Part shown: positions 1 through 64,000 of the stretch, in pieces
Layout of the letters: each line of letters opens with the position of its first letter
How positions within the stretch are numbered: the first letter of the stretch is position 1
Assembly: GCA_018267385.1 (NCBI GenBank)
Contig: JAFDYN010000023.1
Coordinates: forward strand, 1-64,000
Direction: 5' to 3'
Length of the DNA: 64,000 bases
Source: Bacteroidota bacterium
GTDB lineage: Bacteria; Bacteroidota; Bacteroidia; Chitinophagales; LD1
The notes under the pieces: model-generated
Database searches by the model: none
What the model saw: only the letters and a program-made list of their open reading frames with translations
What the model was told of the DNA's origin: nothing
Position numbers and translations under genes: made by a program

Positions 1-3000
1 GGGTAAACTGAAGCCTGTCACGGAAGAGGCCGGATCTGAAGTATTAGAGAAGGTCAGTGGGGAAGATGGATTGCCGGGCTGCTCGCTCCATGTACCGCTA
101 CCCGCAGCACCCAGTGAGGTGCCGGTATACTGGCAGATGCTCTGGTCTGAGCCTGCATTAGGTCGTGAGGTCACAAATACCTGAGCGGTATCTGTGCAGC
201 CACCACTGGTCCATACAAAAGTGTAAGTACCCAGTGTACTAAAGTTAGAAATAGAAGTAGTACTGCTGCCCGGAGTATTGATCGTAGCAGTACCCGGATT
301 GCCTGAGGCGATGGCAGCCCAGCTACCTGTACCGGCTGCGGCCATTGTCACAGCACTATTGAGCGGGTAGCAGGTGAGGTGCTGATCGGGACCGGCATCA
401 GGTTTAGCCGTCACGGTGATGGTAGCAGTATCGCTACAGCCGGATGCATTGGTCCATTTCAGATAGTAAACACCTGCAGCTGAGAAAGCAGAAACTGTAG
501 CCGTAGGTGACGTAGCCGGAGCGATAGTCGCTGTACCCGGTGCCGGAGTGATAAGGCTCCATGTGCCCGTGCCGGTCGCAGTCATAGCAGTGCTGCCACC
601 CGGCAGGATGACACAGCTCACAGTTTTATCCGGGCCTGCATCAGGCTTGGCAGTGACAGTGACAGTAGCCGTATCTGTACATCCTGCTGCATTGGTCCAT
701 TTCAGATAATATACACCCGCCGCCGAGAATGCAGAAACGGAGGCGGTCGGAGAGGTAGCAGGCGCAATAGTAGCAGTACCCGGCGCCGGAGTGATAAGGC
801 TCCATGTGCCGGTACCTGTAGCAGCCATAGTGGCGGAGCCACCCGGCAGCGCCGCGCATGTCACCGTTTGGTCTGCTCCCGCATTGACAGTTGCATTGAC
901 GGTCACAGTCATTGTATCGGAGCATCCTGCTGCATTGGTCCACTTCAGATAGTAGACACCTGCTGCGGAAAAAGCAGAAACTGCAGCTGTAGCCGAGGTA
1001 GCCGGAGTGATCGTACAAGTACCCGGCGCAGGTGTGACAAGGCTCCATGTGCCTGTACCCGTTGCCGCCATAGTAGCCGAGCCGCCCGGTAGCGTGATAC
1101 AGTTGAGAGTCTGGTCTGCACCCGCGTTTGGTTTAGTCGTGACAGTGATGGTAGCCGTGTCTGAGCAGCCTGCGGTGCTGGTCCACTTGAGCGAGTATAC
1201 GCCCGCCGCAGTGAAGCTGCTGACTGTGGCAGTAGGAGAGGTGGCAGGCGAGATCGTAGCTGTGCCCGGTGCAGGAGTGATCAGGCTCCAGGTGCCTGTA
1301 CCGGTCGCTGCCATAGTAGTGCTCCCTCCGGGCAGTACTACACAGGATACCGTCTGGTCCGCTCCGGCACTTGCATTGCCTGATACGACCACCAGCGCGG
1401 TATCTACACACACACCGCTGCCCCAGGTGAACATATACGTGCCCGCAGCACTGAAATTGTGTATGATGCTGGTAGGTGATGCCGGCGAAGAGATCGTAGC
1501 AGTGCCGGGGGCTGGTGTCAGCAGCGTCCAGGTGCCTGTGCCGCTGCCGGCCATGGTCACAGAGCCACCCGGAAAGGATGCGACACATGATGCCGCCTGA
1601 TCCGGCCCGGCATTAGCCGTGCCAGCCCGGACTACGGAGCCTGTGCCCGTACCCGTACAGCCGGTGGGAGAGGTGTAGGTGAGGGTATAGGTAGTCGTAC
1701 TACCGGGGTTGACCGATATGCCTGATGTCGTGGCATTATTGCTCCAGTGATAGGTGCCGCCGGGTACTGATGGTGTGGCACTGAGCGTCACACTACCGCT
1801 ACAGGCTGTATCATTGGGAATGGTCACAGTAGGATTAGGCGTGATCAGTACCGACTTGCTCGTCACCGCTTTGCATCCTGTAGTAGTAGAGTCCTTCAGC
1901 GTGATAAAATAAGTGCCGGGAGCAGAATAGGTATGTGCAGGAGGGTTGGTGACCAGAGACGTTGTGTTGTCCCCGAAATTCCATTGCTGCCATATGATAC
2001 CGGCGCTGTTATTGGTCACCGTCACAGTACCTGAGGTGCCGCAGATGGTATCAGGTGCTACAGTGAAACTATTGACCGGAGCCATCTGGAAAGTACTGCC
2101 AGTGAAGTCAAAATTCCAGCCTGTAGGCACAGGTGCAGAGTAGTTATTGATAAAGATAGCATATGTATGACCTACGGTCACACTCTGCGAGGGACAGATC
2201 TCCTGGGTAGGATCCAGTGTGTACAGATCTGTAGGACAGACCGTACCAGATGAAGCCGACATTCCTATGGGGTCAGAAGCGGAGCCTGCATAGTTATAGT
2301 TGCAGGATACTTCATTGGTCTGATTAAGGTTAGTAGGGCACCCGTTAGTGATATCATACAAGGCCCAGTCCAGCTCTATACCACTGCCCGTAGGATCACA
2401 GTTGAATGAGAGCTGGCCTCCTACGCCTACCGTAAACTGGTACCATACACCTGCGCTCGGCACAGAGAGGAAGCAATCCGGAGTGAAATTAGAGCCACCT
2501 GCCGGTACTGATGCCAGGGTGAATGGCGCTGTAGTGCATAGCTTGGTCGCAGTATTGCACCGGCTGCCGGGAGGGTTAGGCGGGTCTGTACTGCTGATGC
2601 ACAGATTGAAAGTACCTGCAGTGCCAAAAGAACTGACCTCTACGTAGTAGGTGGTCCCTACGGCCTGATTGGCCTGGGCTGATGCAGCATTGCTGCCTGT
2701 GACTATATTGCAGTAGCCGCCCCCGGCACCTGAGTAGTTGCTACAGTCCGGAGTGGTATAGATGGCTATACCGAGACCTGATGCCGGAGATGCCCCGGAG
2801 GGTGTCACTGTAGCAGTAGTATATGATCCGGTGGATACAAAGGTAAACCATACATCATTGGTCCAGTTGTTTTGGCCGCAGGCCCCGCTGGTCCATGTCT
2901 GGGCGGTAGCCGCTACTGTCGTACCATTCACGCAGGCCTGACCGGTAGAGGGCAGCGAGATAGGCTGGGCAGTAGAGCAGTTGTCATTGGCCGGCTGTGC

Positions 3001-3063
3001 TACCACCCACAGGGGGGTACAGATACATAGTAGTAGCCAGAGTGTATAAAATTTATCTTTCAT
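1..3063 (-). CDS. Giant secreted repeat adhesin (PKD and Ig-like repeats), 3' end outside window
   Basis: An open frame runs from ATG at 3063 through the left edge, giving 1021 visible residues. Residues 1-22 are a signal peptide ending VVAQ, followed by PANDNCSTAQPI, a common start of the mature part in Bacteroidota surface proteins. A PKD-like domain (NFGDN...HTYSAPGTY) lies near residues 350-400. From about residue 474 the protein is Ser/Thr/Gly-rich Ig-like repeats, each beginning AGxDQT and containing TGTGTWSL and PAPGTATI. Four are exactly 81 residues (243 bp) apart and highly similar in DNA; neighbours are 79-80 residues. It is probably exported by T9SS and acts on the cell surface or in gliding/adhesion, but the C-terminal sorting domain would lie outside the window. 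Function as an adhesin is inferred from architecture only. Confidence 0.85.
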   Translation of the reverse strand, partial: MKDKFYTLWLLLCICTPLWVVAQPANDNCSTAQPISLPSTGQACVNGTTVAATAQTWTSGACGQNNWTNDVWFTFVSTGSYTTATVTPSGASPASGLGIAIYTTPDCSNYSGAGGGYCNIVTGSNAASAQANQAVGTTYYVEVSSFGTAGTFNLCISSTDPPNPPGSRCNTATKLCTTAPFTLASVPAGGSNFTPDCFLSVPSAGVWYQFTVGVGGQLSFNCDPTGSGIELDWALYDITNGCPTNLNQTNEVSCNYNYAGSASDPIGMSASSGTVCPTDLYTLDPTQEICPSQSVTVGHTYAIFINNYSAPVPTGWNFDFTGSTFQMAPVNSFTVAPDTICGTSGTVTVTNNSAGIIWQQWNFGDNTTSLVTNPPAHTYSAPGTYFITLKDSTTTGCKAVTSKSVLITPNPTVTIPNDTACSGSVTLSATPSVPGGTYHWSNNATTSGISVNPGSTTTYTLTYTSPTGCTGTGTGSVVRAGTANAGPDQAASCVASFPGGSVTMAGSGTGTWTLLTPAPGTATISSPASPTSIIHNFSAAGTYMFTWGSGVCVDTALVVVSGNASAGADQTVSCVVLPGGSTTMAATGTGTWSLITPAPGTATISPATSPTATVSSFTAAGVYSLKWTSTAGCSDTATITVTTKPNAGADQTLNCITLPGGSATMAATGTGTWSLVTPAPGTCTITPATSATAAVSAFSAAGVYYLKWTNAAGCSDTMTVTVNATVNAGADQTVTCAALPGGSATMAATGTGTWSLITPAPGTATIAPATSPTASVSAFSAAGVYYLKWTNAAGCTDTATVTVTAKPDAGPDKTVSCVILPGGSTAMTATGTGTWSLITPAPGTATIAPATSPTATVSAFSAAGVYYLKWTNASGCSDTATITVTAKPDAGPDQHLTCYPLNSAVTMAAAGTGSWAAIASGNPGTATINTPGSSTTSISNFSTLGTYTFVWTSGGCTDTAQVFVTSRPNAGSDQSICQYTGTSLGAAGSGTWSEQPGNPSSPLTFSNTSDPASSVTGFSLP
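400..1620 (-). repeat. In-frame tandem repeat array, 243-bp units
   Basis: The motif reading gtgataaggctcc on the plus strand recurs at about 548, 791, 1034 and 1277 at a constant 243-bp period, with a related copy 240 bp further on. Each unit encodes an 81-residue Ig-like repeat of the adhesin. Such arrays change copy number by recombination and are often collapsed in assemblies. Limits are approximate. Confidence 0.8.
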
Positions 3064-3375
3064 TCTTTCAGGGTTAGGTCTGGATAAGGGGATGTTATCA
3101 AAAGGTTAATTTACTTTTTTAAAAGCAAAAGTATAGACACAGAATATTCAAAATGCACACAGGATCAACAAATCATATATCATAAAGTCGTGTATGGCCA
3201 CAAAGAGGTTGCAGAGCATTCAATCAATGCACATAGCATTCCATCCAAGAGTGGTATGGGCTAAAGATAAATATTGAGCCTAAGACGGGAAAGCGCCTGT
3301 ATGTTAAATTTTAAATAATCGAATTAATCACATATTTATTATATGTAAATTAATGAAAGCAATGAAAAGGTGTGA
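3064..3375. other. Gene-free stretch, 312 bp
   Basis: This AT-rich spacer lies between the adhesin start and the Rieske gene stop. Apart from the candidate adhesin promoter I see no gene, strong hairpin or repeat in it. Confidence 0.6.
3126..3133 (-). promoter_or_regulatory. Candidate -7 element of the adhesin gene
   Basis: On the minus strand this reads TACTTTTG, a full match to the Bacteroidota -7 consensus TAnnTTTG, about 63 bp upstream of the adhesin start. A TTTTG lies 15 bp further upstream, closer than the usual 19-21 bp, so the -33 part is uncertain. Confidence 0.4.
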
Positions 3376-3765
3376 TCACCCCTTGATAGTGAGGATAGTA
3401 CCCGACTGGGTCACGGTATACGTAGGAAGGTTGGACGGTGGCGGACCGCTCAGGCGGGTGCCATCACTGCTGAACCTGCCGCCATGACAGCCACAGTCAA
3501 AGCCGCTGCCGGTATAGCTTACGATACATCCCTCATGCGTGCATACCATAGAGATGGCCTTATAGCCTGATCCGGTATTGATCACAAAGACGTTATTGCT
3601 GATCACGTAGCCGCCCGTAGTAGCCAGCGCAGCATTGGAAGAGGAGCTCAGGTCCAGGGTAAAATCAACAGGTGTAGGGCTATATTTCTGACAGCTCTGG
3701 AGCGAGAGAGCCGCACCGATCCCACATAGCGCACAGGCTGTGACTACAAATTCTTTTCTATCCAT
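3376..3765 (-). CDS. Rieske [2Fe-2S] lipoprotein
   Basis: Small single-domain Rieske protein of 129 residues that should carry a [2Fe-2S] cluster in electron transfer. Both cluster motifs are visible: C75-T-H77 within CTHEGC, and C91-G-C93-H94 within CGCHGG; C80 and C93 are placed to form the usual stabilising disulfide. The N-terminus MDRKEF is followed by a hydrophobic stretch and a lipobox LQSC (C25), so the mature protein is probably a lipid-anchored envelope protein. An upstream ATG at 3795 would add ten residues (MRAIVKKIIK), but starting at MDRKEF gives a normal lipoprotein signal. No partner oxidase or dehydrogenase is adjacent, so the electron donor and acceptor are unknown. Confidence 0.88.
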   Translation of the reverse strand: MDRKEFVVTACALCGIGAALSLQSCQKYSPTPVDFTLDLSSSSNAALATTGGYVISNNVFVINTGSGYKAISMVCTHEGCIVSYTGSGFDCGCHGGRFSSDGTRLSGPPPSNLPTYTVTQSGTILTIKG

Positions 3766-4006
3766 TTTGATAATTTTTTTTACAATGGCCCTCATAAGAC
3801 ATTGTCAATACGGAAGTTAGTGCAATGTTTAAACATGGAACGTTAAAAGTCAACCTTTGATACGATTTAACTTTCGGCGATTAACTGTGGCTCAGGCAGT
3901 TCTATTTTTAGGATGAGGAAGATCATAGATAATAAAGTAGGATAGCAGGCAGGGTATGCTATTGGGACCGACGTTGCTTTTGTCAAGGTGTTGCATTATA
4001 CCAGTT

Positions 4007-4396
4007 ATGAGAAGCATTGCAGCAATCTTTGTCACGCATCTGATGCTCGCGGTCACAGCCACCGCTGCCGCACCTGTAGATACCCTTACACCCGCTCAGA
4101 TGAGCAGTGCTACCATGACGGTAGAGCAGCTGCTCGGTGTGCCATCCTCCTATACCGTGATCTACTGCCGGATGCTGATGAGTCACCGGGGTAAAGGAGT
4201 CTGCACGTTTTTCTATTGCCCTGATAGCTGTGCAGGGTGTGCTACGGTCAGTGCGAGGGACTTCCCGGGTATGTGGTCAGAGCAGCTGAATCAATGGCTG
4301 GTGGCGGGCTATAATTTTATCCTCACTGATATAGAGATGCAGTGCGGCAGCAGAGTTATGCACTGGCAGCAGAAAAGTTTTGCAGCCCCGCGGTGA
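4007..4396 (+). CDS. Cys-rich secreted protein of unknown function
   Basis: The 129-residue protein starts at ATG 4007, which places a clean signal peptide at the N-terminus (MRSIAAIFVTH to about A22). An in-frame ATG at 3956 would put 17 residues in front of it and is less likely. The mature part has six cysteines (54, 66, 71, 75, 78, 113), four of them in CTFFYCPDSCAGC, which suggests disulfides or metal binding in the periplasm. It lies 21 bp upstream of the TPR protein gene on the same strand and may be co-transcribed. I do not recognise the family. Confidence 0.6.
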   Translation: MRSIAAIFVTHLMLAVTATAAAPVDTLTPAQMSSATMTVEQLLGVPSSYTVIYCRMLMSHRGKGVCTFFYCPDSCAGCATVSARDFPGMWSEQLNQWLVAGYNFILTDIEMQCGSRVMHWQQKSFAAPR

Positions 4397-4417
4397 GATG
4401 GTTACTTTAGCTGCCTC

Positions 4418-5266
4418 ATGATGAAAACATTTCTTTACATACTTTGCTCGCTGCCGCTTTTGCTTTCTGCGCAGCAGTCCATACCGCCCGATACTGCTAT
4501 CCTCCGCGATCAGCTCTCAGCAGTAGCACACTTTGATACCGGCAAGGCACTCGTGGCGCGGGGTCTTTTACGCGAAGCGGGACTGCATTTCAACACTGCT
4601 ATCTATCTGGATAAAACCAATGCGCAATACTACAATGCCCGTGGCAATGTGAAATCTGACATAGAACAATATGAAGATGCCCTGCACGACTATGACAAGG
4701 CTATAGCGATGGATCCTGTACTGATAAAAGCGTATTACAACCGCGGCACCTGCAGATATTATCTGGAGGACTACAAGGGTGCTATCTCAGACTATACAGT
4801 ACTGCTACAGTCGGATCCCAAAGACGCTGAAGTCTGGCACAACAGGGCCTGTGCGTGGATGGACTCAGGGGAATACAAAAAGGCATTAAAGGATTTCGAC
4901 AGAGCAATAGAATTAAATCCATTATATCTACGTGCATATAGTAATAGGGGGGAAGCCCACACATATAATGGCGATGACCTGAAGGCCACGCTGGATTACA
5001 ATAAAGCGATATCTCTCGCTCCTGACAGCGCATACAGCTATCTCTCCAGAGGCTGGAGCAGGGCCTATAATAAGCGCTTCAATGCAGCTCTCAAAGACTA
5101 TGACAAAGCCCTGGAGTTGGATCCTCAAAATGCACACGGTTATTACCTCCGTGCGTTGGTAGAGCAGGCGCTGGATGATATAAAGGCTGCCTGTGCAGAT
5201 CTGTACAAAGCACTAGTGCTGGGAGATAAAGGCGCAGCTGAAAAGATCAGCCTCTATTGCAAATAG
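4418..5266 (+). CDS. Exported TPR repeat protein
   Basis: The 282-residue protein begins with MMKTFLYILCSLPLLLSAQQ, a signal peptide cleaved near SAQ. From about residue 35 to the end it consists of consecutive 34-residue tetratricopeptide repeats with the expected small and aromatic positions (AYYNRGTCRYYLEDYKGAISDY, then AEVWHNRACAWMDSG and so on); I count about six. TPR solenoids bind peptides or partner proteins, so it is probably a periplasmic scaffold. TACTTTAG at 4403-4410 is a near match to the Bacteroidota -7 box and would give an almost leaderless transcript. The start may be either of two adjacent ATG codons (4418 or 4421). Confidence 0.85.
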   Translation: MMKTFLYILCSLPLLLSAQQSIPPDTAILRDQLSAVAHFDTGKALVARGLLREAGLHFNTAIYLDKTNAQYYNARGNVKSDIEQYEDALHDYDKAIAMDPVLIKAYYNRGTCRYYLEDYKGAISDYTVLLQSDPKDAEVWHNRACAWMDSGEYKKALKDFDRAIELNPLYLRAYSNRGEAHTYNGDDLKATLDYNKAISLAPDSAYSYLSRGWSRAYNKRFNAALKDYDKALELDPQNAHGYYLRALVEQALDDIKAACADLYKALVLGDKGAAEKISLYCK

Positions 5267-5269
5267 AAC

Positions 5270-5479
5270 TCAGGGCTGTATACCGTCTGTGATAGGCGGA
5301 GGAAACATATTATCTCTCGTAGGCGGTGCAGGAGGGTCTTTAGGTATCTCTGGTTCCGGTTTAGCAGGTACTACATCAGGATTTTCTATTTCCGGTTTAT
5401 CTGGCACCTGTATCTCCGGTTTCTTCTCTTCGTTTGGTTTCTCCGGTGGATTCTTCTCGTTTTTCTTATCGTCACTCAT
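5270..5479 (-). CDS. Small Pro/Glu/Lys-rich protein
   Basis: This 69-residue protein starts MSDDKKNEKNPPEKPNEEKK and has no hydrophobic segment. More than half of it is Pro, Glu, Lys and Asp, with repeated PEI/PD motifs, so it should be disordered and cytoplasmic. It converges on the TPR gene, with stop codons 3 bp apart. The opposite strand is also open here but encodes an implausible Gly/Ser/Phe sequence, so the minus-strand reading is preferred. No family is recognised. Confidence 0.5.
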   Translation of the reverse strand: MSDDKKNEKNPPEKPNEEKKPEIQVPDKPEIENPDVVPAKPEPEIPKDPPAPPTRDNMFPPPITDGIQP

Positions 5480-5623
5480 GGCTATGTGTTTTTTTATATC
5501 TGGCGCAAAAGCCGTGCTGGATTGAGTGGGGCGATAGTTGCCCTACGAAAGCACAGATGCTTAGTTTGAACTCTACATGCAGCATCTGATGGCGCTCTGG
5601 CACCACTATGATCATATACCGCA

Positions 5624-5650
5624 TAAAAAAAGCGGGACCGAAGCCCCGCT
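5624..5650 (-). terminator. Rho-independent terminator of pnp
   Basis: On the minus strand AGCGGG and CCCGCT pair around the loop GCTTCGGT, followed by a run of T (5624-5630). It lies about 50 bp past the pnp stop. Confidence 0.85.
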
Positions 5651-5698
5651 CTTTCTATATGTCTTGAATCTTGATTCTTGACTCTTGTATCTAAGCGA

Positions 5699-7825
5699 TT
5701 ATGCCTTCTCTTCCTTAGGCAGGAGAACCTTGCGGCTCAGCTTGAACTTGCCGGTCTTCTGGTCTACGTCGAGGAGTTTTACCTTGATCACTTCGCCTTC
5801 TTTCAGGATGCCGTCCATGGTCTCGAGGCGTTTGTGAGAGATCTCGGAGATGTGGAGCAGGCCCTGCTTGCCCGGCATGAACTCTACGAATGCACCGTAT
5901 GGCATGATAGACTTCACAGTCGCTTCGTATACTTCACCTACCTCAGGTGTCGCTACGATACCCTTGATGATGCGCAGGGCAGCATTCACAGAGTCAGCGT
6001 TAGGGCCGAATACCTCTACGCGGCCACGGCCATCAGCTTCTTCAGAGATCGTGATGGTAGTACCAGTGGTCTTCTGCATCTCTTGTATGATCTTGCCACC
6101 AGGTCCGATGATCGCACCGATGTACTCATTGGCTACGAACATCACCTCGATCTTAGGTGCGTGTGGCTTGTAGTCAGCGTTTGGCTGTGGCATGGTCTCT
6201 ACCAGCTTGCCCAGGATGTGCAGGCGGCCTTCCTTCGCTTGCTCGAGGGCTTGCGTCAGGAGCTCCTTAGAGAGGCCGTCTATCTTGATATCCATCTGGC
6301 AGGCAGTGATGCCCTTGGCAGTACCGCACACCTTAAAGTCCATATCACCCAGGTGATCTTCATCGCCCAGGATGTCAGACAGGATAGCGTGCTTGCCGCC
6401 ATTGTCAGTCACGAGGCCCATAGCGATACCAGATACCGGTGCAGCTATCTTGACACCTGCATCCATCAGCGCCAGTGTACCTGCGCACACGGTAGCCATA
6501 GAGGAGGAGCCGTTTGACTCCAGGATGTCAGATACTACGCGCACTACGTATGGTATATCAGCTGGCATTACCTTCTGCAGCGCACGGAATGCGAGATTGC
6601 CGTGGCCTGTCTCGCGGCGGCTGGTACCACGTGGGGTACGTGCCTCACCGGTAGAGAAAGGAGGGAAGTTGTAATGCAGCATAAATTTCTTCTCCTCATT
6701 GATCACTACGCCGTCTACAGTTTGCGCATCCAGGGAGGTGCCGAGTGTTACAGTAGTGAGGGACTGGGTCTCACCGCGGGTGAAGATAGCCGAGCCGTGA
6801 GGGCTAGGCAGGTAGCCTACCTCGCACCAGATAGGGCGGATCTCGTTCATCTTGCGGCCATCGAGGCGCACGGTCTTATTGAGCATGGTCCAGCGCACAG
6901 CCTCCTTCTCCTCGTGGTGGAAGTACTGGCCGATCAGGAATGCCTTCTCCTTCAGCTCCTCAGGTGTGAGGGTAGCCTCAAACTCAGCCTGCACAGCGTC
7001 AAACAGTTCCTTGCGCTGATGCTTGTCAGCGAGGCCCTTTGATGCGATCTCTACATACTTGTCATATGCGTGAGCGTGGATCTTGGCGCGCAGTTCTTCA
7101 TCATGTGTCTCGTGAGAGTAGGTACGCTTGGTAGCAGTACCGGCCTCAGCCTGCAGCTCGAGGATCACAGCCACTTGCTTCTTCAGCATCTCATGGGCAA
7201 AGGCGATAGCCTCTACCATTTCAGCCTCGCTCACTTCTGCCATCTCACCCTCTACCATCACGATAGACTTCTCAGTGGCAGCTACGATCATATCGAGCGT
7301 TGTATTAGGACCTTCTACATCAGACTTGCTGGGGTTGATCACCAGCTGGCCGTTGATCTTTGCCACGCGGCACTCAGAGATAGGACCGTTGAAAGGTATG
7401 GTAGATACCGCCAGGGCAGACGATGCCGCGAGGCATGCCAGTGCATCAGGCAGTTCATTGCTATCAGCAGATATGAGGGTCAGGTGTACCACTACATTGG
7501 CATGGTAGTCATCCGGGAAGAGGGGGCGCAGGGCGCGGTCTACCAGGCGGCTCGTCAGGATCTCATTCTCACTAGGGCGGGCCTCACGCTTGAAGAAGCC
7601 ACCCGGAAACTTGCCGGCTGCGGCAAACTTCTCCTGGTACTCTACGGTGAGCGGCATGAAGTCTACGCCTTCTTTGGCGTTGATATCAGCGCAGGCAGTA
7701 GCGAGGAGCATGGTATTGCCATACTTTACCACTACAGAGCCGTCGGCTTGCTTGGCCAGGCGGCCTGTCTCGATCTCCACTATGCGGCCACCGCCGAGGT
7801 CGATCGTCTTTTTGATTACTTTCAT
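5699..7825 (-). CDS. pnp: Polyribonucleotide nucleotidyltransferase (PNPase)
   Basis: This 708-residue PNPase degrades RNA 3' to 5' by phosphorolysis, as a trimer and often in a degradosome. The order is two RNase PH domains (about 1-215 and 310-545) separated by a helical domain, then a KH domain with the IGPGGKII loop, and a C-terminal S1 domain starting near [20 protein letters not shown]. The active-site region of the second PH domain shows [16 protein letters not shown]. Length and domain set are typical. It follows rpsO in the conserved rpsO-pnp order, but a strong terminator between them suggests separate transcripts or read-through control. The leader between 7826 and 7870 contains a small hairpin. 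Confidence 0.97.
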
Positions 7826-7843
7826 CTTTGTTTTTGTTTTTGC

Positions 7844-7859
7844 CCGGCGGTATTGCCGG
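7844..7859 (-). promoter_or_regulatory. Hairpin in the pnp leader
   Basis: CCGGC (7844-7848) pairs with GCCGG (7855-7859) 18 bp upstream of the pnp start. PNPase autoregulates through a leader stem-loop in enterobacteria; whether this small hairpin plays that role here is inference. Confidence 0.3.
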
Positions 7860-8020
7860 AGCGGGTTATGATTATTGATTACTTACTTTGGGATAATAGC
7901 GATAAACGCCTATCAGTCAGGAGACTAAAGGGGAAATAGCAGTGAAGTTTTAAGATCAGTGATGTATCTCAATCAGAAATCGTAAACCAACAACCAGAAG
8001 TAATAACGGCCCCTTTATAA

Positions 8021-8052
8021 AAGCAAAAAGGTCGGTGTATCCACCAACCTTT
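8021..8052 (-). terminator. Rho-independent terminator of rpsO
   Basis: On the minus strand AAGGTTGGTG (8042-8051) pairs with CACCGACCTT (8028-8037), with one G-T pair and a 4-nt loop, followed by TTTGCTTTT. It begins 11 bp after the rpsO stop. Confidence 0.85.
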
Positions 8053-8062
8053 CTGAGGGTCT

Positions 8063-8332
8063 TTATTTTCTGATGCCGAGTTTTTCGATGAGGGCACGGT
8101 AGCCGTTCAGGTCTGTCCGTGAGAGGTAGTTGAGCAGCCTCCTGCGCTTACCTACCAGCTTGAGCAGGGCGCGTGTGTTTGAGTGGTCCTTCTTATTAGT
8201 AGAGAGGTGACCAGAGATATGGTTGATACGGTGGGTGAAGAGGGCGATCTGGCCTTCTGTAGAGCCTGTGTTCTTCTCAGAGCCGCCGTATGTCTTGAAG
8301 AGTTCGTTCTGTGTTTCTGCAGTCAGTTTCAT
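8063..8332 (-). CDS. rpsO: 30S ribosomal protein S15
   Basis: This 89-residue protein binds 16S rRNA early in assembly of the small-subunit platform. The sequence shows S15 hallmarks: [14 protein letters not shown], the loop with HLSTNKKDH, and the basic helix [12 protein letters not shown]. The start at 8332 (MKLTAETQ) gives the normal S15 length; an in-frame ATG at 8476 would add 48 unrelated residues and cross the promoter. A well-spaced Bacteroidota promoter lies immediately upstream, so rpsO has its own transcription start although queA lies only 119 bp upstream on the same strand. Confidence 0.97.
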
Positions 8333-8365
8333 CTGTGCTTGACTTTGTTTTTTCTTTGTGAGGTG

Positions 8366-8396
8366 CAAATATAACGGGATTTTCGGTAAATGCAAA
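8366..8396 (-). promoter_or_regulatory. Promoter of rpsO (-33 TTTG, -7 TATATTTG)
   Basis: On the minus strand TTTG (8396-8393) is followed after 19 bp by TATATTTG (8373-8366). Both elements and the spacing fit the Bacteroidota sigma consensus. The predicted leader is about 28 nt. Confidence 0.75.
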
Positions 8397-8451
8397 CGCT
8401 GGTCGAAAAAGAATAAACACCCTCGGTTTTTGTGTTTTAGCGCTTTCGTGG

Positions 8452-9678
8452 TTAATTTATTTTCCTCAGATAGCATCCATCCCCATAGCTCAGAAAGCGG
8501 AAATCATGCGCCAGCGCATAGTCGTATATACGCCGCCAGTCGTCACCTATCAATGCCGCTACCAGCAGCAGCAGCGTACTATCCGGCTGGTGAAAGTTAG
8601 TGACCAGTTCGCGCACTACCCGCCACTGATAGCCCGGTGCTATGAGTAGCTGCGTACGCGTGATGACGCGGTCCAGACCATGCTGATGCAGATAGGAGAG
8701 GAGTGCATCGAGCGCATCGGTAGCAGGTAGTGACCCATCCGTCTCATAGGCATCCCACTGCTGCACGGCCAGTTGGGAAGGTTCTATGTTTGGCTTGCTA
8801 TGCACTTTCGCGCCGATCCAGTATAGGCTCTCCAGCGTGCGTGTAGCAGTAGTCCCCACAGCCACTACGTTTCGTCCGGCGGCTATGGCGTCACGCAGTT
8901 TCTCTAGGAGTGTCACAGGTACGTCTAGCCACTCTGCATGCATCTGGTGGTCTGCTATTACGTCAGCTTTTACAGGCTTGAAGGTGCCCGCACCGACATG
9001 AAGTGTCACAAAATCCCAGTGGATACCCTTCATGCGAAAGTCGTCAAATATTCGGTCTGTGAAGTGAAGCCCTGCGGTAGGGGCGGCTACTGACCCTTCC
9101 ACTTTGCTGTAGATGGTCTGGTAGGTGTCGCTATCGGCCTTATCGGCTTTGCGCTTAATATAAGGGGGCAGCGGCACGGCACCAGCCAGATAGAGTATCT
9201 CTGCGAAGGTCGCGTCAGTACCCCACTGCAGCAGTATCACGTAGCAGTCACTGAGCTTCTCTACGATAGAGGCGGTGATCGAGATGTTATGCTCCGGGAA
9301 ATGGAGATGCAGCTCTTTCTCCTTCCACTTGTCTGCTTTGCCTACCAGGCACTTCCAGTAGACCTCTTGCATCTGCATCATCCCTGTGGTGATATCGGCA
9401 TACCGTTCATCAGGCTCCAGGCAGAAAACCTCTATCGTAGAGCCGGTCTCTTTAGGAAACAGCAGCCGCGCATGCACCACCTTTGTATCATTAAAGATCA
9501 CAAGAGAATCGGCAGGTATATATTCAGCGATATTGCGGTATACATCTTCAGCGATGCTGCCATCCGTATAAAGCAGGAGCTTAGACAGGTCGCGGTCGGG
9601 CAGAGGGTACTTGGCTATCCTGTCATCAGGTAGTGTATAGGTATAATCGGCTATGCGTATGTCGCGAGGATCTGTCAT
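8452..9678 (-). CDS. queA: tRNA preQ1(34) S-adenosylmethionine ribosyltransferase-isomerase
   Basis: QueA transfers the ribosyl part of SAM to preQ1 at the wobble position of tRNA, making epoxyqueuosine. The 408-residue sequence carries family signatures: [22 protein letters not shown] at the N-terminus, [26 protein letters not shown], the [11 protein letters not shown] motif and [11 protein letters not shown]. The later TRTLES and [15 protein letters not shown] segments also match. Its start lies 4 bp after the stop of the 59-codon gene and it probably shares a transcript with ribBA. No other queuosine gene is in the window. Confidence 0.95.
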
Positions 9679-9682
9679 GTTC

Positions 9683-9862
9683 CTATTCCGCCGGTCTCTT
9701 TAGGAGATTGTCATCTTCCTTTACTATTTTATTGAGATAGATGGGAATGTAGTGATCGCCGGAGATAGCTCTTTTAACTTCCTGTAAGTAGCCTAAAACA
9801 GATGGCAGTACTTCTTCAGGCAAGTCGTCTATCAACTTCCGTATTCGATCTCTTGTCTCCAC
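9683..9862 (-). CDS. 59-residue protein of unknown function, between ribBA and queA
   Basis: A GTG at 9862 opens a 59-codon frame ending at TAG 9683-9685. Its first base is the last base of the ribBA stop (TAGTG overlap), and queA starts 4 bp after its stop, so all three are probably translated from one message with coupling. The protein begins [20 protein letters not shown] and continues as a mixed charged, probably helical sequence. The RxRIxKLIDxLPEE pattern resembles small antitoxin-like or tetramerisation helices in Bacteroidota, but I do not assign a family. A TAA lies seven codons upstream, so no ATG start is available. Confidence 0.6.
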   Translation of the reverse strand: METRDRIRKLIDDLPEEVLPSVLGYLQEVKRAISGDHYIPIYLNKIVKEDDNLLKRPAE

Positions 9863-11223
9863 TACTTCGCCTTTTTCTTCTTACCCTTATTAGCTTTCTT
9901 CACTTTAGGTTTATCGGCTTTCACTGCTTTGGCTTTATCGGTCTTTTTTGTTTTGGCTTTAGCTACTTCGGCTACTTTTTCTTTCGCTTCACCTTTCAGC
10001 TTTACGGTGGCTACAGGCTTCAGTATCTCATGGCCCATCTTGTCGCGCTTGGTCTCGAGGTAGCGGAGGTTGTGCGGATTGGGATGTACCTCCAGCGCCA
10101 CATTCTCTACTATCTCCAGACCATATCCTATCAGACCTACACGCTTCTTTGGGTTATTGGTCATCAGGCGCATCTTTTGTATACCGAGGTCGTTTAGGAT
10201 CTGAGCGCCCACACCGTAGTCGCGATTATCCATGTTGAAGCCCAGCGCGAGGTTTGCCTCTACGGTATCCTTACCTTTCTCCTGCAGGCGGTAGGCGTGC
10301 AGCTTATTGATCAGGCCTATGCCACGGCCTTCCTGCTGGATATAGAGCACCACGCCTTTGCCCGCCTTCTCTATCTGCTGCATGGCAGCATGGAGCTGAT
10401 CGCCGCAGTCGCAGCGCATGGAGCCGAGTATATCACCTGTGGCGCAGCTGGAGTGTACGCGCACTAGCACGGGCTCGTCTTTCTTCCAGGTACCCTTCAC
10501 CAGCGCCATATGCACATCGCCGCTATTCATCTGTGAGTAGGCTATTAGTTTGAAGTCACCATACTTCGTAGGCATGTGCACAGTCTCTTCCTTTGTGATC
10601 AGGCGCTCGTGCTTCATGCGGTAGGCCACCAGGTCTTTGATAGAGATGATCTTCAGTTTCTCTTTTTTAGCCATCTTCAGCAGGTCGGGCATACGCGCCA
10701 TCGTACCGTCTTCATTCATGATCTCTACCAGTACGCCCGCCTCTTCAAATCCCGCCAGCCTGGCCAGGTCTACTGTAGCCTCAGTATGGCCGGTACGGCG
10801 CAGCACGCCACCTTCCTTGGCTATGAGCGGGAAGATATGCCCCGGCCGCGCCAGCTCTTCAGGGCGGTATTTAGGATCTATCATCGCGTGGATGGTCTTG
10901 GACCTGTCATGCGCAGAGATACCCGTAGTGCAGCCGTGGCCGCGCAGGTCTATGGAGATAGTAAAGGCCGTCTCATGCGCAGAGTTATTGCTGCCTACCA
11001 TCAGGCTGAGGTTCAGGCGGTCTGCTATTGCCTTGCTCACAGGTGCGCAGATCAGGCCGCGCCCTACTTTAGACATATAGTTGATGATCTCCGGTGTCAC
11101 ATTGCGCGCAGCCGTCACAAAGTCACCTTCGTTCTCGCGGTCCTCGTCATCTACTACGATGATCAGTTTTCCTTTCTTGATATCAGCGATAGCTTCTTCT
11201 ATCGTGTTCAGTTGTGATTTCAT
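9862..11223 (-). CDS. ribBA: Bifunctional DHBP synthase / GTP cyclohydrolase II with Lys/Ala-rich tail
   Basis: This protein makes both precursors of the riboflavin pathway. Residues 1-205 form the RibB domain, which converts ribulose 5-phosphate to 3,4-dihydroxy-2-butanone 4-phosphate, with [10 protein letters not shown] and the [12 protein letters not shown] and RTGHTEA motifs. Residues 206-400 form the RibA domain, GTP cyclohydrolase II, with zinc ligands in [10 protein letters not shown] plus the upstream Cys of HSSCATGD, and QQEGRGIGL. Both active sites look intact. The last 50 residues (about 404-453) are an unusual extension made mainly of Lys, Ala, Val and Asp, like a histone H1 tail. 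It heads a packed set with the 59-codon gene and queA. Confidence 0.96.
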
Positions 11224-11436
11224 TACTGTTATATTTTATGCCTGCGGCTGAGCGCAAGCCTGACTTTGAAATAATGCGGGGCAAATTTGTGAAATAGCAA
11301 GCATTTATTTTCATAGATGTCTACCTCTGTTTGGTATAACCTGAAACCCGCGCCAATGCTCAGTTTTTAATTAATTATACAATTATATATTAATTTAAGT
11401 GTCCTATTAGGCTCTGAATTCCGCAATAATGATGTT

Positions 11437-11468
11437 TTTGAATGACAGCTGTATTTTTCGTATTTTAG
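11437..11468 (+). promoter_or_regulatory. Promoter of the toxin-antitoxin pair
   Basis: TTTG (11437-11440), a 20-bp spacer and TATTTTAG (11461-11468) fit the Bacteroidota promoter with one mismatch in the -7 box. The leader would be about 10 nt. The 100 bp upstream are strongly AT-rich. Confidence 0.55.
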
Positions 11469-11483
11469 TAGAAAGCAAAAGAA

Positions 11484-11711
11484 ATGAAAACATCAGATCT
11501 AAGGGATGAGGTACATGGCTATGTAGAGCAAGCTGATGACGAAGTATTGCAAGCTATTAAAACCTTGGTCAAACCTGTTATTCAGCAATTTCATCTTTCA
11601 GACGAACAGATACAGGAAGTGCGCAGGCGTAAAGAAGAACATGATGCCGGTCTTAGCGAATCTTTCACTTGGGAGGAAGTCAAAAAAAGGCTTGAGGCTA
11701 AGCGAAAATGA
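11484..11711 (+). CDS. Antitoxin of a RelE/ParE-type module
   Basis: The 75-residue protein has a helical, acidic N-terminus (MKTSDLRDEVHGYVEQADDE) and a C-terminal part typical of toxin-wrapping antitoxins: LSDEQIQEVRRRKEEHDAG, then SFTWEEVKKRLEAKR. The SxTWEEVKxRL ending is common in Bacteroidota addiction-module antitoxins. Its last four bases (ATGA) contain the start of the toxin gene. It should neutralise the toxin by direct binding and may repress its own promoter. Confidence 0.8.
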   Translation: MKTSDLRDEVHGYVEQADDEVLQAIKTLVKPVIQQFHLSDEQIQEVRRRKEEHDAGLSESFTWEEVKKRLEAKRK

Positions 11712-11998
11712 GTTACGCGCTTTCGGTCAAAGCGGCCGCCTCTCTGGAAATTGAGGAGGCCTATGCTTATTATGAAGAACAAAGCAAAGGATTAGGAGAT
11801 AGATTCATAGAGGAAGTAGAAGATACTTTGGGTTACATTGCGAAATATCCATTGCACTTTCAGGTGATCACAGATACGTTTCGGCAAGCTTTACTAAGGC
11901 GGTTTCCGTTTGCTATCGTTTACGATGTATCTGATACAAAAATTACGGTCTATTCCGTATTTCACACCAGTCGTGATCCTGAAACTAAATTTACCTAA
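11708..11998 (+). CDS. RelE/ParE superfamily toxin
   Basis: This 96-residue protein has the ParE/RelE fold pattern: a helical hairpin (AASLEIEEAYAYYEEQSKGLGDRF and the following helix with VEDTLGYIAKYP), then the beta-sheet RFPFAIVYDV...ITVYSVFHTSRDP. The conserved R-x-F-P-F-x-I-x-Y and H-x-x-R-D-P segments are both present. Members act either on ribosome-bound mRNA or on gyrase, and the sequence alone does not decide which. Translation is coupled to the antitoxin by the ATGA overlap. The gene converges on the glycosyltransferase at 12001 with 2 bp between stops and no visible terminator. Confidence 0.85.
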   Translation: MSYALSVKAAASLEIEEAYAYYEEQSKGLGDRFIEEVEDTLGYIAKYPLHFQVITDTFRQALLRRFPFAIVYDVSDTKITVYSVFHTSRDPETKFT

Positions 11999-12000
11999 TC

Positions 12001-13191
12001 CTATACATTCCGCTTCGTCGGGCTCCAGGCGCTCGTCTGCACGCCTGTCAGGTACTTGTAGAAACCGTACAGCAGCGCGAGGTTCATCAGGTTGAAATAG
12101 GCAATGAAGCGCAGCAACGCGATATGGATGCCCAGGCGCTTTAGCAGGGTCTCAGCGATAGGTGAGAGGCAGAATAGAACCAATCCCACAAACAGCACAC
12201 CGTACAGCGGCATAGACAGCATCAGTATGCCGCTAGCCGCCAGCATCAGCAGGATGATGAATGGCCCCATCCACCTCAGCACCTTGTGCGATAGCAGTGC
12301 AAAGGCCACTGCATCGAGGCGGAAGAGCATCTGCCAGTACACGCCCAGGTTCTGCCAGTTGCCCGTAGAGATACGGGTCTTGCGTTTGAATTCCTCCGTC
12401 ACTTCATTAGATACATCCTCATAGCAGACCGCTTTAAACTCAGAAATGGCCTTCTTGCCCTGCTGCAGTATGCTCATACTGATGTAGAAATCCTCCATCA
12501 GAAAGTTGGGCGGGATGGGAGAGAAGCAGTCTGCCCGCATAGCATAGCAAGCCCCAAAGGCACCCATCATCGCGCCCCAGGCCAGCCCCTCGCGGTACTT
12601 GATCATATTCTCACGCTGTATGTAGGTAGCCTCCTGCACAGAGATGCCATCTCCGCGCTGGCCATTGTTCAGCACATTGCCCCCTACCTGGCCGATAGAC
12701 GGATTCTTAAAGTGCTTCACCATCTCATAGATGCAGTCGCGGGTGAAGAAGACATTGGCATCGGTCAGGATAAAAACATCGCTGTCCTCGATGCCTTGTG
12801 CTTTGAGCTGCGTATAGAGCTTATTAAGAACGCCGCTCTTGCCATTGCGCTCGTAGTAGGGGGTGAAACGGATCTGGGGATACTTTGCTGCATAGCTGCT
12901 GATGATCTCATTGGTAGTGTCAGAGCTATTATCAGAGCCGATGCAGAAGGCCAGCCTGTCCAGCGGGTAGGAAGTATCCAGCACGGAGTCCAGTTTCTCG
13001 CGGATCACCTTTTGCTCGTTATAGGCCGACATCAGGATAAATACCCTCGGTAGCTGCTCCCCCCGGCTGTAGATCACCTCATTGTCTTTTTGGCCGGAGG
13101 CAAAGACACGCAGCAGCAGCGGATACAGCACATAGGAGTGCAGCAGCAGCAGCACACAGGCCCAGTATATGATCTGCAGCGTCAGGAGCAT
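12001..13191 (-). CDS. Membrane glycosyltransferase, family 2
   Basis: The 396-residue protein has an N-terminal membrane segment (residues 1-30), a GT-A catalytic domain, and three or four C-terminal membrane segments (about 290-375). Catalytic features are MSAYNE (54-59), GSDNSSDTT (85-93), TDAN (143-146) and MEDFYIS further on, matching processive-type GT2 enzymes that extend polysaccharides from a cytoplasmic nucleotide sugar. The first 10 bp of this gene overlap the 3' end of the GT4 gene upstream, so the two form an operon. Role in exopolysaccharide or glycolipid synthesis is inferred; the sugar is unknown. Confidence 0.88.
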   Translation of the reverse strand: MLLTLQIIYWACVLLLLHSYVLYPLLLRVFASGQKDNEVIYSRGEQLPRVFILMSAYNEQKVIREKLDSVLDTSYPLDRLAFCIGSDNSSDTTNEIISSYAAKYPQIRFTPYYERNGKSGVLNKLYTQLKAQGIEDSDVFILTDANVFFTRDCIYEMVKHFKNPSIGQVGGNVLNNGQRGDGISVQEATYIQRENMIKYREGLAWGAMMGAFGACYAMRADCFSPIPPNFLMEDFYISMSILQQGKKAISEFKAVCYEDVSNEVTEEFKRKTRISTGNWQNLGVYWQMLFRLDAVAFALLSHKVLRWMGPFIILLMLAASGILMLSMPLYGVLFVGLVLFCLSPIAETLLKRLGIHIALLRFIAYFNLMNLALLYGFYKYLTGVQTSAWSPTKRNV

Positions 13192-14378
13192 AGCGTCTTA
13201 TAGTAGTCCAGCAATCTTGCTATGATCTTCTTATTCTGAAACCGCTCCACTGCAAACTCACGTGCGCTGCGTGAGAGCCGAGCCATCAGCTGTGGCTCAT
13301 TTACAAGCCTTCCTATCTGGGTAATGTATTCTTCAGCGCTGTTGGCTATCAGTATCTCGCGGTCATGTGTGGCGCCGCTGCCCTCTGCAGATACTGCCGT
13401 GGAGAGCACTACCTTGCCCATAGCCATCGCCTCTATGATCTTGATGCGCACACCACTGCCGGATACCAGCGGCGAGAGTAGCACCGAGTGGCTATTGATA
13501 AAGCCCACAGATGATGGTACCTCGCCATGTGCTACTACATTCATATTACCAAAGCTATAAAACTGCTGTGGCATCTTCTTACCTGCTATGTGAAACTTCA
13601 GGTTGGGATAGGCTGCATGGACACGTGGCCACACATCCCGCAGAAACCACTCCAGCCCCTGCAGGTTGGGCAGCCAGTCCAGCGCACCTATGAAGAAAAG
13701 GCTGACGCCCGGAGGCTGTATAGCCGGCATATTTTCATCTATATCCATGCCTGCAGGCACGATGATCGTCTTTGCCGCAGGCTGCAGTTCTTTTATGAAA
13801 CCTTCATCCTCTGTACTAATGGCCAGCACCGTATCTACCTTGCCCAGCGCCTCCCGCTCAAAGGTTTTTAGCCGCGCGGCCTGCATGTGCAGATACCATC
13901 GCTTGAGCGGATTAGTATCGGCCACGGCACCGCGTTCCCAGATCTTGTATTCTACATTATGCGCGCGCTGCACTATTCTGGCCATACTATATTCCCGGCA
14001 GGTGTCTATGTAGAGGCATGGCGGTAGCCCATCCACATGTATGACATCAAATTCCTTTCTTTTCAAAAGCGCCACAAGGGCTGCACGGTAGGCGTCGCTA
14101 TCAAAGCGCTCCATGATATAGGACCGCGAGGTCAGGAGGTTTAGCGCAGCGTCTATGGGTTTGATGCGATTGTCTACGTCTATGCTGATAAACTCACTAA
14201 CATTGCCGAAGGCATCACCCGTATCTTTGAGGTCTACGTGGTGTTTGGCTGTATTCATAGCCAGGCAGGTCAACTCGCAGCCGGCATCGGCGTAGCCCTT
14301 CACAAAGTGATAGGCTCCGATAGCACCGCCGTCATTCAGCGGCCAGGGGATGCGGTTTAGCAGCACGAGTATCCTCAA
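13182..14378 (-). CDS. Glycosyltransferase family 4
   Basis: This 398-residue GT-B protein starts RILVLLNRIPWPLNDGGAIG, the N-terminal loop of family 4 transferases. The C-terminal Rossmann half contains LFFIGALDWLPNLQGLEWFL, a region common in WcaI/PelF-like enzymes, and the donor-site segment VSGSGVRIKIIEAMAMGKVVLSTA where a conserved Glu contacts the nucleotide sugar. It has no membrane segment and acts at the cytoplasmic face. Its 3' end overlaps the membrane GT2 gene by 10 bp, and a third transferase gene starts divergently at 14449. Confidence 0.88.
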   Translation of the reverse strand: MRILVLLNRIPWPLNDGGAIGAYHFVKGYADAGCELTCLAMNTAKHHVDLKDTGDAFGNVSEFISIDVDNRIKPIDAALNLLTSRSYIMERFDSDAYRAALVALLKRKEFDVIHVDGLPPCLYIDTCREYSMARIVQRAHNVEYKIWERGAVADTNPLKRWYLHMQAARLKTFEREALGKVDTVLAISTEDEGFIKELQPAAKTIIVPAGMDIDENMPAIQPPGVSLFFIGALDWLPNLQGLEWFLRDVWPRVHAAYPNLKFHIAGKKMPQQFYSFGNMNVVAHGEVPSSVGFINSHSVLLSPLVSGSGVRIKIIEAMAMGKVVLSTAVSAEGSGATHDREILIANSAEEYITQIGRLVNEPQLMARLSRSAREFAVERFQNKKIIARLLDYYKTLCS

Positions 14379-14384
14379 TATTTT

Positions 14385-14392
14385 TAATTTTG
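14385..14392 (+). promoter_or_regulatory. Candidate -7 element of the 14449 gene
   Basis: TAATTTTG matches TAnnTTTG, 56 bp upstream of the start codon in the short divergent spacer. No good -33 TTTG is visible at the right distance. Confidence 0.35.
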
Positions 14393-14448
14393 GCAGCTAA
14401 GTTAACAAAGCCCCTAAACCCCCAAAGGGCAAAGGGCTGAAACATACT

Positions 14449-15189
14449 ATGTACAAAAACAATAAAGTAGTAGTAGTGATGCCGGCCTACAATGCCGAGC
14501 GTACGCTCGAGCAGACCTATGCAGAGATACCATTTGACCTGGTAGACGAGGTGGTGCTGGTAGATGATGCAAGCAAGGATAATACCTCCGAGCTAGGGCG
14601 TAAAATAGGCATCCAGCATGTGATCAAGCATGATAAGAACAAAGGCTACGGCGGCAATCAGAAGACCTGCTATAAAAAGGCGCTGGAGCTGGGCGCAGAC
14701 ATAGTCATCATGCTGCACCCGGACTATCAGTACACCCCACTGCTGCTCACGGCTATGATCTCCATCATAGGCAATGATGTCTATCCTGTAGTCTTTGGAT
14801 CCCGCATCCTCGGCAAGGGTGCTCTGAAAGGGGGGATGCCTACGTATAAGTACATTTTCAACCGGATGCTCACGCTGACGCAAAATATCCTGATCGGCGA
14901 GAAGCTGTCGGAATACCACACAGGCTACAGGGCCTTCTCTGCCAAAGTCATCCGCGAGCTCAATCTGGAAGCCAACTCTGATGACTTCGTTTTTGACAAC
15001 CAAATGGTATCACAGATATTCTACAAAGGCTACGAGATAGGAGAGGTGACCTGCCCCACAAAATACTTTGATGAGGCATCTTCTATCAATTTCTCCCGCA
15101 GCATGACCTATGGATTGGGCTGCCTCAAAGTCTCACTCACCCACATGCTTTGCAAATGGGGCGTGATGAAGAGTGAGCTATATAAGTAA
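14449..15189 (+). CDS. Dolichol-phosphate-mannose-synthase-like glycosyltransferase (GT2)
   Basis: The soluble 246-residue GT-A enzyme has VVVMPAYNAERTL (7-20), VLVDDASKDNT (36-46), KNKGYGGNQ and the HPDYQY motif where the metal-binding acidic residue sits. These resemble DPM1/polyprenyl-phosphate glycosyltransferases, which move a sugar onto a lipid carrier. It lacks the C-terminal membrane domain found in some members. It is divergent from the GT4/GT2 pair, suggesting a small glycan locus. Substrate and acceptor cannot be told from sequence. Confidence 0.88.
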   Translation: MYKNNKVVVVMPAYNAERTLEQTYAEIPFDLVDEVVLVDDASKDNTSELGRKIGIQHVIKHDKNKGYGGNQKTCYKKALELGADIVIMLHPDYQYTPLLLTAMISIIGNDVYPVVFGSRILGKGALKGGMPTYKYIFNRMLTLTQNILIGEKLSEYHTGYRAFSAKVIRELNLEANSDDFVFDNQMVSQIFYKGYEIGEVTCPTKYFDEASSINFSRSMTYGLGCLKVSLTHMLCKWGVMKSELYK

Positions 15190-15354
15190 TGTAGGCTGGG
15201 GCGGTTATTTACGGAAAATGCTTCTATTGTGGATGGAAAATGTTGGATTGTCATAATTTTTTGACGATAGTGTGACAATCTTTACCTTTTTTTTGTATTA
15301 TCTTTAGAAATACAAAGCATGGGCGATTTTGCACAGCAGATAAACACTCTCCTT

Positions 15355-15882
15355 ATGAAAAGAACGTATACTACCACTCTCGTCTTATTTCTCGGTTTCC
15401 TACTCTTCAACTTTGGCCGCCTCACCGGCAGTGGATCAGGAAGTTGTACACGCCACTCCGGCCTGGCGGCGCTCAATAATAACCCTACGAGTAATTGTGC
15501 AGGGGCCTGTCATGGCGGCGGAGGCATAGTGACAGACTCACTGGGTATGATGGATACCACCAGTACTACCGTAGGCACTGACACCACTACCACACAGCAG
15601 GGAGGGGGTACTACCGGGGTGGGAGACCTGGCCTTTCAGGCGCATATATCTATCTATCCTACAGTGACCACCGGCAAGGTATGTATCACCACCTCAGCTG
15701 ATAGCCGGGATGCAATGATGTACGGTGTCTATACACTGGATGGCAGGCTGGTAGATGCGGGTATGCTGCCGGGCTATCCGGCCAGCAGCTATATGAATAT
15801 CCAGGCACTACCGGCAGCCCGCTATATCATCAGGATATCAAATGGCAGCCACAGCGCTTCTTATCACCTCATACGCCAGTAG
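15355..15882 (+). CDS. Small secreted protein with CxxxCH motif and T9SS sorting domain
   Basis: The start at 15355 (MKRTYTTTLVLFLGFLLFNF) gives a signal peptide; an in-frame ATG at 15319 would add 12 residues in front. The mature N-terminus contains SCTRHSGLAA and NCAGACHGGGG, i.e. a CxxxCH arrangement like a variant haem-binding site. A Thr/Gly linker (residues about 65-100) leads to an 80-residue C-terminal type A sorting domain (ISIYPTVTTGKVCI...GVYTLDGRLVDAG...ARYIIRI), which directs export and surface attachment by T9SS. The Cys/His segment recalls haem-motif N-termini in Bacteroidota secreted proteins, but haem binding is unproven. Confidence 0.75.
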   Translation: MKRTYTTTLVLFLGFLLFNFGRLTGSGSGSCTRHSGLAALNNNPTSNCAGACHGGGGIVTDSLGMMDTTSTTVGTDTTTTQQGGGTTGVGDLAFQAHISIYPTVTTGKVCITTSADSRDAMMYGVYTLDGRLVDAGMLPGYPASSYMNIQALPAARYIIRISNGSHSASYHLIRQ

Positions 15883-15894
15883 AGTGGTCGCGGC

Positions 15895-16830
15895 TCAGGC
15901 AGCCATGTCTTCCTCGTGCTGTTTTACATTGATCTCTCCGACCCAGTCCAGGTCTTCTTCTGCCGGCGGCAGTACCACCGGTTGTCCCAGGTAGTCCACT
16001 CTGCGGCCGGGATAGATGTGAGCTTCGATCAGGTATGACATCAGGGATACGCGATCCAGATTTGGGTGCAGGTGCGGCCTCATGTGCTTGTCGTGATACT
16101 CCGGCAGGAGGCTCCAGTGCAGGTTTGGCTTATTGTGGTGGGCACCGTGATAGCCATTGTTGAATAGCAGCCAGTTCAAAACCGGGCTGCTGAAGTTGCG
16201 GCTGTGATTATATGGATGCTTGTCATCGGCGCCGTCATGCTGGAAATAATTGGTACCTACTATGCCCCATGCAGCATATTGATGCGGGATGAGCCAGAAG
16301 AGCAGCATGCATTTCCAGTTGATCAGTAGCAGAATCACATTGGCCGTGATGACCAGGCCCAGCTCCAGCGCATACTGGCGAAACCATTTTGGCCGCTCAT
16401 GGTACATTTTGCGACCAAAGGCGATCTCTCCCTTCAGGATATCTCCGCTCATGAGGTAAAAGAAAAAAAGCTGGTTGAAGAGATTGATACGGAAGCGGGC
16501 CTTGGTAGTACGGATGGCATCCTCACGCTCCTGGGTGTACTTGTGATGGCTGAAATTATGCCCCGGCACATAGGCGCTCACTGAGTGACCATAGGTGAAA
16601 GAAAGGACGAACTGGAAAAGCCTGTTCATCGTACGGCTGTAAAAGATCGGGGCGTGGATTGTATTGTGCACGATCACAGCGCAAAAGAAAGACAAAAGGC
16701 AGTTGGCCACCACCCATCCGGCTATCTCCCAGCCGGACATGACAGGCCATCGGAACCATGGTGTGACAGCTACTACCCAATATAGCGCTACAAAGGCGAT
16801 CGTCCGCCTGTCTGCTTTGTATCTGAGCAT
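15895..16830 (-). CDS. Membrane fatty acid desaturase
   Basis: This 311-residue integral membrane di-iron enzyme has three histidine boxes: HNTIH (55-59), HNFSHH (91-96) and HGAHH (228-232), with an extra YFQHDGADD between the last two. Hydrophobic pairs at about 12-53 and 155-195 provide the membrane anchor. Members desaturate or hydroxylate lipid acyl chains using electrons from ferredoxin or cytochrome b5-like partners; none is adjacent. The exact lipid substrate is unknown. It converges on the T9SS gene with 12 bp between stops. Confidence 0.85.
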   Translation of the reverse strand: MLRYKADRRTIAFVALYWVVAVTPWFRWPVMSGWEIAGWVVANCLLSFFCAVIVHNTIHAPIFYSRTMNRLFQFVLSFTYGHSVSAYVPGHNFSHHKYTQEREDAIRTTKARFRINLFNQLFFFYLMSGDILKGEIAFGRKMYHERPKWFRQYALELGLVITANVILLLINWKCMLLFWLIPHQYAAWGIVGTNYFQHDGADDKHPYNHSRNFSSPVLNWLLFNNGYHGAHHNKPNLHWSLLPEYHDKHMRPHLHPNLDRVSLMSYLIEAHIYPGRRVDYLGQPVVLPPAEEDLDWVGEINVKQHEEDMAA

Positions 16831-16996
16831 AAAAGAGATATAGGCAAAAATAGGTAAATAACGGACAATAGCCTGATGCTACCGGCCATCCTGCTGGCAA
16901 ATACCTCTCATTCGCCGCCGTGCCGCATTAAATACTCACTATGGGGCGAAAAACATATGGTACAAACCTTGTGCTGCCAGAGAAAAAGCCAAACAC

Positions 16997-17353
16997 ATGA
17001 AATTGCTTCGCATATACATCCTGCTCCTGGCCCTGACCACAGTAGCTGCAGGCTATACAGTGGCAGCTCAGGATACCACAGTAGCAGACTCTACTATGGC
17101 GGTAGCTACACCCGGCGGCACCGCAGACAATGGCTACACCAGCCAGACCAGTACTACGGATCACAAGGTAGATACTGGCATGACCGTGACGGGAGCTGTG
17201 ATGGTAGGGCTCGGGATACTGATCATAGGTGCTGGTATATACTACATGGTGCGAAACCGGCGCAAAACTATAGGCGGTATACAGTCTCAGGACAAAGGAG
17301 AACCTACACCGCGCACCACTGACTCTATCAATAATCCCGGCGCGGGGTTATGA
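16997..17353 (+). CDS. Small single-pass membrane protein with INNP tail (paralog 1)
   Basis: The 118-residue protein has an N-terminal signal (MKLLRIYILLLALTTVAAG to about AAQ), a Thr/Ser/Gly-rich segment, one transmembrane helix (about 62-84), a basic stop-transfer NRRK, and a tail ending DSINNPGAGL. The next gene repeats this design and ends GDINNPASGI. Topology should be an outside N-terminal part and a cytoplasmic tail. The 36-bp gap to the next gene suggests co-transcription. Family unknown; the shared tail may be a recognition motif. Confidence 0.7.
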   Translation: MKLLRIYILLLALTTVAAGYTVAAQDTTVADSTMAVATPGGTADNGYTSQTSTTDHKVDTGMTVTGAVMVGLGILIIGAGIYYMVRNRRKTIGGIQSQDKGEPTPRTTDSINNPGAGL

Positions 17354-17388
17354 TCTGGCATCCTATTCACTGATATAAATCTCACAAT

Positions 17389-17643
17389 ATGAAAAAGATA
17401 GAAAATTTGATCCTGCTATGCGCAGGAATGATGCTAGCAGGCCTGCAGGCGCTTTATGCACAGGCTAACGACGCTGTACTGCCTGCACGTGGAGATAAAA
17501 ATGGCACGGACTACCTGTGGATCGTAGCTGTGGCAGTAGTAGTAGTGGGGATCATCGCGGCGGTCATATACCAGCGCAGGCACCGCAGGGATAAGCAGTC
17601 TACGCTGACCGGAGATATCAATAATCCGGCTTCAGGCATTTAG
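17389..17643 (+). CDS. Small single-pass membrane protein with INNP tail (paralog 2)
   Basis: The 84-residue protein has a signal peptide (MKKIENLILLCAGMMLAGLQ to about YAQ), a short polar stretch, a transmembrane helix (about 42-60), the basic cluster QRRHRRDK and a tail ending GDINNPASGI. It is a shorter relative of the preceding gene product, sharing layout and the D-x-I-N-N-P-x-x-G-[LI] C-terminus. Its stop overlaps the convergent lipB stop by 4 bp. Function unknown. Confidence 0.7.
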   Translation: MKKIENLILLCAGMMLAGLQALYAQANDAVLPARGDKNGTDYLWIVAVAVVVVGIIAAVIYQRRHRRDKQSTLTGDINNPASGI

Positions 17644-18353
17644 CGCAGAGTGATAGGCAGGCATTGCTGCAGTTTGTTCTGAAAAATCTCGCTGACCTCA
17701 GCCATATCGAGTGGCCTGCCCAGTTCTTGCGCCATAGATGTCACCGCCTTGTCAGGCAGGCCGCATGGCACGATGTAGTTAAAGTATCGGAGATCGGTAT
17801 TGATATTGAGCGCTATGCCGTGCATCGTGCAGCCCCGGCTGATCTTCATGCCTACCGCACATATCTTTCGCGGTGCTATGCTGGCATCCAGCCATATACC
17901 GGGTGCTCCGTCCAGGCGAGTGGCAGTCAGGCCATAGTCGGCGAGCAATAATATTATGGTGTCTTCCAGCGCCGCTACAAAACTCGCTGGCCCCATACCC
18001 AGTATATCCAGGTCAAAGATGGGATAGACCACCAGCTGGCCCGGACCGTGATACGTAATATCCCCCCCGCGGCTGATCTGATGAAAAGCAGCGCCTACCG
18101 CCTCCGGCTTGAAAAGCATATTGGCGGGATCGCCTGATTTGCCGAGAGTGTAGGTGGGAGGGTGCTCACAGAGGAGCAGTGTATTGTGCGTAGGCCGGCC
18201 TGATGCTTTGGCGGCCAGGTTAGCTTCATAGAGCTCCTCCTGCAGCGCTAGTGTGGCGCTGTAAATTTCTCCCGGGTGTCTAATGATTCTTTCAACCTCA
18301 GCTCGAGGTCGCGCAGATACGGGAGGTATCGTATATTGGGATTTCTCAGCCAC
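17640..18353 (-). CDS. lipB: Octanoyl-(acyl carrier protein):protein N-octanoyltransferase
   Basis: LipB moves the octanoyl group from acyl carrier protein to lipoyl domains, the first step of lipoate assembly. Motifs: RGGDITYHGPGQ (95-106), the Lys of RKICAVGMKIS (K163) and the catalytic Cys of VPCGLPDKAVTS (C197). The start shown is GTG at 18353 and overlaps the upstream gene by 106 bp. The first 20 residues do not resemble other LipB proteins, but I see no ATG, GTG or TTG between there and the conserved region, so either the overlap is real or a non-canonical start is used. No lipA is nearby. Confidence 0.9.
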   Translation of the reverse strand: MAEKSQYTIPPVSARPRAEVERIIRHPGEIYSATLALQEELYEANLAAKASGRPTHNTLLLCEHPPTYTLGKSGDPANMLFKPEAVGAAFHQISRGGDITYHGPGQLVVYPIFDLDILGMGPASFVAALEDTIILLLADYGLTATRLDGAPGIWLDASIAPRKICAVGMKISRGCTMHGIALNINTDLRYFNYIVPCGLPDKAVTSMAQELGRPLDMAEVSEIFQNKLQQCLPITLR

Positions 18354-19234
18354 CAGTATATTGGACTTTCGCTATAGATCAGACCCTGATCTTTGTCCAT
18401 CCGTTTGCAATAATACTGAATAAAATGCTCGTTGAAGCGGGAGGCGGCATCTGTGAGTGTCGTCGAGTATGCTTTGCTTTCCTGCCTGGCTGACGGAGTG
18501 CCGAGATTGATATGGTCATATATACCTATCAGGTAGCGTGCCAGCGCATTTTTGTACTCTTTGTGGATCATCTCATCGGTTTCCTTGTATCTGGCCAGGC
18601 ACTGCTGTATGCTGTCTGCCAGATCGGCCGGTATCTCTACCGGCACCAGCAGGTCTGTAGCAGCAGTACGGTCACCCCATACTTTGGCGTAAAACGGAAG
18701 TGGCGGTGCGAGCTGCTGCTGGTCGCTGCCTTTGGCCACCAGATAGCTGCCAGCCAGTGGTGTATTGCCCTGATCTGAGGTGCGGTCATCTCCCGGTATC
18801 GTCTCCATCACTGTGCCGTAGTCTACGATATACAGGCTGTCATGGTTGATAGCTATCATGGTGTCACGCTGCAGATCACAGGTGAGCGCTATGAGGCTGT
18901 CGCGCTGGAGCTGGGCAGTATGCTGTGACTCCATAAAGTAAACCGGGCCAAATGTCCACCTGGTGATAAAGGCATAGCACAGTTCCATATTATTGATGCG
19001 GAGGCGGTGCTCCAGCTCATCTGCCGCGCTGCCGTACTGCTGGCCGCGCAGCGCCTTGATACGGTCCTGGTCCGTGCGCAGGCGCACGATGATGCCACGG
19101 GTATGTATATCATTGATCTGGATGCGCGCTCGTGTCAGGTCTGTTTCTACCGGTTGTTTCTCTTTATGTTTTTGGCAGAAGGCAGGGGTGCTCAGGCTGA
19201 GCAGCAGGGGCAATATCAAAAGTCGGATGTGCAT
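18248..19234 (-). CDS. Secreted protein of unknown function
   Basis: The 328-residue protein has a signal peptide (MHIRLLILPLLLSLSTPAFC) with cleavage near FCQ; the Cys at about 20 could also be a lipid-anchor site. The rest is soluble, mixed alpha/beta, rich in Asp, Arg and Gln, with no repeat or motif I recognise. The last 106 bp overlap the 5' end of lipB, so translation of the two may be coupled. The next gene upstream (coaD) starts 545 bp away on the same strand. Confidence 0.65.
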   Translation of the reverse strand: MHIRLLILPLLLSLSTPAFCQKHKEKQPVETDLTRARIQINDIHTRGIIVRLRTDQDRIKALRGQQYGSAADELEHRLRINNMELCYAFITRWTFGPVYFMESQHTAQLQRDSLIALTCDLQRDTMIAINHDSLYIVDYGTVMETIPGDDRTSDQGNTPLAGSYLVAKGSDQQQLAPPLPFYAKVWGDRTAATDLLVPVEIPADLADSIQQCLARYKETDEMIHKEYKNALARYLIGIYDHINLGTPSARQESKAYSTTLTDAASRFNEHFIQYYCKRMDKDQGLIYSESPIYWWLRNPNIRYLPYLRDLELRLKESLDTREKFTAPH

Positions 19235-19305
19235 GTCAACTAGTTAAACGTGAACATAGTGTATCTATTTCACTCAGACGGGTAGCAGGCGTATATCTGA
19301 CCCTT

Positions 19306-19779
19306 TTATGACAATTTTAGTTCTTTGGCTATCTCCTTTGGTACAAATTTGCCCACGCGGCCCTTGCCACGGATGATCTCGCGCACAATCGTAGAGGAGA
19401 CAGATGATAGCTCCGGCTTGGCCAGTATCAGGATGGTCTCGATATTGGGGAACATGGCATTATTCAAGTGCGCTATCGTCTTCTCATAGTCAAAGTCAGA
19501 CGCCGAGCGGATACCGCGCACGATGTAGTCTGCGCCACGCTCATTGCAGAAATTGACCGTCAGGCCCTCGTAGCTCTCTACGCTGATCTTCGGCTCATCC
19601 TGAAAGACTCTGCTGATCCACTCCATGCGCTTCTCCAGCGGGTAGAGCGACTGCTTCTGAGAGTTGGTGCCTATAGCTACGATGATGTGATCAAATAGCG
19701 GCACCGCGCGCCTCACGATGTCTACATGGCCGGAGGTGATGGGATCAAAGGAGCCGGGGAAGATGGCGATCTTTTTCAT
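19306..19779 (-). CDS. coaD: Phosphopantetheine adenylyltransferase
   Basis: CoaD transfers AMP from ATP to 4'-phosphopantetheine, the penultimate step of coenzyme A synthesis. The start at 19779 gives 157 residues beginning MKKIAIFPGSFDPITSGHVD, the usual CoaD N-terminus; an in-frame upstream start would add 26 residues. The nucleotidyltransferase motif is TSGH (15-18), and the C-terminal SSVSSTIVREI matches the family ISSTLVRE signature. VRGIRSASDFDYE is also typical. A near-match -7 box (TATATTTA, 19805-19812) lies upstream. Confidence 0.96.
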   Translation of the reverse strand: MKKIAIFPGSFDPITSGHVDIVRRAVPLFDHIIVAIGTNSQKQSLYPLEKRMEWISRVFQDEPKISVESYEGLTVNFCNERGADYIVRGIRSASDFDYEKTIAHLNNAMFPNIETILILAKPELSSVSSTIVREIIRGKGRVGKFVPKEIAKELKLS

Positions 19780-19863
19780 GCTGTGAAGATGAATTAATGG
19801 TGGGTAAATATAACAGACTTGTGGGGAATGCAGACCAGATGAAAATTGATCTTGCAAATCAAC

Positions 19864-20442
19864 TCAATACTCCAGCTTCATATACCCCTTGATCACCGGG
19901 TCGAGGATGGATTCGCGTCCACCTGCGTTTGAAGTGAGCACGATATAGTAGTCGTCCAGGCTCTGCTGCACATCCAGATGATCGTCTACGTCTACGCCTA
20001 GTTTCATTCTGTCATCCACATGAGGGCGTGCATCTGCAGCAAAGTCCCTGTCCATCTCTGTGGCAAAGGGATCTGCCAGTGCGCGTTTCTTCAGGTCATT
20101 AGGATCATCCAGCACCAGCAGGATAGACTTGTGGTACTCCTGGAAGACGCCGTGCCTGTAGCCGCCCAGATTGACATAGTATAGTTTGCGGCCATTGTTA
20201 GATTTTGCGGCATCGCGGTCACGCACTACAGATACAGCATAGCCATCGGCCTGTGTGATCTCAGAATAGCAGTCTATATGTACCAGGACTGACTTTGGTA
20301 AAGGGATAGAGGAGCGCAGCTCAGCCAAAAATGCAGGGTCTTCTATATTCTTTCCCACGCGGAATACCACATCGTGCTGCTCAGTATTAAATCCTTTAGG
20401 CCGGTAGCCTATGAGGATCATGTATAGCTTCAGGTCACTCAT
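19864..20442 (-). CDS. DUF1543-type protein
   Basis: The 192-residue cytoplasmic protein starts MSDLKLYMILIGYRPKGFNT, closely matching the DUF1543 opening (KLFMxLLGxRPxGRxTEQHD), followed by QHDVVFRVG. Families of this type are widespread in Bacteroidota with no known activity. The sequence is rich in Asp and Arg and ends in short beta-type segments. It lies between rsmD and coaD on the same strand with 84 bp to coaD and 53 bp to rsmD, so it may belong to the same transcript. Confidence 0.75.
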   Translation of the reverse strand: MSDLKLYMILIGYRPKGFNTEQHDVVFRVGKNIEDPAFLAELRSSIPLPKSVLVHIDCYSEITQADGYAVSVVRDRDAAKSNNGRKLYYVNLGGYRHGVFQEYHKSILLVLDDPNDLKKRALADPFATEMDRDFAADARPHVDDRMKLGVDVDDHLDVQQSLDDYYIVLTSNAGGRESILDPVIKGYMKLEY

Positions 20443-20466
20443 TCTGAGGATTGTATTTTGTATTAA

Positions 20467-20485
20467 CCCTCTCCTTCGGAGAGGG
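20467..20485. repeat. Hairpin of REP-like intergenic repeat
   Basis: CCCTCTCC and GGAGAGGG form an 8-bp stem around TTC, followed by CAGGGTGAGG. This layout is found as a dispersed intergenic repeat in many bacteria. There is no T-run on either strand, so it is not a standard terminator. Confidence 0.5.
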
Positions 20486-20495
20486 CAGGGTGAGG

Positions 20496-21053
20496 TCAGT
20501 CTTCAGATTTCTCCTTGCCCGCATTGGTAAAAATCGCAAACGTAGTAGTGCCATAGGTCTTGCTCTTGACGAAGTGCGGGTGCTTCTCAAAGTTATGGTC
20601 AGGATTATGCTCGAGTATGAACCAGCCCTCGCCATCTATGAGGTCATAGCTGAAAAGGATATCCGGTATATCGCCGAGGTTGGGCAGCGGATAGGGCGGA
20701 CCGGCGAATATCACGTCATACTTCTCGCGGCAGCTCTCCATGTATTTGAAAACATCCATCTGCATCACCTTGATGCCTGTGAAGCCAAACTCCTGCGCAG
20801 TTTTTTTGATAAAATTGGCGCACTTAGGGAAGATCTCTACCGTGGTGATATCGGTCGTGCCGCGAGAGGAGAACTCATAGCTGATGCTACCTGTGCCGCC
20901 AAAGAGGTCGAGCACTTTGATATTGTCAAAGTTGAAACTGTTATTGATCATATTGAACAGGCCTTCTTTGGCCATGTCCGTAGTAGGTCGCGTAGGTATA
21001 TTGGACGGCGGGTGAAACTGCCGCGCTTTGTATTCTCCTCCTATGATGCGCAT
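20496..21053 (-). CDS. rsmD: RsmD-like 16S rRNA (guanine966-N2) methyltransferase with altered catalytic motif
   Basis: This 185-residue Rossmann methyltransferase starts MRIIGGEYKARQF and carries RPTTDMAKEGLFNMI, the RsmD-specific N-terminal segment, then the SAM motif VLDLFGGTGSISYE (47-60). RsmD methylates G966 of 16S rRNA. The catalytic motif, normally (D/N)PPY, reads AGPPYP with Gly at position 118 (codon GGT; Asp would be GAT). That change could weaken catalysis or shift specificity; a sequencing error is also possible. It lies 3 bp downstream of the DUF3822 gene, an arrangement I expect in Bacteroidota. Confidence 0.88.
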   Translation of the reverse strand: MRIIGGEYKARQFHPPSNIPTRPTTDMAKEGLFNMINNSFNFDNIKVLDLFGGTGSISYEFSSRGTTDITTVEIFPKCANFIKKTAQEFGFTGIKVMQMDVFKYMESCREKYDVIFAGPPYPLPNLGDIPDILFSYDLIDGEGWFILEHNPDHNFEKHPHFVKSKTYGTTTFAIFTNAGKEKSED

Positions 21054-21056
21054 GGA

Positions 21057-21872
21057 TTACAGATTGTATAGTGGATAGTTGAAGTGCATAGGGTATCCCT
21101 CAAAGGCTGCGCTGAAAGTTCTGTCAGCAGGCTCTTTAGCAAAAGTAACGGACCGGAAGTAGCGCGTGGTCATATCATAGAGCTGCGAGTCCTGGCTCAC
21201 CTCGCCCATGAGCATGGCTCGTGTCTCAGCCCGGTTGATACCCATCTCGTCTGCTACGAGCAGCACAAAGTAGATATAGTCCTGCGTGGAGCGGTACTCA
21301 TACTGATTGTAGATGCGCAGCGCGCCTGATGCGTCAAAGTAAACGACCTCTATACGCCCCGCGCTTACATTTATAAAGAGGTTTTGAGACTCTGTCTGGC
21401 CGGTGCGGCGCAGCGTCTCGATCAGCACTGCGCCGGAGTGGTAGTGCAGCGCAGTAGGGTATTTGCTGCGCAGCAGTTGTGCGATTGCTTCCACCTTTTC
21501 AAAGACGAAACGCGCCTCGCCACCCATGATCTCATTGACCCCGGCAGTATCATCTGTTTCCTCCTCCTCATAGAATATGGTCGGCACGATCTCAAAGCCA
21601 CCTGACCACAGGATGTACACGAGGGAAAAATCTTTATTCAGGAAAGCATCCTTATCCAGTATGATCTCCAGCTGCCCGCGCAGCTCTGCATCAGAGGTCA
21701 CAGACTGGAGCGCATACTCACCATAGTAAACGGTGCTATCTCCCTGCGAGATGAAGTAGCGTATATGGCTGTGATCTATACTGAGCTTGAGATGCTCAGT
21801 ACCATCGCCGCGCACATCTGCAGGGTCGCCTATCGCATTGAAGAAGTTTCTGGTATGTGCGGCTGTGCTCAC
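21057..21872 (-). CDS. DUF3822 family protein
   Basis: The start is taken at GTG 21872 (VSTAAHTRNFF), giving 271 residues. An upstream ATG at 21932 would read 20 residues of non-conserved sequence through a perfect -7 box at 21877-21884. The protein has the DUF3822 pattern: LSIDHSHIRYFI near residue 30, FSLVYILWSGGFEIVPTIFY, and later VSAGRIEVVYFD and YEYRSTQDYIYFVLL. The fold is predicted to be actin/ASKHA-like. It lies 3 bp upstream of rsmD, so the pair is translationally linked. The biochemical role is unknown. Confidence 0.8.
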   Translation of the reverse strand: MSTAAHTRNFFNAIGDPADVRGDGTEHLKLSIDHSHIRYFISQGDSTVYYGEYALQSVTSDAELRGQLEIILDKDAFLNKDFSLVYILWSGGFEIVPTIFYEEEETDDTAGVNEIMGGEARFVFEKVEAIAQLLRSKYPTALHYHSGAVLIETLRRTGQTESQNLFINVSAGRIEVVYFDASGALRIYNQYEYRSTQDYIYFVLLVADEMGINRAETRAMLMGEVSQDSQLYDMTTRYFRSVTFAKEPADRTFSAAFEGYPMHFNYPLYNL

Positions 21873-21876
21873 GGGG

Positions 21877-21884
21877 CAAATATA
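21877..21884 (-). promoter_or_regulatory. -7 element of the DUF3822-rsmD operon
   Basis: On the minus strand this reads TATATTTG, a perfect TAnnTTTG, ending 5 bp before the GTG start at 21872. The transcript would be essentially leaderless. Confidence 0.5.
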
Positions 21885-22027
21885 GGAAAACGGGTGGCAG
21901 TTGGCAGGTGATTGGTGGCAGGTGGCTGGCATATATGGCTACAGAAGGAAATAGCCCGGTATAATGTATTTCCCGCCAACAGCCAACTAACACCCGCCAC
22001 CAGTAAACCCGCCAACCAAAAAATCGC

Positions 22028-22035
22028 TACGTTTG
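22028..22035 (+). promoter_or_regulatory. -7 element of the thioesterase gene
   Basis: TACGTTTG (TAnnTTTG) ends 5 bp before ATG 22041, in the context TACGTTTGCGGCCATG. Transcription should start at or next to the start codon. Confidence 0.5.
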
Positions 22036-22040
22036 CGGCC

Positions 22041-22496
22041 ATGACACCACGTAGCAGCCGCTGGCGCGAGTACCTTCAGCTCAAGATAGACCGCAATAAA
22101 TTTTGTGCAGCAGTAGGCCTTCACTTTACCAATCTGCAGCCGGGCCTGATAGAGGCGGAGCTGGAGATGAAGGAAATGCTGGAGCAGCAAAATGGCTATC
22201 TGCATGGTGGTGTGACCTCCGCAGTTTGCGATATGGTGGCAGGCTATGCAGCCTACTCGATGGTAGAGGAGGGGCAGCAGGTCTTTACAGTAGAGTGCAA
22301 GGTGAGCTACTACAATCCCGGTATCTCTGATCGCTTTTATGCTACGGGCTGGGTCGAGAAGGCCGGCAAGCGGTTTCACTTTTGCGAGAGCGAGATATAC
22401 TATATGAAGGGAGAGGAGAAGGTGACAGTAGCCAAGAGCTCCACCACTATGGCCGTGATAGAGGCCGGCGCGATCAAGGATAAGCATGATAAATAA
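22041..22496 (+). CDS. PaaI-type hotdog-fold thioesterase
   Basis: The start at 22041 (MTPRSSRWREYLQ) gives 151 residues, normal for this family; an in-frame start at 21912 would read through intergenic repeat sequence. The hotdog signature GYLHGGVTSAVCDMVAGYAA contains the HGG motif of PaaI/acyl-CoA thioesterases, and FTVECKVSYYNPG is the following strand. It probably hydrolyses acyl-CoA or aryl-CoA thioesters. It is transcribed divergently from the DUF3822-rsmD pair. Confidence 0.85.
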   Translation: MTPRSSRWREYLQLKIDRNKFCAAVGLHFTNLQPGLIEAELEMKEMLEQQNGYLHGGVTSAVCDMVAGYAAYSMVEEGQQVFTVECKVSYYNPGISDRFYATGWVEKAGKRFHFCESEIYYMKGEEKVTVAKSSTTMAVIEAGAIKDKHDK

Positions 22497-22673
22497 CAGG
22501 CTGCATTATTAAAAAGTATTCCTCTCCGCCACTCTGCCTCTGCGGTCATAAATGTATTTCCCGACATCTCCCCAATATAAAGCTCTCTCTATCGTTTGAT
22601 AAATTGGTACAGTATTAGTACACAGATATTGAAATAGTTAAGCTATGTTAGCTATGTGAACGAATGATAGTGC

Positions 22674-24020
22674 ATGTCCCAGCTGAAAGCTACATACCGT
22701 GAGATCTGGCATATAGCCTACCCCCTGATACTCGGCAATCTGGTCTATACCCTGATCGGTATATGCGATACGGCCTTTATGGGCAAGATACCCGACATGC
22801 ACCTGGCCCAGGTGGCGCAGGCTGCCATCGGCCCCAGTAGTATTTTCTACTCTGTGCTTTTTATGATCGGCTTTGCCTATACGCGCGGCACACAGATACT
22901 GATAGCCCGCAAAATGGGAGAGGGCAAGCCCCGCGAGGTGGGGGAGATAGCAGACAATGCGATCGCGGTGATGCTCGCTTCATCGCTCATACTCTTCATA
23001 CTGGTGCAGGTATTTGCCACGCACCTGCTGCACTGGATGATGCACGATGAGGAGGTAGTGGCAGCCAGCGAGACCTTCCTGCGTTATCGTATCTGGGGCA
23101 TCATGGCCAGTTTTACCAGTTGTGTATTCATCTCCTTTTACTCAGGTATAGGGCGCACACGTATCCTCACGGCGTCCATTGGGCTCATGGTCGTTATCAA
23201 TATCATCCTGAACTACCTGCTGGTCTATGGCAAGCTCGGCCTCCCCGCTATGGGTATAGGCGGCTCGGGACTGGCATCGTCTATAGCAGAGTGGCTCTCA
23301 GTGGTGATACTCGTGATCGGGGTCTTCTTCCGCCAGAGGCGGCGTGATTTCAATCTGTTTAATATCCGCCGGGTAGACTTTCCGCTGGTGGGTAGTATGA
23401 CCAAAGTAGCAGTGCCGCTGGTGATCCAGTCTGCTATAGCCAATGGCGCCTGGTTCATCCTTTTTACTTTCATAGAAAAAATGGGACAGGACAAGCTGGC
23501 CATCTCCAGTATCCTGCGCCAGCTTATCATATTCGTAGGCGTGCCGGTATGGGCGCTGGGCTCTGTGACCAATACGGTAGTGAGCAATCTCTCCGCTCAA
23601 AATGACCTCGATGAGATCAAGGTGGCCATCCATCGGATCAGCATCATCAGCATAGGGCTCGTGGCGGCGCAGTGCCTGCTGCTGGCCATCATGCCGCGTG
23701 ATATCCTCTACATCTTTACCAATAGTAAAGAGCTGATAGAGCAGTCTGTGCCTATCCTCTGGATCGTGATCGTGGCGCTGCTTATGATGTCATTCACTGT
23801 GATCTTTTTCAATGGGGTCGTATCAGTAGGGGAGACCACACATGAGGCGCTGTATATAGAGATACTGGCCGTGATCGTTTACTTCGGCTACTTCTACGGC
23901 CTCTTCCATATAGAGGATGTCAAGCTCTCCTGGATATGGACCGCAGAGTGGATCTACTGGCTGGTCATGCTGGCGGGCAGCATCTTTATGCTGAAGCACA
24001 AGAAGGTGCATCTGTTTTAA
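22674..24020 (+). CDS. MATE family multidrug/metabolite exporter
   Basis: The 448-residue protein has about twelve hydrophobic segments in two halves of six. N-terminal IAYPLILGNLVYTLIGICDTAFMG matches the MATE signature region (xPlxxxxxxxxxxxxxDtxxvG), and the segment MVVINIILNYLLVYGKLGLPAMGIGGSG is the conserved MATE loop after helix 5. These proteins export organic cations or metabolites using Na+ or H+ gradients. The gene stands 105 bp upstream of ftsE on the same strand. Substrate unknown. Confidence 0.93.
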   Translation: MSQLKATYREIWHIAYPLILGNLVYTLIGICDTAFMGKIPDMHLAQVAQAAIGPSSIFYSVLFMIGFAYTRGTQILIARKMGEGKPREVGEIADNAIAVMLASSLILFILVQVFATHLLHWMMHDEEVVAASETFLRYRIWGIMASFTSCVFISFYSGIGRTRILTASIGLMVVINIILNYLLVYGKLGLPAMGIGGSGLASSIAEWLSVVILVIGVFFRQRRRDFNLFNIRRVDFPLVGSMTKVAVPLVIQSAIANGAWFILFTFIEKMGQDKLAISSILRQLIIFVGVPVWALGSVTNTVVSNLSAQNDLDEIKVAIHRISIISIGLVAAQCLLLAIMPRDILYIFTNSKELIEQSVPILWIVIVALLMMSFTVIFFNGVVSVGETTHEALYIEILAVIVYFGYFYGLFHIEDVKLSWIWTAEWIYWLVMLAGSIFMLKHKKVHLF

Positions 24021-24125
24021 GAGCCTTTGCAGCATTTCACAGACACCTGTGTATTACTATACCCGGCCTATACGGCCTGACCATACATGATTTGATATTT
24101 TCACATCAGCATAATAGCACCTATA

Positions 24126-24815
24126 GTGGCCGAAGTCATCATCAGATACAATCACGTAGACATCCATCAGAGCTCGGGGCTCATCCTCAGTGATGTGACC
24201 TTTGAGATCGAGAAGGGCGAGTTCGTGTACCTGATAGGCAAGACAGGCAGCGGCAAGACCAGCCTGCTCAAGACGCTCTATGCCGATGTACCTGTCAAGA
24301 CAGGCGAGGCAACGATCTGCGGCTTTGATATGACCAATATCAGGAAGCGCGATATACCACTGCTGCGCAGAAAGCTGGGTATCGTCTTTCAGGATTTCCA
24401 ACTGCTCAATGACCGCACGGTGGCGCAAAACCTGGAGTTTGTGCTGCGCGCTACCGGCTGGGAAAACAAAGACACCATAGCCGCACGTATAGATGAGGTG
24501 ATGACCGAGGTGGGCGTGCCGGACAAAGGTGGCAAGATGCCCTATCAGCTCTCCGGTGGTGAGCAGCAGCGTGTGGTCATAGCCCGCGCGCTGATGAATA
24601 ACCCTCCCGTGATCATAGCCGATGAGCCTACTGCCAACCTCGACCCTGAGACCGCAGCAGATATCATGAACCTCCTGATCCGTATCAACCGCGAGCATGA
24701 TACCGCTATCCTCATGGCCACGCACAACTATCAGGTGATAGAGCGCTACCCTGCCAAGATATTCAACTGCCAGAATGGGGCCATCATGGTAGAAAGGGGC
24801 ATCGTCCTGAAATAG
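24126..24815 (+). CDS. ftsE: Cell-division ABC ATPase FtsE
   Basis: This 229-residue ABC ATPase starts at GTG 24126. It shows Walker A GKTGSGKT (38-45), Q-loop VFQDFQLL, signature LSGGEQQR (142-149), Walker B VIIADEPT (162-169) and the H-loop ATHNYQ. The sequence GKTGSGKTSLLKTLY and the closing VERYPAKIFN-like segment fit FtsE of Bacteroidota rather than LolD. FtsE works with FtsX to control peptidoglycan hydrolases at the septum. No ftsX is adjacent, as usual in this phylum. Confidence 0.88.
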   Translation: MAEVIIRYNHVDIHQSSGLILSDVTFEIEKGEFVYLIGKTGSGKTSLLKTLYADVPVKTGEATICGFDMTNIRKRDIPLLRRKLGIVFQDFQLLNDRTVAQNLEFVLRATGWENKDTIAARIDEVMTEVGVPDKGGKMPYQLSGGEQQRVVIARALMNNPPVIIADEPTANLDPETAADIMNLLIRINREHDTAILMATHNYQVIERYPAKIFNCQNGAIMVERGIVLK

Positions 24816-24820
24816 ACTCT

Positions 24821-25384
24821 TCAGGGGCTGTTATCCATAAAAATTAACCTGAACAGTGTATTTTTGTAGAACATCATCAACCATGATGGTGGGTCAGATA
24901 AATTGCTATCTCTAGTATCACATATTTCTATAGCAGTGACATAGAGGCGCTGCCCGGCGAATGCGATGTTATATCCTTCCGTATCCACCCGGCATACCTG
25001 AAACTTTTTCAGAACATAATCAGCCGTGGTCTGGAAGTTGAGCGTGATATTATCAATAGAGACATAAAATTCGGGCTTGTTTTTTGAGAAATTAATTTGG
25101 GCCAGACGAAAACACTTTAACCTCTCATCATACGAGAAATCTGCCTCAGGGTAGCTGGCTACCGGAGGAAGTGTGACTATACCTATATCGTTAGAATAAG
25201 TGGTAGGATTGTAAATGCTATCAGGCCGGCCCAGCAGGGAATCTATTTCACCTAAGCTATAGAATAAAGATGATGAAGATATTTTGCCATAAAGCCTCAC
25301 CTTTTCCTGGCAACCTATCAGGTTCTCCTGCGCTATAACAGATGTAGCGGCAACCATAAAAAGGGAAAGAGAGATGATCTTCAT
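24821..25384 (-). CDS. Secreted protein of unknown function
   Basis: The 187-residue protein has a signal peptide (MKIISLSLFMVAATSVIAQ). The mature part has four cysteines (in IGCQE, LKCFR, QVCRV and EICDT), is beta-rich by appearance, and has no known motif. Its ATG overlaps the stop of the upstream acyltransferase-like gene by 4 bp. The region is less GC-rich than its neighbours. Function cannot be assigned. Confidence 0.65.
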   Translation of the reverse strand: MKIISLSLFMVAATSVIAQENLIGCQEKVRLYGKISSSSLFYSLGEIDSLLGRPDSIYNPTTYSNDIGIVTLPPVASYPEADFSYDERLKCFRLAQINFSKNKPEFYVSIDNITLNFQTTADYVLKKFQVCRVDTEGYNIAFAGQRLYVTAIEICDTRDSNLSDPPSWLMMFYKNTLFRLIFMDNSP

Positions 25385-26052
25385 TGGGTCTGTTGGTTTA
25401 TCAGGTCCAATCTCTTTACGATGCTATTTGGCATTAGTAAGGTGCCAGGAGAGAGTACGGCATTAGCTCCTATACGGGAATAGTCACCTACCACAGCTCC
25501 AAACTTCGTCACTCCCGTTGCTATGCGCTGCTGATTATACTTTACCGATATGGCCTTGTCCACCCGTTCGTTAAAGTGATTGGCTATCACAGCGCCGGCC
25601 TCCATATTGACATTGGCTCCGATGATGCTATCACCTATGTAGTTGAAATGCGCCGCAGTGCTGTGAGACAGGATGATGCTGGATTTCACCTCGCAGCCGG
25701 GGCCTATGGTCACACGCTCTTCCAGCCAGGCACCACCACGCAGGTAGGCATGCGCCGCTATGAGGCAGTGCGGCCCTATGATCGCCGGCCCCTTGATCAC
25801 AGCACCTGCTTCTATCATAGCCGAGTGGTGCACGGCTATATTGCCCTTCACCTCGTAGTCGCTGCTCAGGGCAGATAGCATTGTCTCTATCAGCGCAGGT
25901 AGCTCTGTTGTGATCTCCCATGGTGCTTTGCCCTGCGGGAAAGCTGCCGGCAGCGCCGTGAAAGCTGCGATACTGAATGGTACGGTCATGATACCGCAAG
26001 GTAGGAATACTTTTCCTGCCGCTGGATTTTTTGGCATCTTTGTCATACTCAC
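25381..26052 (-). CDS. Left-handed beta-helix (hexapeptide) acyltransferase-like protein
   Basis: The 223-residue protein has hexapeptide repeats from about residue 70 to 205 (IAVHHSAMIEAGAVIKGPAIIG, then VTIGPGCEVKSSIILSHSTAAHFNYIGDSIIG), as in the acetyltransferase half of GlmU and related sugar-nucleotide enzymes. The preceding segment APWEITTELPALIETML is conserved in lone LbH proteins of Bacteroidota. A GlmU-type uridylyltransferase domain is missing. An internal ATG at 25989 (MTVPFSIAAF) may be the true start. It is divergent from the phosphatase gene, 19 bp away, and overlaps the next gene by 4 bp. Confidence 0.8.
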   Translation of the reverse strand: MSMTKMPKNPAAGKVFLPCGIMTVPFSIAAFTALPAAFPQGKAPWEITTELPALIETMLSALSSDYEVKGNIAVHHSAMIEAGAVIKGPAIIGPHCLIAAHAYLRGGAWLEERVTIGPGCEVKSSIILSHSTAAHFNYIGDSIIGANVNMEAGAVIANHFNERVDKAISVKYNQQRIATGVTKFGAVVGDYSRIGANAVLSPGTLLMPNSIVKRLDLINQQTQ

Positions 26053-26071
26053 TCAAACTCTTTTTCTCTAT

Positions 26072-27619
26072 ATGATCCGGACTTTCCTTGCTGCTTTTTT
26101 GCTTTTGGCCGCTATCAGCCTGCATGCCCAGCAGCTCTACCCTGATAATATCTATGCTGATACCGCCTATGCACCTTTCTACTATGGTGTAGCATCGGGA
26201 GACCCGCTGCAAGACCGTGTGATCATCTGGACCAAAGTCTTTGTAGCTGATACGTCACGCAAAGTCCCACCGCTCAAGTGGCAGGTAGCTACTGACAGCG
26301 CATTCAAAGATATTGTGACCGGTGGGCTGGTGACACCATCAAAAGAGCATGACTATACTGTGAAAGTGGATGCAACAGGCCTGCTGGCTGGCTACGACTA
26401 CTACTACCGCTTTCAGACCATAGACCGCCATGTATCACAAACGGGCAAGTGCAAGACGCTGCCTGATGATAGTGTGAAGCATGTCAAGTTTGCCGTAGTA
26501 TCCTGCGCCAGTATTTGGTCAGGATACTTTAATGCCTACCGCCGTATAGCGGACCGGAGTGATATAGACTACCTCGTCCATCTGGGCGACTATGCCTATG
26601 ACTTTGCCGATGATGAGGAGCTGCGCCGCATGCCGGCTGCATTTCCCAAGGATGTCTCTACACTGGCCGAGTGGCGCGAGCGGCATACCTACTACCTGTT
26701 GGATCCTGACTTGCGCGCCGCACGTCAGAATAAAACCTGGATAGCTGAGTGGGACAATCACGATACGGACATTAATGACGGTGATGTGAAAGACGCGATC
26801 AAAGCTTTCTATGAGTACCTGCCCATACGCGTGCCGGATGAGTCGCATCCGGAGCGTATCTACCGGCAGTTCCGCTTTGGTCGGCTGGCAGATTTGGATA
26901 TGATAGACATGCACCTCTTTCGTGGCAAGGAGCAATATGCACCCGGCAAGGGCTCTGTCCTGGGCCTGCAGCAGGATGCATGGCTCAAGGACAAACTCGC
27001 TACCTCGCAGGCTACCTGGCACCTGATAGGCAATCAGGAAATGATGGGTAGCTGGCTCAGTGAGGGATTGCCAAAGGCATTTCACGCGCCGGGCAATGGC
27101 CACGTATTTGACCCCGGCAACTGGGATGGCTATCCTGAGGACCGCATGAGGCTCTATAATTTCATAGACAGCCATCATATCAAAAACGTGGTAGTACTGA
27201 CAGGCGATGCGCACATGACCTTTGTGATAGACCTGGCCAAAGAGCCGAAGAACAAACAGAGCTATAACCGGCATACAGGCGAGGGTGCAGTGGGAGTAGA
27301 GTTTCTCGGGCCGAGCATCACGCGTGGCAATATGAGCGACCGCAAAGTAGTACCCAAGGGCAGCATACCGCTCGTGCAAAGCATCAGCAATAGCATCAAC
27401 CCTCACCACCGCTGGGTCAACTTTGCGAAGCATGGCTACTTTACACTGGACGTGACCTATGACAGGTGCATAGCAGAGGTCTGGTACGCTCCGATCAAGG
27501 AGCGCTCTGACAAAGAGAAGTTTGGCAAGGGCTTTACGGTGCTCAATGGTGTGAGCCACTGGGAGCGCAAAAAGAATCCGAGCGTGAAAAAGTCTACCTA
27601 CCCGGAGGGTAACAAATAA
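26072..27619 (+). CDS. PhoD-like alkaline phosphatase/phosphodiesterase
   Basis: The start at 26072 (MIRTFLAAFLLLAAISLHAQ) gives a signal peptide and 515 residues; an in-frame upstream start would run through the divergent gene. An N-terminal Fn3-like domain (YYGVASGDPLQDRVIIWTKV) precedes the metallophosphatase domain with FAVVSCAS, YLVHLGDYAYDF, EWDNHDTD, LIGNQEMM and VLTGDAHM, the metal-binding motifs of PhoD (Ca2+/Fe3+). It should hydrolyse phosphomono- or diesters outside the cell and supply phosphate. No Pho-box-like sequence was recognised. Confidence 0.9.
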   Translation: MIRTFLAAFLLLAAISLHAQQLYPDNIYADTAYAPFYYGVASGDPLQDRVIIWTKVFVADTSRKVPPLKWQVATDSAFKDIVTGGLVTPSKEHDYTVKVDATGLLAGYDYYYRFQTIDRHVSQTGKCKTLPDDSVKHVKFAVVSCASIWSGYFNAYRRIADRSDIDYLVHLGDYAYDFADDEELRRMPAAFPKDVSTLAEWRERHTYYLLDPDLRAARQNKTWIAEWDNHDTDINDGDVKDAIKAFYEYLPIRVPDESHPERIYRQFRFGRLADLDMIDMHLFRGKEQYAPGKGSVLGLQQDAWLKDKLATSQATWHLIGNQEMMGSWLSEGLPKAFHAPGNGHVFDPGNWDGYPEDRMRLYNFIDSHHIKNVVVLTGDAHMTFVIDLAKEPKNKQSYNRHTGEGAVGVEFLGPSITRGNMSDRKVVPKGSIPLVQSISNSINPHHRWVNFAKHGYFTLDVTYDRCIAEVWYAPIKERSDKEKFGKGFTVLNGVSHWERKKNPSVKKSTYPEGNK

Positions 27620-27621
27620 GC

Positions 27622-29118
27622 TTATCTGGCTATGACCAGCTTGGCTGTCCTGCTCTGGCTGCTCTGCGTCACGTGTATGTAGTAGCAGCCCGCTGCCACA
27701 CCGCTGAGGTCATACTGCCTGCGGCGGTCTGTGATATTATCTTCAGCCAGTATGATACGCCCCATCGCATCAGTGATGTCTACACTGCGGCTGGTGCCAT
27801 CTGTCCATGTGATGGCAAAGGTGCCGTTACCCGGATTGGGATAGACCTGCATACCTGAGATGGCGGCTATATCTGCCACACCGCTCACTGCTATAGCTAC
27901 TGCGGCAGAGGTGCTGCGGCAGCCATTGCTGTCTATGGTGGCTACCTGGTAGAAGCCACTCGCTGTAGCCGGTGTCACCGGTCCCGTAGCGCCTGCTATG
28001 ACCGTACCATCATAGTACCACTGGTAAAACTGCGCTGTAGCCGCAGTAGACAGCGTATCGCCATTTTGTGTGATAGCAGCCTGCTGTGCGCTGGGGGCCG
28101 TCAATACATGTGGTGCAGTACCGGCAGAGCAGCCGTAGGCATCGGTCACGGTCACACTGTATGATCCCGCTGCCGCCAGCTGTACAGATGCGGTCGTAGC
28201 TCCTGTGGACCACAGGTAGCTGCTACCCGCGGGCTGCGCTGTGAGGGTAGTGGTGTCTCCTGTGCAGAGTACATCACTGCCGCTGATAGATACAGATGGG
28301 TTGGCCAGTACAGTCATAGTGATGGCTACGCTCGTATCGCGTCTTGGCGTGGCACAGGCAGCATTGCTGGTCAGTACGCACCAGATCACCTCGCCGTCAT
28401 GCAGCAGGGTGCCTATGTAGGTAGGAGTATTGCTCACATTGGCACCATTGCGTTTCCATTGGTATTGCGGGTTGCTGCCGCCATTTACAGACTGCGCATA
28501 GAAGGTCACCTGCGTATTCATGCATATCGTATCGCCGGCGTCTGAGCTGATGGTCACATCTGGCTGTACAGGGGTGAGGATCACCATGGTGTCATTGCCG
28601 GATACGGCAGTGCAGCCTGCGGCATTGGTCACAGTCACATTATACGGGCCAGCTACATGTGTGTAGATGATACGGGTAGTATCACCATTGCTCCAGAGGT
28701 AGGTATTGCCGGTGGGTGCCGTGAGCCGTACACTATCTCCGGGACAGCGACTCAGAGAGCCCTGCACGGTGATCGTGGCAGACGGTATAGCCGCTACTGT
28801 CAGCGCAGTGGTCGTATCTGCGCAGGTGCTCGTAGCTACCACTGCGTGATAGATACCTGCCTGCGTCGGCACATAAACACTATCGGTACCCGTACTGACC
28901 ACCGTAGTGTCATCGTACCAGGTGATCTGGACCAGAGAGTCGATGCCTGTGAGCAGCAGGGTGTCCGTACCTGCGCAGCTGGTACCGCTATGGGTCAGTG
29001 TGAGGTTAGGATTGCACTGGGCGGAGGCGCCCGATGCAATAGCCACACCGAGCAGCATCGTAGCCAGGAAACGTATGGTCACAGCCCGGAGGCCGGCAGG
29101 AGTAGAGAGGAGATTCAT
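27622..29118 (-). CDS. T9SS-exported Ig-repeat protein
   Basis: The 498-residue protein has a signal peptide (to about ASAQ, residue 33) and four or five Ig-like repeats of roughly 80 residues, each with C-x-G-D-T and TYLWSNGDT or SYLWSTGATT motifs (the cysteine-bearing gliding/adhesin repeat type). The C-terminal 80 residues (MQVYPNPGNGTFAITW...VDITDAMGRIILAE...AAGCYYIHVTQ) are a type A sorting domain for T9SS. Export to the cell surface is strongly suggested; ligand unknown. It converges on the phosphatase gene with 2 bp between stops. Confidence 0.85.
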   Translation of the reverse strand: MNLLSTPAGLRAVTIRFLATMLLGVAIASGASAQCNPNLTLTHSGTSCAGTDTLLLTGIDSLVQITWYDDTTVVSTGTDSVYVPTQAGIYHAVVATSTCADTTTALTVAAIPSATITVQGSLSRCPGDSVRLTAPTGNTYLWSNGDTTRIIYTHVAGPYNVTVTNAAGCTAVSGNDTMVILTPVQPDVTISSDAGDTICMNTQVTFYAQSVNGGSNPQYQWKRNGANVSNTPTYIGTLLHDGEVIWCVLTSNAACATPRRDTSVAITMTVLANPSVSISGSDVLCTGDTTTLTAQPAGSSYLWSTGATTASVQLAAAGSYSVTVTDAYGCSAGTAPHVLTAPSAQQAAITQNGDTLSTAATAQFYQWYYDGTVIAGATGPVTPATASGFYQVATIDSNGCRSTSAAVAIAVSGVADIAAISGMQVYPNPGNGTFAITWTDGTSRSVDITDAMGRIILAEDNITDRRRQYDLSGVAAGCYYIHVTQSSQSRTAKLVIAR

Positions 29119-29255
29119 TTATTACTTTACAGTTAAGGGAGCTTAAAAATCTATGGTGTGCTAAAATAGAATTTTTTGCAAGGCGCATAGACCGTATCTT
29201 TACCACAATAGTTAAAACATTTCGACACGATCCCTTTACGGGCAAAACCAATTTT

Positions 29256-30008
29256 ATGAAGAAACTATCAATGATCTTCTCTGCGCTCCTCATGAGCAGT
29301 GCTATGATGGCGCAAGGCACCTATCTGGAGTTTAAAATGAGCTCTGCCGAGGGCATGGGCGGCACGATGAAAACCTATACCCAGGATGGCAATGTACGGA
29401 CGGAGATGGATATGGTCATGCCTGCTATGCCTGGTGGTGCACTGAAGCGCACGGCGCTGATACTGAAAGGCGACCCCAGGACCTCCTACCTGCTCAATGA
29501 TGAGCGCAAGACCTACACGGTCAATACGATGGGTGATAAAGAACCCTCTATGGCAGACCACACGGACTATGAGGTCACAGTGGTAGGCCGGGAGAAAGTA
29601 AATGGCTATGATGCCATGCATGTGAAGGTAAAAGCGAAAGGCTCCCAACTGGAGGAAGACCTCTGGACCAGCTCCGGCGTGCTCAATTATGACAAGTACA
29701 AGGCCTCTTTGCCCAAGTACACTTCAGCTACTATGTACAAGGCGCTGGCTGCCAAAGGCGCTGATGGATTTCCGGTGCGGATAGTGGCAGGCGAGCACGG
29801 GCATAATATCCAGATGGACCTGGTCAAAGCAGAGGTACGCAGCAATCCCGCAGCGCTCTTCAGCCTGACGGGCTATACCAAGACAGAGGGCGGCTACGCC
29901 GGCGCCATGCACGATGGCGCTCAGAATGCCGTCAATGCCATACAGAATATGACACCTGAGCAGCGCCAGCAGTGGATAGATAGTATCCGCAGGGCGCATG
30001 GCCGCTGA
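29256..30008 (+). CDS. DUF4412-type exported protein
   Basis: The 250-residue protein has a signal peptide (MKKLSMIFSALLMSSAMMAQ). The body fits the DUF4412 pattern: YLEFKMSS, a glycine/methionine segment, VRTEMDMV, TSYLLNDERKTYTV, and VVGREKVNGYDAMHVKV. This LolA/outer-membrane-lipoprotein-sorting-like beta fold is periplasmic; its ligand is unknown. The C-terminus (MTPEQRQQWIDSIRRAHGR) is a short amphipathic helix. A terminator follows directly. Confidence 0.8.
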   Translation: MKKLSMIFSALLMSSAMMAQGTYLEFKMSSAEGMGGTMKTYTQDGNVRTEMDMVMPAMPGGALKRTALILKGDPRTSYLLNDERKTYTVNTMGDKEPSMADHTDYEVTVVGREKVNGYDAMHVKVKAKGSQLEEDLWTSSGVLNYDKYKASLPKYTSATMYKALAAKGADGFPVRIVAGEHGHNIQMDLVKAEVRSNPAALFSLTGYTKTEGGYAGAMHDGAQNAVNAIQNMTPEQRQQWIDSIRRAHGR

Positions 30009-30018
30009 TATACAGAAA

Positions 30019-30050
30019 AAAGGTCCTCGCTTTCGCTAAAGGACCTTTTA
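30019..30050 (+). terminator. Bidirectional terminator after DUF4412 gene
   Basis: AAAGGTCCT (30019-30027) and AGGACCTTT (30040-30048) form a 9-bp stem with a T-rich tail; the A-run before it would serve the XRE gene on the other strand. Confidence 0.8.
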
Positions 30051-30119
30051 AATACAAAACCTCAAACCCTGTCTTTGGCAGTGTCTGCCATATCTTTATA
30101 GCGGCTCAGGCCGCTTTTA

Positions 30120-30521
30120 TTATCTTTGTGCGTAGACTGGCTGGCCGTAGTCGCGTGCTGCTATGCCTGATGGGGCAGCAGTTTTCTCACCGGTACGGGC
30201 AGGGGTATTTGTCTTGATCACATAGTTGAAGAACTCTACTTTCTGCTCCAGGCGCTCGTGCTCAGTGACCAGTGTGCCAAAGGTCTTGGTACCATAGCGT
30301 GCTACGGTCTCATCTGTCACCGGTACATCCAGTGCGAGCAGGAAGCTCAGCTCTACCTTGGTCACCTCGCAGAATCGGAGAAGCGTATCCACGCGCGGGC
30401 TGCCATTGCCCTGCTCCAGAAAGCTGTACGCCTGCTGTGTGATCTTCATTGACTCGGCTACTGCAGCTTGCTTCGAGCCTCTTACTTCCCTTACTTTTCT
30501 CATGCGTGATGCGATAGACAT
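30120..30521 (-). CDS. XRE-family transcriptional regulator (paralog A)
   Basis: Starting at ATG 30521 gives 133 residues: a helix-turn-helix (SKQAAVAESMKITQQAYSFLEQG) within residues 8-65, then a C-terminal region VPVTDETVARYGTKTFGTLV...LEQKVEFFNYVIK probably used for dimerisation. An in-frame ATG at 30578 would add 19 residues through the upstream inverted repeat. It is clearly paralogous to the regulator at 34747 (shared KQAAVA.SM.ITQQA.SFLEQGNGSPR.DTL.RFCEV). Both genes have similar upstream DNA (GCTAA, then TGCC...GGCACG), a candidate shared operator. Confidence 0.85.
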   Translation of the reverse strand: MSIASRMRKVREVRGSKQAAVAESMKITQQAYSFLEQGNGSPRVDTLLRFCEVTKVELSFLLALDVPVTDETVARYGTKTFGTLVTEHERLEQKVEFFNYVIKTNTPARTGEKTAAPSGIAARDYGQPVYAQR

Positions 30522-30567
30522 AACTGTACGTTTTAATTGCTTGTTATTGTTATTTGATGGACTGAGG

Positions 30568-30591
30568 GCTAAACACATGCCTTTTTGGCAC
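30568..30591. promoter_or_regulatory. Candidate operator of XRE paralog A
   Basis: GCTAA followed by the inverted repeat TGCC-N5-GGCA, about 57 bp upstream of the regulator start. The same arrangement, GCTAA and GTGCC-N7-GGCACG, occurs upstream of the paralog at 35167-35192. Confidence 0.45.
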
Positions 30592-30789
30592 GCAACGGCG
30601 CGGAATTGAGTTAAAATATTGATAGTCAGTATATACTAATTTTTATTACATAAAAGTATATGTTGTGCTTTACAATGAAACCATGCCATTTTGGAAGTGT
30701 GTATTTCCATTATGTAAATTTTGCAGGTACGGTTTTTGACCATTGCGTAGTAGTAAAAAATATTCCCCAACATATTGATCCCCCATCAG

Positions 30790-31383
30790 ATGAGAAAATA
30801 CTACTACTCCATCGCCCTCCTGACCATCAGCGCCGTTATTACCGTTACCTTTGCTGCCTGCCATAATAAAGCAGACGGGGACAAAAAGGATATAGAGCAT
30901 GTAGATACATCTGCCGTACTACCTATAGATCATGCCACCCCGCTGCCGGACACCAGTCACGTGGGTGGTAAAACAGATACTGCAAAAACAAGTGCCATGA
31001 CAGACACAGCCAATAAAAAGCCCCTCGTACTGGTGATAGACAATCTCGAGTCACCATCAGCGCCGGTAGAGATATCCATCTACTCGCCGCGGGATAAGTT
31101 TCCCACTGCCGACGGCCAGATGAAGAAGTACCGCTTCAACCCATCAGGCAAGCAACTAAAGGTAGAGCTCACCGACCTGGACTACGGCCAGTATGCCGTG
31201 GCTACCTATCAGGACCTCGATGCAGACGGCCAGATAGGCAAGAATATGATAGGCATACCTACTGACCCTTATGGCTTCTCCAATAACTATAAGCCAAAGA
31301 TCAAGGCACCGGCTTTCAAGGATTGTGAGTTTGCCTACAATGACCAATCGGCACCGGTCAGTATCACCATGATCCGGAAGTGA
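30790..31383 (+). CDS. Lipoprotein with DUF2141 domain
   Basis: The start at 30790 (MRKYYYSIALLTISAVITV) gives a lipoprotein signal with lipobox FAAC near residue 23 and 197 residues. An Asp/Thr/Lys-rich linker runs to about residue 75. The rest fits DUF2141: PLVLVIDNLESPSAPVEISIYS, then YRFNPSG, LTDLDYGQYAVATYQDLDADGQIGKN and GIPTDPYGFSNN. This beta-sandwich family is common in Bacteroidota envelopes with unknown role. The DLDADGQIGKN segment resembles a calcium-binding loop. Confidence 0.82.
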   Translation: MRKYYYSIALLTISAVITVTFAACHNKADGDKKDIEHVDTSAVLPIDHATPLPDTSHVGGKTDTAKTSAMTDTANKKPLVLVIDNLESPSAPVEISIYSPRDKFPTADGQMKKYRFNPSGKQLKVELTDLDYGQYAVATYQDLDADGQIGKNMIGIPTDPYGFSNNYKPKIKAPAFKDCEFAYNDQSAPVSITMIRK

Positions 31384-31457
31384 TATGGACAAAGCGTGAT
31401 ACCGGCATACGAGGAGCGCAGAGATTGATTAGTTTAGCCGCTGTCAAAATGCTAAAC

Positions 31458-32336
31458 ATGAAATACCTGCTCTTCATCACACTGGCCGCGCTCGGCCTGC
31501 AGCCATTATCCGCACAGACCGCTGCTGGCAGCACCAGTACTAACAAACCTGCCATACAACTCAAAGAAGTGGACTATGCAGACGGTACGATGCCGTGCCA
31601 GGGCTACATAGCCTATGATCCTGCCATAAAGACACCACGCCCGGCCATCCTCATACTGCCGGAGTGGTGGGGCGTAAATGAATACCCACGCCAGCGTGCC
31701 GTGATGCTGGCCAAGCTCGGATACGTAGCGATGGTGGTAGATCTCTATGGCCGTGGCAAAGTGGTCAATACACCCGGAGATGCCACAGAGGCATCGGGAA
31801 ACTTCTATAAAGATCCGTCCATAGCCAGGTCACGTGTCAATGCAGCACTGGCCCGGCTCAAGACCTTTCCCGGTGTGGACCCAAAGAATATCGGCCTGAT
31901 AGGCTATTGCTTTGGCGGTGCTATGGCGCTGGACCTGGCCAGAATGGGAGAGGACTTTCGCGGTACGGTCAGCTTTCACGCAGGACTGACCGGTGTGGAC
32001 GCTATCAAGGGCAAAGTCAAAAGTAAGATACTCGTCTGCCAGGGCGGCAGCGACAAGTTTGTAACGGCTGCAGAGATCAAAGCATTCCGCAAAAATCTGG
32101 ATACCACCGGTGTCAGCTATATTTTCAAGACTTATGATGATGCGCAGCACGCCTTTACCAATCCTGCTGCTACTGAGACGGGCAAGAAGTTTAACCTGCC
32201 TATAGCCTACAATGAGAAGGCGGATAAAGAATCCTGGGAGGAAATGAAAAAGTTCTTCGCGGATGTTTTCGCAGAGAGGAAACCGGGCAAGGAGAAAGCT
32301 GGTGGCAGCAAGGACCCTAAGGCCACCGGTAAATAA
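31458..32336 (+). CDS. Secreted dienelactone hydrolase-like alpha/beta hydrolase
   Basis: The start is placed at 31458 (MKYLLFITLAALGLQPLSAQ), giving a signal peptide and 292 residues; an ATG nine bases upstream is possible. The hydrolase has the nucleophile elbow GYCFGG (Cys as in dienelactone hydrolases), the acid in GGSDKFV and the base His in DDAQHAFTNP. ILPEWWGVNEYPRQRA is the usual oxyanion region of this family. Substrate is unknown. The C-terminus ends in a Lys/Gly-rich tail. A strong bidirectional terminator follows. Confidence 0.88.
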   Translation: MKYLLFITLAALGLQPLSAQTAAGSTSTNKPAIQLKEVDYADGTMPCQGYIAYDPAIKTPRPAILILPEWWGVNEYPRQRAVMLAKLGYVAMVVDLYGRGKVVNTPGDATEASGNFYKDPSIARSRVNAALARLKTFPGVDPKNIGLIGYCFGGAMALDLARMGEDFRGTVSFHAGLTGVDAIKGKVKSKILVCQGGSDKFVTAAEIKAFRKNLDTTGVSYIFKTYDDAQHAFTNPAATETGKKFNLPIAYNEKADKESWEEMKKFFADVFAERKPGKEKAGGSKDPKATGK

Positions 32337-32356
32337 ACCAAAGCTATCACGCAAAA

Positions 32357-32392
32357 GAAAAGCCATTCTCATCCGAATGGCTTTTCTTTTTT
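32357..32392. terminator. Bidirectional terminator between DLH and tspO genes
   Basis: GAAAAGCCATTC (32357-32368) and GAATGGCTTTTC (32375-32386) make a perfect 12-bp stem with a 6-nt loop, flanked by A-run and T-run, so it can serve both convergent genes. Confidence 0.9.
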
Positions 32393-32407
32393 ATGGGTAT
32401 TCAGTAC

Positions 32408-32923
32408 TTAATTCATATACCAGACACTGCCATTCAGCAGGGAGGCAAAGGATACCCACGCGATGTACGGCAGGAAGCAATAGACCGCTACGCGATGGAC
32501 AGGCCATGCCGCTATGCAGAAGGCGATCATAGACAGCAGCAGCAGCAGAATCTCGCCCAGAGAGATGCCCAGCAGGTGAAACTGGAAAAACAGGAAGCTC
32601 CAGATCGTATTGAGCAGTAGCTGTACAGCAAAAATGGAGATGGCACGGGTGCGCTGCTGCGATGGTACGGCCCTTATCAGCAGGTACAGAGAGACGGCCA
32701 TGAGCGTATACAGCAGGGTCCACACCGGTCCGAAGAGCCAGTTTGGCGGCTGGAAAGATGGTTTATTCAGAGAGGCATACCAGGTAGGTATATTGGGTAT
32801 GGTGGCTATGGTGCCCAGTGCTCCTGCCGCCTGGCAGAGTATCAGGCAGCCTATGAAGATGCCTGCATTCCTAAGCCACGGCCTGGTCTCGTGTGTGGTA
32901 TTGTATGATGACATGGTACTCAT
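32408..32923 (-). CDS. tspO: TspO/MBR family membrane protein
   Basis: The 171-residue protein has five hydrophobic helices. Family residues are visible: IPTWYASLNKPSFQPPNWLFGPVWTLLYTLM, containing the conserved W, KP, PP and GPVWT, then LNTIWSFLFF and the final loop before WVSFASLLN. TspO proteins bind porphyrins or sterol-like ligands and take part in tetrapyrrole or stress responses. Starts at 32923 or 32914 (second ATG). It may share a transcript with nothing else; 56 bp separate it from the next minus-strand gene. Confidence 0.93.
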   Translation of the reverse strand: MSTMSSYNTTHETRPWLRNAGIFIGCLILCQAAGALGTIATIPNIPTWYASLNKPSFQPPNWLFGPVWTLLYTLMAVSLYLLIRAVPSQQRTRAISIFAVQLLLNTIWSFLFFQFHLLGISLGEILLLLLSMIAFCIAAWPVHRVAVYCFLPYIAWVSFASLLNGSVWYMN

Positions 32924-32979
32924 AATAATTGATTTTGACAGATACTATATCAACTACTATGCCTCAGGTTTTGTTCGCC

Positions 32980-33411
32980 TCAGCGCGACTGCCCTCTGTG
33001 GATCTTGCGGGCATATTTGCCCCAAAGTACGGCTCCCGGTATGGTGAGGCCGAGGCTGGCGGGTATCATCAGCACGCCTATCACGCCCCCCAGCGTGGTG
33101 TATTGTGTGGACTGTCCATACTGATTGTACCCGTTCTGCTTGGGTGCCGTGGCATATAGGGTGATGCCGGTGGCCAGCATACCGATACCGGCCACGGTCA
33201 GGCCTATGCCTATGTTTTTCTTGCGGACAAATTTATCAGGGACATTGTACCTCGTACTGTGACCATTGAAGGAGGTGATCGCGCCATCCTCCTTGTCACT
33301 GCGGATCACCGAGTGTGGCCTGCCCTGCGTGCTATAGGGTACTGTATCCTGCGCGTGTAGTGACAGACAGGCTGCCAGGCTGAGAAAGATAAAAAGGAAA
33401 AATGCTCTCAT
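32980..33411 (-). CDS. Small exported membrane protein of unknown function
   Basis: The 143-residue protein has a signal peptide (MRAFFLFIFLSLAACLSLHAQ), a polar segment with SVIRSDKEDGAITSFNGHST, then two hydrophobic helices (about 68-88 and 105-130) separated by the Gln/Asn/Tyr-rich stretch KQNGYNQYGQSTQY. It ends in a basic tail. A promoter box lies 11 bp upstream (33423-33430). It looks like an inner-membrane protein with a short periplasmic domain; no family is recognised. Confidence 0.7.
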   Translation of the reverse strand: MRAFFLFIFLSLAACLSLHAQDTVPYSTQGRPHSVIRSDKEDGAITSFNGHSTRYNVPDKFVRKKNIGIGLTVAGIGMLATGITLYATAPKQNGYNQYGQSTQYTTLGGVIGVLMIPASLGLTIPGAVLWGKYARKIHRGQSR

Positions 33412-33422
33412 GATGGTACATA

Positions 33423-33430
33423 CAAATATA
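33423..33430 (-). promoter_or_regulatory. -7 element of the 32980-33411 gene
   Basis: On the minus strand this reads TATATTTG, a perfect TAnnTTTG, 12 bp before the start codon; the transcript leader would be a few nucleotides. Confidence 0.5.
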
Positions 33431-33444
33431 CCTATTCCATGAGG

Positions 33445-34710
33445 CTATACAATGGCGGCATCGGTTTTGGGCAGGCTGAAGTAGAATACCGCGCCTTCGT
33501 CCACTTTACCGTTTGCCCAGACTTTGCCATTATGCTTGGATATGATGCGGTTTACGATGGCCAGGCCTACACCTGTCCCTTCAAATTCGCTCCTGTTGTG
33601 CAGTCGCACAAACACGCCAAAGAGCTTGGCTGCAAATTTCATGTCAAAGCCCGCGCCGTTGTCTTTGACATAGTATACGATGCTGGTATCTGTCTCATAG
33701 CATCCTATCTCTATCTGCGGGTTGTCTTTCTTGCGGGAGTATTTTACAGCATTGGAGAGGAGGTTGGCCCATACATGCTTGATCAGGGAGGAGTCACAGA
33801 CTGCAGGCCGCAGCGGGTGTATCTCTATCTGTGTGGCCAGGGCCGGGTCTTCTGCCGTCGTCTGGTTGACTGCGAGGCGGGCTACATAGTCCATATCTAC
33901 CTCCATGAGATTGACTGCCTCCTTGTCCAGGCGGGATAGGTTCAGCAGGTCATCTATCAGGCAGCTCATATAGCGCGTGCTCTCCAGTATAGCATCTATG
34001 AACTCGCGTGAGTCATGGTCATGCTCTTTGGCGGTAGATAGCAGGCGGGTGTAGCCATTGATGATGCGAAGCGGGGCACGCAGGTCATGAGATACGGAGT
34101 AGGAGAAGGCCTCCAGCTCCTTATTGCTACGCTCCAGCTGAGCAGTGCGTTCTTTTATCTTTTGCTCCAGAGATTCATTGAGTTTGTGCAGCTCCATTTC
34201 TACTGCCTTCTTATCACGGTCATCACGTGCTACGCAGTAGATCAGCTGGTCCTCCTCGCTCCAGCGGCCGGACCATGCCAGGCTCACTATACTGCCATCT
34301 TTGGCTATGTAGCGGTTTTCAAAGTTGCGGCAGTTCAGTCCGTGCATGGCGGCACGCCTGATAGAGACAGTGCTGCTGATATCCTCCGGGACTACAAACT
34401 CGGTAGCATACCGCCCCTCCATCTCTTCCGGCTTGTAGCCCAGCATGCGCTGGCAGGCGGGGCTCACACTGATGAACCTGCCATCTGCATCTATAGCACA
34501 GAGCATATCCATAGAGTGGGCAAAGAAGCGCTGCTCCAGGCTGCGTGGCCTGTCTGCGAGCGTATCCACAGTGCGGACAGGATCGGGGCCTATCCACCGC
34601 AGGCGCACACGCTGGTCTGAGGCAGGATAAGTCTGTATATGGAGCTGGCCGGTATCCTGGCCTGCTGCAGCCTCCCTGAGCGGGGGCACCGGTACGGTAG
34701 CATTCTTCAT
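33445..34710 (-). CDS. PAS-domain sensor histidine kinase
   Basis: The 421-residue cytoplasmic kinase has no membrane segment. Residues 57-170 form a PAS domain (FAHSMDMLCAIDADGRFISVSPACQRMLGYKPEEMEG), followed by a coiled coil, a HisKA domain with the phospho-acceptor His in SYSVSHDLRAPLRI (H208), and an ATPase domain with WANLLSNAVKYS (N box), DNGAGFD (G1) and GTGVGLAI (G2). This is the phytochrome-like class (HWE-free). No response regulator gene is adjacent, so the partner is unknown. It follows XRE paralog B by 36 bp and is probably in one operon with it. Confidence 0.92.
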   Translation of the reverse strand: MKNATVPVPPLREAAAGQDTGQLHIQTYPASDQRVRLRWIGPDPVRTVDTLADRPRSLEQRFFAHSMDMLCAIDADGRFISVSPACQRMLGYKPEEMEGRYATEFVVPEDISSTVSIRRAAMHGLNCRNFENRYIAKDGSIVSLAWSGRWSEEDQLIYCVARDDRDKKAVEMELHKLNESLEQKIKERTAQLERSNKELEAFSYSVSHDLRAPLRIINGYTRLLSTAKEHDHDSREFIDAILESTRYMSCLIDDLLNLSRLDKEAVNLMEVDMDYVARLAVNQTTAEDPALATQIEIHPLRPAVCDSSLIKHVWANLLSNAVKYSRKKDNPQIEIGCYETDTSIVYYVKDNGAGFDMKFAAKLFGVFVRLHNRSEFEGTGVGLAIVNRIISKHNGKVWANGKVDEGAVFYFSLPKTDAAIV

Positions 34711-34746
34711 AAACTATCAAGGGGTTTTGGTTTCTGGGGAAAGATA

Positions 34747-35115
34747 TCAGGCGGCCGGGCTCAGGTGGCTGAATGCTGACAGGCGCTCAGGGTGTGCGGC
34801 CAGCAGCTGGTCCAGAAACTGCGCTCCCTGCTCCAGCTTCTGATGCTCAGTGATAAACTCTGAGTAGGGGCGGGTACCATATTTGCGCAGGGTCTCCTCA
34901 GTGATAGGCACATCAGTAGAGAGCAGGTAGTGCAGCTGTACATTCATCACCTCACAGAACCGCATGAGCGTATCTATACGCGGGCTGCCATTGCCCTGCT
35001 CCAGAAAGCTGAAGGCCTGCTGTGTGATATTCATAGAGGCGGCTACGGCGGCTTGCTTCCAGCCCATCAGTTCCCTCAGTTTCCTCATTCTCGGTGCTAC
35101 ATTTACTGTGATCAT
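34747..35115 (-). CDS. XRE-family transcriptional regulator (paralog B)
   Basis: The start at 35115 (MITVNVAPRMRKLREL) gives 122 residues; an in-frame ATG at 35229 would add 38 unrelated residues across the operator region. The HTH (WKQAAVAASMNITQQAFSFLEQG) and the C-terminal dimer region (TDVPITEETLRKYGTRPY...HQKLEQGAQFLDQLL) closely match the regulator at 30120. It sits directly upstream of the PAS kinase gene with 36 bp between them, which suggests linked control. The inverted repeat at 35176-35192 is a candidate binding site. Confidence 0.85.
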   Translation of the reverse strand: MITVNVAPRMRKLRELMGWKQAAVAASMNITQQAFSFLEQGNGSPRIDTLMRFCEVMNVQLHYLLSTDVPITEETLRKYGTRPYSEFITEHQKLEQGAQFLDQLLAAHPERLSAFSHLSPAA

Positions 35116-35503
35116 CTTTTTGTTTTTTTGGGGTTGGTTAAAATAATTTGTTGTGTGAGCCGTATTGCTAATCGCGTGCCTTGAGTTGGCACGGTGGTCG
35201 TGTAGATACGCTGAAACCATTGCTATCACAGCGTTTTAGGAGAAATACAAAATGCGGCTTGTGGTAGGAAAAACCGGCAAAATACTGCCAAAATGGAAAA
35301 GTCACCTGCCGTTTCGGGCATAATAGGATGGCCTGTAAGATAACACATACAAAAGCTCCTTTGTACCATACAAGCAAGATACGATCCCGAGGTTGTAGAA
35401 TAAACTAACACGGGACTAACCGACACATTATCTTAGCTCACCTCTATAGGCCAATTTCATTAGGTGTTGTGTCGTTATTAATTGACTTTTGAGGTGTATT
35501 TCT
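35116..35503. other. Gene-free divergent spacer, 388 bp
   Basis: This spacer separates XRE paralog B from the LytS-type kinase. It holds the XRE inverted repeat near its left end. Short open frames on the minus strand look random, and I found no convincing gene, RNA or long hairpin in the rest. Confidence 0.5.
35167..35192. promoter_or_regulatory. Candidate operator of XRE paralog B
   Basis: GCTAA (35167-35171) followed by the inverted repeat GTGCC-N7-GGCAC (35176-35192), about 60 bp upstream of the regulator start. It matches the element upstream of paralog A. Confidence 0.5.
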
Positions 35504-36499
35504 ATGGCGGTCAGATACAGGAGGGTTTTTACGCAGGTACTTGGGGGCATTGCCTTTTTGGCTATCCCTATTTTCTTTTCGCCCGATCTGGGCCGCTCAC
35601 TTGAGTTTCTCAAGGTGCCATACTTTCAGCGTGACTTTATGACCTATGCACTGCTGCTGGTATTTTTTTACATCAACTATTACGTGCTGGTACCCAATCT
35701 GTACTTTCAGAAAAAGTACATACAGTTTAGTGTCGCGCTCGTGCTCTGGTACCTGGGCATAGCCTACCTGCCCCTGGTACTCATACCGGCCACTCCGCCG
35801 GTGGGTCATCTGCCACATCATCATGGTATGTTTTTCCTGCACCACTTCTCACAGTTTCTGGTGGTGTTGCTTTTCTCCGGTATGCTGAAGATCAATAACC
35901 GCTGGAAGGAGGCCGAGCGCCAGAGGCTCACAGCAGACCTCTCATTCCTGAAGGCACAGGTGAACCCGCATTTCTTTTTCAACTCGCTCAATAGCATCTA
36001 CTCGCTCGCCCTCATGCGCTCTGACAAGACTGCCCCGGCTGTGGTCAAACTCTCCGGTATGATGCGCTATGTGATCGTAGATGCAGCTATGGATCATGTG
36101 TCTCTGGACAAGGAAGTACAGTACATAGAGGACTATGTAGAGATGCAGCGCGTGCGCCTGGGAGATACCATGAGCCTGGCATATAAAGCCGATATCTCTA
36201 CCCCCGGCCTGCAGATATCGCCACTCATGTTGATCCCTTTTGTAGAGAATGCATTCAAGTATGGCGTCAATCCGGAGGAGGAGTCGCCCATACGCCTGGA
36301 GATCAGCACCAGCGGCCGAAACCTGATCATGATACTGGAAAACCGCAAGGTGGTCAGGAGCCTAGGCGAGAACCTGCGCGGTGGTGTAGGCATAGTGAAT
36401 GTGAGGAGCAGGCTCAAGCTGCTCTATCCGGGCAAACATGATTTGCTCATCAAAGAAGATAGCGATAAATTTAGTGTATACCTATCCATCACATTATGA
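35504..36499 (+). CDS. LytS-type sensor histidine kinase
   Basis: The 331-residue membrane kinase starts at ATG 35504 (MAVRYRRVFTQVLGG). Four hydrophobic helices span about residues 12-28, 45-65, 73-95 and 110-128. A short coiled coil leads to the His_kinase domain: LKAQVNPHFFFNSLNSIYSLAL (acceptor H156), then the ATPase part LQISPLMLIPFVENAFKYGV (N box) and GGVGIVNVRSRL. This class signals to LytTR regulators, and the next gene encodes one, overlapping by 4 bp (ATGA). The signal sensed is unknown. Confidence 0.93.
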   Translation: MAVRYRRVFTQVLGGIAFLAIPIFFSPDLGRSLEFLKVPYFQRDFMTYALLLVFFYINYYVLVPNLYFQKKYIQFSVALVLWYLGIAYLPLVLIPATPPVGHLPHHHGMFFLHHFSQFLVVLLFSGMLKINNRWKEAERQRLTADLSFLKAQVNPHFFFNSLNSIYSLALMRSDKTAPAVVKLSGMMRYVIVDAAMDHVSLDKEVQYIEDYVEMQRVRLGDTMSLAYKADISTPGLQISPLMLIPFVENAFKYGVNPEEESPIRLEISTSGRNLIMILENRKVVRSLGENLRGGVGIVNVRSRLKLLYPGKHDLLIKEDSDKFSVYLSITL

Positions 36500-37191
36500 T
36501 CAGAGCCATAGCCATAGACGATGAGCCGCCTGCGCTGGCGGTCATAGAGGCCTTCTGCGCACAGACTGATTTCATCACGCTGGAGAAGACCTTTACCAAG
36601 CCTGCCGAGGCGCAGAAGCACCTGAGCAAGTTTCCGGTAGACCTGCTGTTTCTGGATATACAGATGCCGTCACTATCAGGCATAGATTTTTACAAAGGTA
36701 TGAAGCAGGACACGATGGTCATTTTTACCACAGCCTTCACAGAGTATGCAGTAGAGGGGTTTAACCTCAATGCGATAGACTACCTGCTGAAGCCCTTCAC
36801 CTATGAGCGCTTCCTGCAGGCTACTATGAAGGCAAATGAATACTACAACTACCGCAATAATGCCGGCTCATCTGTGCAGCAGCAGTACCTCTTCGTACGG
36901 GCCGACTACCGGCTGGTCAAGATCACGATAGCAGACATCCTCTACATAGAGGGCCTGGATGACTACATCAAGATATTCATCCAAGACCAAAAGACGGTGG
37001 TAGCGCGCATGACCATGAAGAGCATACTGGAGAAACTCCCTGCGAAGGAATTTGTGCGGGTGCACCGCTCATTCATCGTATCGCTGCGCCGGATAGACAA
37101 CGTGCGCAACAAGGTGGTCTACACGGCAGATAAGGAAATACCGATAGGCGGTATCTATGAGGATGATTTCTTCCGCCAGTTCAAAAGGTAA
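36496..37191 (+). CDS. LytTR-family response regulator
   Basis: The 231-residue protein has a receiver domain (IAIDDEPPALAVIEAF; acceptor D54 in LLFLDIQMPSLSG; switch Thr in IFTTAFTEYAVEGF; Lys in LLKPFTYERF) and a LytTR DNA-binding domain from about residue 127 (LFVRADYRLVKITIADILYIEGLDDYIKIF...VRVHRSFIVSLRRIDNV). It is the partner of the upstream kinase by the ATGA overlap. LytTR proteins bind pairs of direct repeats about 21 bp apart. No such pair is visible beside this operon. Confidence 0.94.
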   Translation: MIRAIAIDDEPPALAVIEAFCAQTDFITLEKTFTKPAEAQKHLSKFPVDLLFLDIQMPSLSGIDFYKGMKQDTMVIFTTAFTEYAVEGFNLNAIDYLLKPFTYERFLQATMKANEYYNYRNNAGSSVQQQYLFVRADYRLVKITIADILYIEGLDDYIKIFIQDQKTVVARMTMKSILEKLPAKEFVRVHRSFIVSLRRIDNVRNKVVYTADKEIPIGGIYEDDFFRQFKR

Positions 37192-37198
37192 GAACAGC

Positions 37199-37316
37199 AC
37201 TACACAGAGGGCACAGAGTAAAAGGATCAGAACCAATCAATATGGTCCGGTACTACTTCGTTGCGGGCGGAGGTCCTAACCTTGATCGGTAAAAAGCTCT
37301 GAGACCTCTGTGTAGT
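37199..37316. repeat. 12-bp inverted repeat between two convergent genes
   Basis: ACTACACAGAGG (37199-37210) and CCTCTGTGTAGT (37305-37316) are exact inverted copies flanking 94 bp in the space between the response regulator and the SDR gene. The same CTCTGTG-type string resembles other dispersed intergenic fragments in the window. Confidence 0.55.
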
Positions 37317-37325
37317 AGTACTGAA

Positions 37326-38096
37326 TCACATTTTGAACAGATCGCCCCAGAGGCGCTGGCCGCCGTCTATGTACACCGTCTCACCCGTGATATAGGTAGC
37401 CATAGGGCTCGTGAGAAAAAGGGTCAGGTAGCCCACCTCCTCTATCGTGCCGAGGCGTTTGGCGGGTATAGATTCCTCTATGCCCTGCAGAAACTCCGGC
37501 GGGTAGTTTTCCAGCCCGGTAGATTTGATGATACCCGGTGCTACGGCATTGATCTGGATATTGTAGCGGCTCCACTCTACGGAGAGGCTCATGGTCATAT
37601 TCTCTACACCTGCACGCGCTGCGCCCGTATGCGTCATAGCCGGGAAGCCACGATAGATATTGGCTATGATATTGACCACGCGGCCAGCCTTGACCGGTAT
37701 GAAGAAAGCCTTTGCCATGATCTGCGTCACGTACCAGGTGCCATTCAGGTTATTATTCACCACAGCGTTCCAGCCCTTATAGCTGATATCCTCAGCAGGC
37801 GAGGGGAACTGCCCGCCGGCATTATTGATCAGGATATCGAGGCGGCCTTCTTTGTCTTTGATATCGGCGGCTACTTTCTCTATCTGCTCGGGGTCGCGGA
37901 TATCGAGTATCACGTAGCGGCATGGGCCGAGTGGAGAGAGCTTCTCCAGCGCGGCCTGTAGCTTTTCTTCTTTGCGCGAAGCGATGATGACCGTGGCGCC
38001 GAGCCTGAGGTATTGCTCTGCTATGGCATATCCTATACCGCTGCCACCACCTGTGACCAGCACTACTTTGTCTTTGAAGAGATCAGATTGAAACAT
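37326..38096 (-). CDS. Short-chain dehydrogenase, trans-2-enoyl-CoA reductase (PECR)-like
   Basis: The 256-residue SDR has the cofactor motif VTGGGSGIG and LDILINNAGG. It resembles peroxisomal trans-2-enoyl-CoA reductase: GGQFPSPAEDISYKGWNAVV, NIIANIYRGFPAMTHTGAARAGVENMT and IPAKRLGTIEEVGYLTLFL all match that subfamily in my memory. As there, the standard YxxxK active site is replaced by the HTGAARAG region. It should use NADPH to reduce enoyl-CoA in fatty-acid metabolism. An acyl-CoA dehydrogenase gene lies 4 kb away. It converges on the LytTR gene. Confidence 0.85.
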   Translation of the reverse strand: MFQSDLFKDKVVLVTGGGSGIGYAIAEQYLRLGATVIIASRKEEKLQAALEKLSPLGPCRYVILDIRDPEQIEKVAADIKDKEGRLDILINNAGGQFPSPAEDISYKGWNAVVNNNLNGTWYVTQIMAKAFFIPVKAGRVVNIIANIYRGFPAMTHTGAARAGVENMTMSLSVEWSRYNIQINAVAPGIIKSTGLENYPPEFLQGIEESIPAKRLGTIEEVGYLTLFLTSPMATYITGETVYIDGGQRLWGDLFKM

Positions 38097-38136
38097 GCGA
38101 TGAATATATTAAAATACTATTGAGCAGACGGATGGA

Positions 38137-38817
38137 TTATGGGGCTGCCGGGCCGAGAGTATATATCTCTCTGCGGCCGAAGGGCAGGCTTTTTAAGGAT
38201 AAACCATGACTAACTAGTTTGGCTTTGTATTTGAAACTCACGGCTCCGATGCACGCTGACCAGCTGTGTAGGGAAATGTGAATAATATGGTCAGTTGCCG
38301 GATCTATTTGCCCTCGTACATCATCGTAACCGAGGAGGTGTATAGAAAATGTATGTAATCCTCTCTTTCTTGGAATGTGTAGGATGCCTTTCCCATTTTC
38401 ATCCGTCGTGACTCCTATACCTTCTCTGCGATCCCACAGGACAGATGCATAGGATACGGGCTGTCTTTTATCATCTGCAATTTCAAAAGTGATGCTGGCA
38501 GTATCCTGGCTCATCGGTGCAGACGCGATATCATGAATCGAGGTATCTGGAGCAGTACTGCAGGGCTCAAAATCCAATGTCAGGATATCCTTTGTAAAAG
38601 TATAGTGCCCCACGCCATAATTCCCGCTGGTGCAGTCAGCATAGCTATATTCAAATTTTTGCCCCGGTAGAAAGGTCAGCGTAGTAGCATCAAAGCCATG
38701 CCCTGCACTGTAAGTGCCATGAAGTTGCGCCATCAGTATCTGTGGTAGCCCTGCAGTCACAAGCCCTATGATGAGATTCCATTGCACAGCAGGGCAAAAT
38801 AAATAAAACGCGATCAT
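38137..38817 (-). CDS. Exported protein with carboxypeptidase-regulatory-like domain
   Basis: The 226-residue protein starts with a hydrophobic segment (MIAFYLFCPAVQWNLIIGL) that could be a signal anchor. Residues 35-85 form a small beta domain (GTYSAGHGFDATTLTFLPGQKFEYSY). From about residue 110 comes the segment QPVSYASVLWDRREGIGVTTDENGKGILHI followed by FSIHLLGYDDVRGQI, typical of the CarboxypepD_reg-like beta-sandwich found at the N-terminus of TonB-dependent receptors and related proteins. Here it is not followed by a receptor. Function unknown. Confidence 0.65.
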   Translation of the reverse strand: MIAFYLFCPAVQWNLIIGLVTAGLPQILMAQLHGTYSAGHGFDATTLTFLPGQKFEYSYADCTSGNYGVGHYTFTKDILTLDFEPCSTAPDTSIHDIASAPMSQDTASITFEIADDKRQPVSYASVLWDRREGIGVTTDENGKGILHIPRKRGLHTFSIHLLGYDDVRGQIDPATDHIIHISLHSWSACIGAVSFKYKAKLVSHGLSLKSLPFGRREIYTLGPAAP

Positions 38818-38838
38818 AGATCAAGCGGGCCAAACTAA

Positions 38839-38864
38839 AAAGGGAAGCCGGATAGCCTCCCTTT
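38839..38864 (-). terminator. Terminator of the DUF6600-like gene
   Basis: On the minus strand AAAGGGA (38858-38864) pairs with TCCCTTT (38839-38845), with a GGC-type inner pairing and a T-run after it. It lies 26 bp past the gene's stop. Confidence 0.75.
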
Positions 38865-38889
38865 CTTTGATTGTAATGTTGTCATGCTC

Positions 38890-40455
38890 CTAGTGTGGAC
38901 GCCGCACCGGGGCGGCCTGTCTAGGCTGCGGCGGCTGCACCGGGCGCGACTGCTGAGGCGCAGTATGCTGCTGCATCTGCGGAGCAGATCGCTGCTCCAT
39001 ACGAGGCTGCACACGCTGTATCTGAGGCGAGGTAGCCGGGCGCTGCACCGGCTGCTCCTGCTGGCGCGGCTGGTACTGCTGAGGGGCAGGGCGCTGCTGT
39101 ACGGGCTGCTGCTGTGGTACAGTACGCTGTGGCTGCTGAAAGTCCTGGCGTGATGGCCGCTGAGCAGGTTCCTGTACCGGCCGTGTCTGCGGGCGCTGCT
39201 GAGGCTGCATTTGTGGCCGCTGCTGCGGAATAGTCGGAGCCGGCTGCTGTACCGGCTGATCCTGAGGGCGGATAGCCGGCTCACGGGTGCGCGGTATAGA
39301 CTGGTATGGGTTAGACGGGTTGTTAGGATTGTTGTGCCCTGCTGGTGGCGGTATAGTGTTTTTCTGCTGGTCCAGTCCATTCTGACGGATGATGCCATGT
39401 ACCGCAGTAGCGTTCACTGCCTTGACCTCCGTGGGGGCTACTACCTTCGGCGGAGCAGCTTTGCTTGCATTAGCATTGTTTAGGGTAGGGCGGTAGAGAT
39501 TCAGGCGGTCGCCTGCCTCTTTGCCACCTGTAGCTACCGGCTTGTTTACATCTGTGATGGTCACCGTATTCACTCTGTGTCCGGTCACGCGCTCTACATT
39601 ATTGAGGGTAGGGCCGGCGTTGAAGGTCACATTATTATAGACATTCGTGTTATTGATCACTGTGATGTTGGTCACGTTGTTATTGATGATCGTCGTATTG
39701 GTATTGTGGTCCACTATATAGTTATGGACATCATGGTCTACTATGTGGTTCTGCGGGCAGAAGTTCCAGTAGTCTGCCACCGGGCGGTATCCTGCATAGT
39801 AGTTCACATTAGGGCTGATAGGCGCCCAGCCGTAGTAGTTGCCATAGCTGCCCCAGGTCACCCATGCCGGTGCCCAGGTATTGCCCGGCATCCACATCCA
39901 GCCGTAGCCCGGCTCATAAAACCAGCGGCCATAGTGGAATGGCGCCCAGCCCCAGCGGTAGCCCGATACCCAGGTCCAGCCATACTGGGTGTACTCCCAG
40001 TGGCCATTGGTAGCATAGGGGCGGAAGCCCGGTCCCTGTGCAGGTACCCATACGTAGCCATAGCTGCCATAGTTCATCCATGAGCCATAGGGGGCCAGCT
40101 CATCGTAGAAGGTCTGGTACGATGGCTGATAGTAGTCTACCCGCTGCTGGTGCGTGGCGTAGTACTGGTCATCATCAGCATATTGGTTATTGTAGGCTTG
40201 AGTATTGTCGTATGTCTGTGCAGGCTGGCTATACTGGTCCGGCGCTACATATTCCTGCTGGCTGGTGGTAGCCGGCGGTGGTGCCTGTACCGGGGCGGCA
40301 GTATAGTCAGACGGAGATGGCACATAGGGCTTATCGTCAGCGGCAGTAGGCGCGGTGGTAGCAGGTACGCTGGTAGTGGTAGAGCTGTAGTGCTTTGTCT
40401 TGCAGGCCGCCAGTGTAGTGGCGATCAGCAGGGCTAGGGTGATATTCCTGTACAT
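38890..40455 (-). CDS. DUF6600-like lipoprotein with Gln/Pro/Arg-rich C-terminus
   Basis: The 521-residue protein starts MYRNITLALLIATTLAACK with lipobox LAAC at C18. Residues 100-215 are the aromatic-rich DUF6600 core: ELAPYGSWMNYGSYGYVWVPA, HWEYTQYGWTWVSGYRWGWA and the repeated W/Y/G pattern. An Asn/Thr/Val-rich beta segment follows (VDHNTNTTIINNNVTNITVI). The last 150 residues are low complexity, mainly Gln, Pro and Arg, and probably disordered. It is envelope-anchored; function unknown. A terminator follows the gene. Confidence 0.82.
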   Translation of the reverse strand: MYRNITLALLIATTLAACKTKHYSSTTTSVPATTAPTAADDKPYVPSPSDYTAAPVQAPPPATTSQQEYVAPDQYSQPAQTYDNTQAYNNQYADDDQYYATHQQRVDYYQPSYQTFYDELAPYGSWMNYGSYGYVWVPAQGPGFRPYATNGHWEYTQYGWTWVSGYRWGWAPFHYGRWFYEPGYGWMWMPGNTWAPAWVTWGSYGNYYGWAPISPNVNYYAGYRPVADYWNFCPQNHIVDHDVHNYIVDHNTNTTIINNNVTNITVINNTNVYNNVTFNAGPTLNNVERVTGHRVNTVTITDVNKPVATGGKEAGDRLNLYRPTLNNANASKAAPPKVVAPTEVKAVNATAVHGIIRQNGLDQQKNTIPPPAGHNNPNNPSNPYQSIPRTREPAIRPQDQPVQQPAPTIPQQRPQMQPQQRPQTRPVQEPAQRPSRQDFQQPQRTVPQQQPVQQRPAPQQYQPRQQEQPVQRPATSPQIQRVQPRMEQRSAPQMQQHTAPQQSRPVQPPQPRQAAPVRRPH

Positions 40456-40585
40456 AGTGGTGATGGATGACTGGTGATAAAGATATTAAAATCGCTTATG
40501 CGCAGCTATGATACAACACCATGCCACACAGCAGGACGAGTGAATATACTCACAGATTTTAACAAATGTAGGAGAGAGGAGGAGC

Positions 40586-40879
40586 TTACGCCTTCTTTTC
40601 TTCCGCCTTGCCGGCTACAGCCTGCGTCATATCGGTAGAGATACCGGTCTTCTCTATACGTATCTTGACATTGCGGTCTATCTCTACGAGAAAGGTCGTA
40701 TCGTCCACCTTGTCTATCGTACCGTGGATACCATTGGTGGTCACTACCTTGTCGCCCTTCTGCAGGCCATCTACAAAGGCGCGCTCTTTCTTGACCTTCT
40801 GGCTCTGCGGGCGGATGAAGAAGAAATAAATGACAGCGAACATTGCGGCATAAATGCCTACCATGACTTTCGGATCCAT
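40586..40879 (-). CDS. yajC: Preprotein translocase subunit YajC
   Basis: The 97-residue protein has one N-terminal membrane helix (VGIYAAMFAVIYFFFIRPQSQK) with the family motif FFxIRPQxK, followed by the soluble domain KKERAFVDGLQKGDKVVTTNGIHGTIDKVDDTTFLVEI. YajC associates with SecD/SecF in protein export. It starts 3 bp downstream of the DUF1573 gene in the usual Bacteroidota order, so the two form an operon. Confidence 0.95.
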   Translation of the reverse strand: MDPKVMVGIYAAMFAVIYFFFIRPQSQKVKKERAFVDGLQKGDKVVTTNGIHGTIDKVDDTTFLVEIDRNVKIRIEKTGISTDMTQAVAGKAEEKKA

Positions 40880-40882
40880 TGC

Positions 40883-41344
40883 TTATTTTTTATCGTCGTT
40901 ATTGTGTGGGGTTACCTCGCCGGAGAGAAATATCTCTTCATTGTGCATCAGGGTGTTCATCTGCATGGTCACAGACTTGTGCTGCTCGCCTTTCTTGCCG
41001 GCGGAGTTGAAGGTCACCTTGACCTCTGCCGTAGCGCCGGGAGCGATGGGCTCCTTGGGGTACTCAGGCACGGTGCAGCCGCAGGAGCCCCAGGCATTGG
41101 CTATGATCAGGGGCTTGGCGCCGGTATTCTTTACCTGAAAGATATGGGTCACCTTATCGCCTTCATTGATAGTGCCAAACTTATACTCCTTCTCGGGAAA
41201 CTCTACCGAGGTAGTATCCTTCAGGATAGACTCCGGCAGCCCCGCAAAGGGGTTGCCTTTCTTGAAAAAGGGGTTGCGCTCCTTGTCGCAGCTGGTCAGG
41301 ATCAGGCCTGACAGGCATAGCATAGCAAATATTACTTTCCTCAT
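40883..41344 (-). CDS. DUF1573 lipoprotein
   Basis: The start at 41344 (MRKVIFAMLCLSGLILTSC) gives a lipoprotein signal with lipobox LTSC and 153 residues. An in-frame start at 41419 would run through the promoter. The body is the DUF1573 beta-sandwich: EKEYKFGTINEGDKVTHIFQVKNTGAKPLIIANAWGSCGCTVPEYPKEPIAPG. The SCGC motif is conserved. Family members are linked to envelope processes in Bacteroidota but not well characterised. It precedes yajC by 3 bp and has a full promoter overlapping its start region. Confidence 0.9.
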   Translation of the reverse strand: MRKVIFAMLCLSGLILTSCDKERNPFFKKGNPFAGLPESILKDTTSVEFPEKEYKFGTINEGDKVTHIFQVKNTGAKPLIIANAWGSCGCTVPEYPKEPIAPGATAEVKVTFNSAGKKGEQHKSVTMQMNTLMHNEEIFLSGEVTPHNNDDKK

Positions 41345-41352
41345 AGCGCGGG

Positions 41353-41383
41353 CAAATATAGTATAAAGCCTGACCCGCACCAA
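41353..41383 (-). promoter_or_regulatory. Promoter of DUF1573-yajC, nearly leaderless
   Basis: On the minus strand TTG (41383-41381), a 20-bp spacer and TATATTTG (41360-41353) form a full Bacteroidota promoter. The start codon at 41344 lies only 8 bp beyond the -7 box. Confidence 0.65.
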
Positions 41384-41473
41384 TCCTGTGGTCTGCCGTG
41401 TGGAAAGATAAGCACACACACTGATTTGTAAGCTGGTATCATTTGTGTGTTAGCAGGTGGGAGCGGGGCCGCT

Positions 41474-41481
41474 TACCTTTG
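41474..41481 (+). promoter_or_regulatory. -7 element of the flavin reductase gene
   Basis: TACCTTTG in the context TACCTTTGCCCGCC is a perfect TAnnTTTG 20 bp before ATG 41502. No clear -33 TTTG at the usual distance. Confidence 0.5.
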
Positions 41482-41501
41482 CCCGCCATAAAACAGAAGA
41501 C

Positions 41502-42065
41502 ATGTACAAACTGAAGATCATCACGACTACCACCCGCCCCGGGCGCAAAGGCCCTATACTGGCCGCCTGGATAGCGGAGATAGCGAGGCAATATGCTGAC
41601 TACGAGACGGAGGTCATAGACCTGGGCGAGCTGAAGCTGCCACTGATGGATGAGCCGGAGCATCCGCGCCTGCGCAAATACCAGCATGAACATACTAAGA
41701 AATGGAGCGGGACAATAGATGGTGCGGATGCTTTCATCCTGATCACAGCGGAGTACAACTACTCTATGACGGCCCCCATCAAGAACGCCATAGACTACCT
41801 CTTTCATGAGTGGGCTGATAAGCCGGCAGCCTTTGTGAGCTATGGTGGCGCCTCCGGTGGCACGCGTGCCGTACAGATGCTGAAGCAGGTGCTTACCACC
41901 CTCAAAGTGGTGCCCGTGACAGAGGCCGTCGTGTTGCCATTCTTTACCAAAATGATCAATGACGAAGGCGCCTTTGAGAGCAATGAGGGTATAGATCAGT
42001 CAGCCCATGTGATGATGAAAGAACTGTTGCGCTGGACACACTTGCTCAGAGCTAAAAAGGCATAG
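41502..42065 (+). CDS. NADPH-dependent FMN reductase
   Basis: The start at 41502 (MYKLKIITTTTRPGRKGPIL) gives 187 residues. This flavodoxin-fold family binds FMN with the N-terminal TTRPGRKG loop and has ILITAEYNYSMTAPIKNAIDYL (the PEYN-like motif) and VSYGGASGGTRAVQ. Members reduce quinones, azo dyes or chromate with NADPH. The GGASGGTRA loop and Trp-rich tail are normal. It stands alone between the DUF1573 promoter (divergent) and the acyl-CoA dehydrogenase. Confidence 0.9.
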   Translation: MYKLKIITTTTRPGRKGPILAAWIAEIARQYADYETEVIDLGELKLPLMDEPEHPRLRKYQHEHTKKWSGTIDGADAFILITAEYNYSMTAPIKNAIDYLFHEWADKPAAFVSYGGASGGTRAVQMLKQVLTTLKVVPVTEAVVLPFFTKMINDEGAFESNEGIDQSAHVMMKELLRWTHLLRAKKA

Positions 42066-42092
42066 CGGCAAGGAGGTCTTTATCATTTTGCG

Positions 42093-42110
42093 TTTTAGCG
42101 CTTTTGCGGT
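42093..42110. repeat. Dispersed intergenic fragment
   Basis: TTTTAGCGCTTTTGCGGT here has a counterpart TTTTAGCGCTTTCGTGGT at 8435-8452, near the queA stop. A degenerate second copy follows at about 42128. It suggests a low-copy dispersed intergenic repeat. Confidence 0.4.
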
Positions 42111-42257
42111 GAAAGGCTCTCATCTTTCGTTTAGCGTTTTCGGGCTTTCGCGTTAAACTGCTTTAATCTACCTGCGGTAGGCAAATTTTTCTGTGCCCAA
42201 AGCTAGGATGGTACGCGGTGAATACACTAATTTGGTTTACACAAAAACCGAAATACA

Positions 42258-43430
42258 ATGTCACCATTTACAGAGAGCCATCAGCTGCTCCGTCAGTCGT
42301 TCCGCCAGTTTGTAGAGAAAGAGATCACTCCTAATGTCAAGCACTGGGAGGAGAATAAGATATGCGAGCGTGAGGTCTTTACCAAGATGGGCCAGCAGGG
42401 CTTCTTTGGGGTCAGCTTCCCGGAGGCTTATGGTGGCAGCGGTATGGATATGTGGTCTGCAGTCGTGATCAGCGAGGAGCTGACACGTGCTAATATCGGT
42501 GGCCTGGCCATGAGCCTCTATGCCCACTGCTACCTGCCACTCCCGGTGATCAATGCGCTCGGCACTGAGGAGCAAAAGCAAAACTACCTCGTGCCTGCCC
42601 TAAAGGGCGAGAAGATCGCAGCACTCGGCATCACAGAGCCGGGCGCGGGCTCTGATGTAGGCGGTATCAAGACCACCGCAGAGGACAAGGGCGACTATTT
42701 TGTGGTAAATGGCTCGAAGATGTTTATCACCAATGGTACGATGGCAGACTTCATCGTACTCGCCGTGAGGACAGGAGAGGGGCATGCGCTGTCCCTCCTG
42801 CTGTTTGATACAAAGACCACGGGCTTCTCCGCCGTACCAGTACTCAATAAGATGGGTATGCACTCCAGTGATACAGGCCAGCTTTTCTTTGAGAATTGCG
42901 TAGTGCCTAAAAGTGCCCTGCTGGGTGAGAAGGACTTTGGTTTCTACTATATCATGAGCAACTTCCAGGAGGAGCGCCTCATAGCTGCGGCTACCGGTAC
43001 CGCCTCTGCCGAGAATGCACTGGAGAAAGCCAAGCAATACATGAAGGAGCGCGAAGCATTTGGCAGGCCGATAGCTAAGTTTCAGGTCCTGCGCCACAAG
43101 ATAGCCCAGATGGCGATCAAGGTAGAAGCCTGCCGCTCTCTGTCCTACCGCGCTGTAGCCGAGTACATAGAGAAGGGACCTGCTGCCTACTATATCGTCT
43201 CCGTGGCCAAGGCCTTCGTATGCGAAGAGGCATTCAACGTGGCCAATGAGGCGCTGCAGATACACGGCGGTTGGGGCTATATGGAGGACTACGGTATAGC
43301 ACGCACTGTACGTGATCTCCGCCTCATGACCGTAGGCGCGGGCACTACTGAGATCATGCACGAGATCATCTCGAAGATAGAGATGGACGAGGTGCGCCAT
43401 GAGAAGGTACAGATCAAAGCACGGGTGTAG
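42258..43430 (+). CDS. Acyl-CoA dehydrogenase, long-chain type
   Basis: The 390-residue flavoenzyme oxidises acyl-CoA to enoyl-CoA and feeds electrons to ETF. FAD-binding and family motifs: ALGITEPGAGSDVGG (122-136), GSKMFITNG (152-160), REAFGRPIAKFQ and IHGGWGYMEDYG. The usual catalytic Glu region near the C-terminus reads VGAGTTEIM instead of YEGTSEI. A Glu in QEERL (E239) takes its place, as in long-chain and isovaleryl-type enzymes. Length is typical. No ETF genes are adjacent. A terminator follows. Confidence 0.94.
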   Translation: MSPFTESHQLLRQSFRQFVEKEITPNVKHWEENKICEREVFTKMGQQGFFGVSFPEAYGGSGMDMWSAVVISEELTRANIGGLAMSLYAHCYLPLPVINALGTEEQKQNYLVPALKGEKIAALGITEPGAGSDVGGIKTTAEDKGDYFVVNGSKMFITNGTMADFIVLAVRTGEGHALSLLLFDTKTTGFSAVPVLNKMGMHSSDTGQLFFENCVVPKSALLGEKDFGFYYIMSNFQEERLIAAATGTASAENALEKAKQYMKEREAFGRPIAKFQVLRHKIAQMAIKVEACRSLSYRAVAEYIEKGPAAYYIVSVAKAFVCEEAFNVANEALQIHGGWGYMEDYGIARTVRDLRLMTVGAGTTEIMHEIISKIEMDEVRHEKVQIKARV

Positions 43431-43455
43431 GCGGCCACGTACTATAAAACTAGTG

Positions 43456-43488
43456 CAGCCAGATCGTCACGGTCTGGCTGTTTTATTT
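43456..43488 (+). terminator. Terminator after the acyl-CoA dehydrogenase
   Basis: CAGCCAGA (43456-43463) and TCTGGCTG (43473-43480) pair, followed by TTTTATTT. Confidence 0.8.
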
Positions 43489-43653
43489 CTGCCCGTTATT
43501 GGTTTTTTAGCCAATGAAAATCGGGCGGCGCACATAGGGTTTCTTATTTTTAATTAGCTGTACTATAATTCTTTATGGTGCCTTGATGACCGTTGGCACG
43601 ATGCTTGAAATACTCAGAGTGTATCATTATTTCTAACTAAAAAATAGAAGGCA

Positions 43654-44250
43654 ATGAAAACTCTCAAGATGAAATCCGCTGTGCTCGCTACGATATTTGC
43701 CGGTGCAGTGGTGATCGGTAGCATCACACCAGCTATGGCAGGTGCTCCGGTCCTGACAGTAGAGAAAACGGCTATTAATAAAGACCTCTCGCATGTGTCT
43801 GCGACCCGCGAACGTGTCACCACCCTCAAGTCTCAGCTCAAAGGGGACCGCAAGGCTGGTCTCAATACGGTGGCCCTGAATAAAGAGCTGAGAAAGGCTA
43901 AGGCTGACCACACGCAAGCGAAAGCCTACCTCCGCGCCGATAAGCGCGACCTGGTGATGGACCATCAGGCATATATCAAAGAAAAGAAGGCTGCCCTGCG
44001 TGAGGACCGCTATGCATTGGCCAAGACAAGGTTCGATGTAAAACGATCGCCCTCTCAGAAAAGCGCAGACATCATGAATAAGCGCATGGAGATAAACGAT
44101 GACAAGTCTGCGCTGATACAGGCCAAAACCACGCGAAACAATGACCTGCTGGCCGCCAATGATAAGATAGAAAAGGCGCAAGGCCAGAATGTAGCTACGC
44201 TTAAAATAGAAAACGCAGGGGCGAAGCTGCAAAACCTCGCGATGAAGTAG
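43654..44250 (+). CDS. Secreted coiled-coil protein, Lys/Asp/Ala-rich
   Basis: The 198-residue protein has a signal peptide (MKTLKMKSAVLATIFAGAVV...PAMAG). The mature part is almost entirely helical and charged, with regularly spaced Lys-Ala-Asp-Arg segments (LRKAKADHTQAKAYLRADKRDLVMDHQ), so an extended coiled coil in the periplasm is likely. No enzymatic motif is visible. Upstream, 43431-43653 contains an AT-rich stretch (TTTTTAATTAGCTGTACTATAATT) suited to a promoter. A strong terminator follows. Family unknown. Confidence 0.7.
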   Translation: MKTLKMKSAVLATIFAGAVVIGSITPAMAGAPVLTVEKTAINKDLSHVSATRERVTTLKSQLKGDRKAGLNTVALNKELRKAKADHTQAKAYLRADKRDLVMDHQAYIKEKKAALREDRYALAKTRFDVKRSPSQKSADIMNKRMEINDDKSALIQAKTTRNNDLLAANDKIEKAQGQNVATLKIENAGAKLQNLAMK

Positions 44251-44274
44251 TCACGATAAATGTGATATGAAGAA

Positions 44275-44300
44275 GGGCTCCCGACGGGAGCCCTTTTTTT
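44275..44300 (+). terminator. Terminator after the coiled-coil gene
   Basis: GGGCTCCC (44275-44282) and GGGAGCCC (44286-44293) with a 3-nt loop, followed by seven T. Confidence 0.9.
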
Positions 44301-44344
44301 GATTGGTTTATGGAGGTTAGTTTTACGTTGAAGAGCTTTTGGGG

Positions 44345-44656
44345 CTACTGCTTATAATCAAAATGCTTCATCCACAGACTGCCTTCCACAGATACCTTGC
44401 CGTCCTTGATGTACACCTTATCACCATCTTTCACAGTCAAAGGTCCGGCCGGCGTAGCGATGGAGGCAGTAGCGCAACCCTTTATGACTACCGGACCGGT
44501 GCGGTTGTGCGCGAGTGTGATGGTAGATGTTTTGCCGCAGGCAGTGACCATGTAGGTATGGTTTACGGAGTCATCGTTATATACTTTGAGATGGGTCTGT
44601 GCGTGGGCACTGCTATAGATGCCAGTGGTGATGAGTAGTAGCAAGAGGGATTTCAT
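44345..44656 (-). CDS. Small secreted beta-protein (paralog 1)
   Basis: The 103-residue protein has a signal peptide (MKSLLLLLITTGIYSSAHAQ) and a mature beta-rich domain with two cysteines: LKVYNDDSVNHTYMVTACGK, HNRTGPVVIKGCATASIATPAG and LTVKDGDKVYIKDGKVSV. It is clearly related along its length to the product of 47251-47535. The two genes were probably adjacent copies before the 2.4-kb AT-rich gene came between them. Periplasmic or secreted; function unknown. Confidence 0.75.
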   Translation of the reverse strand: MKSLLLLLITTGIYSSAHAQTHLKVYNDDSVNHTYMVTACGKTSTITLAHNRTGPVVIKGCATASIATPAGPLTVKDGDKVYIKDGKVSVEGSLWMKHFDYKQ

Positions 44657-44768
44657 ATTCTGTATTTAGGTGATAAATAATTGATATCCATGTTACCCGG
44701 TATCATTTATCATGCCATGCCCCGTTTTGTAGTACGTGCAACAATTATTAAATAGCCGATTAACTACA

Positions 44769-47114
44769 TTAGTTTAAAAGATCGTCGAATAAACTAGTAG
44801 ACATTCTTCTTGCTAAAAAAGTATAAGGATATTTTTCATCTAAAAGATCTACTCCGATGACTGCAATTCCTAAAGAGTCTTTAGCGTTTTCATCTTCGAT
44901 AATTCTTGATATAACGTCATTTCGCAAATCGGTGTCACCGTTTATGTAAGGGTAAGCGGCAATTGCATAGAATCTTCTTTTGGGACCAGTAGTAAAAAGT
45001 AACCAGTTATGCTCATTAGGGGCCTTCCCTTTTATGATTAGATGTTTTAATTCTTTTAGCTTTTTTTCAAATTTAATTTGATCCTCTTTGGTAGAGTTCA
45101 ATAAAATGAATGAAGTTTCAAGCCATCCCTCTTTTTGGCTCTGAGCAGTATTGGTCAAGATATCTCTCCACCATTTTGTCATTGCCAGTTCTGGCTTTTT
45201 AACTTTAATATTTTCTCCTTTTGCTATGAAGTAGGGATCTAATTCTTTGGATTTGGGAATCAGATTGAATGCGGCTTCTTTAGAATATTCAATTTCACCT
45301 ATGTTGAATCCCTGCTCTAAATAAAAGGCTAATAAGTCAAGTTCGTCACCTTCATAGTCTAAGTGGGCTTCTATTTCCCTTCGTCTTGACAAGTAATGTA
45401 GTTTTTCTGCTTCTAGGGGTAATAATTCAAAAACAGACTCTAGATCTGTTACATTTATCGATGGTACCAATTTCTCAATACTTGCTTTCACAACTCCCGC
45501 TTGAATCATTTTTTTTAGATTGCTACTAATAGTTCCTAGGTGGGAAAATGTTACACCTAAAGGGATGTAGTATTTGATTTTAGTATTGTCAATGTGATGT
45601 GTTTCTCCTTTTTTTGTAGCGAAGTGATGTATCCCTTTATTATCCTTTAAAAATTGCACAAATCTCAAGCTTTGTTTTGCGGGAGATTCAATCAGGTCTT
45701 GCAGTGTTTCGAAAAGTCTTTGGGGGGCACCTCTCTTTGCTGGATCACTTATGGTGCCAGACTTAGCTTCAACGATAACAGCAAAACTGTCAATCATCAT
45801 TATTAAATCGTTTTCATATGTAACACCGGGGTCAAGAGGATTGCTCCACATGCTTCCACGATAAATTTGGGCTGACGGAAATCCTTCCCTAAAAATCCTT
45901 TCAACCTCGTCTTCAAGATATTCGGCTTTCTTTTGAGTATAGGAAACTCTTAAAGCTGTATTATCCCATATCAAGTCTTCAAGGATAGATAAAGAAAAAT
46001 GAGGAAGCGCACCTCCCAAAGAGGTAAACCAAGTGTTTTCATCTATTTTAATAAAAGGCTTTTCGTTTACAGGGTTGCTTAAAACGAAATGCTCCCAGTT
46101 TGAATTTTCTAAATCACCAAATTGAAAGGACAACTTATCTAATAGAGTCCTCAACTTGTCGATACTACATTTCTCTTTACTTAGTGAAAATGCTTCAGCT
46201 AGGGTAAAAGAAAATATATGATGTAAGAACAAATCAGAATGACAAACTAAGGTGCTTTTAAGTGCCTTAAGATTTTTTCCAACCATATCCCATATTCTAG
46301 ATGCATCTTTTTCTATAGAAAGATGTTCCGAAAAGGCTTGATTATATGTTTGGATCACTTGTTTGTAATCCTTTTTATGGAAAAAGGATAAAGCTTTATT
46401 TCTGTGAGTATTTAATTTAGAAGTTTGATGTTCTAATATTTCAAAAAGTACTTTTACCAAAACTGACGCTTTTACACCATATATGATTTCAAATTCTTCA
46501 TCTATTAGCAGACTCAACTCTAGTGTTATTCGTTCCATTTGATGTGAGTATGCCCAGTTTCTAACAGCTGTGGTGTTCATTATCATGTCATTACGTAGTC
46601 TATAGGCATGCATATCCTCATCTGTACTAATGTTAGATGGAATGTTAAACATTCGCATAGACAGAAGCATTCCGATGTGTTTCATATCCTCTTCCAAAGT
46701 GATTGCATTATTTAGTAAAGGCTTGGCCGATACATTTCTTTTTTGGGATAGAGAAAAAGCTTGGAGTATTTCTAAATAATGAGGAAAAAATGGAGTTCCT
46801 TTTCCGGAAATTTCAGGGTCTAAACCTTGTGGATGAGAGATCAAATAATACGCACAAAATGAGAGCAAGTAGAGCGCATCATATTCTTTAAACCAATTTT
46901 GAAGTGCTGGATACTTTACATCGAGTTCTTCTTTAGCCTTGCTACCTATCTCCCTAACAAATTTAAGTCTTTCTTGGGCACTCATTGAATCCGGATAGGG
47001 ACTTCCCATTTGGACAAATGCGTTTTTCACCGCAACCCAAGGCTTTGTTTGTCTTCCAAGAATTGGATTTTTCTTTTTCTTTTTTTTCTTCTTTCTATTT
47101 GAAGACACAGGCAT
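44769..47114 (-). CDS. Large protein with PD-(D/E)xK nuclease signature, AT-rich, acquired
   Basis: The 781-residue soluble protein begins with a Lys-rich tail (MPVSSNR then nine Lys). Residues 25-390 are mostly helical and unassigned. Residues 395-455 carry a restriction-endonuclease-like core: helix AEYLEDEVERIFREGF, then YENDLIMMIDSFAVIVEAKSG, giving D436 and E449-x-K451, followed by a helix with Gln472. The rest (about 480-781) is mixed, with FILLNSTKEDQIKFEKKLKEL and RRFYAIAAYPY near the end. Its base composition is far more AT-rich than all neighbours (14 of 60 GC at 45061-45120 against 33 of 60 at 43261-43320). It lies between two paralogous genes on the same strand. Nuclease function is inferred from the motif; a role in phage defence is a hypothesis. 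Confidence 0.65.
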   Translation of the reverse strand: MPVSSNRKKKKKKKKNPILGRQTKPWVAVKNAFVQMGSPYPDSMSAQERLKFVREIGSKAKEELDVKYPALQNWFKEYDALYLLSFCAYYLISHPQGLDPEISGKGTPFFPHYLEILQAFSLSQKRNVSAKPLLNNAITLEEDMKHIGMLLSMRMFNIPSNISTDEDMHAYRLRNDMIMNTTAVRNWAYSHQMERITLELSLLIDEEFEIIYGVKASVLVKVLFEILEHQTSKLNTHRNKALSFFHKKDYKQVIQTYNQAFSEHLSIEKDASRIWDMVGKNLKALKSTLVCHSDLFLHHIFSFTLAEAFSLSKEKCSIDKLRTLLDKLSFQFGDLENSNWEHFVLSNPVNEKPFIKIDENTWFTSLGGALPHFSLSILEDLIWDNTALRVSYTQKKAEYLEDEVERIFREGFPSAQIYRGSMWSNPLDPGVTYENDLIMMIDSFAVIVEAKSGTISDPAKRGAPQRLFETLQDLIESPAKQSLRFVQFLKDNKGIHHFATKKGETHHIDNTKIKYYIPLGVTFSHLGTISSNLKKMIQAGVVKASIEKLVPSINVTDLESVFELLPLEAEKLHYLSRRREIEAHLDYEGDELDLLAFYLEQGFNIGEIEYSKEAAFNLIPKSKELDPYFIAKGENIKVKKPELAMTKWWRDILTNTAQSQKEGWLETSFILLNSTKEDQIKFEKKLKELKHLIIKGKAPNEHNWLLFTTGPKRRFYAIAAYPYINGDTDLRNDVISRIIEDENAKDSLGIAVIGVDLLDEKYPYTFLARRMSTSLFDDLLN

Positions 47115-47124
47115 ACTTCTGATA

Positions 47125-47141
47125 CTTTATATATAAAGATA
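47125..47141. promoter_or_regulatory. Palindrome over the promoter of the nuclease-like gene
   Basis: CTTTATATATAAAG (47125-47138) is a perfect 14-bp palindrome 10 bp upstream of the start codon. It overlaps TATCTTTA (minus strand, 47141-47134), a near-match -7 box. This is a plausible site for repression or autorepression. Confidence 0.45.
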
Positions 47142-47202
47142 TCAAAATTAACATACTCTATTTTAGATTACTTGCCTAGCGTATGGGTACAATATCCCTA
47201 AA

Positions 47203-47231
47203 AACAACAAAGCCCCCTCTCGGGAGCTTTG
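47203..47231 (-). terminator. Terminator of the 47251-47535 gene
   Basis: On the minus strand CAAAGC (47231-47226) pairs with GCTTTG (47213-47208), with additional C/G pairs inside, followed by TTGTTTTT. It separates this gene from the nuclease-like gene. Confidence 0.75.
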
Positions 47232-47250
47232 CAGATGCCTTGGGGCACAT

Positions 47251-47535
47251 TTAGAGGCTGCTTACGACCTCTACCTTGCCACCCTTGATATGGATCTTAT
47301 CTCCGTCCTTTACCTTGATATCGCCGTTAGGCGTGCTGATCGTGGCATCACTACATCCCTGAATAGTGAGGGTGGCAGTACGGCTGTGCTCAAAGGTCAC
47401 TTCTTTGTTATTGCCGCAGGTCACGGCTTTGAACGTATAGTCTTTAGAGTCTTCATTATAATAGCGCAAAGTGGTACCGGCGAAAGATGCCACTGCGATA
47501 CCGGCAGCGGCGAGGGTGAGGATCAGTTTTTTCAT
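47251..47535 (-). CDS. Small secreted beta-protein (paralog 2)
   Basis: The 94-residue protein has a signal peptide (MKKLILTLAAAGIAVASFAG) and the same mature domain as the 44345-44656 product: LRYYNEDSKDYTFKAVTCGN, HSRTATLTIQGCSDATISTPNG, IKVKDGDKIHIKGGKVEV. Both Cys are conserved. It has its own promoter and terminator. Periplasmic or secreted; role unknown. Its copy lies 2.6 kb away across the AT-rich gene. Confidence 0.78.
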   Translation of the reverse strand: MKKLILTLAAAGIAVASFAGTTLRYYNEDSKDYTFKAVTCGNNKEVTFEHSRTATLTIQGCSDATISTPNGDIKVKDGDKIHIKGGKVEVVSSL

Positions 47536-47566
47536 GTCAGGATGTTTTGATGTGATTTAATGAGGG

Positions 47567-47598
47567 CAAATGTAATGGCAGGCTTCCCATCGGGCAAT
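47567..47598 (-). promoter_or_regulatory. Promoter of the 47251-47535 gene
   Basis: On the minus strand TTG (near 47598-47596), a spacer of about 21 bp and TACATTTG (47574-47567) fit the Bacteroidota promoter. The leader is about 25 nt. Confidence 0.55.
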
Positions 47599-47799
47599 CA
47601 CAAAATCGGGCATAAATCGGAAGTTTGAAGCAGCTCACTTTTACCGCAGAGGGGCGGGGACGCAGAGAAAGCAGGAAAAGCTTTGCACCCGCAATCTGTA
47701 ATTCTGTAAATCAGTAAATCAACAGATACCCTGTCAGAACCATCTATCAGCCCCCCGTCAGCGCTTCCTTCCCACTATTTCCCGTCTCGTCATAAAAGC

Positions 47800-47831
47800 T
47801 TTGGCTCTTTGCAGAATGTGCATTAATCTTG
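47800..47831 (+). promoter_or_regulatory. Promoter of the SCO1-DUF420 operon
   Basis: TTTG (47800-47803), a 20-bp spacer and TAATCTTG (47824-47831) fit the Bacteroidota promoter with one mismatch. Confidence 0.6.
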
Positions 47832-47852
47832 CACCGCAAATAGCCTGCTATA

Positions 47853-48620
47853 GTGAATAAAAGTAATGTCAGCATTTTTGCCCTGCTGCTTGTGATCGGG
47901 GCACCGGTGTTTTTCTTCCTGGTCTTCCGGCCTCTGAGCCAGATACCGCGCCCGCTCTCGCCCAAGCATTACTACCCTACCGGAGCTATAGAGCGCACCG
48001 ATGATGGTGGCCAGGCGTGGGTCGACTCTCAGTACCAGACCATAGCCAACGATACCTTTACCACGCAGACAGGAGATGAGTTTGTGCTCGATAGCCTGCG
48101 CGGCAATATCTATGTAGCTGACTTCTTCTTTGCCACATGCCCCGGTATCTGCCCTACGCTCACACGCCATCTCGATACGGTGCAGAAGTACTTCATCAAA
48201 GATGAAAATTTCCGCCTCGTATCTTTCACCGTAGATCCGGCGAAGGACTCTGTGCCGGCGCTGCGCGAGTACGCAAAGAACCATGGGGCAGTGACAGGCC
48301 GCTGGTACCTGCTCCGCGCGTCAAAGGATAAGACTTTCAAACTGGCTAATGAGAGTTTCCACATCATAGCCAAGGAAGATGAGGACGGCGGCCCTGATGC
48401 GCTGGTGCACAGTGAGAAGATGGTGCTGGTAGACTACAACGGTGTGATACGCGGCTACTATGATGGTACAGACAGTGCGAGTGTGCACAGGCTGATGGCA
48501 GATATCGTGCTGGTACTGCGCGAGACAGAGCGTACCTACAGCTTCCGCAAGAACCCGCACGAGGAAAATCTGTTTAGGAAGATAAAGAAGTGGTTCAAAG
48601 GAGATAAAAAGCAAGCATGA
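47853..48620 (+). CDS. SCO1/SenC-type copper chaperone for cytochrome oxidase
   Basis: The 255-residue protein starts at GTG 47853 with an N-terminal membrane anchor (FALLLVIGAPVFFFLVF). The thioredoxin-like domain carries the copper site: C96-P-G-I-C100-P and His186 in LVHSEKM. SCO proteins deliver copper to the CuA centre of cytochrome c oxidase or reduce its cysteines. The last four bases overlap the DUF420 gene, whose family is also tied to oxidase assembly. The C-terminal basic tail (FRKIKKWFKGDKKQA) is probably cytoplasmic or membrane-facing. Confidence 0.92.
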   Translation: MNKSNVSIFALLLVIGAPVFFFLVFRPLSQIPRPLSPKHYYPTGAIERTDDGGQAWVDSQYQTIANDTFTTQTGDEFVLDSLRGNIYVADFFFATCPGICPTLTRHLDTVQKYFIKDENFRLVSFTVDPAKDSVPALREYAKNHGAVTGRWYLLRASKDKTFKLANESFHIIAKEDEDGGPDALVHSEKMVLVDYNGVIRGYYDGTDSASVHRLMADIVLVLRETERTYSFRKNPHEENLFRKIKKWFKGDKKQA

Positions 48621-49180
48621 TAAAGGCAGTATTGCAAAGGAATGATAAGATGGCCTATGGCCTGATAGCGGTGCTCTCGGTAGTAGTGTTTATGCTGGTA
48701 GTACTGATAGGTAAGTTTAAGATCTACACGCTATTCCCGGGTATCCAGCTCGGCTTTGACCCACACATCTTCGCTAAGATCAATGCGGGGCTCAACTCAC
48801 TCGTATCTATCCTGCTGGTACTCGGCCTCGTGCTGGTAAAGCAAAAGAAGTATGAAGCGCACCGCACTGTAATGATGGTTGCTTTCACGGCTTCGGCCAT
48901 CTTCCTGCTGTCTTACGTAGCCCACCACTTTACTACCTACGATACCCACTTTGGCGGCGAGGGAGCTATCCGCTGGTTCTACTATCCGCTGCTGATCACT
49001 CACATCATACTCGCGGCTACGGTGCTGCCATTCATCCTGCTGGCTATGTATCGCGGCCTGACAGCAGACTGGCGCGAGCATAAGAAGATAGTGCGCGTCA
49101 CGTATCCCATCTGGCTCTACGTGAGTGTGAGCGGGGTGATAGTCTACCTGCTCATCGCGCCGTACTACCAGCCTATGTAG
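48617..49180 (+). CDS. DUF420 membrane protein (cytochrome oxidase assembly)
   Basis: The 187-residue protein has five hydrophobic helices. It fits the DUF420 (CtaM-like) family: INAGLNSLVSILLVLGLVLVKQKKYEAHRTVMMVAFTASAIFLLSYVAHHFTT and HIILAATVLPFILLAMYRGL, with conserved histidines in AHR, HH and TH. CtaM-like proteins are required for haem-copper oxidase activity. ATGA overlap with the SCO1 gene shows a two-gene assembly unit. Confidence 0.9.
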   Translation: MIKAVLQRNDKMAYGLIAVLSVVVFMLVVLIGKFKIYTLFPGIQLGFDPHIFAKINAGLNSLVSILLVLGLVLVKQKKYEAHRTVMMVAFTASAIFLLSYVAHHFTTYDTHFGGEGAIRWFYYPLLITHIILAATVLPFILLAMYRGLTADWREHKKIVRVTYPIWLYVSVSGVIVYLLIAPYYQPM

Positions 49181-49201
49181 GCCGCCTTTGGTGCAAAGTT
49201 T

Positions 49202-49669
49202 GTGCAACTCATACCTATGATACAGTTTCTCCCCGGCACCTGGCATTTGCATTACTCCACCTTTCCCATGTGGCAGAAAGATGGCGTACACTCCGTGACC
49301 TTCAACTATACCGGAGTGACCCATCACGGCAAACCTGCCCTGCTCGATGAGGTCAGATACTACAAAAGGGAAGAGCTGCGCACAGTGACTGGCTACGACC
49401 ATCCCGATGCTACCGATCCGAATGCTTTCTCCTGGCGGGGCAAAGGCCCGCTTTGGTTCTTTCAAAGCCGCTGGCGCGTGGAGTGGATGAGTGACGACAA
49501 GAGCGCTATCATTATCTCCTTCGAGAAAACTATCGCCACGCCTGCGGGAGTAGATATCCTGACCAGAGGTTCAGGAGATATGGCGACACTCCTAGCGCAA
49601 GCCCAACAGGTCATAGTCGATAGGCAACTGCTCAGCGGAGTAAATGATGCTTTGCTGCCAGTCAGCTGA
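49202..49669 (+). CDS. Lipocalin-like protein of unknown function
   Basis: The 155-residue frame starts with GTG at 49202; ATG at 49217 (MIQFLPGTWHLHYSTFPMW) is an equally good start. The motif PGTWHLHYSTFPMW near the start, followed by alternating hydrophobic strands (VTFNYTGV, LDEVRYYKREELRTVTGYD, WRVEWMSDDKSAIIISFEKT), resembles a lipocalin-type beta barrel. No signal peptide is seen, so it is cytoplasmic. It follows DUF420 by 21 bp and may be in the same transcript. Confidence 0.55.
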   Translation: MQLIPMIQFLPGTWHLHYSTFPMWQKDGVHSVTFNYTGVTHHGKPALLDEVRYYKREELRTVTGYDHPDATDPNAFSWRGKGPLWFFQSRWRVEWMSDDKSAIIISFEKTIATPAGVDILTRGSGDMATLLAQAQQVIVDRQLLSGVNDALLPVS

Positions 49670-49741
49670 CGCATTCTCTTATTTCTATGTCCTATGTGGT
49701 TCAAATATCTATTTGTGTTCCTATAAAGCTACCTTCGCGAC

Positions 49742-50620
49742 ATGAAACTGACGATCACGGGCTACTCCACCGCACTTTTTGCTACCTGGTATTTCATAGA
49801 GGAGCTGGGGCTGCTTTTTGACGCGGGTGATGGTGTCACTGCCAGCCTGCTGCAAAAGGCGCGGAAGGTAGACAATGTCTTTATCTCTCATGCTGACCGT
49901 GATCACCTGACCGGCCTGCTCCAGTTTAACCAGCTCAATGCTCGACCAGGCTATCCACGTATTTATTATCCGCTTCATTGCGGGTCCTTCCCGGCTATCG
50001 AGGCTTTCTCCAAGAAGTTTGATCCGCATGTCAGCGGTACGCAGTGGGCAGCGCTGGCTGATAAACAGCGCGTAGCTATCAAAGACAACCTGTATATAGA
50101 GGCCATTCGCAATAACCATGTACAGACCACGCCGGACATCATGAAGAGCTTTGGCTACCGCGTGGTGGAGCAGAAGAGCAAGCTCAAAGCTGAATACCTC
50201 TCGCTCCCGCAAGAAGAACTGAAAGCTCTGATACAAGAGCGGGGTAAAGAAGCGCTCACTACGACCGTGGAGACTACACTGCTCACTTACTCAGGTGATA
50301 CACCCGTAGATGATCCCCAGCGATGGAACAACACTAAGATCCTCATCCACGAGGCTACCTTCATAGGCAGCGGAGAGATGAAAGAGGGCAATGACCGTAA
50401 TCTGCATAGTCGCCTGGAGGAGGTGCTGTGGATGGCGGGCCAACTGCAAATCGAAAAGCTGATCCTCGGCCACTTCTCGTCACGCTACGACCAGATGACA
50501 ATAGATGACAGTATCAAGCGGCTCTGCCATGATCTCAAGATCAGGATACCTGTCTATCGTGTGCTACCGGGCCAGGTGCATCGGGATATACTTAGCCAGC
50601 CTTCTATTAACGGCATTTGA
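49742..50620 (+). CDS. MBL-fold metallohydrolase, RNase Z-like
   Basis: The 292-residue protein has the metallo-beta-lactamase fold. Metal motifs: H50-A-D52-R-D54-H55 (in place of the common HxHxDH, with Asp for the second His), HVQT, YSGDT, HEATFIG and the C-terminal GHFSSRY, which resembles the RNase Z HxSxRY block. The substrate may be RNA or a small ester. Asp for His at the second metal position is uncommon but may be usual in this subfamily. No membrane segment. Confidence 0.8.
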   Translation: MKLTITGYSTALFATWYFIEELGLLFDAGDGVTASLLQKARKVDNVFISHADRDHLTGLLQFNQLNARPGYPRIYYPLHCGSFPAIEAFSKKFDPHVSGTQWAALADKQRVAIKDNLYIEAIRNNHVQTTPDIMKSFGYRVVEQKSKLKAEYLSLPQEELKALIQERGKEALTTTVETTLLTYSGDTPVDDPQRWNNTKILIHEATFIGSGEMKEGNDRNLHSRLEEVLWMAGQLQIEKLILGHFSSRYDQMTIDDSIKRLCHDLKIRIPVYRVLPGQVHRDILSQPSINGI

Positions 50621-50739
50621 CCGGTCGCCCATAAATAACAGTACTACCATTAGTTATATCAAAATAATTCTTGCAGGTTTTACCTGTATGCAGAGAAATA
50701 TTTCTTTTTTTGCCATGAATCAAACAATAAACATTTTCT

Positions 50740-51798
50740 ATGAAAAGACTATCTACGCTCTTTGCAGCCTGCGCTGCTTTCTCCGCTTTTGCTCAGCCTA
50801 CACTCACTACCTCATGGGCACCTACCGTAGGCACCACAGTTCACATCACGGCTTATGACGGTTCGGCAGGACTCAGCGAAGGGGCCTCCGGCGCCAATGT
50901 GACATGGGACCTTTCCGCCTATGATACACTGGGCTCTCAGGATGTGCGCTTCATCACACCATCATCTGCGCCTGGTGGGGCAAACTTTGGCACTGCTACT
51001 GATTGTGCAGAGGGACTTTCTACTAACAATAACAACACCTACACTTTCAGCAGGCTGAATGGCAATATCTATCAGCTGGTAGGCGTGAGCCAGCCGGCAA
51101 GCACATACATCCTGAACTATAGCCCTGCACAGGACATCCTCCACTTCCCGACTACGTACAACTCTTCTTTCGTCAATAACTCATCAGCTGCGGGTACTTT
51201 CAGTGTCAATGGATACTCGGGCACGACTGTCCGCCACGTACTGGACTCTACTATTGCTGATGGCTATGGCACACTGATCACCAGAGCGGGTACATTCACC
51301 AATGTGCTGCGACTGTATGTGTCTCAGCACATCGTAGATACACAGATGGTAGCGGGACAGACGGCCGTGACTACGTACTACTACAAGACCTACAACTGGA
51401 TGTCCCCGGCACATCCAGGTACCGGCCTGGCTACCATCAGCCATATGGAGACTACTCAGTCCGGCTTCACACAAAGCAGGGATGGGGGCAACTACTCTAA
51501 GATCAGCCCGGCAGGTATCAATGACATCAGCGTGGCAGGTATAGAGGGGCTGGCCATCCTACCACAACCAGCCGGCGACAATGCTACGATCATCCTGCAA
51601 AACACGCAAGCAGCATCTCAGATCACTGTAACTGTGTATGACCTGAGCGGCCGCGAGGTGCAGAGCCTGGTACAGACACTGACAGCAGGAGAGAACCACC
51701 TACCGGTAAATACTACAGCCCTGAGCAACGGCCTCTATACCGTGATGCTCCGCTCGGGTGAGCATGCTACTGCGCTGAAGCTATCTGTAGCGCACTAA
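50740..51798 (+). CDS. T9SS-exported protein of unknown function
   Basis: The 352-residue protein has a signal peptide (MKRLSTLFAACAAFSAFAQ) and a middle domain seen in several Bacteroidota secreted proteins (GASGANVTWDLSAYDTLGSQDV, NAxxFS-type repeats absent). The last 80 residues (GLAILPQPAGDNATIILQNT...VYDLSGREVQSLVQTL...GLYTVMLRSGE) are a type A sorting domain. It should be exported and attached to the surface or released. Function unknown. A strong terminator follows. Confidence 0.82.
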   Translation: MKRLSTLFAACAAFSAFAQPTLTTSWAPTVGTTVHITAYDGSAGLSEGASGANVTWDLSAYDTLGSQDVRFITPSSAPGGANFGTATDCAEGLSTNNNNTYTFSRLNGNIYQLVGVSQPASTYILNYSPAQDILHFPTTYNSSFVNNSSAAGTFSVNGYSGTTVRHVLDSTIADGYGTLITRAGTFTNVLRLYVSQHIVDTQMVAGQTAVTTYYYKTYNWMSPAHPGTGLATISHMETTQSGFTQSRDGGNYSKISPAGINDISVAGIEGLAILPQPAGDNATIILQNTQAASQITVTVYDLSGREVQSLVQTLTAGENHLPVNTTALSNGLYTVMLRSGEHATALKLSVAH

Positions 51799-51818
51799 AT
51801 CAATGCTAATGCGATATT

Positions 51819-51855
51819 AAAGCCCACGCTCTGATAAAGAGTGTGGGCTTTGTTT
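51819..51855 (+). terminator. Terminator after the T9SS gene
   Basis: AAAGCCCACGCTCT (51819-51832) and AGAGTGTGGGCTTT (51838-51851) form a 14-bp stem with one G-T pair, followed by GTTT. Confidence 0.85.
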
Positions 51856-51920
51856 ATTAAGATTGTACCCTTGGTCAGTACGGAGTCAGAAGGTATGTTC
51901 GGTTTTCCTATCTTAGTCAC

Positions 51921-53390
51921 GTGATCAGACAGAGGATAATAGAGTATATCGCGATGGCGCTGCTGCTGTCGCCCCTGCTCTTTATCAATATCCGCAGCTC
52001 GCATGACTGGGGCGATGACTTTGCCGGATACCTGACGGAGGCGCAGCATATAGCGCATGGCGAGGCTTTCTACCAGAGCCGCGTAGTGCCTCAGGACTAT
52101 ATGCCGAGCTATGCACCGCAATATTATAGCTACGGCTTTCCACTCATGCTATCACCTGTAGTGAAAGCCTTCGGCCTCGACTTCCGCGCACTGAATATCT
52201 ATATGTCGCTATGGGTGGTGGCATGGGCGCTGCTGGTGTTTTACTATCTGCGCAGGCGCTTCTCATTCTTCACAGCCGCCGTATTTGTCTGTATCGTCTT
52301 TGTGAACCCATGGTTCTTTGAGTTTAAGGCCCAGGTCATATCTGATGTGCCCTTTGCTTTTTTCTTCACACTAGGCATGCTCTGCTTTCTGCGGCGCGGG
52401 GAGCTCTCCCTGACGGGAAACATCCTGTGGGGCATCGTCATGGGCTTTACCATCGGTATCAGAGACCTGGGGTATCTGCTGCCGGCCTTTCTGGTGGCGG
52501 ACCTGGTATGGGCCGATGTACTCAGCATGATGCAGACAGGCGCCCGGCCAGGGGTACTCCGCAGGGGTGGGCTCGCGCTGGGCGTGGCAGGCGCCTTTGT
52601 GCTGGTCATGCGGCTAGTGGTCTTTCGCGATCCCGGCAGCCAGTTGTCGCACTTTGTCAGCCTCTATCAGTCTCCGGACTATTGGCAGACCATCCTGGCC
52701 AATCTGGATGTATACACCCGGCTGTACCAGGGCCTTTTCAGCCACGAGGTGGGCCGCTATACGTTCATGCTATATTACTCTACGGCCTTTATGCTGGTAC
52801 TGGCTGTGCTGGGCTTTGTACGCCTGCTCTATGGTGCCGGCCGGTGGGAGTGGCTCATACTGGTGGCCTATACGCTGGTGGTCTTGCTATTCCCATTCTC
52901 CAGCCAGGGCTTCCGTTATATGCTGCCTGTATTGCCGCTACTGATGGTGTGTGCTGCCCTCGGAGCAAAATCTATACAGCTGCCTGTGAACCGGTACGCG
53001 GCGGGTATAGCCTTCTTCCTCTTTATGATGCTGGTGAATGTACGTGATATAAAACACCTGCATGGCGCACAGGCCTCTGTAGTAGCACCGGGACCCATGA
53101 CTGCAGACAGCCGCGCCCTGCTGGAGTATATAGGTACGCTGCCCGATACTGCTATCATCGCTACAGTCAAACCCAGAGCTGTGGCACTGCTGACCGGGCA
53201 TCGCACCTGCCTGCTGCCCAAAAACGCCACGCCTGCCTTTATATCCGGCGCACTGAGGCGTGTGGCACCGCAATATGTGCTGCATATAGATGGCGTGATG
53301 ACCGATATAGCCGATGACTATGCTGCGTATGAGCATGACTCTCTCATATGGCAGCAGGGCGGGCACAGGCTCTATCTGTCCGGACGCTGA
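51921..53390 (+). CDS. Membrane glycosyltransferase-like protein (ArnT/GT39-type)
   Basis: The 489-residue protein starts at GTG 51921 and has about eleven membrane segments. The N-terminal loop SSHDWGDDFAGYLTEAQHIA carries the two acidic residues (D32, D33) typical of GT-C enzymes such as ArnT and protein mannosyltransferases, which use lipid-linked sugars. The C-terminal 120 residues form a soluble domain (PDTAIIATVKPRAVALLTGHR). The donor lipid and acceptor are unknown. It converges on the thioredoxin-like gene with no gap. Confidence 0.8.
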   Translation: MIRQRIIEYIAMALLLSPLLFINIRSSHDWGDDFAGYLTEAQHIAHGEAFYQSRVVPQDYMPSYAPQYYSYGFPLMLSPVVKAFGLDFRALNIYMSLWVVAWALLVFYYLRRRFSFFTAAVFVCIVFVNPWFFEFKAQVISDVPFAFFFTLGMLCFLRRGELSLTGNILWGIVMGFTIGIRDLGYLLPAFLVADLVWADVLSMMQTGARPGVLRRGGLALGVAGAFVLVMRLVVFRDPGSQLSHFVSLYQSPDYWQTILANLDVYTRLYQGLFSHEVGRYTFMLYYSTAFMLVLAVLGFVRLLYGAGRWEWLILVAYTLVVLLFPFSSQGFRYMLPVLPLLMVCAALGAKSIQLPVNRYAAGIAFFLFMMLVNVRDIKHLHGAQASVVAPGPMTADSRALLEYIGTLPDTAIIATVKPRAVALLTGHRTCLLPKNATPAFISGALRRVAPQYVLHIDGVMTDIADDYAAYEHDSLIWQQGGHRLYLSGR

Positions 53391-53903
53391 TCAGTCCTTG
53401 TCAGTGAGGATCTCTGCGAGGTCCGCCTCCATGCTCTTCTTTACGCTCTCCGTGATACGGCCTATCTCCTTACCGGCTTTGATCACTACAAAGGTCGGCA
53501 CATTAGTGATATGGTACCTGTCTGCGCTGCCGTCTTTGGTCTTCTTGTCCCTGCCTACCAGGTGTAGTGTGACCTGCGCGTCTGAGATGCCGGTAGCATC
53601 TGCCACCTTGTAGAAGCGGGGCAGCAGGTCGTGTGTATCATCACACCATGTGCCGCCAAACACCTCTATGTGCAGCGTGGGTGCCTGCCCTCTGATCACA
53701 GCCAGTGGAGCGGTGGTAGGTTTGTACGCACTGTAGCCCCGGTCAAACCAGGAGAAGGCAGCATCATGCAGCATACTGCGCTGGGCTGTGCCTACTATCA
53801 TCCGGCTGCCGTCTTTGTCTTTGGTGATCATGAGTGCATGTTTAGGAGTGCAGGAGGCCAGCAGCAGTAGCGCTGCTATAGCGATATACGAGCGGAGTCT
53901 CAT
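53391..53903 (-). CDS. Thioredoxin-like lipoprotein with CxxT active site
   Basis: The 170-residue protein has a lipobox LLASC (C18). A thioredoxin-fold domain occupies residues 70-165 with IEVFGGTWCDDTHDLLPRF and the cis-Pro segment TNVPTFVVIK. The active site is C87-D-D-T90, so only one cysteine of CxxC remains. Such proteins can act as monothiol oxidoreductases, isomerases or in glutathionylation, but here the role is unknown. It is anchored in the envelope. The HxlR gene starts upstream on the same strand and ends 9 bp before it. Confidence 0.82.
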   Translation of the reverse strand: MRLRSYIAIAALLLLASCTPKHALMITKDKDGSRMIVGTAQRSMLHDAAFSWFDRGYSAYKPTTAPLAVIRGQAPTLHIEVFGGTWCDDTHDLLPRFYKVADATGISDAQVTLHLVGRDKKTKDGSADRYHITNVPTFVVIKAGKEIGRITESVKKSMEADLAEILTDKD

Positions 53904-53912
53904 AATACTAAT

Positions 53913-54287
53913 CTACTTCTTTTTGCCCATGATACGGCGGCGGTGCTGCACACCCCAGTCCTTCATAGACTGGAGGACGGTGTCCAGCGTTTTGCCGTAT
54001 GGTGTGACCTCGTACTCTACGGTCACGGGTATGGTGGCGTATACTGTGCGCGTGATGAGTTCATTCATCTCCAGTTCCTTCAGCTCCTTGCTCAGCATAC
54101 GGGCAGTGATATGTGGTATCTCGCGCTCTATCTCTTTGAAGCGCTTCTTGCCAAAGCGCAGAGCGCCGAGTATAGGGAGTTTCCATTTGCCGCTGAGCAC
54201 GTCGAGTGTATCGCGGATGGGTACGATGAATTCACCACAGGCTTTTGCGTCGTGTTTGTCTATGTCGTTTTTGGGAGATGGTGCCAT
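53913..54287 (-). CDS. HxlR-family transcriptional regulator
   Basis: The 124-residue protein has a winged helix with HxlR marks: PIRDTLDVLSGKWKLPILGAL, RFKEIEREIPHITARMLSKELKELE and VEYEVTPYGKTLDTVLQSM. A Cys near the N-terminus (KACGEF, C17) may sense electrophiles or oxidants, as in related redox-sensing members. It is divergent from the DoxX-DsbA operon at 54414, with a palindromic operator between, so it probably represses that operon. HxlR regulators often control oxidoreductase genes. Confidence 0.9.
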   Translation of the reverse strand: MAPSPKNDIDKHDAKACGEFIVPIRDTLDVLSGKWKLPILGALRFGKKRFKEIEREIPHITARMLSKELKELEMNELITRTVYATIPVTVEYEVTPYGKTLDTVLQSMKDWGVQHRRRIMGKKK

Positions 54288-54311
54288 GATCTTAGTGGTT
54301 GGTTCTCTAAA

Positions 54312-54325
54312 GTATACTAGTATAC
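54312..54325. promoter_or_regulatory. HxlR operator candidate (14-bp palindrome)
   Basis: GTATACTAGTATAC is a perfect 14-bp palindrome in the divergent spacer, with related half-sites GTATAGTAGT and ACTAAAGTATA just to the right, ahead of the -7 box TATTTTTG (54363-54370) of the plus-strand operon. Confidence 0.6.
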
Positions 54326-54362
54326 AATCGTATAGTAGTTACTAAAGTATATCAAAGGTAAT

Positions 54363-54370
54363 TATTTTTG
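54363..54370 (+). promoter_or_regulatory. -7 element of the DoxX-DsbA-DoxX operon
   Basis: TATTTTTG is a perfect TAnnTTTG, 43 bp upstream of ATG 54414. The HxlR half-sites occupy the -33 region, consistent with repression by occlusion. Confidence 0.5.
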
Positions 54371-54413
54371 TGTGGTTAAACAACTATTTCATCAAACAAT
54401 TAAACACACATTC

Positions 54414-54794
54414 ATGAAAAGAGATAAAATCATCTACTGGGCCACGACCGCGATCATAGCGGGCGCGATGCTCCTGTCGGCCTACATGTACCTGACTGCC
54501 GCTGCGGTCAAAGAAGGATTTGTGCACATCGGGTTCCCCTCCTATTTCCGTGAGGAGCTGGCTTTGGCCAAGCTCATAGGCGCTATCTTGCTACTCGCTC
54601 CCGTGCCGGCCCGGGTCAAGGAATGGACCTATGCGGGCTTTGCTATCACCTTTGTATCCGCTGTGGTAGCGCATACATCTGTAGATGGTATACAGACTGC
54701 GGCGGGGCCTATCGTTTTCCTCTCGCTGCTGCTGGTATCGTATTTGTTTTACCACAGAGTATATGACGCACCCAGGCTGCGTGCGGCTATCTAA
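54414..54794 (+). CDS. DoxX-like membrane protein
   Basis: Starting at 54414 (MKRDKIIYWATTAIIAGAML) the protein has 126 residues and four membrane helices. It fits the DoxX-like family: SAYMYLTAAAVKEGFVHIGFP, ELALAKLIGAILLLAPVP and VKEWTYAGFAITFVSAVVAH. DoxX-type proteins are associated with quinone-linked or detoxification oxidoreductases. An in-frame ORF upstream to 54372 adds 14 residues across the promoter. It is the first gene of the HxlR-controlled operon. Confidence 0.85.
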   Translation: MKRDKIIYWATTAIIAGAMLLSAYMYLTAAAVKEGFVHIGFPSYFREELALAKLIGAILLLAPVPARVKEWTYAGFAITFVSAVVAHTSVDGIQTAAGPIVFLSLLLVSYLFYHRVYDAPRLRAAI

Positions 54795-54806
54795 AACTAT
54801 CAGCTC

Positions 54807-55520
54807 ATGAATACAGACAACAAAATGACCGTGGAGATATGGAGCGATATCATGTGCCCCTTCTGCTATATAGGCAAGCGCCGCTTTGAGGCAGGGCTGG
54901 CCCGGTTTCCTGAGCGGGATAAGGTCAATATCATATGGCGCAGCTTTCAGCTGGACCCCGGCCTGAAGACAGATCCCTCTATGAGTGTGAACCAAATGCT
55001 GGCCCGGAAGAAAGGCTGGTCAGTAGAGCAGGCTGCTATGATGAATGCCCGTGTGACCGGTATGGCGCGTGAGGCAGGCCTGGACTATCACCTGGATAAG
55101 GCAGTGGTGGCCAACTCTCTCGATGCGCATCGTTTCTCACATCTGGCTGCAAAGCATGGCGTGCAGGACCAGGCCGAGGAGGCACTGTTTCAAGCCTACT
55201 TTACCGAAGGTAAAAATACGGCGGACCATGAGGTGCTGGCAGCGATCGGAGTGCGACTGGGCATAGACCGGCAGGAGACACTGGATATGCTGGCCTCTGA
55301 TGCCTATACCGATGCGGTGGAGCAGGACATAGCCCGCGCGCAGCAAATAGGGGTGCAGGGAGTGCCCTTCTTTGTAGTAGATAATCGCTACGCGGTATCA
55401 GGCGCTCAGGAGAGTGAGACCTTTGCCGGGGCGCTGCAGGCGGCATGGGATGCGCGTGGACCTCTGAATACTGTGGGTACTGATGAAAACAGCTGCGGCC
55501 CTGATGGCTGCGCAGCATAA
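54807..55520 (+). CDS. FrnE-like DsbA-family oxidoreductase
   Basis: The 237-residue cytoplasmic protein has the thioredoxin-fold/helical-insert architecture of FrnE: MTVEIWSDIMCPFCYIGKRRFE with CPFC at 17-20, the helical domain (DYHLDKAVVANSLDAHRFSH) and the cis-Pro region IGVQGVPFFVVDNRYAVSGAQ. The C-terminal ENSCGPDGCAA adds a second Cys pair typical of the family. Members act as disulfide isomerases or on glutathione adducts. It is 12 bp downstream of DoxX and 33 bp upstream of a second DoxX-type gene. Confidence 0.92.
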   Translation: MNTDNKMTVEIWSDIMCPFCYIGKRRFEAGLARFPERDKVNIIWRSFQLDPGLKTDPSMSVNQMLARKKGWSVEQAAMMNARVTGMAREAGLDYHLDKAVVANSLDAHRFSHLAAKHGVQDQAEEALFQAYFTEGKNTADHEVLAAIGVRLGIDRQETLDMLASDAYTDAVEQDIARAQQIGVQGVPFFVVDNRYAVSGAQESETFAGALQAAWDARGPLNTVGTDENSCGPDGCAA

Positions 55521-55553
55521 AATATTTGAAAGAACAACTAAAAAACAATCAAT

Positions 55554-55916
55554 ATGAATATCGCATTATGGATCGTACAAGGTCTGCTCGGAGCTATGTT
55601 TACTATGGCCGGCTTTATGAAGGCCACGCAACCGAGGGAAAAACTCGCACCCAAAATGCCTTGGGTCAATGACTACAGTGCTACACAGGTCAGGCTGATA
55701 GGTATAGCTGAGCTGCTGGGTGGCATCGGCCTCATACTGCCGTGGGCCTTGGGCATCGCACCATTCCTCACGGTGCTGGCGGCTCTCGGCCTCGCGCTGA
55801 CCATGATAGCAGCAGCCATCTACCACCTGGGCAAGGGTGAATATCCCGGCATAGGTATCAATGCAGTACTGCTGGCGCTGGCGCTTTTTGTAGCGGTGGG
55901 CAGGTTTATGTCATGA
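55554..55916 (+). CDS. Second DoxX-like membrane protein
   Basis: The 120-residue protein has four membrane helices: WIVQGLLGAMFTMAGFMKATQP, LIGIAELLGGIGLILPWALGIAPFL, ALGLALTMIAAAIYHLGKGEYP and NAVLLALALFVAVGRF, all typical of DoxX/DUF4870-like proteins. It ends the operon with the FrnE-like protein and HxlR regulator nearby, which points to a stress- or electrophile-responsive unit. A strong terminator follows. Confidence 0.85.
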   Translation: MNIALWIVQGLLGAMFTMAGFMKATQPREKLAPKMPWVNDYSATQVRLIGIAELLGGIGLILPWALGIAPFLTVLAALGLALTMIAAAIYHLGKGEYPGIGINAVLLALALFVAVGRFMS

Positions 55917-55940
55917 CTAGTCAGACGCCTATCTAAGGAA

Positions 55941-55970
55941 AAAAGGTTGCCTGTGAGGGCAACCTTTTTT
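55941..55970. terminator. Bidirectional terminator after the DoxX operon
   Basis: AAAAGGTTGCC (55941-55951) and GGCAACCTTTT (55958-55968) form an 11-bp stem with A- and T-runs on both sides; it can also serve the convergent YD-repeat gene. Confidence 0.9.
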
Positions 55971-55989
55971 GTCTCAGCCTGCGGCTATA

Positions 55990-56640
55990 TTAATAAGTAT
56001 ATGTAGTGGTAGTAATAGAGTTATTGCCAGTCTGAGTGGATGTCACTACGCGGCCCTGGTCATCAAAGTTGTATGTGAAAGTATAGGTAGTAGTATTATT
56101 GCCGGAGGTCACAGTCACACTGTTAAGTACATGGGAGTTGCCCTTGCCCAGAAAATGCTTGCCATAATCTCTGTAGTCCGTATTGGCCAGATAGGTAAAG
56201 AGGATAGTAGTAGTACCATTGCCTACGATTGTCCTGGTCTGCTCGTCACCATTCTGATAGGTGCTGGTCTGAGAGCCGCCACCCTGAGCTGCTACAGCTG
56301 TCAGGTAGCCACTATTGTCATAGCTGTAGGTCAGTCCCTGATTGTCAGCGCCTGCATAGCCCTGATTATTCAAAGTATAGATAGTAGTCTGGCCTTGTAC
56401 GTTGGTCACGGTCACAGTGCTAGGGCCATAGCTATAAGATTCTGTACCTGAATTGTCCTGTATAGTAAGTACCCGGCCCTGGCCATCATAGCTATAGGTA
56501 GTAGTGACCGGATTCTGACCGGTAGTAGTGGATGTAGTGCTCTTCACACGACCATTTACGGAGTTCTTTTTGCAAGATGTAGATACCATCACGCCGCCGA
56601 GCGCCAGGATCACTACGAGAGATTTAAATGCTTTGTTCAT
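55990..56640 (-). CDS. YD-repeat-type lipoprotein
   Basis: The 216-residue protein has a lipoprotein signal (MNKAFKSLVVILALGGVMVSTSC, lipobox STSC). The mature part is Thr/Ser/Gly/Tyr-rich with YD-type repeats: TTYSYDGQGRVLTIQD, LTYSYDNSGYLTAVAA and YTFTYNFDDQGRVVTSTQ. It resembles the DUF4595 or RHS-like beta-repeat proteins of Bacteroidota, which are surface-exposed. It ends in TTTTYTY. Function unknown. Confidence 0.75.
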   Translation of the reverse strand: MNKAFKSLVVILALGGVMVSTSCKKNSVNGRVKSTTSTTTGQNPVTTTYSYDGQGRVLTIQDNSGTESYSYGPSTVTVTNVQGQTTIYTLNNQGYAGADNQGLTYSYDNSGYLTAVAAQGGGSQTSTYQNGDEQTRTIVGNGTTTILFTYLANTDYRDYGKHFLGKGNSHVLNSVTVTSGNNTTTYTFTYNFDDQGRVVTSTQTGNNSITTTTYTY

Positions 56641-56778
56641 TTAGTTGAGGTTTAGGTTAGCGCCTACTCTTTGCGGTTTTCAGCTTGCCCCGTCTTACTA
56701 TTTTTAGGGTGTTCAGAGATTTCCCGTCAGGGGCTAATTTCCGATTTTTCTGACAGAAATGGAAATCCCTTTTCCATC

Positions 56779-57183
56779 TCAAAACTTAAAGAAGAAATAG
56801 ACCACGGCGGCCCACTCTTTCTTGACTCCATTGGCATAGCCTATGGTACTATGGCTGCTATTCTCTACAGTACCGCCACGTATGTAGCCTATGGTGGAGT
56901 GGCTGGAGTTTTCTATCGTGCCGTCGCTCTTGACATAGCCTACGGTGCTATGGCTGCTGTTTTCTATAGTGCCGTCACTGCGTATATAGCCTATAGTAGA
57001 GTGGCTCCTATTCTCTATGGTGCCGTCACTTTTGATATAGCCCGAGGTGGAGTGGCTGCTATTCTCTATGGTGCCGTCGCTTTTGATATAGCCGGTGGTA
57101 GAGTGGCTGCCGCTCTCTATGCTCTGTGCGTGCAGCGCGGTGGCCAGGGCCGCGATCATCAGGGATAATATTACTTTACGCAT
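56779..57183 (-). CDS. Secreted protein made of 17-residue tandem repeats
   Basis: The 134-residue protein has a signal peptide (MRKVILSLMIAALATALHAQ) followed by five to six tandem copies of SHSTxGYIKSDGTIENS (16-17 residues, 48-51 bp), ending GYANGVKKEWAAVVYFFFKF. The repeats should form a short beta-solenoid or hairpin stack. The nearly uniform copies suggest recent expansion by slippage. It is likely periplasmic or surface-located; family function unknown. The opposite strand of the repeats is also open but is an artefact of the repetition. Confidence 0.78.
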   Translation of the reverse strand: MRKVILSLMIAALATALHAQSIESGSHSTTGYIKSDGTIENSSHSTSGYIKSDGTIENRSHSTIGYIRSDGTIENSSHSTVGYVKSDGTIENSSHSTIGYIRGGTVENSSHSTIGYANGVKKEWAAVVYFFFKF

Positions 57184-57281
57184 GGTGTGGTTGTTTTTGG
57201 GGTGAATGATGCTACAAAGCTAGAAGGTATTGCCATCCCGCAAAGCTGATTATCTCCTGAAGATCGGAAGCCTGAGGCTGT

Positions 57282-58496
57282 TTATTCTTTGATGAACCTG
57301 CCGGTCCAGACCTGATCATGCGTGACCACCTGTACGATGTACACGCCTGCGGCCAGGCCCGAGATATCTATCCGCGCAGTGCCGGTAGCTGTGCTCTGCT
57401 CACTGACCAGCTGACCGGCAGTATTGAGTACACGGATGGCTGCTACGCTGCCGGTACCTGTGCTAATGGTCACAGTGCTATGGGCAGGATTTGGGCTGAT
57501 AGTGGCATCTGCTGTAGCTACATCATGGATGCCCGTGGATGTACACAGCCTGAATGGCATTCTCCTGTTGCGGTAAAAGGTGAACAGGCAATTGCCGGAT
57601 GAGCTCAGGCCGAGCATGGAGTAGTATGCCGGGGTCAGGTTGCCCAGGTAGCTGCTCCACGTAGTGCCGTCTGTGCTGGTCTTGATCGGGTCGCTGTTAT
57701 TGCATGCGCCATCTATGCTGAGTACCAGGCGGCCACCTGTCTGTACGATACTGAATACCTGGCAGAAGTCGTGGAATACTACCGAGTCCCTGTTGGACCA
57801 GGTGGCGCCATTGTCTGAGCTGATGTAGAGGCCATTGCCATATACATCTCCGGCAAAGTAGGTGCGACCCAGCGCTACCATGCTGAAGAAGCGGCAACTG
57901 GCAGGAAAGCCTGTACCGGATAGTGTCCATGTGCTCCCGTTGTCGGTACTTTTGTAAACACCATTGAGGCCGCCCAGAAAGGTATTGGTCCCGTCTATGT
58001 AAAAAACATCCCTGGGCATCGTATCCGCCGTGTGCGTCACGGTGCCAAAGGCATCATCAGTATAGAGCACACCGCCGCTGCCAAAGGCGCCATAAGCCAC
58101 CAGGATGCGGCTGCCACTGCGGATGATATCATTCACGCGGTCTCCTACGGTGTAGGCTACGGTCCAGGTCGTACCATTGTCAGCGCTGACATAGAGGGCA
58201 GAGTCACCGCCTGCATATAGTTTGCTGCCAGTAGCGTCATAGTATACGCTGCGGATAGCCTTGCCTGCTGTGTTGGTAGCAGCAAAGGTCTTATTGCTCC
58301 AGGTATCGCCATTGTCAGTGCTGGCAAAGAGTCCCTTGTCAGAGCAATAGTAAACCGTACTGCCGATACCTGTGATGTGGTAGATGTACTCGGCAGTATC
58401 AGTGCCGGTGATGAGGCGTGGCAGTGAGTCCCACTGCTGTGCATAGGTAGCTGCCGCAGCTACCATCAGGGTCATGAGTAGTGTAAATTTTCGCAT
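57282..58496 (-). CDS. T9SS-exported BNR/sortilin-like repeat protein
   Basis: The start at 58496 (MRKFTLLMTLMVAAAATYAQ) gives a signal peptide and 404 residues; an in-frame ATG at 58541 is less likely. Five or more BNR (Asp-box) motifs are visible: STDNGDTW, SADNGTTW, STDNGSTW, SSDNGATW and STDGTTW, suggesting a beta-propeller. The C-terminal 80 residues (ATISPNPAHSTVTISTG...IRVLNTAGQLVSEQ...AAGVYIVQVV) are a type A T9SS sorting domain. Similar proteins bind glycans or other ligands at the surface; ligand unknown. Confidence 0.85.
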   Translation of the reverse strand: MRKFTLLMTLMVAAAATYAQQWDSLPRLITGTDTAEYIYHITGIGSTVYYCSDKGLFASTDNGDTWSNKTFAATNTAGKAIRSVYYDATGSKLYAGGDSALYVSADNGTTWTVAYTVGDRVNDIIRSGSRILVAYGAFGSGGVLYTDDAFGTVTHTADTMPRDVFYIDGTNTFLGGLNGVYKSTDNGSTWTLSGTGFPASCRFFSMVALGRTYFAGDVYGNGLYISSDNGATWSNRDSVVFHDFCQVFSIVQTGGRLVLSIDGACNNSDPIKTSTDGTTWSSYLGNLTPAYYSMLGLSSSGNCLFTFYRNRRMPFRLCTSTGIHDVATADATISPNPAHSTVTISTGTGSVAAIRVLNTAGQLVSEQSTATGTARIDISGLAAGVYIVQVVTHDQVWTGRFIKE

Positions 58497-58632
58497 GGTG
58501 TCAGAGTTTTGATTTACCACAAAGGTCGGGTGCAGAGGCATACCTGCCTATCCGTGCTGGTGGGTATATTGATGCAATGCCTGCGGCTATGCCGGTAGGG
58601 ATATGCTGGGATCAGAGGAGTACGGTGCCGGT

Positions 58633-59388
58633 CTACACCCGGGCGAGGTATATATGGCAGTCATAGGAGAAGCTAACGCGGCCGTCTGCCTGATGCCTGT
58701 CAAATATCTCCCTGAGATAAGAGAGCATAGGTGTGTAATCCGGATGGCCTTCATTGGGTGCATAGGAGGAGGAGAGGAGGCGGCCTTTCACACCCTCGTA
58801 ATCAAACAACTGTTCATTGTAAAACGTCCGTGCTATCATCTCAGACGGTGCAAAGAAACTGCGCAGGTCGCCCTCGCTGATATTGCGATGATCTACAGTG
58901 GTATAGTCTGTGGCATAGCGGACGAGCAGGTCTTCATATGCAACCTCAAAGCCGGAGGCCACCTTGCGCTCATTCCATATCAGGACATACCAGGCACCAT
59001 CGCGGGCTATGCGCTGTGCTTCCTTTTTGAAGGCTGCACGATCAAACCAGTGAAAGGCCTGAGCGGCTGTGATCAGGTCTACACTCTGTACGGGCAGGGT
59101 AGTATGCTCGGCGGTGCCATCTACACTCACATAGCCGGCATGATGACCGAGCAGGCGGTCTGCTGCCTCGCGCATTTCCTTATTGGGCTCTACGGCGTAG
59201 ACCTTGTTGTTATTATTCAGAAACATCTCGGTGGAGATGCCCGTGCCGGAGCCGATGTCAGCGATGGTCCAGCCGGCATCGAGACCGGTCTGCTGCTCCA
59301 GGTACAGTAGTACCTCGGGCGGATACCCCGGGCGGTAGCGGATATAGTTGTCTACCCGGTCGCTGAATCTATTGGTATTGTCTGCCAT
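58633..59388 (-). CDS. SAM-dependent methyltransferase
   Basis: This 251-residue class I methyltransferase has motif I WTIADIGSGTGISTEMF near residue 40, KVYAVEPNKEMREAAD (motif II acidic residue), VDLITAAQAFHWFDR and ARDGAWYVLIWNER. Together with the N-terminal NRFSDRVDNYIRYRPGYP this matches the broad SAM-methyltransferase type 11 family. The substrate is unknown. It follows the RraA-like gene by 2 bp and is probably in the same operon. Confidence 0.85.
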   Translation of the reverse strand: MADNTNRFSDRVDNYIRYRPGYPPEVLLYLEQQTGLDAGWTIADIGSGTGISTEMFLNNNNKVYAVEPNKEMREAADRLLGHHAGYVSVDGTAEHTTLPVQSVDLITAAQAFHWFDRAAFKKEAQRIARDGAWYVLIWNERKVASGFEVAYEDLLVRYATDYTTVDHRNISEGDLRSFFAPSEMIARTFYNEQLFDYEGVKGRLLSSSYAPNEGHPDYTPMLSYLREIFDRHQADGRVSFSYDCHIYLARV

Positions 59389-59390
59389 GA

Positions 59391-59876
59391 TCAGAGTGAT
59401 AGGTCTGTGGGCGATACCAGTATACCATCCTCATCACAGTAGACCCACTCACCGGGAGCGAAGTCCACACCGGCGAAATGCACCCTGATGTTTTCCTGAC
59501 CCACGTTTTGTTTATTGCTTTTCAGCGGGTGTGTGGCCAGCGCCTTGACGCCTATGCTGAGCTGCGCCATAGCCGCGGAGTCGCGGATGCAGCCATAGAC
59601 TATCACCCCGTTCCATTTATTTTTGACGCCCAGCTCACCGAGCATATCTCCCAGCAGCGCGCAGCGCATGGAGCCGCCGCCATCTACCACCAGCACTTTG
59701 CCGGTACCATCTGTCTCCAGTGCTTTGCGCACATAGCTGTTGTCTTCGTGGCATTTCACGGTATAGATCTGCCCGTGAAAGAGTTTATTGCCCCCGTAGT
59801 CGCGGAAACCGATAGGATCGGCCACGTGTACTTTGTCAGTGTATTTGTCACTCAGGTCTGTGGTGAGAAGTGCCAT
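59391..59876 (-). CDS. RraA-like protein (RNase E regulator/aldolase family)
   Basis: The 161-residue protein has the RraA fold: MALLTTDLSDKYTDKVHVAD, KVLVVDGGGSMRCALLGDMLGELG, GVIVYGCIRDSAAMAQLSIGVKALA, and LSIGVKALATHPLKSNKQ. The GDMLGELG and GCIRDS segments form the active-site or regulator face. RraA modulates RNase E in enterobacteria, whereas close relatives are HMG/oxaloacetate aldolases. Bacteroidota generally lack RNase E of the enteric type, so an aldolase-like function is plausible here. Confidence 0.88.
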   Translation of the reverse strand: MALLTTDLSDKYTDKVHVADPIGFRDYGGNKLFHGQIYTVKCHEDNSYVRKALETDGTGKVLVVDGGGSMRCALLGDMLGELGVKNKWNGVIVYGCIRDSAAMAQLSIGVKALATHPLKSNKQNVGQENIRVHFAGVDFAPGEWVYCDEDGILVSPTDLSL

Positions 59877-59953
59877 AGTATATAGTATGATATAGTCTAT
59901 GGCTAAAGTAGCAAATTCACTTTGATACGGTATAGTAAATAAGGTGAAAGCTG

Positions 59954-60511
59954 CTACTCTTGTAGCTGCATCACACCGGAGTGCTCATGATGGAGCACAG
60001 CCGCGCTACGTATGCGTGAGGCGCGGTCTATATCCTGTGTATCGCCCGCCGTCATGGCAGGCGCCACCGTGGCGGCGTACGTCAGCTCAGGCTGTGCGTC
60101 AGTAGCGGCAGACTGTGTGTGCTGCTGTGGTGCAGGCTCCTGCTGCGGCTCCTCCAGGTCCGCCAGCAGATGGGCAGGTAGCTCGCGCTCACCTTTGGTA
60201 TTGTAGCCATAGTTGTGCCGCAATATGAAGTAACAGGCGGAAGGATTGAGGCGGCGGAAGAGGGCACCCTCCTCCAGCTTATTGGAAAAGATCTCCTCTA
60301 TATAGTAGATGCGGTCCATCAGGTCGCCGTCCTGCTCCCACTTCTTCTTCCAGTAGGACCAGAGCTGCTTGTAGCATTTCACTCTGAGCAGTGCCTGAGA
60401 TAGTGAGATGATGGATTCATCCCACGCGAGGTCCTCTATCCGGTCGAGGTATGACCATGTGTAGTCGCGGGTCCATTTTGCCGCGTTGGTATTGCCGATA
60501 GTGCCAGCCAT
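59954..60511 (-). CDS. Phage DNA-packaging (terminase small subunit)-like protein
   Basis: The 185-residue protein starts MAGTIGNTNAAKWTRDYTWSY, close to the opening of phage DNA-packaging proteins of the gp3/terminase-small type (GxxNAxKW). The next 90 residues (SLSQALLRVKCYKQLWSYWKKKW, then ALFRRLNPSACYFILRHNYGYNTKGERE) also follow that family. The last 70 residues are low-complexity Gln/Ala/Thr. No terminase large subunit, portal or capsid gene is within reach, so it is either a prophage remnant or a domesticated protein. Attribution is by recognition of pattern only. Confidence 0.5.
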   Translation of the reverse strand: MAGTIGNTNAAKWTRDYTWSYLDRIEDLAWDESIISLSQALLRVKCYKQLWSYWKKKWEQDGDLMDRIYYIEEIFSNKLEEGALFRRLNPSACYFILRHNYGYNTKGERELPAHLLADLEEPQQEPAPQQHTQSAATDAQPELTYAATVAPAMTAGDTQDIDRASRIRSAAVLHHEHSGVMQLQE

Positions 60512-60646
60512 AGGTGTGTATATTTAATGATGTAATAAAGCGCAATATAGACTGCCACTGCGCAATGGAACTGCGTAGCAAAAAATAAATGGAGAAAGTA
60601 CGCTGAAACAGCTTGAGGCTGGAATCGTTTTTGAACCGAAGCCGGC

Positions 60647-61060
60647 TCAGAGGATCAGGACCAATGTACCCGCTATGATCAGGGCTGCGCCTATAGCAGC
60701 CTTTGCAGTGAGTACCTCACCGAGAAATATGACAGACAGGATGATGGCAATGGCTACACTCAGCTTGTCTACCGGGGCTACCTGAGAGACCTTGCCCATC
60801 TGGAGGGCCTTGAAGTAAAAGATCCAGGAGAGGCCGGTGGCGATACCGGACAGTACGAGGAAGAAGAGGTTCTGCCGGGTGAGGCTATGGATATGTATCA
60901 CACTGCCGCGAAAGTAAGCGATGCCCCACGCCAGGATGAGGATAACTACGGTACGGATAGCCGTAGCGAGGTCCGTATTCACGCCTTTGATGCCCACCTT
61001 GGCAAAGATGGCCGTGAGGGCTGCGAAGAGCGCTGATAAAAGTGCATATATCCACCACAT
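60647..61060 (-). CDS. EamA-type half-size transporter
   Basis: The 137-residue protein has four to five membrane helices and one EamA domain: WWIYALLSALFAALTAIFAKVGIKGVNTDLATAIRT, SGIATGLSWIFYFKALQMG and SVIFLGEVLTAKAAIGAALIIAGTLVLIL. Most EamA exporters have two such domains. A single-domain protein should work as a dimer, as in small EmrE-like exporters. Substrate unknown. The start is 15 bp from the stop of the FAH gene, so an operon is likely. Confidence 0.88.
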   Translation of the reverse strand: MWWIYALLSALFAALTAIFAKVGIKGVNTDLATAIRTVVILILAWGIAYFRGSVIHIHSLTRQNLFFLVLSGIATGLSWIFYFKALQMGKVSQVAPVDKLSVAIAIILSVIFLGEVLTAKAAIGAALIIAGTLVLIL

Positions 61061-61075
61061 AGTCGTATCCTGCGT

Positions 61076-61687
61076 TTATTTGATCTCGCAGTCAAAGAGT
61101 TTCTCGCCCTCCAGGAAGCCCTCCAGCCTGTCGCCTATTTTCACGGCGCCTACGCCTGCGGGCGTGCCGGTATAGATCAGGTCACCTACCTGCAGGGTGA
61201 AAAACTGTGAAGCGTATGAGATGACCTTAGGGATGGAGAATATCATATCATCTGTATTGCCGTGCTGCACCTCTTTACCATTGAGTAGCATGTGGAAGTC
61301 AAAGCTACCGGCTTTGCCCAGGCGGGATATCTGGCGCATGGTACCGACCACTGCAGAGTTGTCAAAGGCTTTGGCTATCTCCCAGGGCATACCTTTTGCT
61401 TTTTGCTGCGCCTGCAGGTCACGGGCGGTAAAGTCAATGCCTACTGTGACCTCGTCATAATACTTGTGCGCAAACTTTTCATCTATATACTTGCCCTGCT
61501 TGCAGACTTTGAGCACTACCTCCAGCTCATAGTGCAGGTCGTGTGTCCACTCAGGCATGTAGAAAGGCTTATTGTCTTTGAGCAGCGCGGTCTGTGGCTT
61601 GAGGAAGAGCATCGGCTCCTCGGGAATAGCGTTATTGAGTTCTTTGGCATGTGCGCCGTAGTTGCGCCCTACGCAGATACACTTCAT
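61076..61687 (-). CDS. Fumarylacetoacetate hydrolase family protein
   Basis: The 203-residue enzyme starts MKCICVGRNYGAHAKELNN, and has the metal-binding Glu residues in HYELEVVLKV, the acidic residue in GIDFTARDLQ and the loop GTPAGVGAVKIGD. These FAH-domain enzymes hydrolyse or decarboxylate acylpyruvates and oxaloacetate (FahD1-like). PEEPMLFLKPQTAL is the conserved lid and binding segment. It is followed directly by the transporter gene. The exact substrate is open. Confidence 0.92.
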   Translation of the reverse strand: MKCICVGRNYGAHAKELNNAIPEEPMLFLKPQTALLKDNKPFYMPEWTHDLHYELEVVLKVCKQGKYIDEKFAHKYYDEVTVGIDFTARDLQAQQKAKGMPWEIAKAFDNSAVVGTMRQISRLGKAGSFDFHMLLNGKEVQHGNTDDMIFSIPKVISYASQFFTLQVGDLIYTGTPAGVGAVKIGDRLEGFLEGEKLFDCEIK

Positions 61688-62043
61688 GTGCGAACGATTT
61701 GACGCAGCGAAGCTAGGTATTTATGCGCATATCTGAGGCTGTATCCTGCAGGTTCAGTCACTCCAGATAGTGAAGAGGTGCGGCATCTCTGTCTCCCGGC
61801 TGTGAATGCGGCCGGCGACCCGGCTGATGGCAAGAGGGACGGATGACTGCGGCTGAGGCGTGACGGGCAAAGCACTGCGACTGCTATCCGGCAGTGTGGG
61901 AGCTATGATGAGCAGGTCTCCATCCAGCAGTGCTATATTGTAGTGATTGGTGATCTCCATAGATTCGATTTATAGTGGTGAAGGTTTATTGATTAACGCT
62001 ATATGAATGATATTGTTGCCGGTATCTTACAAGGTGGTTTTTG
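61688..62043. other. Intergenic stretch, 356 bp, mostly unassigned
   Basis: Apart from the weak 68-residue frame at 61754-61960 I see no gene, RNA or terminator. A longer minus-strand frame at 61684-61875 overlaps it and looks random. Confidence 0.4.
61754..61960 (-). CDS. Possible small protein, 68 residues
   Basis: The frame starts at ATG 61960 (MEITNHYNIALLDGDLLIIA) and has no other clear feature. The first 20 residues look like a beta-hairpin, whereas the rest is Ser/Pro-rich. It lies between the FAH gene and the HQxxH gene, on the same strand, with no strong promoter. It may be real or spurious. Confidence 0.3.
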   Translation of the reverse strand: MEITNHYNIALLDGDLLIIAPTLPDSSRSALPVTPQPQSSVPLAISRVAGRIHSRETEMPHLFTIWSD

Positions 62044-62553
62044 TCAGTCGAGTGTATCTATAGCCAGTGACTCAGGATGCGCATCATGCACCATACCTTG
62101 CGACAGGCCGGTGCCTGCATCTATGCGCTCCTCAGCATGATTTCCTATCCAGAAGGGCGCGGTGTTTCCTTTGCCATCTACGGTGCGGTCACCGTGGCTG
62201 AAATTATACTGGCGGTGCACGTCATTGACGGCATGCACCATCTGGTGTATCATGGTATTGACTATGCCGCTCAGGGTCCAGTCAGCACGGAATATATTCA
62301 GATGTATGAGGTCCGGATTGTCACGGTCATCATAGCCGTGTACACGCGGTGAGCCTATGTAGGTGATGATGCGCATGCTGAGATCGGTAGTGCGGATCAG
62401 CTCCGCCACATGAGCGGCTGATATATCTGACATATCAAAAGTGCCCCTGGAGCCGATGGCATGGTAAAACATATCATCTGCCAGCAGGGCATTGGCGCGG
62501 TCCACTGCCTCGTGCACCTTCCTGATCTTACCTTTATAGATGATAGTCACCAT
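62044..62553 (-). CDS. Protein with degenerate metallopeptidase motif (HQxxH)
   Basis: The 169-residue protein contains IVNTMIHQMVHAVND (H103, Q104, H107), which looks like the zinc-metallopeptidase HExxH site with the catalytic Glu replaced by Gln, followed by FSHGDRTVDGKGNTAPFWIGNHAEE. Without Glu a hydrolytic reaction is unlikely; a binding or regulatory role is possible. Alternatively HQxxH is genuine in an uncharacterised family. The promoter region contains three phased repeats characteristic of a LytTR target, and a LytTR gene is the next gene upstream. No signal peptide. Confidence 0.6.
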   Translation of the reverse strand: MVTIIYKGKIRKVHEAVDRANALLADDMFYHAIGSRGTFDMSDISAAHVAELIRTTDLSMRIITYIGSPRVHGYDDRDNPDLIHLNIFRADWTLSGIVNTMIHQMVHAVNDVHRQYNFSHGDRTVDGKGNTAPFWIGNHAEERIDAGTGLSQGMVHDAHPESLAIDTLD

Positions 62554-62758
62554 ATTGTGATCGTGTGGTCTTCTTTCTGAGAGAGCAAAGGCAGGCGGCG
62601 CACCCCAAGTAACGCCGCCCCCAATGCATCATCGTACAGCTTTCGCTGTCCATGAGAAGTTCAAAAGTGGTTATCTGATCCTGGAGAGAGGCTGTCTGTC
62701 TCCAGATATCAGTACCCTCCATAGCACAGAGCATCTTTTTGTGCTCCCTTGCTGATAC

Positions 62759-62766
62759 CAAAGGTA
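62759..62766 (-). promoter_or_regulatory. -7 element upstream of the HQxxH gene
   Basis: On the minus strand this reads TACCTTTG, a perfect TAnnTTTG. No -33 TTTG lies at the right distance, as expected for an activator-dependent promoter. Transcription would start near 62753, leaving a 200-nt leader to the start at 62553. Confidence 0.5.
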
Positions 62767-62794
62767 GGGGCTGTCAATAGGCGGGGGAGGGACA

Positions 62795-62847
62795 TTTATC
62801 CTGCGCGTGGCTGTATTTATCCTGCGTCGGATTCTGTTTATCCTGCG
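62795..62847. repeat. Three phased 11-bp direct repeats (candidate LytTR sites)
   Basis: TTTATCCTGCG occurs at 62795-62805, 62816-62826 and 62837-62847, exactly 21 bp apart. This equals two helical turns and the known spacing of LytTR half-sites. The array lies 29-81 bp upstream of the TACCTTTG box and just downstream of the LytTR gene. Confidence 0.75.
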
Positions 62848-62897
62848 TCAGTTTGCGGCCTGCCGGCCTATACCCAAAAAGGTGTAGATGAGCCTCC

Positions 62898-63659
62898 TCA
62901 GACCTGTATCAGGTTCTGAAATTCTTCCTTGCGAGTGCGGCTGACCTGTATCTCAGTGCCGTCCTGCATGAGCGCGAGGCTGGTGGTGCGTACGTAGCGC
63001 GTGATTTTGTCGAGGCTGATGAGGTACTGCTTATTGATGCGCATGAAGCGGGGCGGTGTGAGCAGTTCCTCAAAGCTACCGAGCGTACGTGCTACGATCA
63101 GGTCTTTCTTGCCCTCGCGTTTGATCACGGTATAGTTGCGGTCGGCGCGCAGATAGATGACCTCCTCCAGTGCGATCATCTCTACGCCATCCTGAGTAGG
63201 CAGCGCTAAGCGGCTCACGGCAGGCCGCGACAGGTGGTCTATATTGGCGAGGAGCTGCCGAACCTTATCAGTAGTGAGTTCTGCCTTAGTGCGCTTGTAT
63301 TTGGCCAGGGCAGCCTGCAGGTCGTCTATGTCTACAGGCTTTAGCAGGTAGTCTATCGCATCAAACTTGAATGCCCGCACGGCATAGTGACTATGGGCTG
63401 TGACAAAGATCATGGCGGGCGGCGGCGTAGCTAGTTTTTTCAATAGCTCAAAGCCTGTCATGCCCGGCATCTCCACATCCAGCAGCAGCAGGTCGTAGGA
63501 GGCTTTGGGCAAAGCCTTGAGTGCAGCCTTTGGGTCTGTATAGGTGGCGGTCACCTCTACCTCCGGGCAGTGCCGCTGCAGCAGGAGCTGCAGGGTCTTG
63601 ATATTATCGGGTTCATCGTCTACCAGTATAGCGCGTATCATATTTCTCACTATTAGCAT
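62898..63659 (-). CDS. LytTR-family response regulator
   Basis: The 253-residue protein (247 if started at 63641, MIRAILVDDEPDN) has a receiver domain with acceptor Asp in LLLLDVEMPGMTG, switch Thr in IFVTAHSHYAVRAF and Lys in LLKPVDIDDL. Its LytTR domain (RLALPTQDGVEMIALEEVIYLRADRNYTVIKREG...FMRINKQYLISLDKITRYV) follows. The ATG at 63659 overlaps the kinase stop (TGATG), supporting the longer start. It is the partner of the kinase at 63659-64000. The phased repeats downstream of its gene are likely its targets. Confidence 0.93.
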   Translation of the reverse strand: MLIVRNMIRAILVDDEPDNIKTLQLLLQRHCPEVEVTATYTDPKAALKALPKASYDLLLLDVEMPGMTGFELLKKLATPPPAMIFVTAHSHYAVRAFKFDAIDYLLKPVDIDDLQAALAKYKRTKAELTTDKVRQLLANIDHLSRPAVSRLALPTQDGVEMIALEEVIYLRADRNYTVIKREGKKDLIVARTLGSFEELLTPPRFMRINKQYLISLDKITRYVRTTSLALMQDGTEIQVSRTRKEEFQNLIQV

Positions 63660-64000
63660 CAGGCTGAGAGCGGCACAAGTATAGTGACCTCAGTGCCTCT
63701 GCCTATGTTGTTATTTGTTTTGATGTCTCTGATGGTCATGTAGTCTTTGCGGCTTTTGTCCTGCCACATGAGGTCGAGTGTCTCGCGGATGATATTCATG
63801 GCGTGAGAGGTGTGCCCTTCTGTTTTGTTTTTGCCTGCCTGCCTGCCCACACCATTATCGGTCACGCGTATCTTCAAAGCAGAGCCGCTGCGCGCAAAGG
63901 TAATATCCAGTTTGCCACGGCCATTCTTTTTAGGATTGAGGCCATGTACGATGGCATTCTCTGCCAGCGGCTGTAGTATGAGGCCGGGCAGCGATACTGT
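63659..64000 (-). CDS. LytS-type sensor histidine kinase, C-terminal part (5' end outside window)
   Basis: The frame stays open to the right edge. The visible 113 residues are the end of a His_kinase ATPase domain: LPGLILQPLAENAIVHGLNP (N box), KIRVTDNGVGR (G1) and a final IGRGTEVTILVPLSA. The phospho-acceptor His region and membrane part lie beyond the edge. It overlaps the regulator gene by one base and forms a two-component pair with it. Confidence 0.88.
   Translation of the reverse strand, partial: TVSLPGLILQPLAENAIVHGLNPKKNGRGKLDITFARSGSALKIRVTDNGVGRQAGKNKTEGHTSHAMNIIRETLDLMWQDKSRKDYMTIRDIKTNNNIGRGTEVTILVPLSA

Follow-up and report, generated by a model that had tools for sequence, protein, structure and literature searches.

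Described relatives of a NERD-like defense nuclease candidate

PD-(D/E)xK and NERD nucleases are well known in defense; GAPS1 is a single gene on mobile DNA, Mokosh and Nhi systems include helicases, and Wadjet is a known anti-plasmid system. At the level of the fold, a described relative of the protein analyzed here is GapS1 (GAPS1). This anti-phage protein, encoded by a single gene, comes from Gamma-Mobile-Trio elements (Mahata et al. 2024, as cited in PMC12774648) and is reported to protect against many phages (conference report PMC12908700). The NERD domain (PF08378) is found in Mokosh type I and Nhi-like defense systems too (PMC10952713).

The gene of interest lies in a 64-kb window (the whole stretch of DNA that was analyzed) and codes for a 781-aa protein with an architecture unlike that of each of these systems. 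GapS1 has 455 aa and ∼16% identity to the window protein, which has an additional N-terminal helical region, a basic tail, and a C-terminal region, although both proteins are encoded by single genes on mobile DNA. Unlike the Mokosh and Nhi systems, the window protein has no helicase fused or adjacent, and unlike the CRISPR ancillary nucleases Can2 and Card1, it has no detected CARF domain. Proteins of the SEC-C/NERD type are homologous over the core and form distant branches of the same family, but some of them end in a C-terminal SEC-C motif, whereas the branch of ∼780-aa proteins to which the window protein belongs (the 780-aa branch) has a basic N-terminal tail and no SEC-C. No account of the 780-aa branch, of its architecture, or of a link between the family as a whole and Wadjet and type I operons was found in the open-access papers searched.

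An AT-rich gene inserted between paralogs

The gene is an intact minus-strand open reading frame (44769..47114, with its ATG at 47114 and its stop at 44769) and has full-length homologs with 43 to 44% identity; the strand is absent from an earlier description made without database searches (the sequence-only reading). Its GC content is 35.2%, whereas equal-length stretches from the rest of the window average 51.8% (SD 1.8%); GC3 is 30% in the gene and 65 to 67% in three flanking genes. The local counts on which the earlier claim of AT bias was based are reproduced exactly (14/60 GC at 45061-45120 and 33/60 at 43261-43320). The small exported proteins coded on either side (44345..44656 and 47251..47535, both minus strand) are true paralogs, as had been proposed, with 46% identity (E 7e-30); the left paralog, which has no Pfam match above cutoff, is present in the genomes with an empty site, and the right paralog is conserved in sister genomes. 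None of the gene's own neighbors is a recognized defense gene, the surroundings look housekeeping, and the 64-kb window contains no tRNA and no Rfam RNA match. In one genome (G004), the left paralog is found across the 198-aa gene, on its opposite side (L047 10619-10927), reflecting a local rearrangement.

Comparison with sister genomes, which the sequence-only reading had proposed, shows the gene to be missing at the orthologous site in two members of the same genus (G001 and G003). These have collinear flanks, with 15 bp and 101 bp of unrelated sequence, respectively, in place of a 2,474-bp AT-rich segment (44724..47197) that contains this gene only, with no other open reading frame and no recombinase. 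The borders of the segment have no direct repeat of ≥8 bp, no target duplication, and no terminal repeats. The gene is foreign in origin and inserted into the chromosome, and the foreign composition together with the empty orthologous site bears out the earlier suggestion that it was recently acquired. Vertical inheritance as a conserved single-copy gene is excluded because the gene is absent from the sister orthologous sites and from the six other genomes of the genus (present in 1/7).

A further sister genome (G005) has a different, 569-aa TPR-like open reading frame in the gap between the right paralog and a Sco1-like gene (L048 2809-4518); since a different gene occupies the next intergenic gap in this genome, the neighborhood around the insertion may be a general landing site.

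A predicted PD-(D/E)xK core between flanking regions

All features of the protein are coded on the minus strand. The N-terminus, described earlier as poly-Lys, does have the sequence MPVSSNRKKKKKKKK, and it contains a Lys/Arg-rich tail (residues 6 to 15; 47070..47099) that probably binds nucleic acid and has similar basic counterparts in four homologs (L004, L002, L021, and L015). The tail precedes a region that is predicted by a low-confidence model to be all-helical and that includes a conserved RNWAY motif (approximately residues 41 to 310; 46185..46994); this is a candidate sensor or regulatory part. A predicted PD-(D/E)xK nuclease core (residues 377 to 560; 45435..45986) is supported by a core alignment, by a model of residues 377 to 546, and by structural matches.

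A bare D-x9..16-[DEQ]xK motif is at chance level in a protein of such composition, with 5 observed and 4.9 expected in shuffled sequence, and was dropped as evidence; the D...ExK motif is significant because it is conserved across homologs. The alignment comprises 22 homologs from Bacteroidota, Bacillota, Alphaproteobacteria, Streptomyces, and one haloarchaeon (four bacterial phyla and an archaeon), in which P353, E434, D436, K451, and Q481 are invariant and E401, E449, and R484 are kept at ≥90%. The motifs have the same order across homologs, with a helix-borne E followed by ExD, ExK, and QxxR, and include the putative catalytic motif E434-x-D436...E449-x-K451 (45762..45815) and a QxxR motif (Q481 and R484; 45663..45674) on the helix after ExK. 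The alignment thus gives the window protein a conserved PD-(D/E)xK signature, with an acidic residue and a (D/E)xK triad, and is consistent with the restriction-endonuclease-like core that had been proposed from D436, E449, and K451. The strings YENDL and VEAKSG start at residues 433 and 448, as stated in the sequence-only reading, but the 13 residues placed between them are the distance from D436 to E449, and 10 residues separate the strings.

A two-sequence AlphaFold model of residues 377 to 546 (mean pLDDT 58, pTM 0.57) has the order helix, strands, helix, strand (H18-35, E56-65, E68-72, H102-116, and E137-141). It is predicted with moderate confidence to be an alpha-beta-beta-beta-alpha-beta domain of the PD-(D/E)xK type with a beta-sheet that brings D436, E449, and K451 together, and this agrees with the fold that had been suggested from the residues. 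Most of the best structural matches to the core model (VIA-align, Z up to 5.6) are PD-(D/E)xK enzymes, which include Can2, Card1, Bax1, Hjc, PvuRts1I, AF1548, McrC, and the R2 endonuclease, with Can2 and Card1 giving the best scores; each single Z is modest, and the structural argument lies in the consistency of the match list for this predicted model. A second point of likeness to Can2 and Card1 is a profile match, though a weak one (E 0.036), to a DUF1887/Can2 protein. The full-length AlphaFold model (3 sequences; mean pLDDT 36) has too low a confidence to be used for the flanking parts.

Remote homology to GapS1 and NERD proteins

The window protein passes no model threshold in Pfam, NCBIfam, PADLOC, or PHROGs; it has no match to NERD (PF08378) or to GapS1 (NCBIfam NF047931, cutoff 320 bits), and it matches no known-system model in PADLOC-DB 2.0.0. 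A search of PDB sequences with the single protein gives no match, a whole-family profile finds nothing among the same sequences, and a core profile finds only weak Can2-type and AcrIIC4 matches. PADLOC matches of distant members cover only the SEC-C motif or CARF-nuclease cores, and those to PDC-S12 and E1-E2 were rejected as matches to the SEC-C motif only.

The lead to GapS1 is a weak NCBIfam match from one distant homolog. Four Bacteroidota matches to NF047931, two of them above the curated cutoff, were aligned as a GapS1 set, in which E264, D296, K311, and Q342 are invariant and the motif order is that of the window family (E in a helix, D, [DE]xK, and Q). The family profile aligns to this GapS1 profile (hhalign) over 242 columns, corresponding to window residues 318 to 580 (45375..46163), with a score of 67.9 and E of 1.2e-7, compared with scores of 15.0 for a reversed control and 20.7 for the best of 60 column shuffles; when the close branch of six members is used by itself, the match is weaker (E 6e-4). 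The alignment extends before and after the core, and these profile comparisons indicate that the window family and GapS1 are remote homologs with a relationship that goes beyond the bare catalytic motif.

The NERD relationship is seen over the same core and includes the Q on the helix after ExK. A single NERD sequence gives E of 5.7e-4 in this type of comparison, and two homologs pass the PF08378 cutoff of 22.1 bits (L009 with 23.4 bits and L023 with 24.1 bits), with a third (L007) just below it and the others below.

Distribution and genomic neighborhoods of homologs

Relatives are present in 10/398 genomes of the order and in 12/395 genomes of the phylum, and close full-length relatives (E 1e-40 or better) are present in 2/395 genomes of the class, with the source genome included in each count; the family is absent from ∼97% of the phylum sample. 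Copies on Bacillota and Rhizobium plasmids are nested in the 780-aa branch with 99/97 support, and the branch therefore moves between phyla. This patchy and horizontally mobile distribution is of the kind that characterizes defense genes. There is no homolog in the GenBank phage collection, and scans of IMG/VR with five queries found no relative. The closest relative, with 54% identity, is in a Tannerellaceae MAG (L002 3031-5191) and is split into two overlapping frames, owing either to a frameshift in the gene or to faulty assembly. A 56-aa plasmid match in Komagataeibacter (H17), a fragment that adjoins an IS66 element, was set aside.

The sites of homologs are unrelated to one another and are often on mobile DNA, including plasmids and conjugative transposons. 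When 97 open reading frames around 14 homolog loci are compared with 98 elsewhere in the same genomes (PADLOC, E 1e-20 or better), homolog neighbors match 132 PADLOC models and control open reading frames match 10, although the models are redundant and 132 is not a gene count. Homologs are thus enriched beside known defense genes in the neighborhood analysis that the sequence-only reading had put forward, with the test resting mostly on distant members (15 to 28% core identity). Among the matches listed, which are to the first 25 of the 132 models, there are at least about a dozen defense genes beside homologs, as judged from model names. The named matches are JetA, JetC, JetD, a type I methylase and specificity subunit, a type III nuclease, PtuA, and a CBASS cyclase and phospholipase, along with several candidates.

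Three loci illustrate the association with mobile elements. In G322, the homolog adjoins mobA/B/C-type genes of a conjugative transposon; in G306, it adjoins CBASS genes (cyclase and phospholipase) and a remnant of the mobC-type gene of G322; and in G1065, it is on an element of a similar kind, beside a 1,410-aa protein that from its sequence appears to have an Mrr-like N-terminus. Plasmid homologs are near a type I restriction system in Salimicrobium, near an adenine methylase in Rhizobium, near AbiE in Lactococcus, and between AbiE-type genes and AbiV in Bradyrhizobium, and another homolog (L060) adjoins a type III restriction enzyme. No partner gene other than the mob genes is shared within the 780-aa branch, which is therefore read as single-gene.

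Some distant members are in multi-gene operons, and the single-gene reading fails for those. An 812-aa relative with a NERD-like core and a C-terminal SEC-C motif is coded inside a type I restriction operon beside hsdM (L058 8828-11266). In three Bacteroidota jetABCD (Wadjet) operons, a NERD-like protein of ∼570 aa is coded by a fifth gene directly behind jetD (L057 8868-10571, L063 9541-11277, and L064 8373-10094), which overlaps jetD by a few bases in 2/3 operons. This placement is confined to these distant members, and the window gene stands alone.

Proposed role and alternatives

The window gene is probably a horizontally acquired, stand-alone (single-gene) defense nuclease. The conserved signature, the foreign insertion, the company of defense genes, and the remote homology to GapS1 are the established part of this explanation. 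Nuclease activity, DNA as the substrate, the trigger, autoinhibition, and protection are steps that we infer, and they would fit together as follows. The central PD-(D/E)xK (NERD-like) domain, which has the basic-tailed helical N-terminal region on one side and the C-terminal region on the other, would be gated by these flanking regions and remain inactive until an invader arrives. A cue from the invading phage or plasmid, read by the flanking regions, would release the enzyme, which would cut DNA in a divalent-metal-dependent manner at E401/D436/E449/K451. Cutting of invader DNA, and perhaps of host DNA too, would stop replication of the invader directly or through cell death.

A role mainly against plasmids or conjugative elements, or in exclusion of competitors of the carrier elements, rather than against phage, is rather unlikely. 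The presence of homologs on plasmids and beside mob genes of conjugative transposons, the distant members in fifth position in Wadjet, and the lack of homologs among GenBank phages and in the IMG/VR scans are all consistent with it. However, defense cargo of every kind is common on conjugative elements, the other contexts (CBASS, restriction, and AbiE/AbiV) are anti-phage, and the remote homology points to the anti-phage GapS1.

The sequence-only reading also offered a mobile nuclease as an alternative, and a selfish homing-type or transposition enzyme that mobilizes itself would account for the precise solo insertion of one gene into an intergenic site; homing enzymes of the PD-(D/E)xK type are known, and the structural match list includes one at a low rank. 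This is very improbable, since homologs are cargo of plasmids and conjugative transposons in unrelated places with no common target site, and neither terminal repeats nor a target duplication nor a partner recombinase is present. A housekeeping nuclease of DNA repair or recombination is just as hard to sustain: although the fold is common to Hjc, Bax1, and RecE-like enzymes, the gene is missing from the other genomes of the genus and from nearly all of the phylum sample, and its composition and the empty site indicate a recent insertion. The basic N-terminus could suit a toxin-like effector against other bacteria, and the split Tannerellaceae relative, if not a MAG error, could mean that copies decay and that the gene is non-functional, but such readings are the least credible, as inspection reveals neither an evident signal peptide nor a marker of a secretion system nor an adjacent immunity gene, the putative catalytic residues are intact, and full-length homologs are conserved over phyla.

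If the window gene is a stand-alone defense nuclease, it represents an uncharacterized cross-phylum family of probable single-gene defense nucleases that was missed by the catalogues searched here and that is linked to the described GapS1 family, and it points to a candidate extra nuclease component in some Bacteroidota Wadjet operons. Its locus is small, intact, and limited to one gene, and the empty sites supply a clean control, so that it would be a practical test case for how infection is recognized while the host is spared. A broader and more tentative proposal, which we regard as possible but doubtful, is that the window protein belongs to an unrecognized broad family of NERD/GapS1-like defense nucleases that share a single module (pre-core, PD-(D/E)xK core, and post-core). 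In the 780-aa branch, the module would work alone with its own sensor; elsewhere, it would have been added as a further effector to type I restriction operons and, as a fifth 'Jet' gene, to Wadjet.

Relatives of the SEC-C/NERD type are annotated as either 'preprotein translocase subunit SecA' or 'SEC-C metal-binding domain-containing protein.' The former label is carried by Streptomyces plasmid relatives (H6 to H9 and H15; e.g., NZ_CP115938.1 867-3221) and appears to misname a nuclease-like protein.
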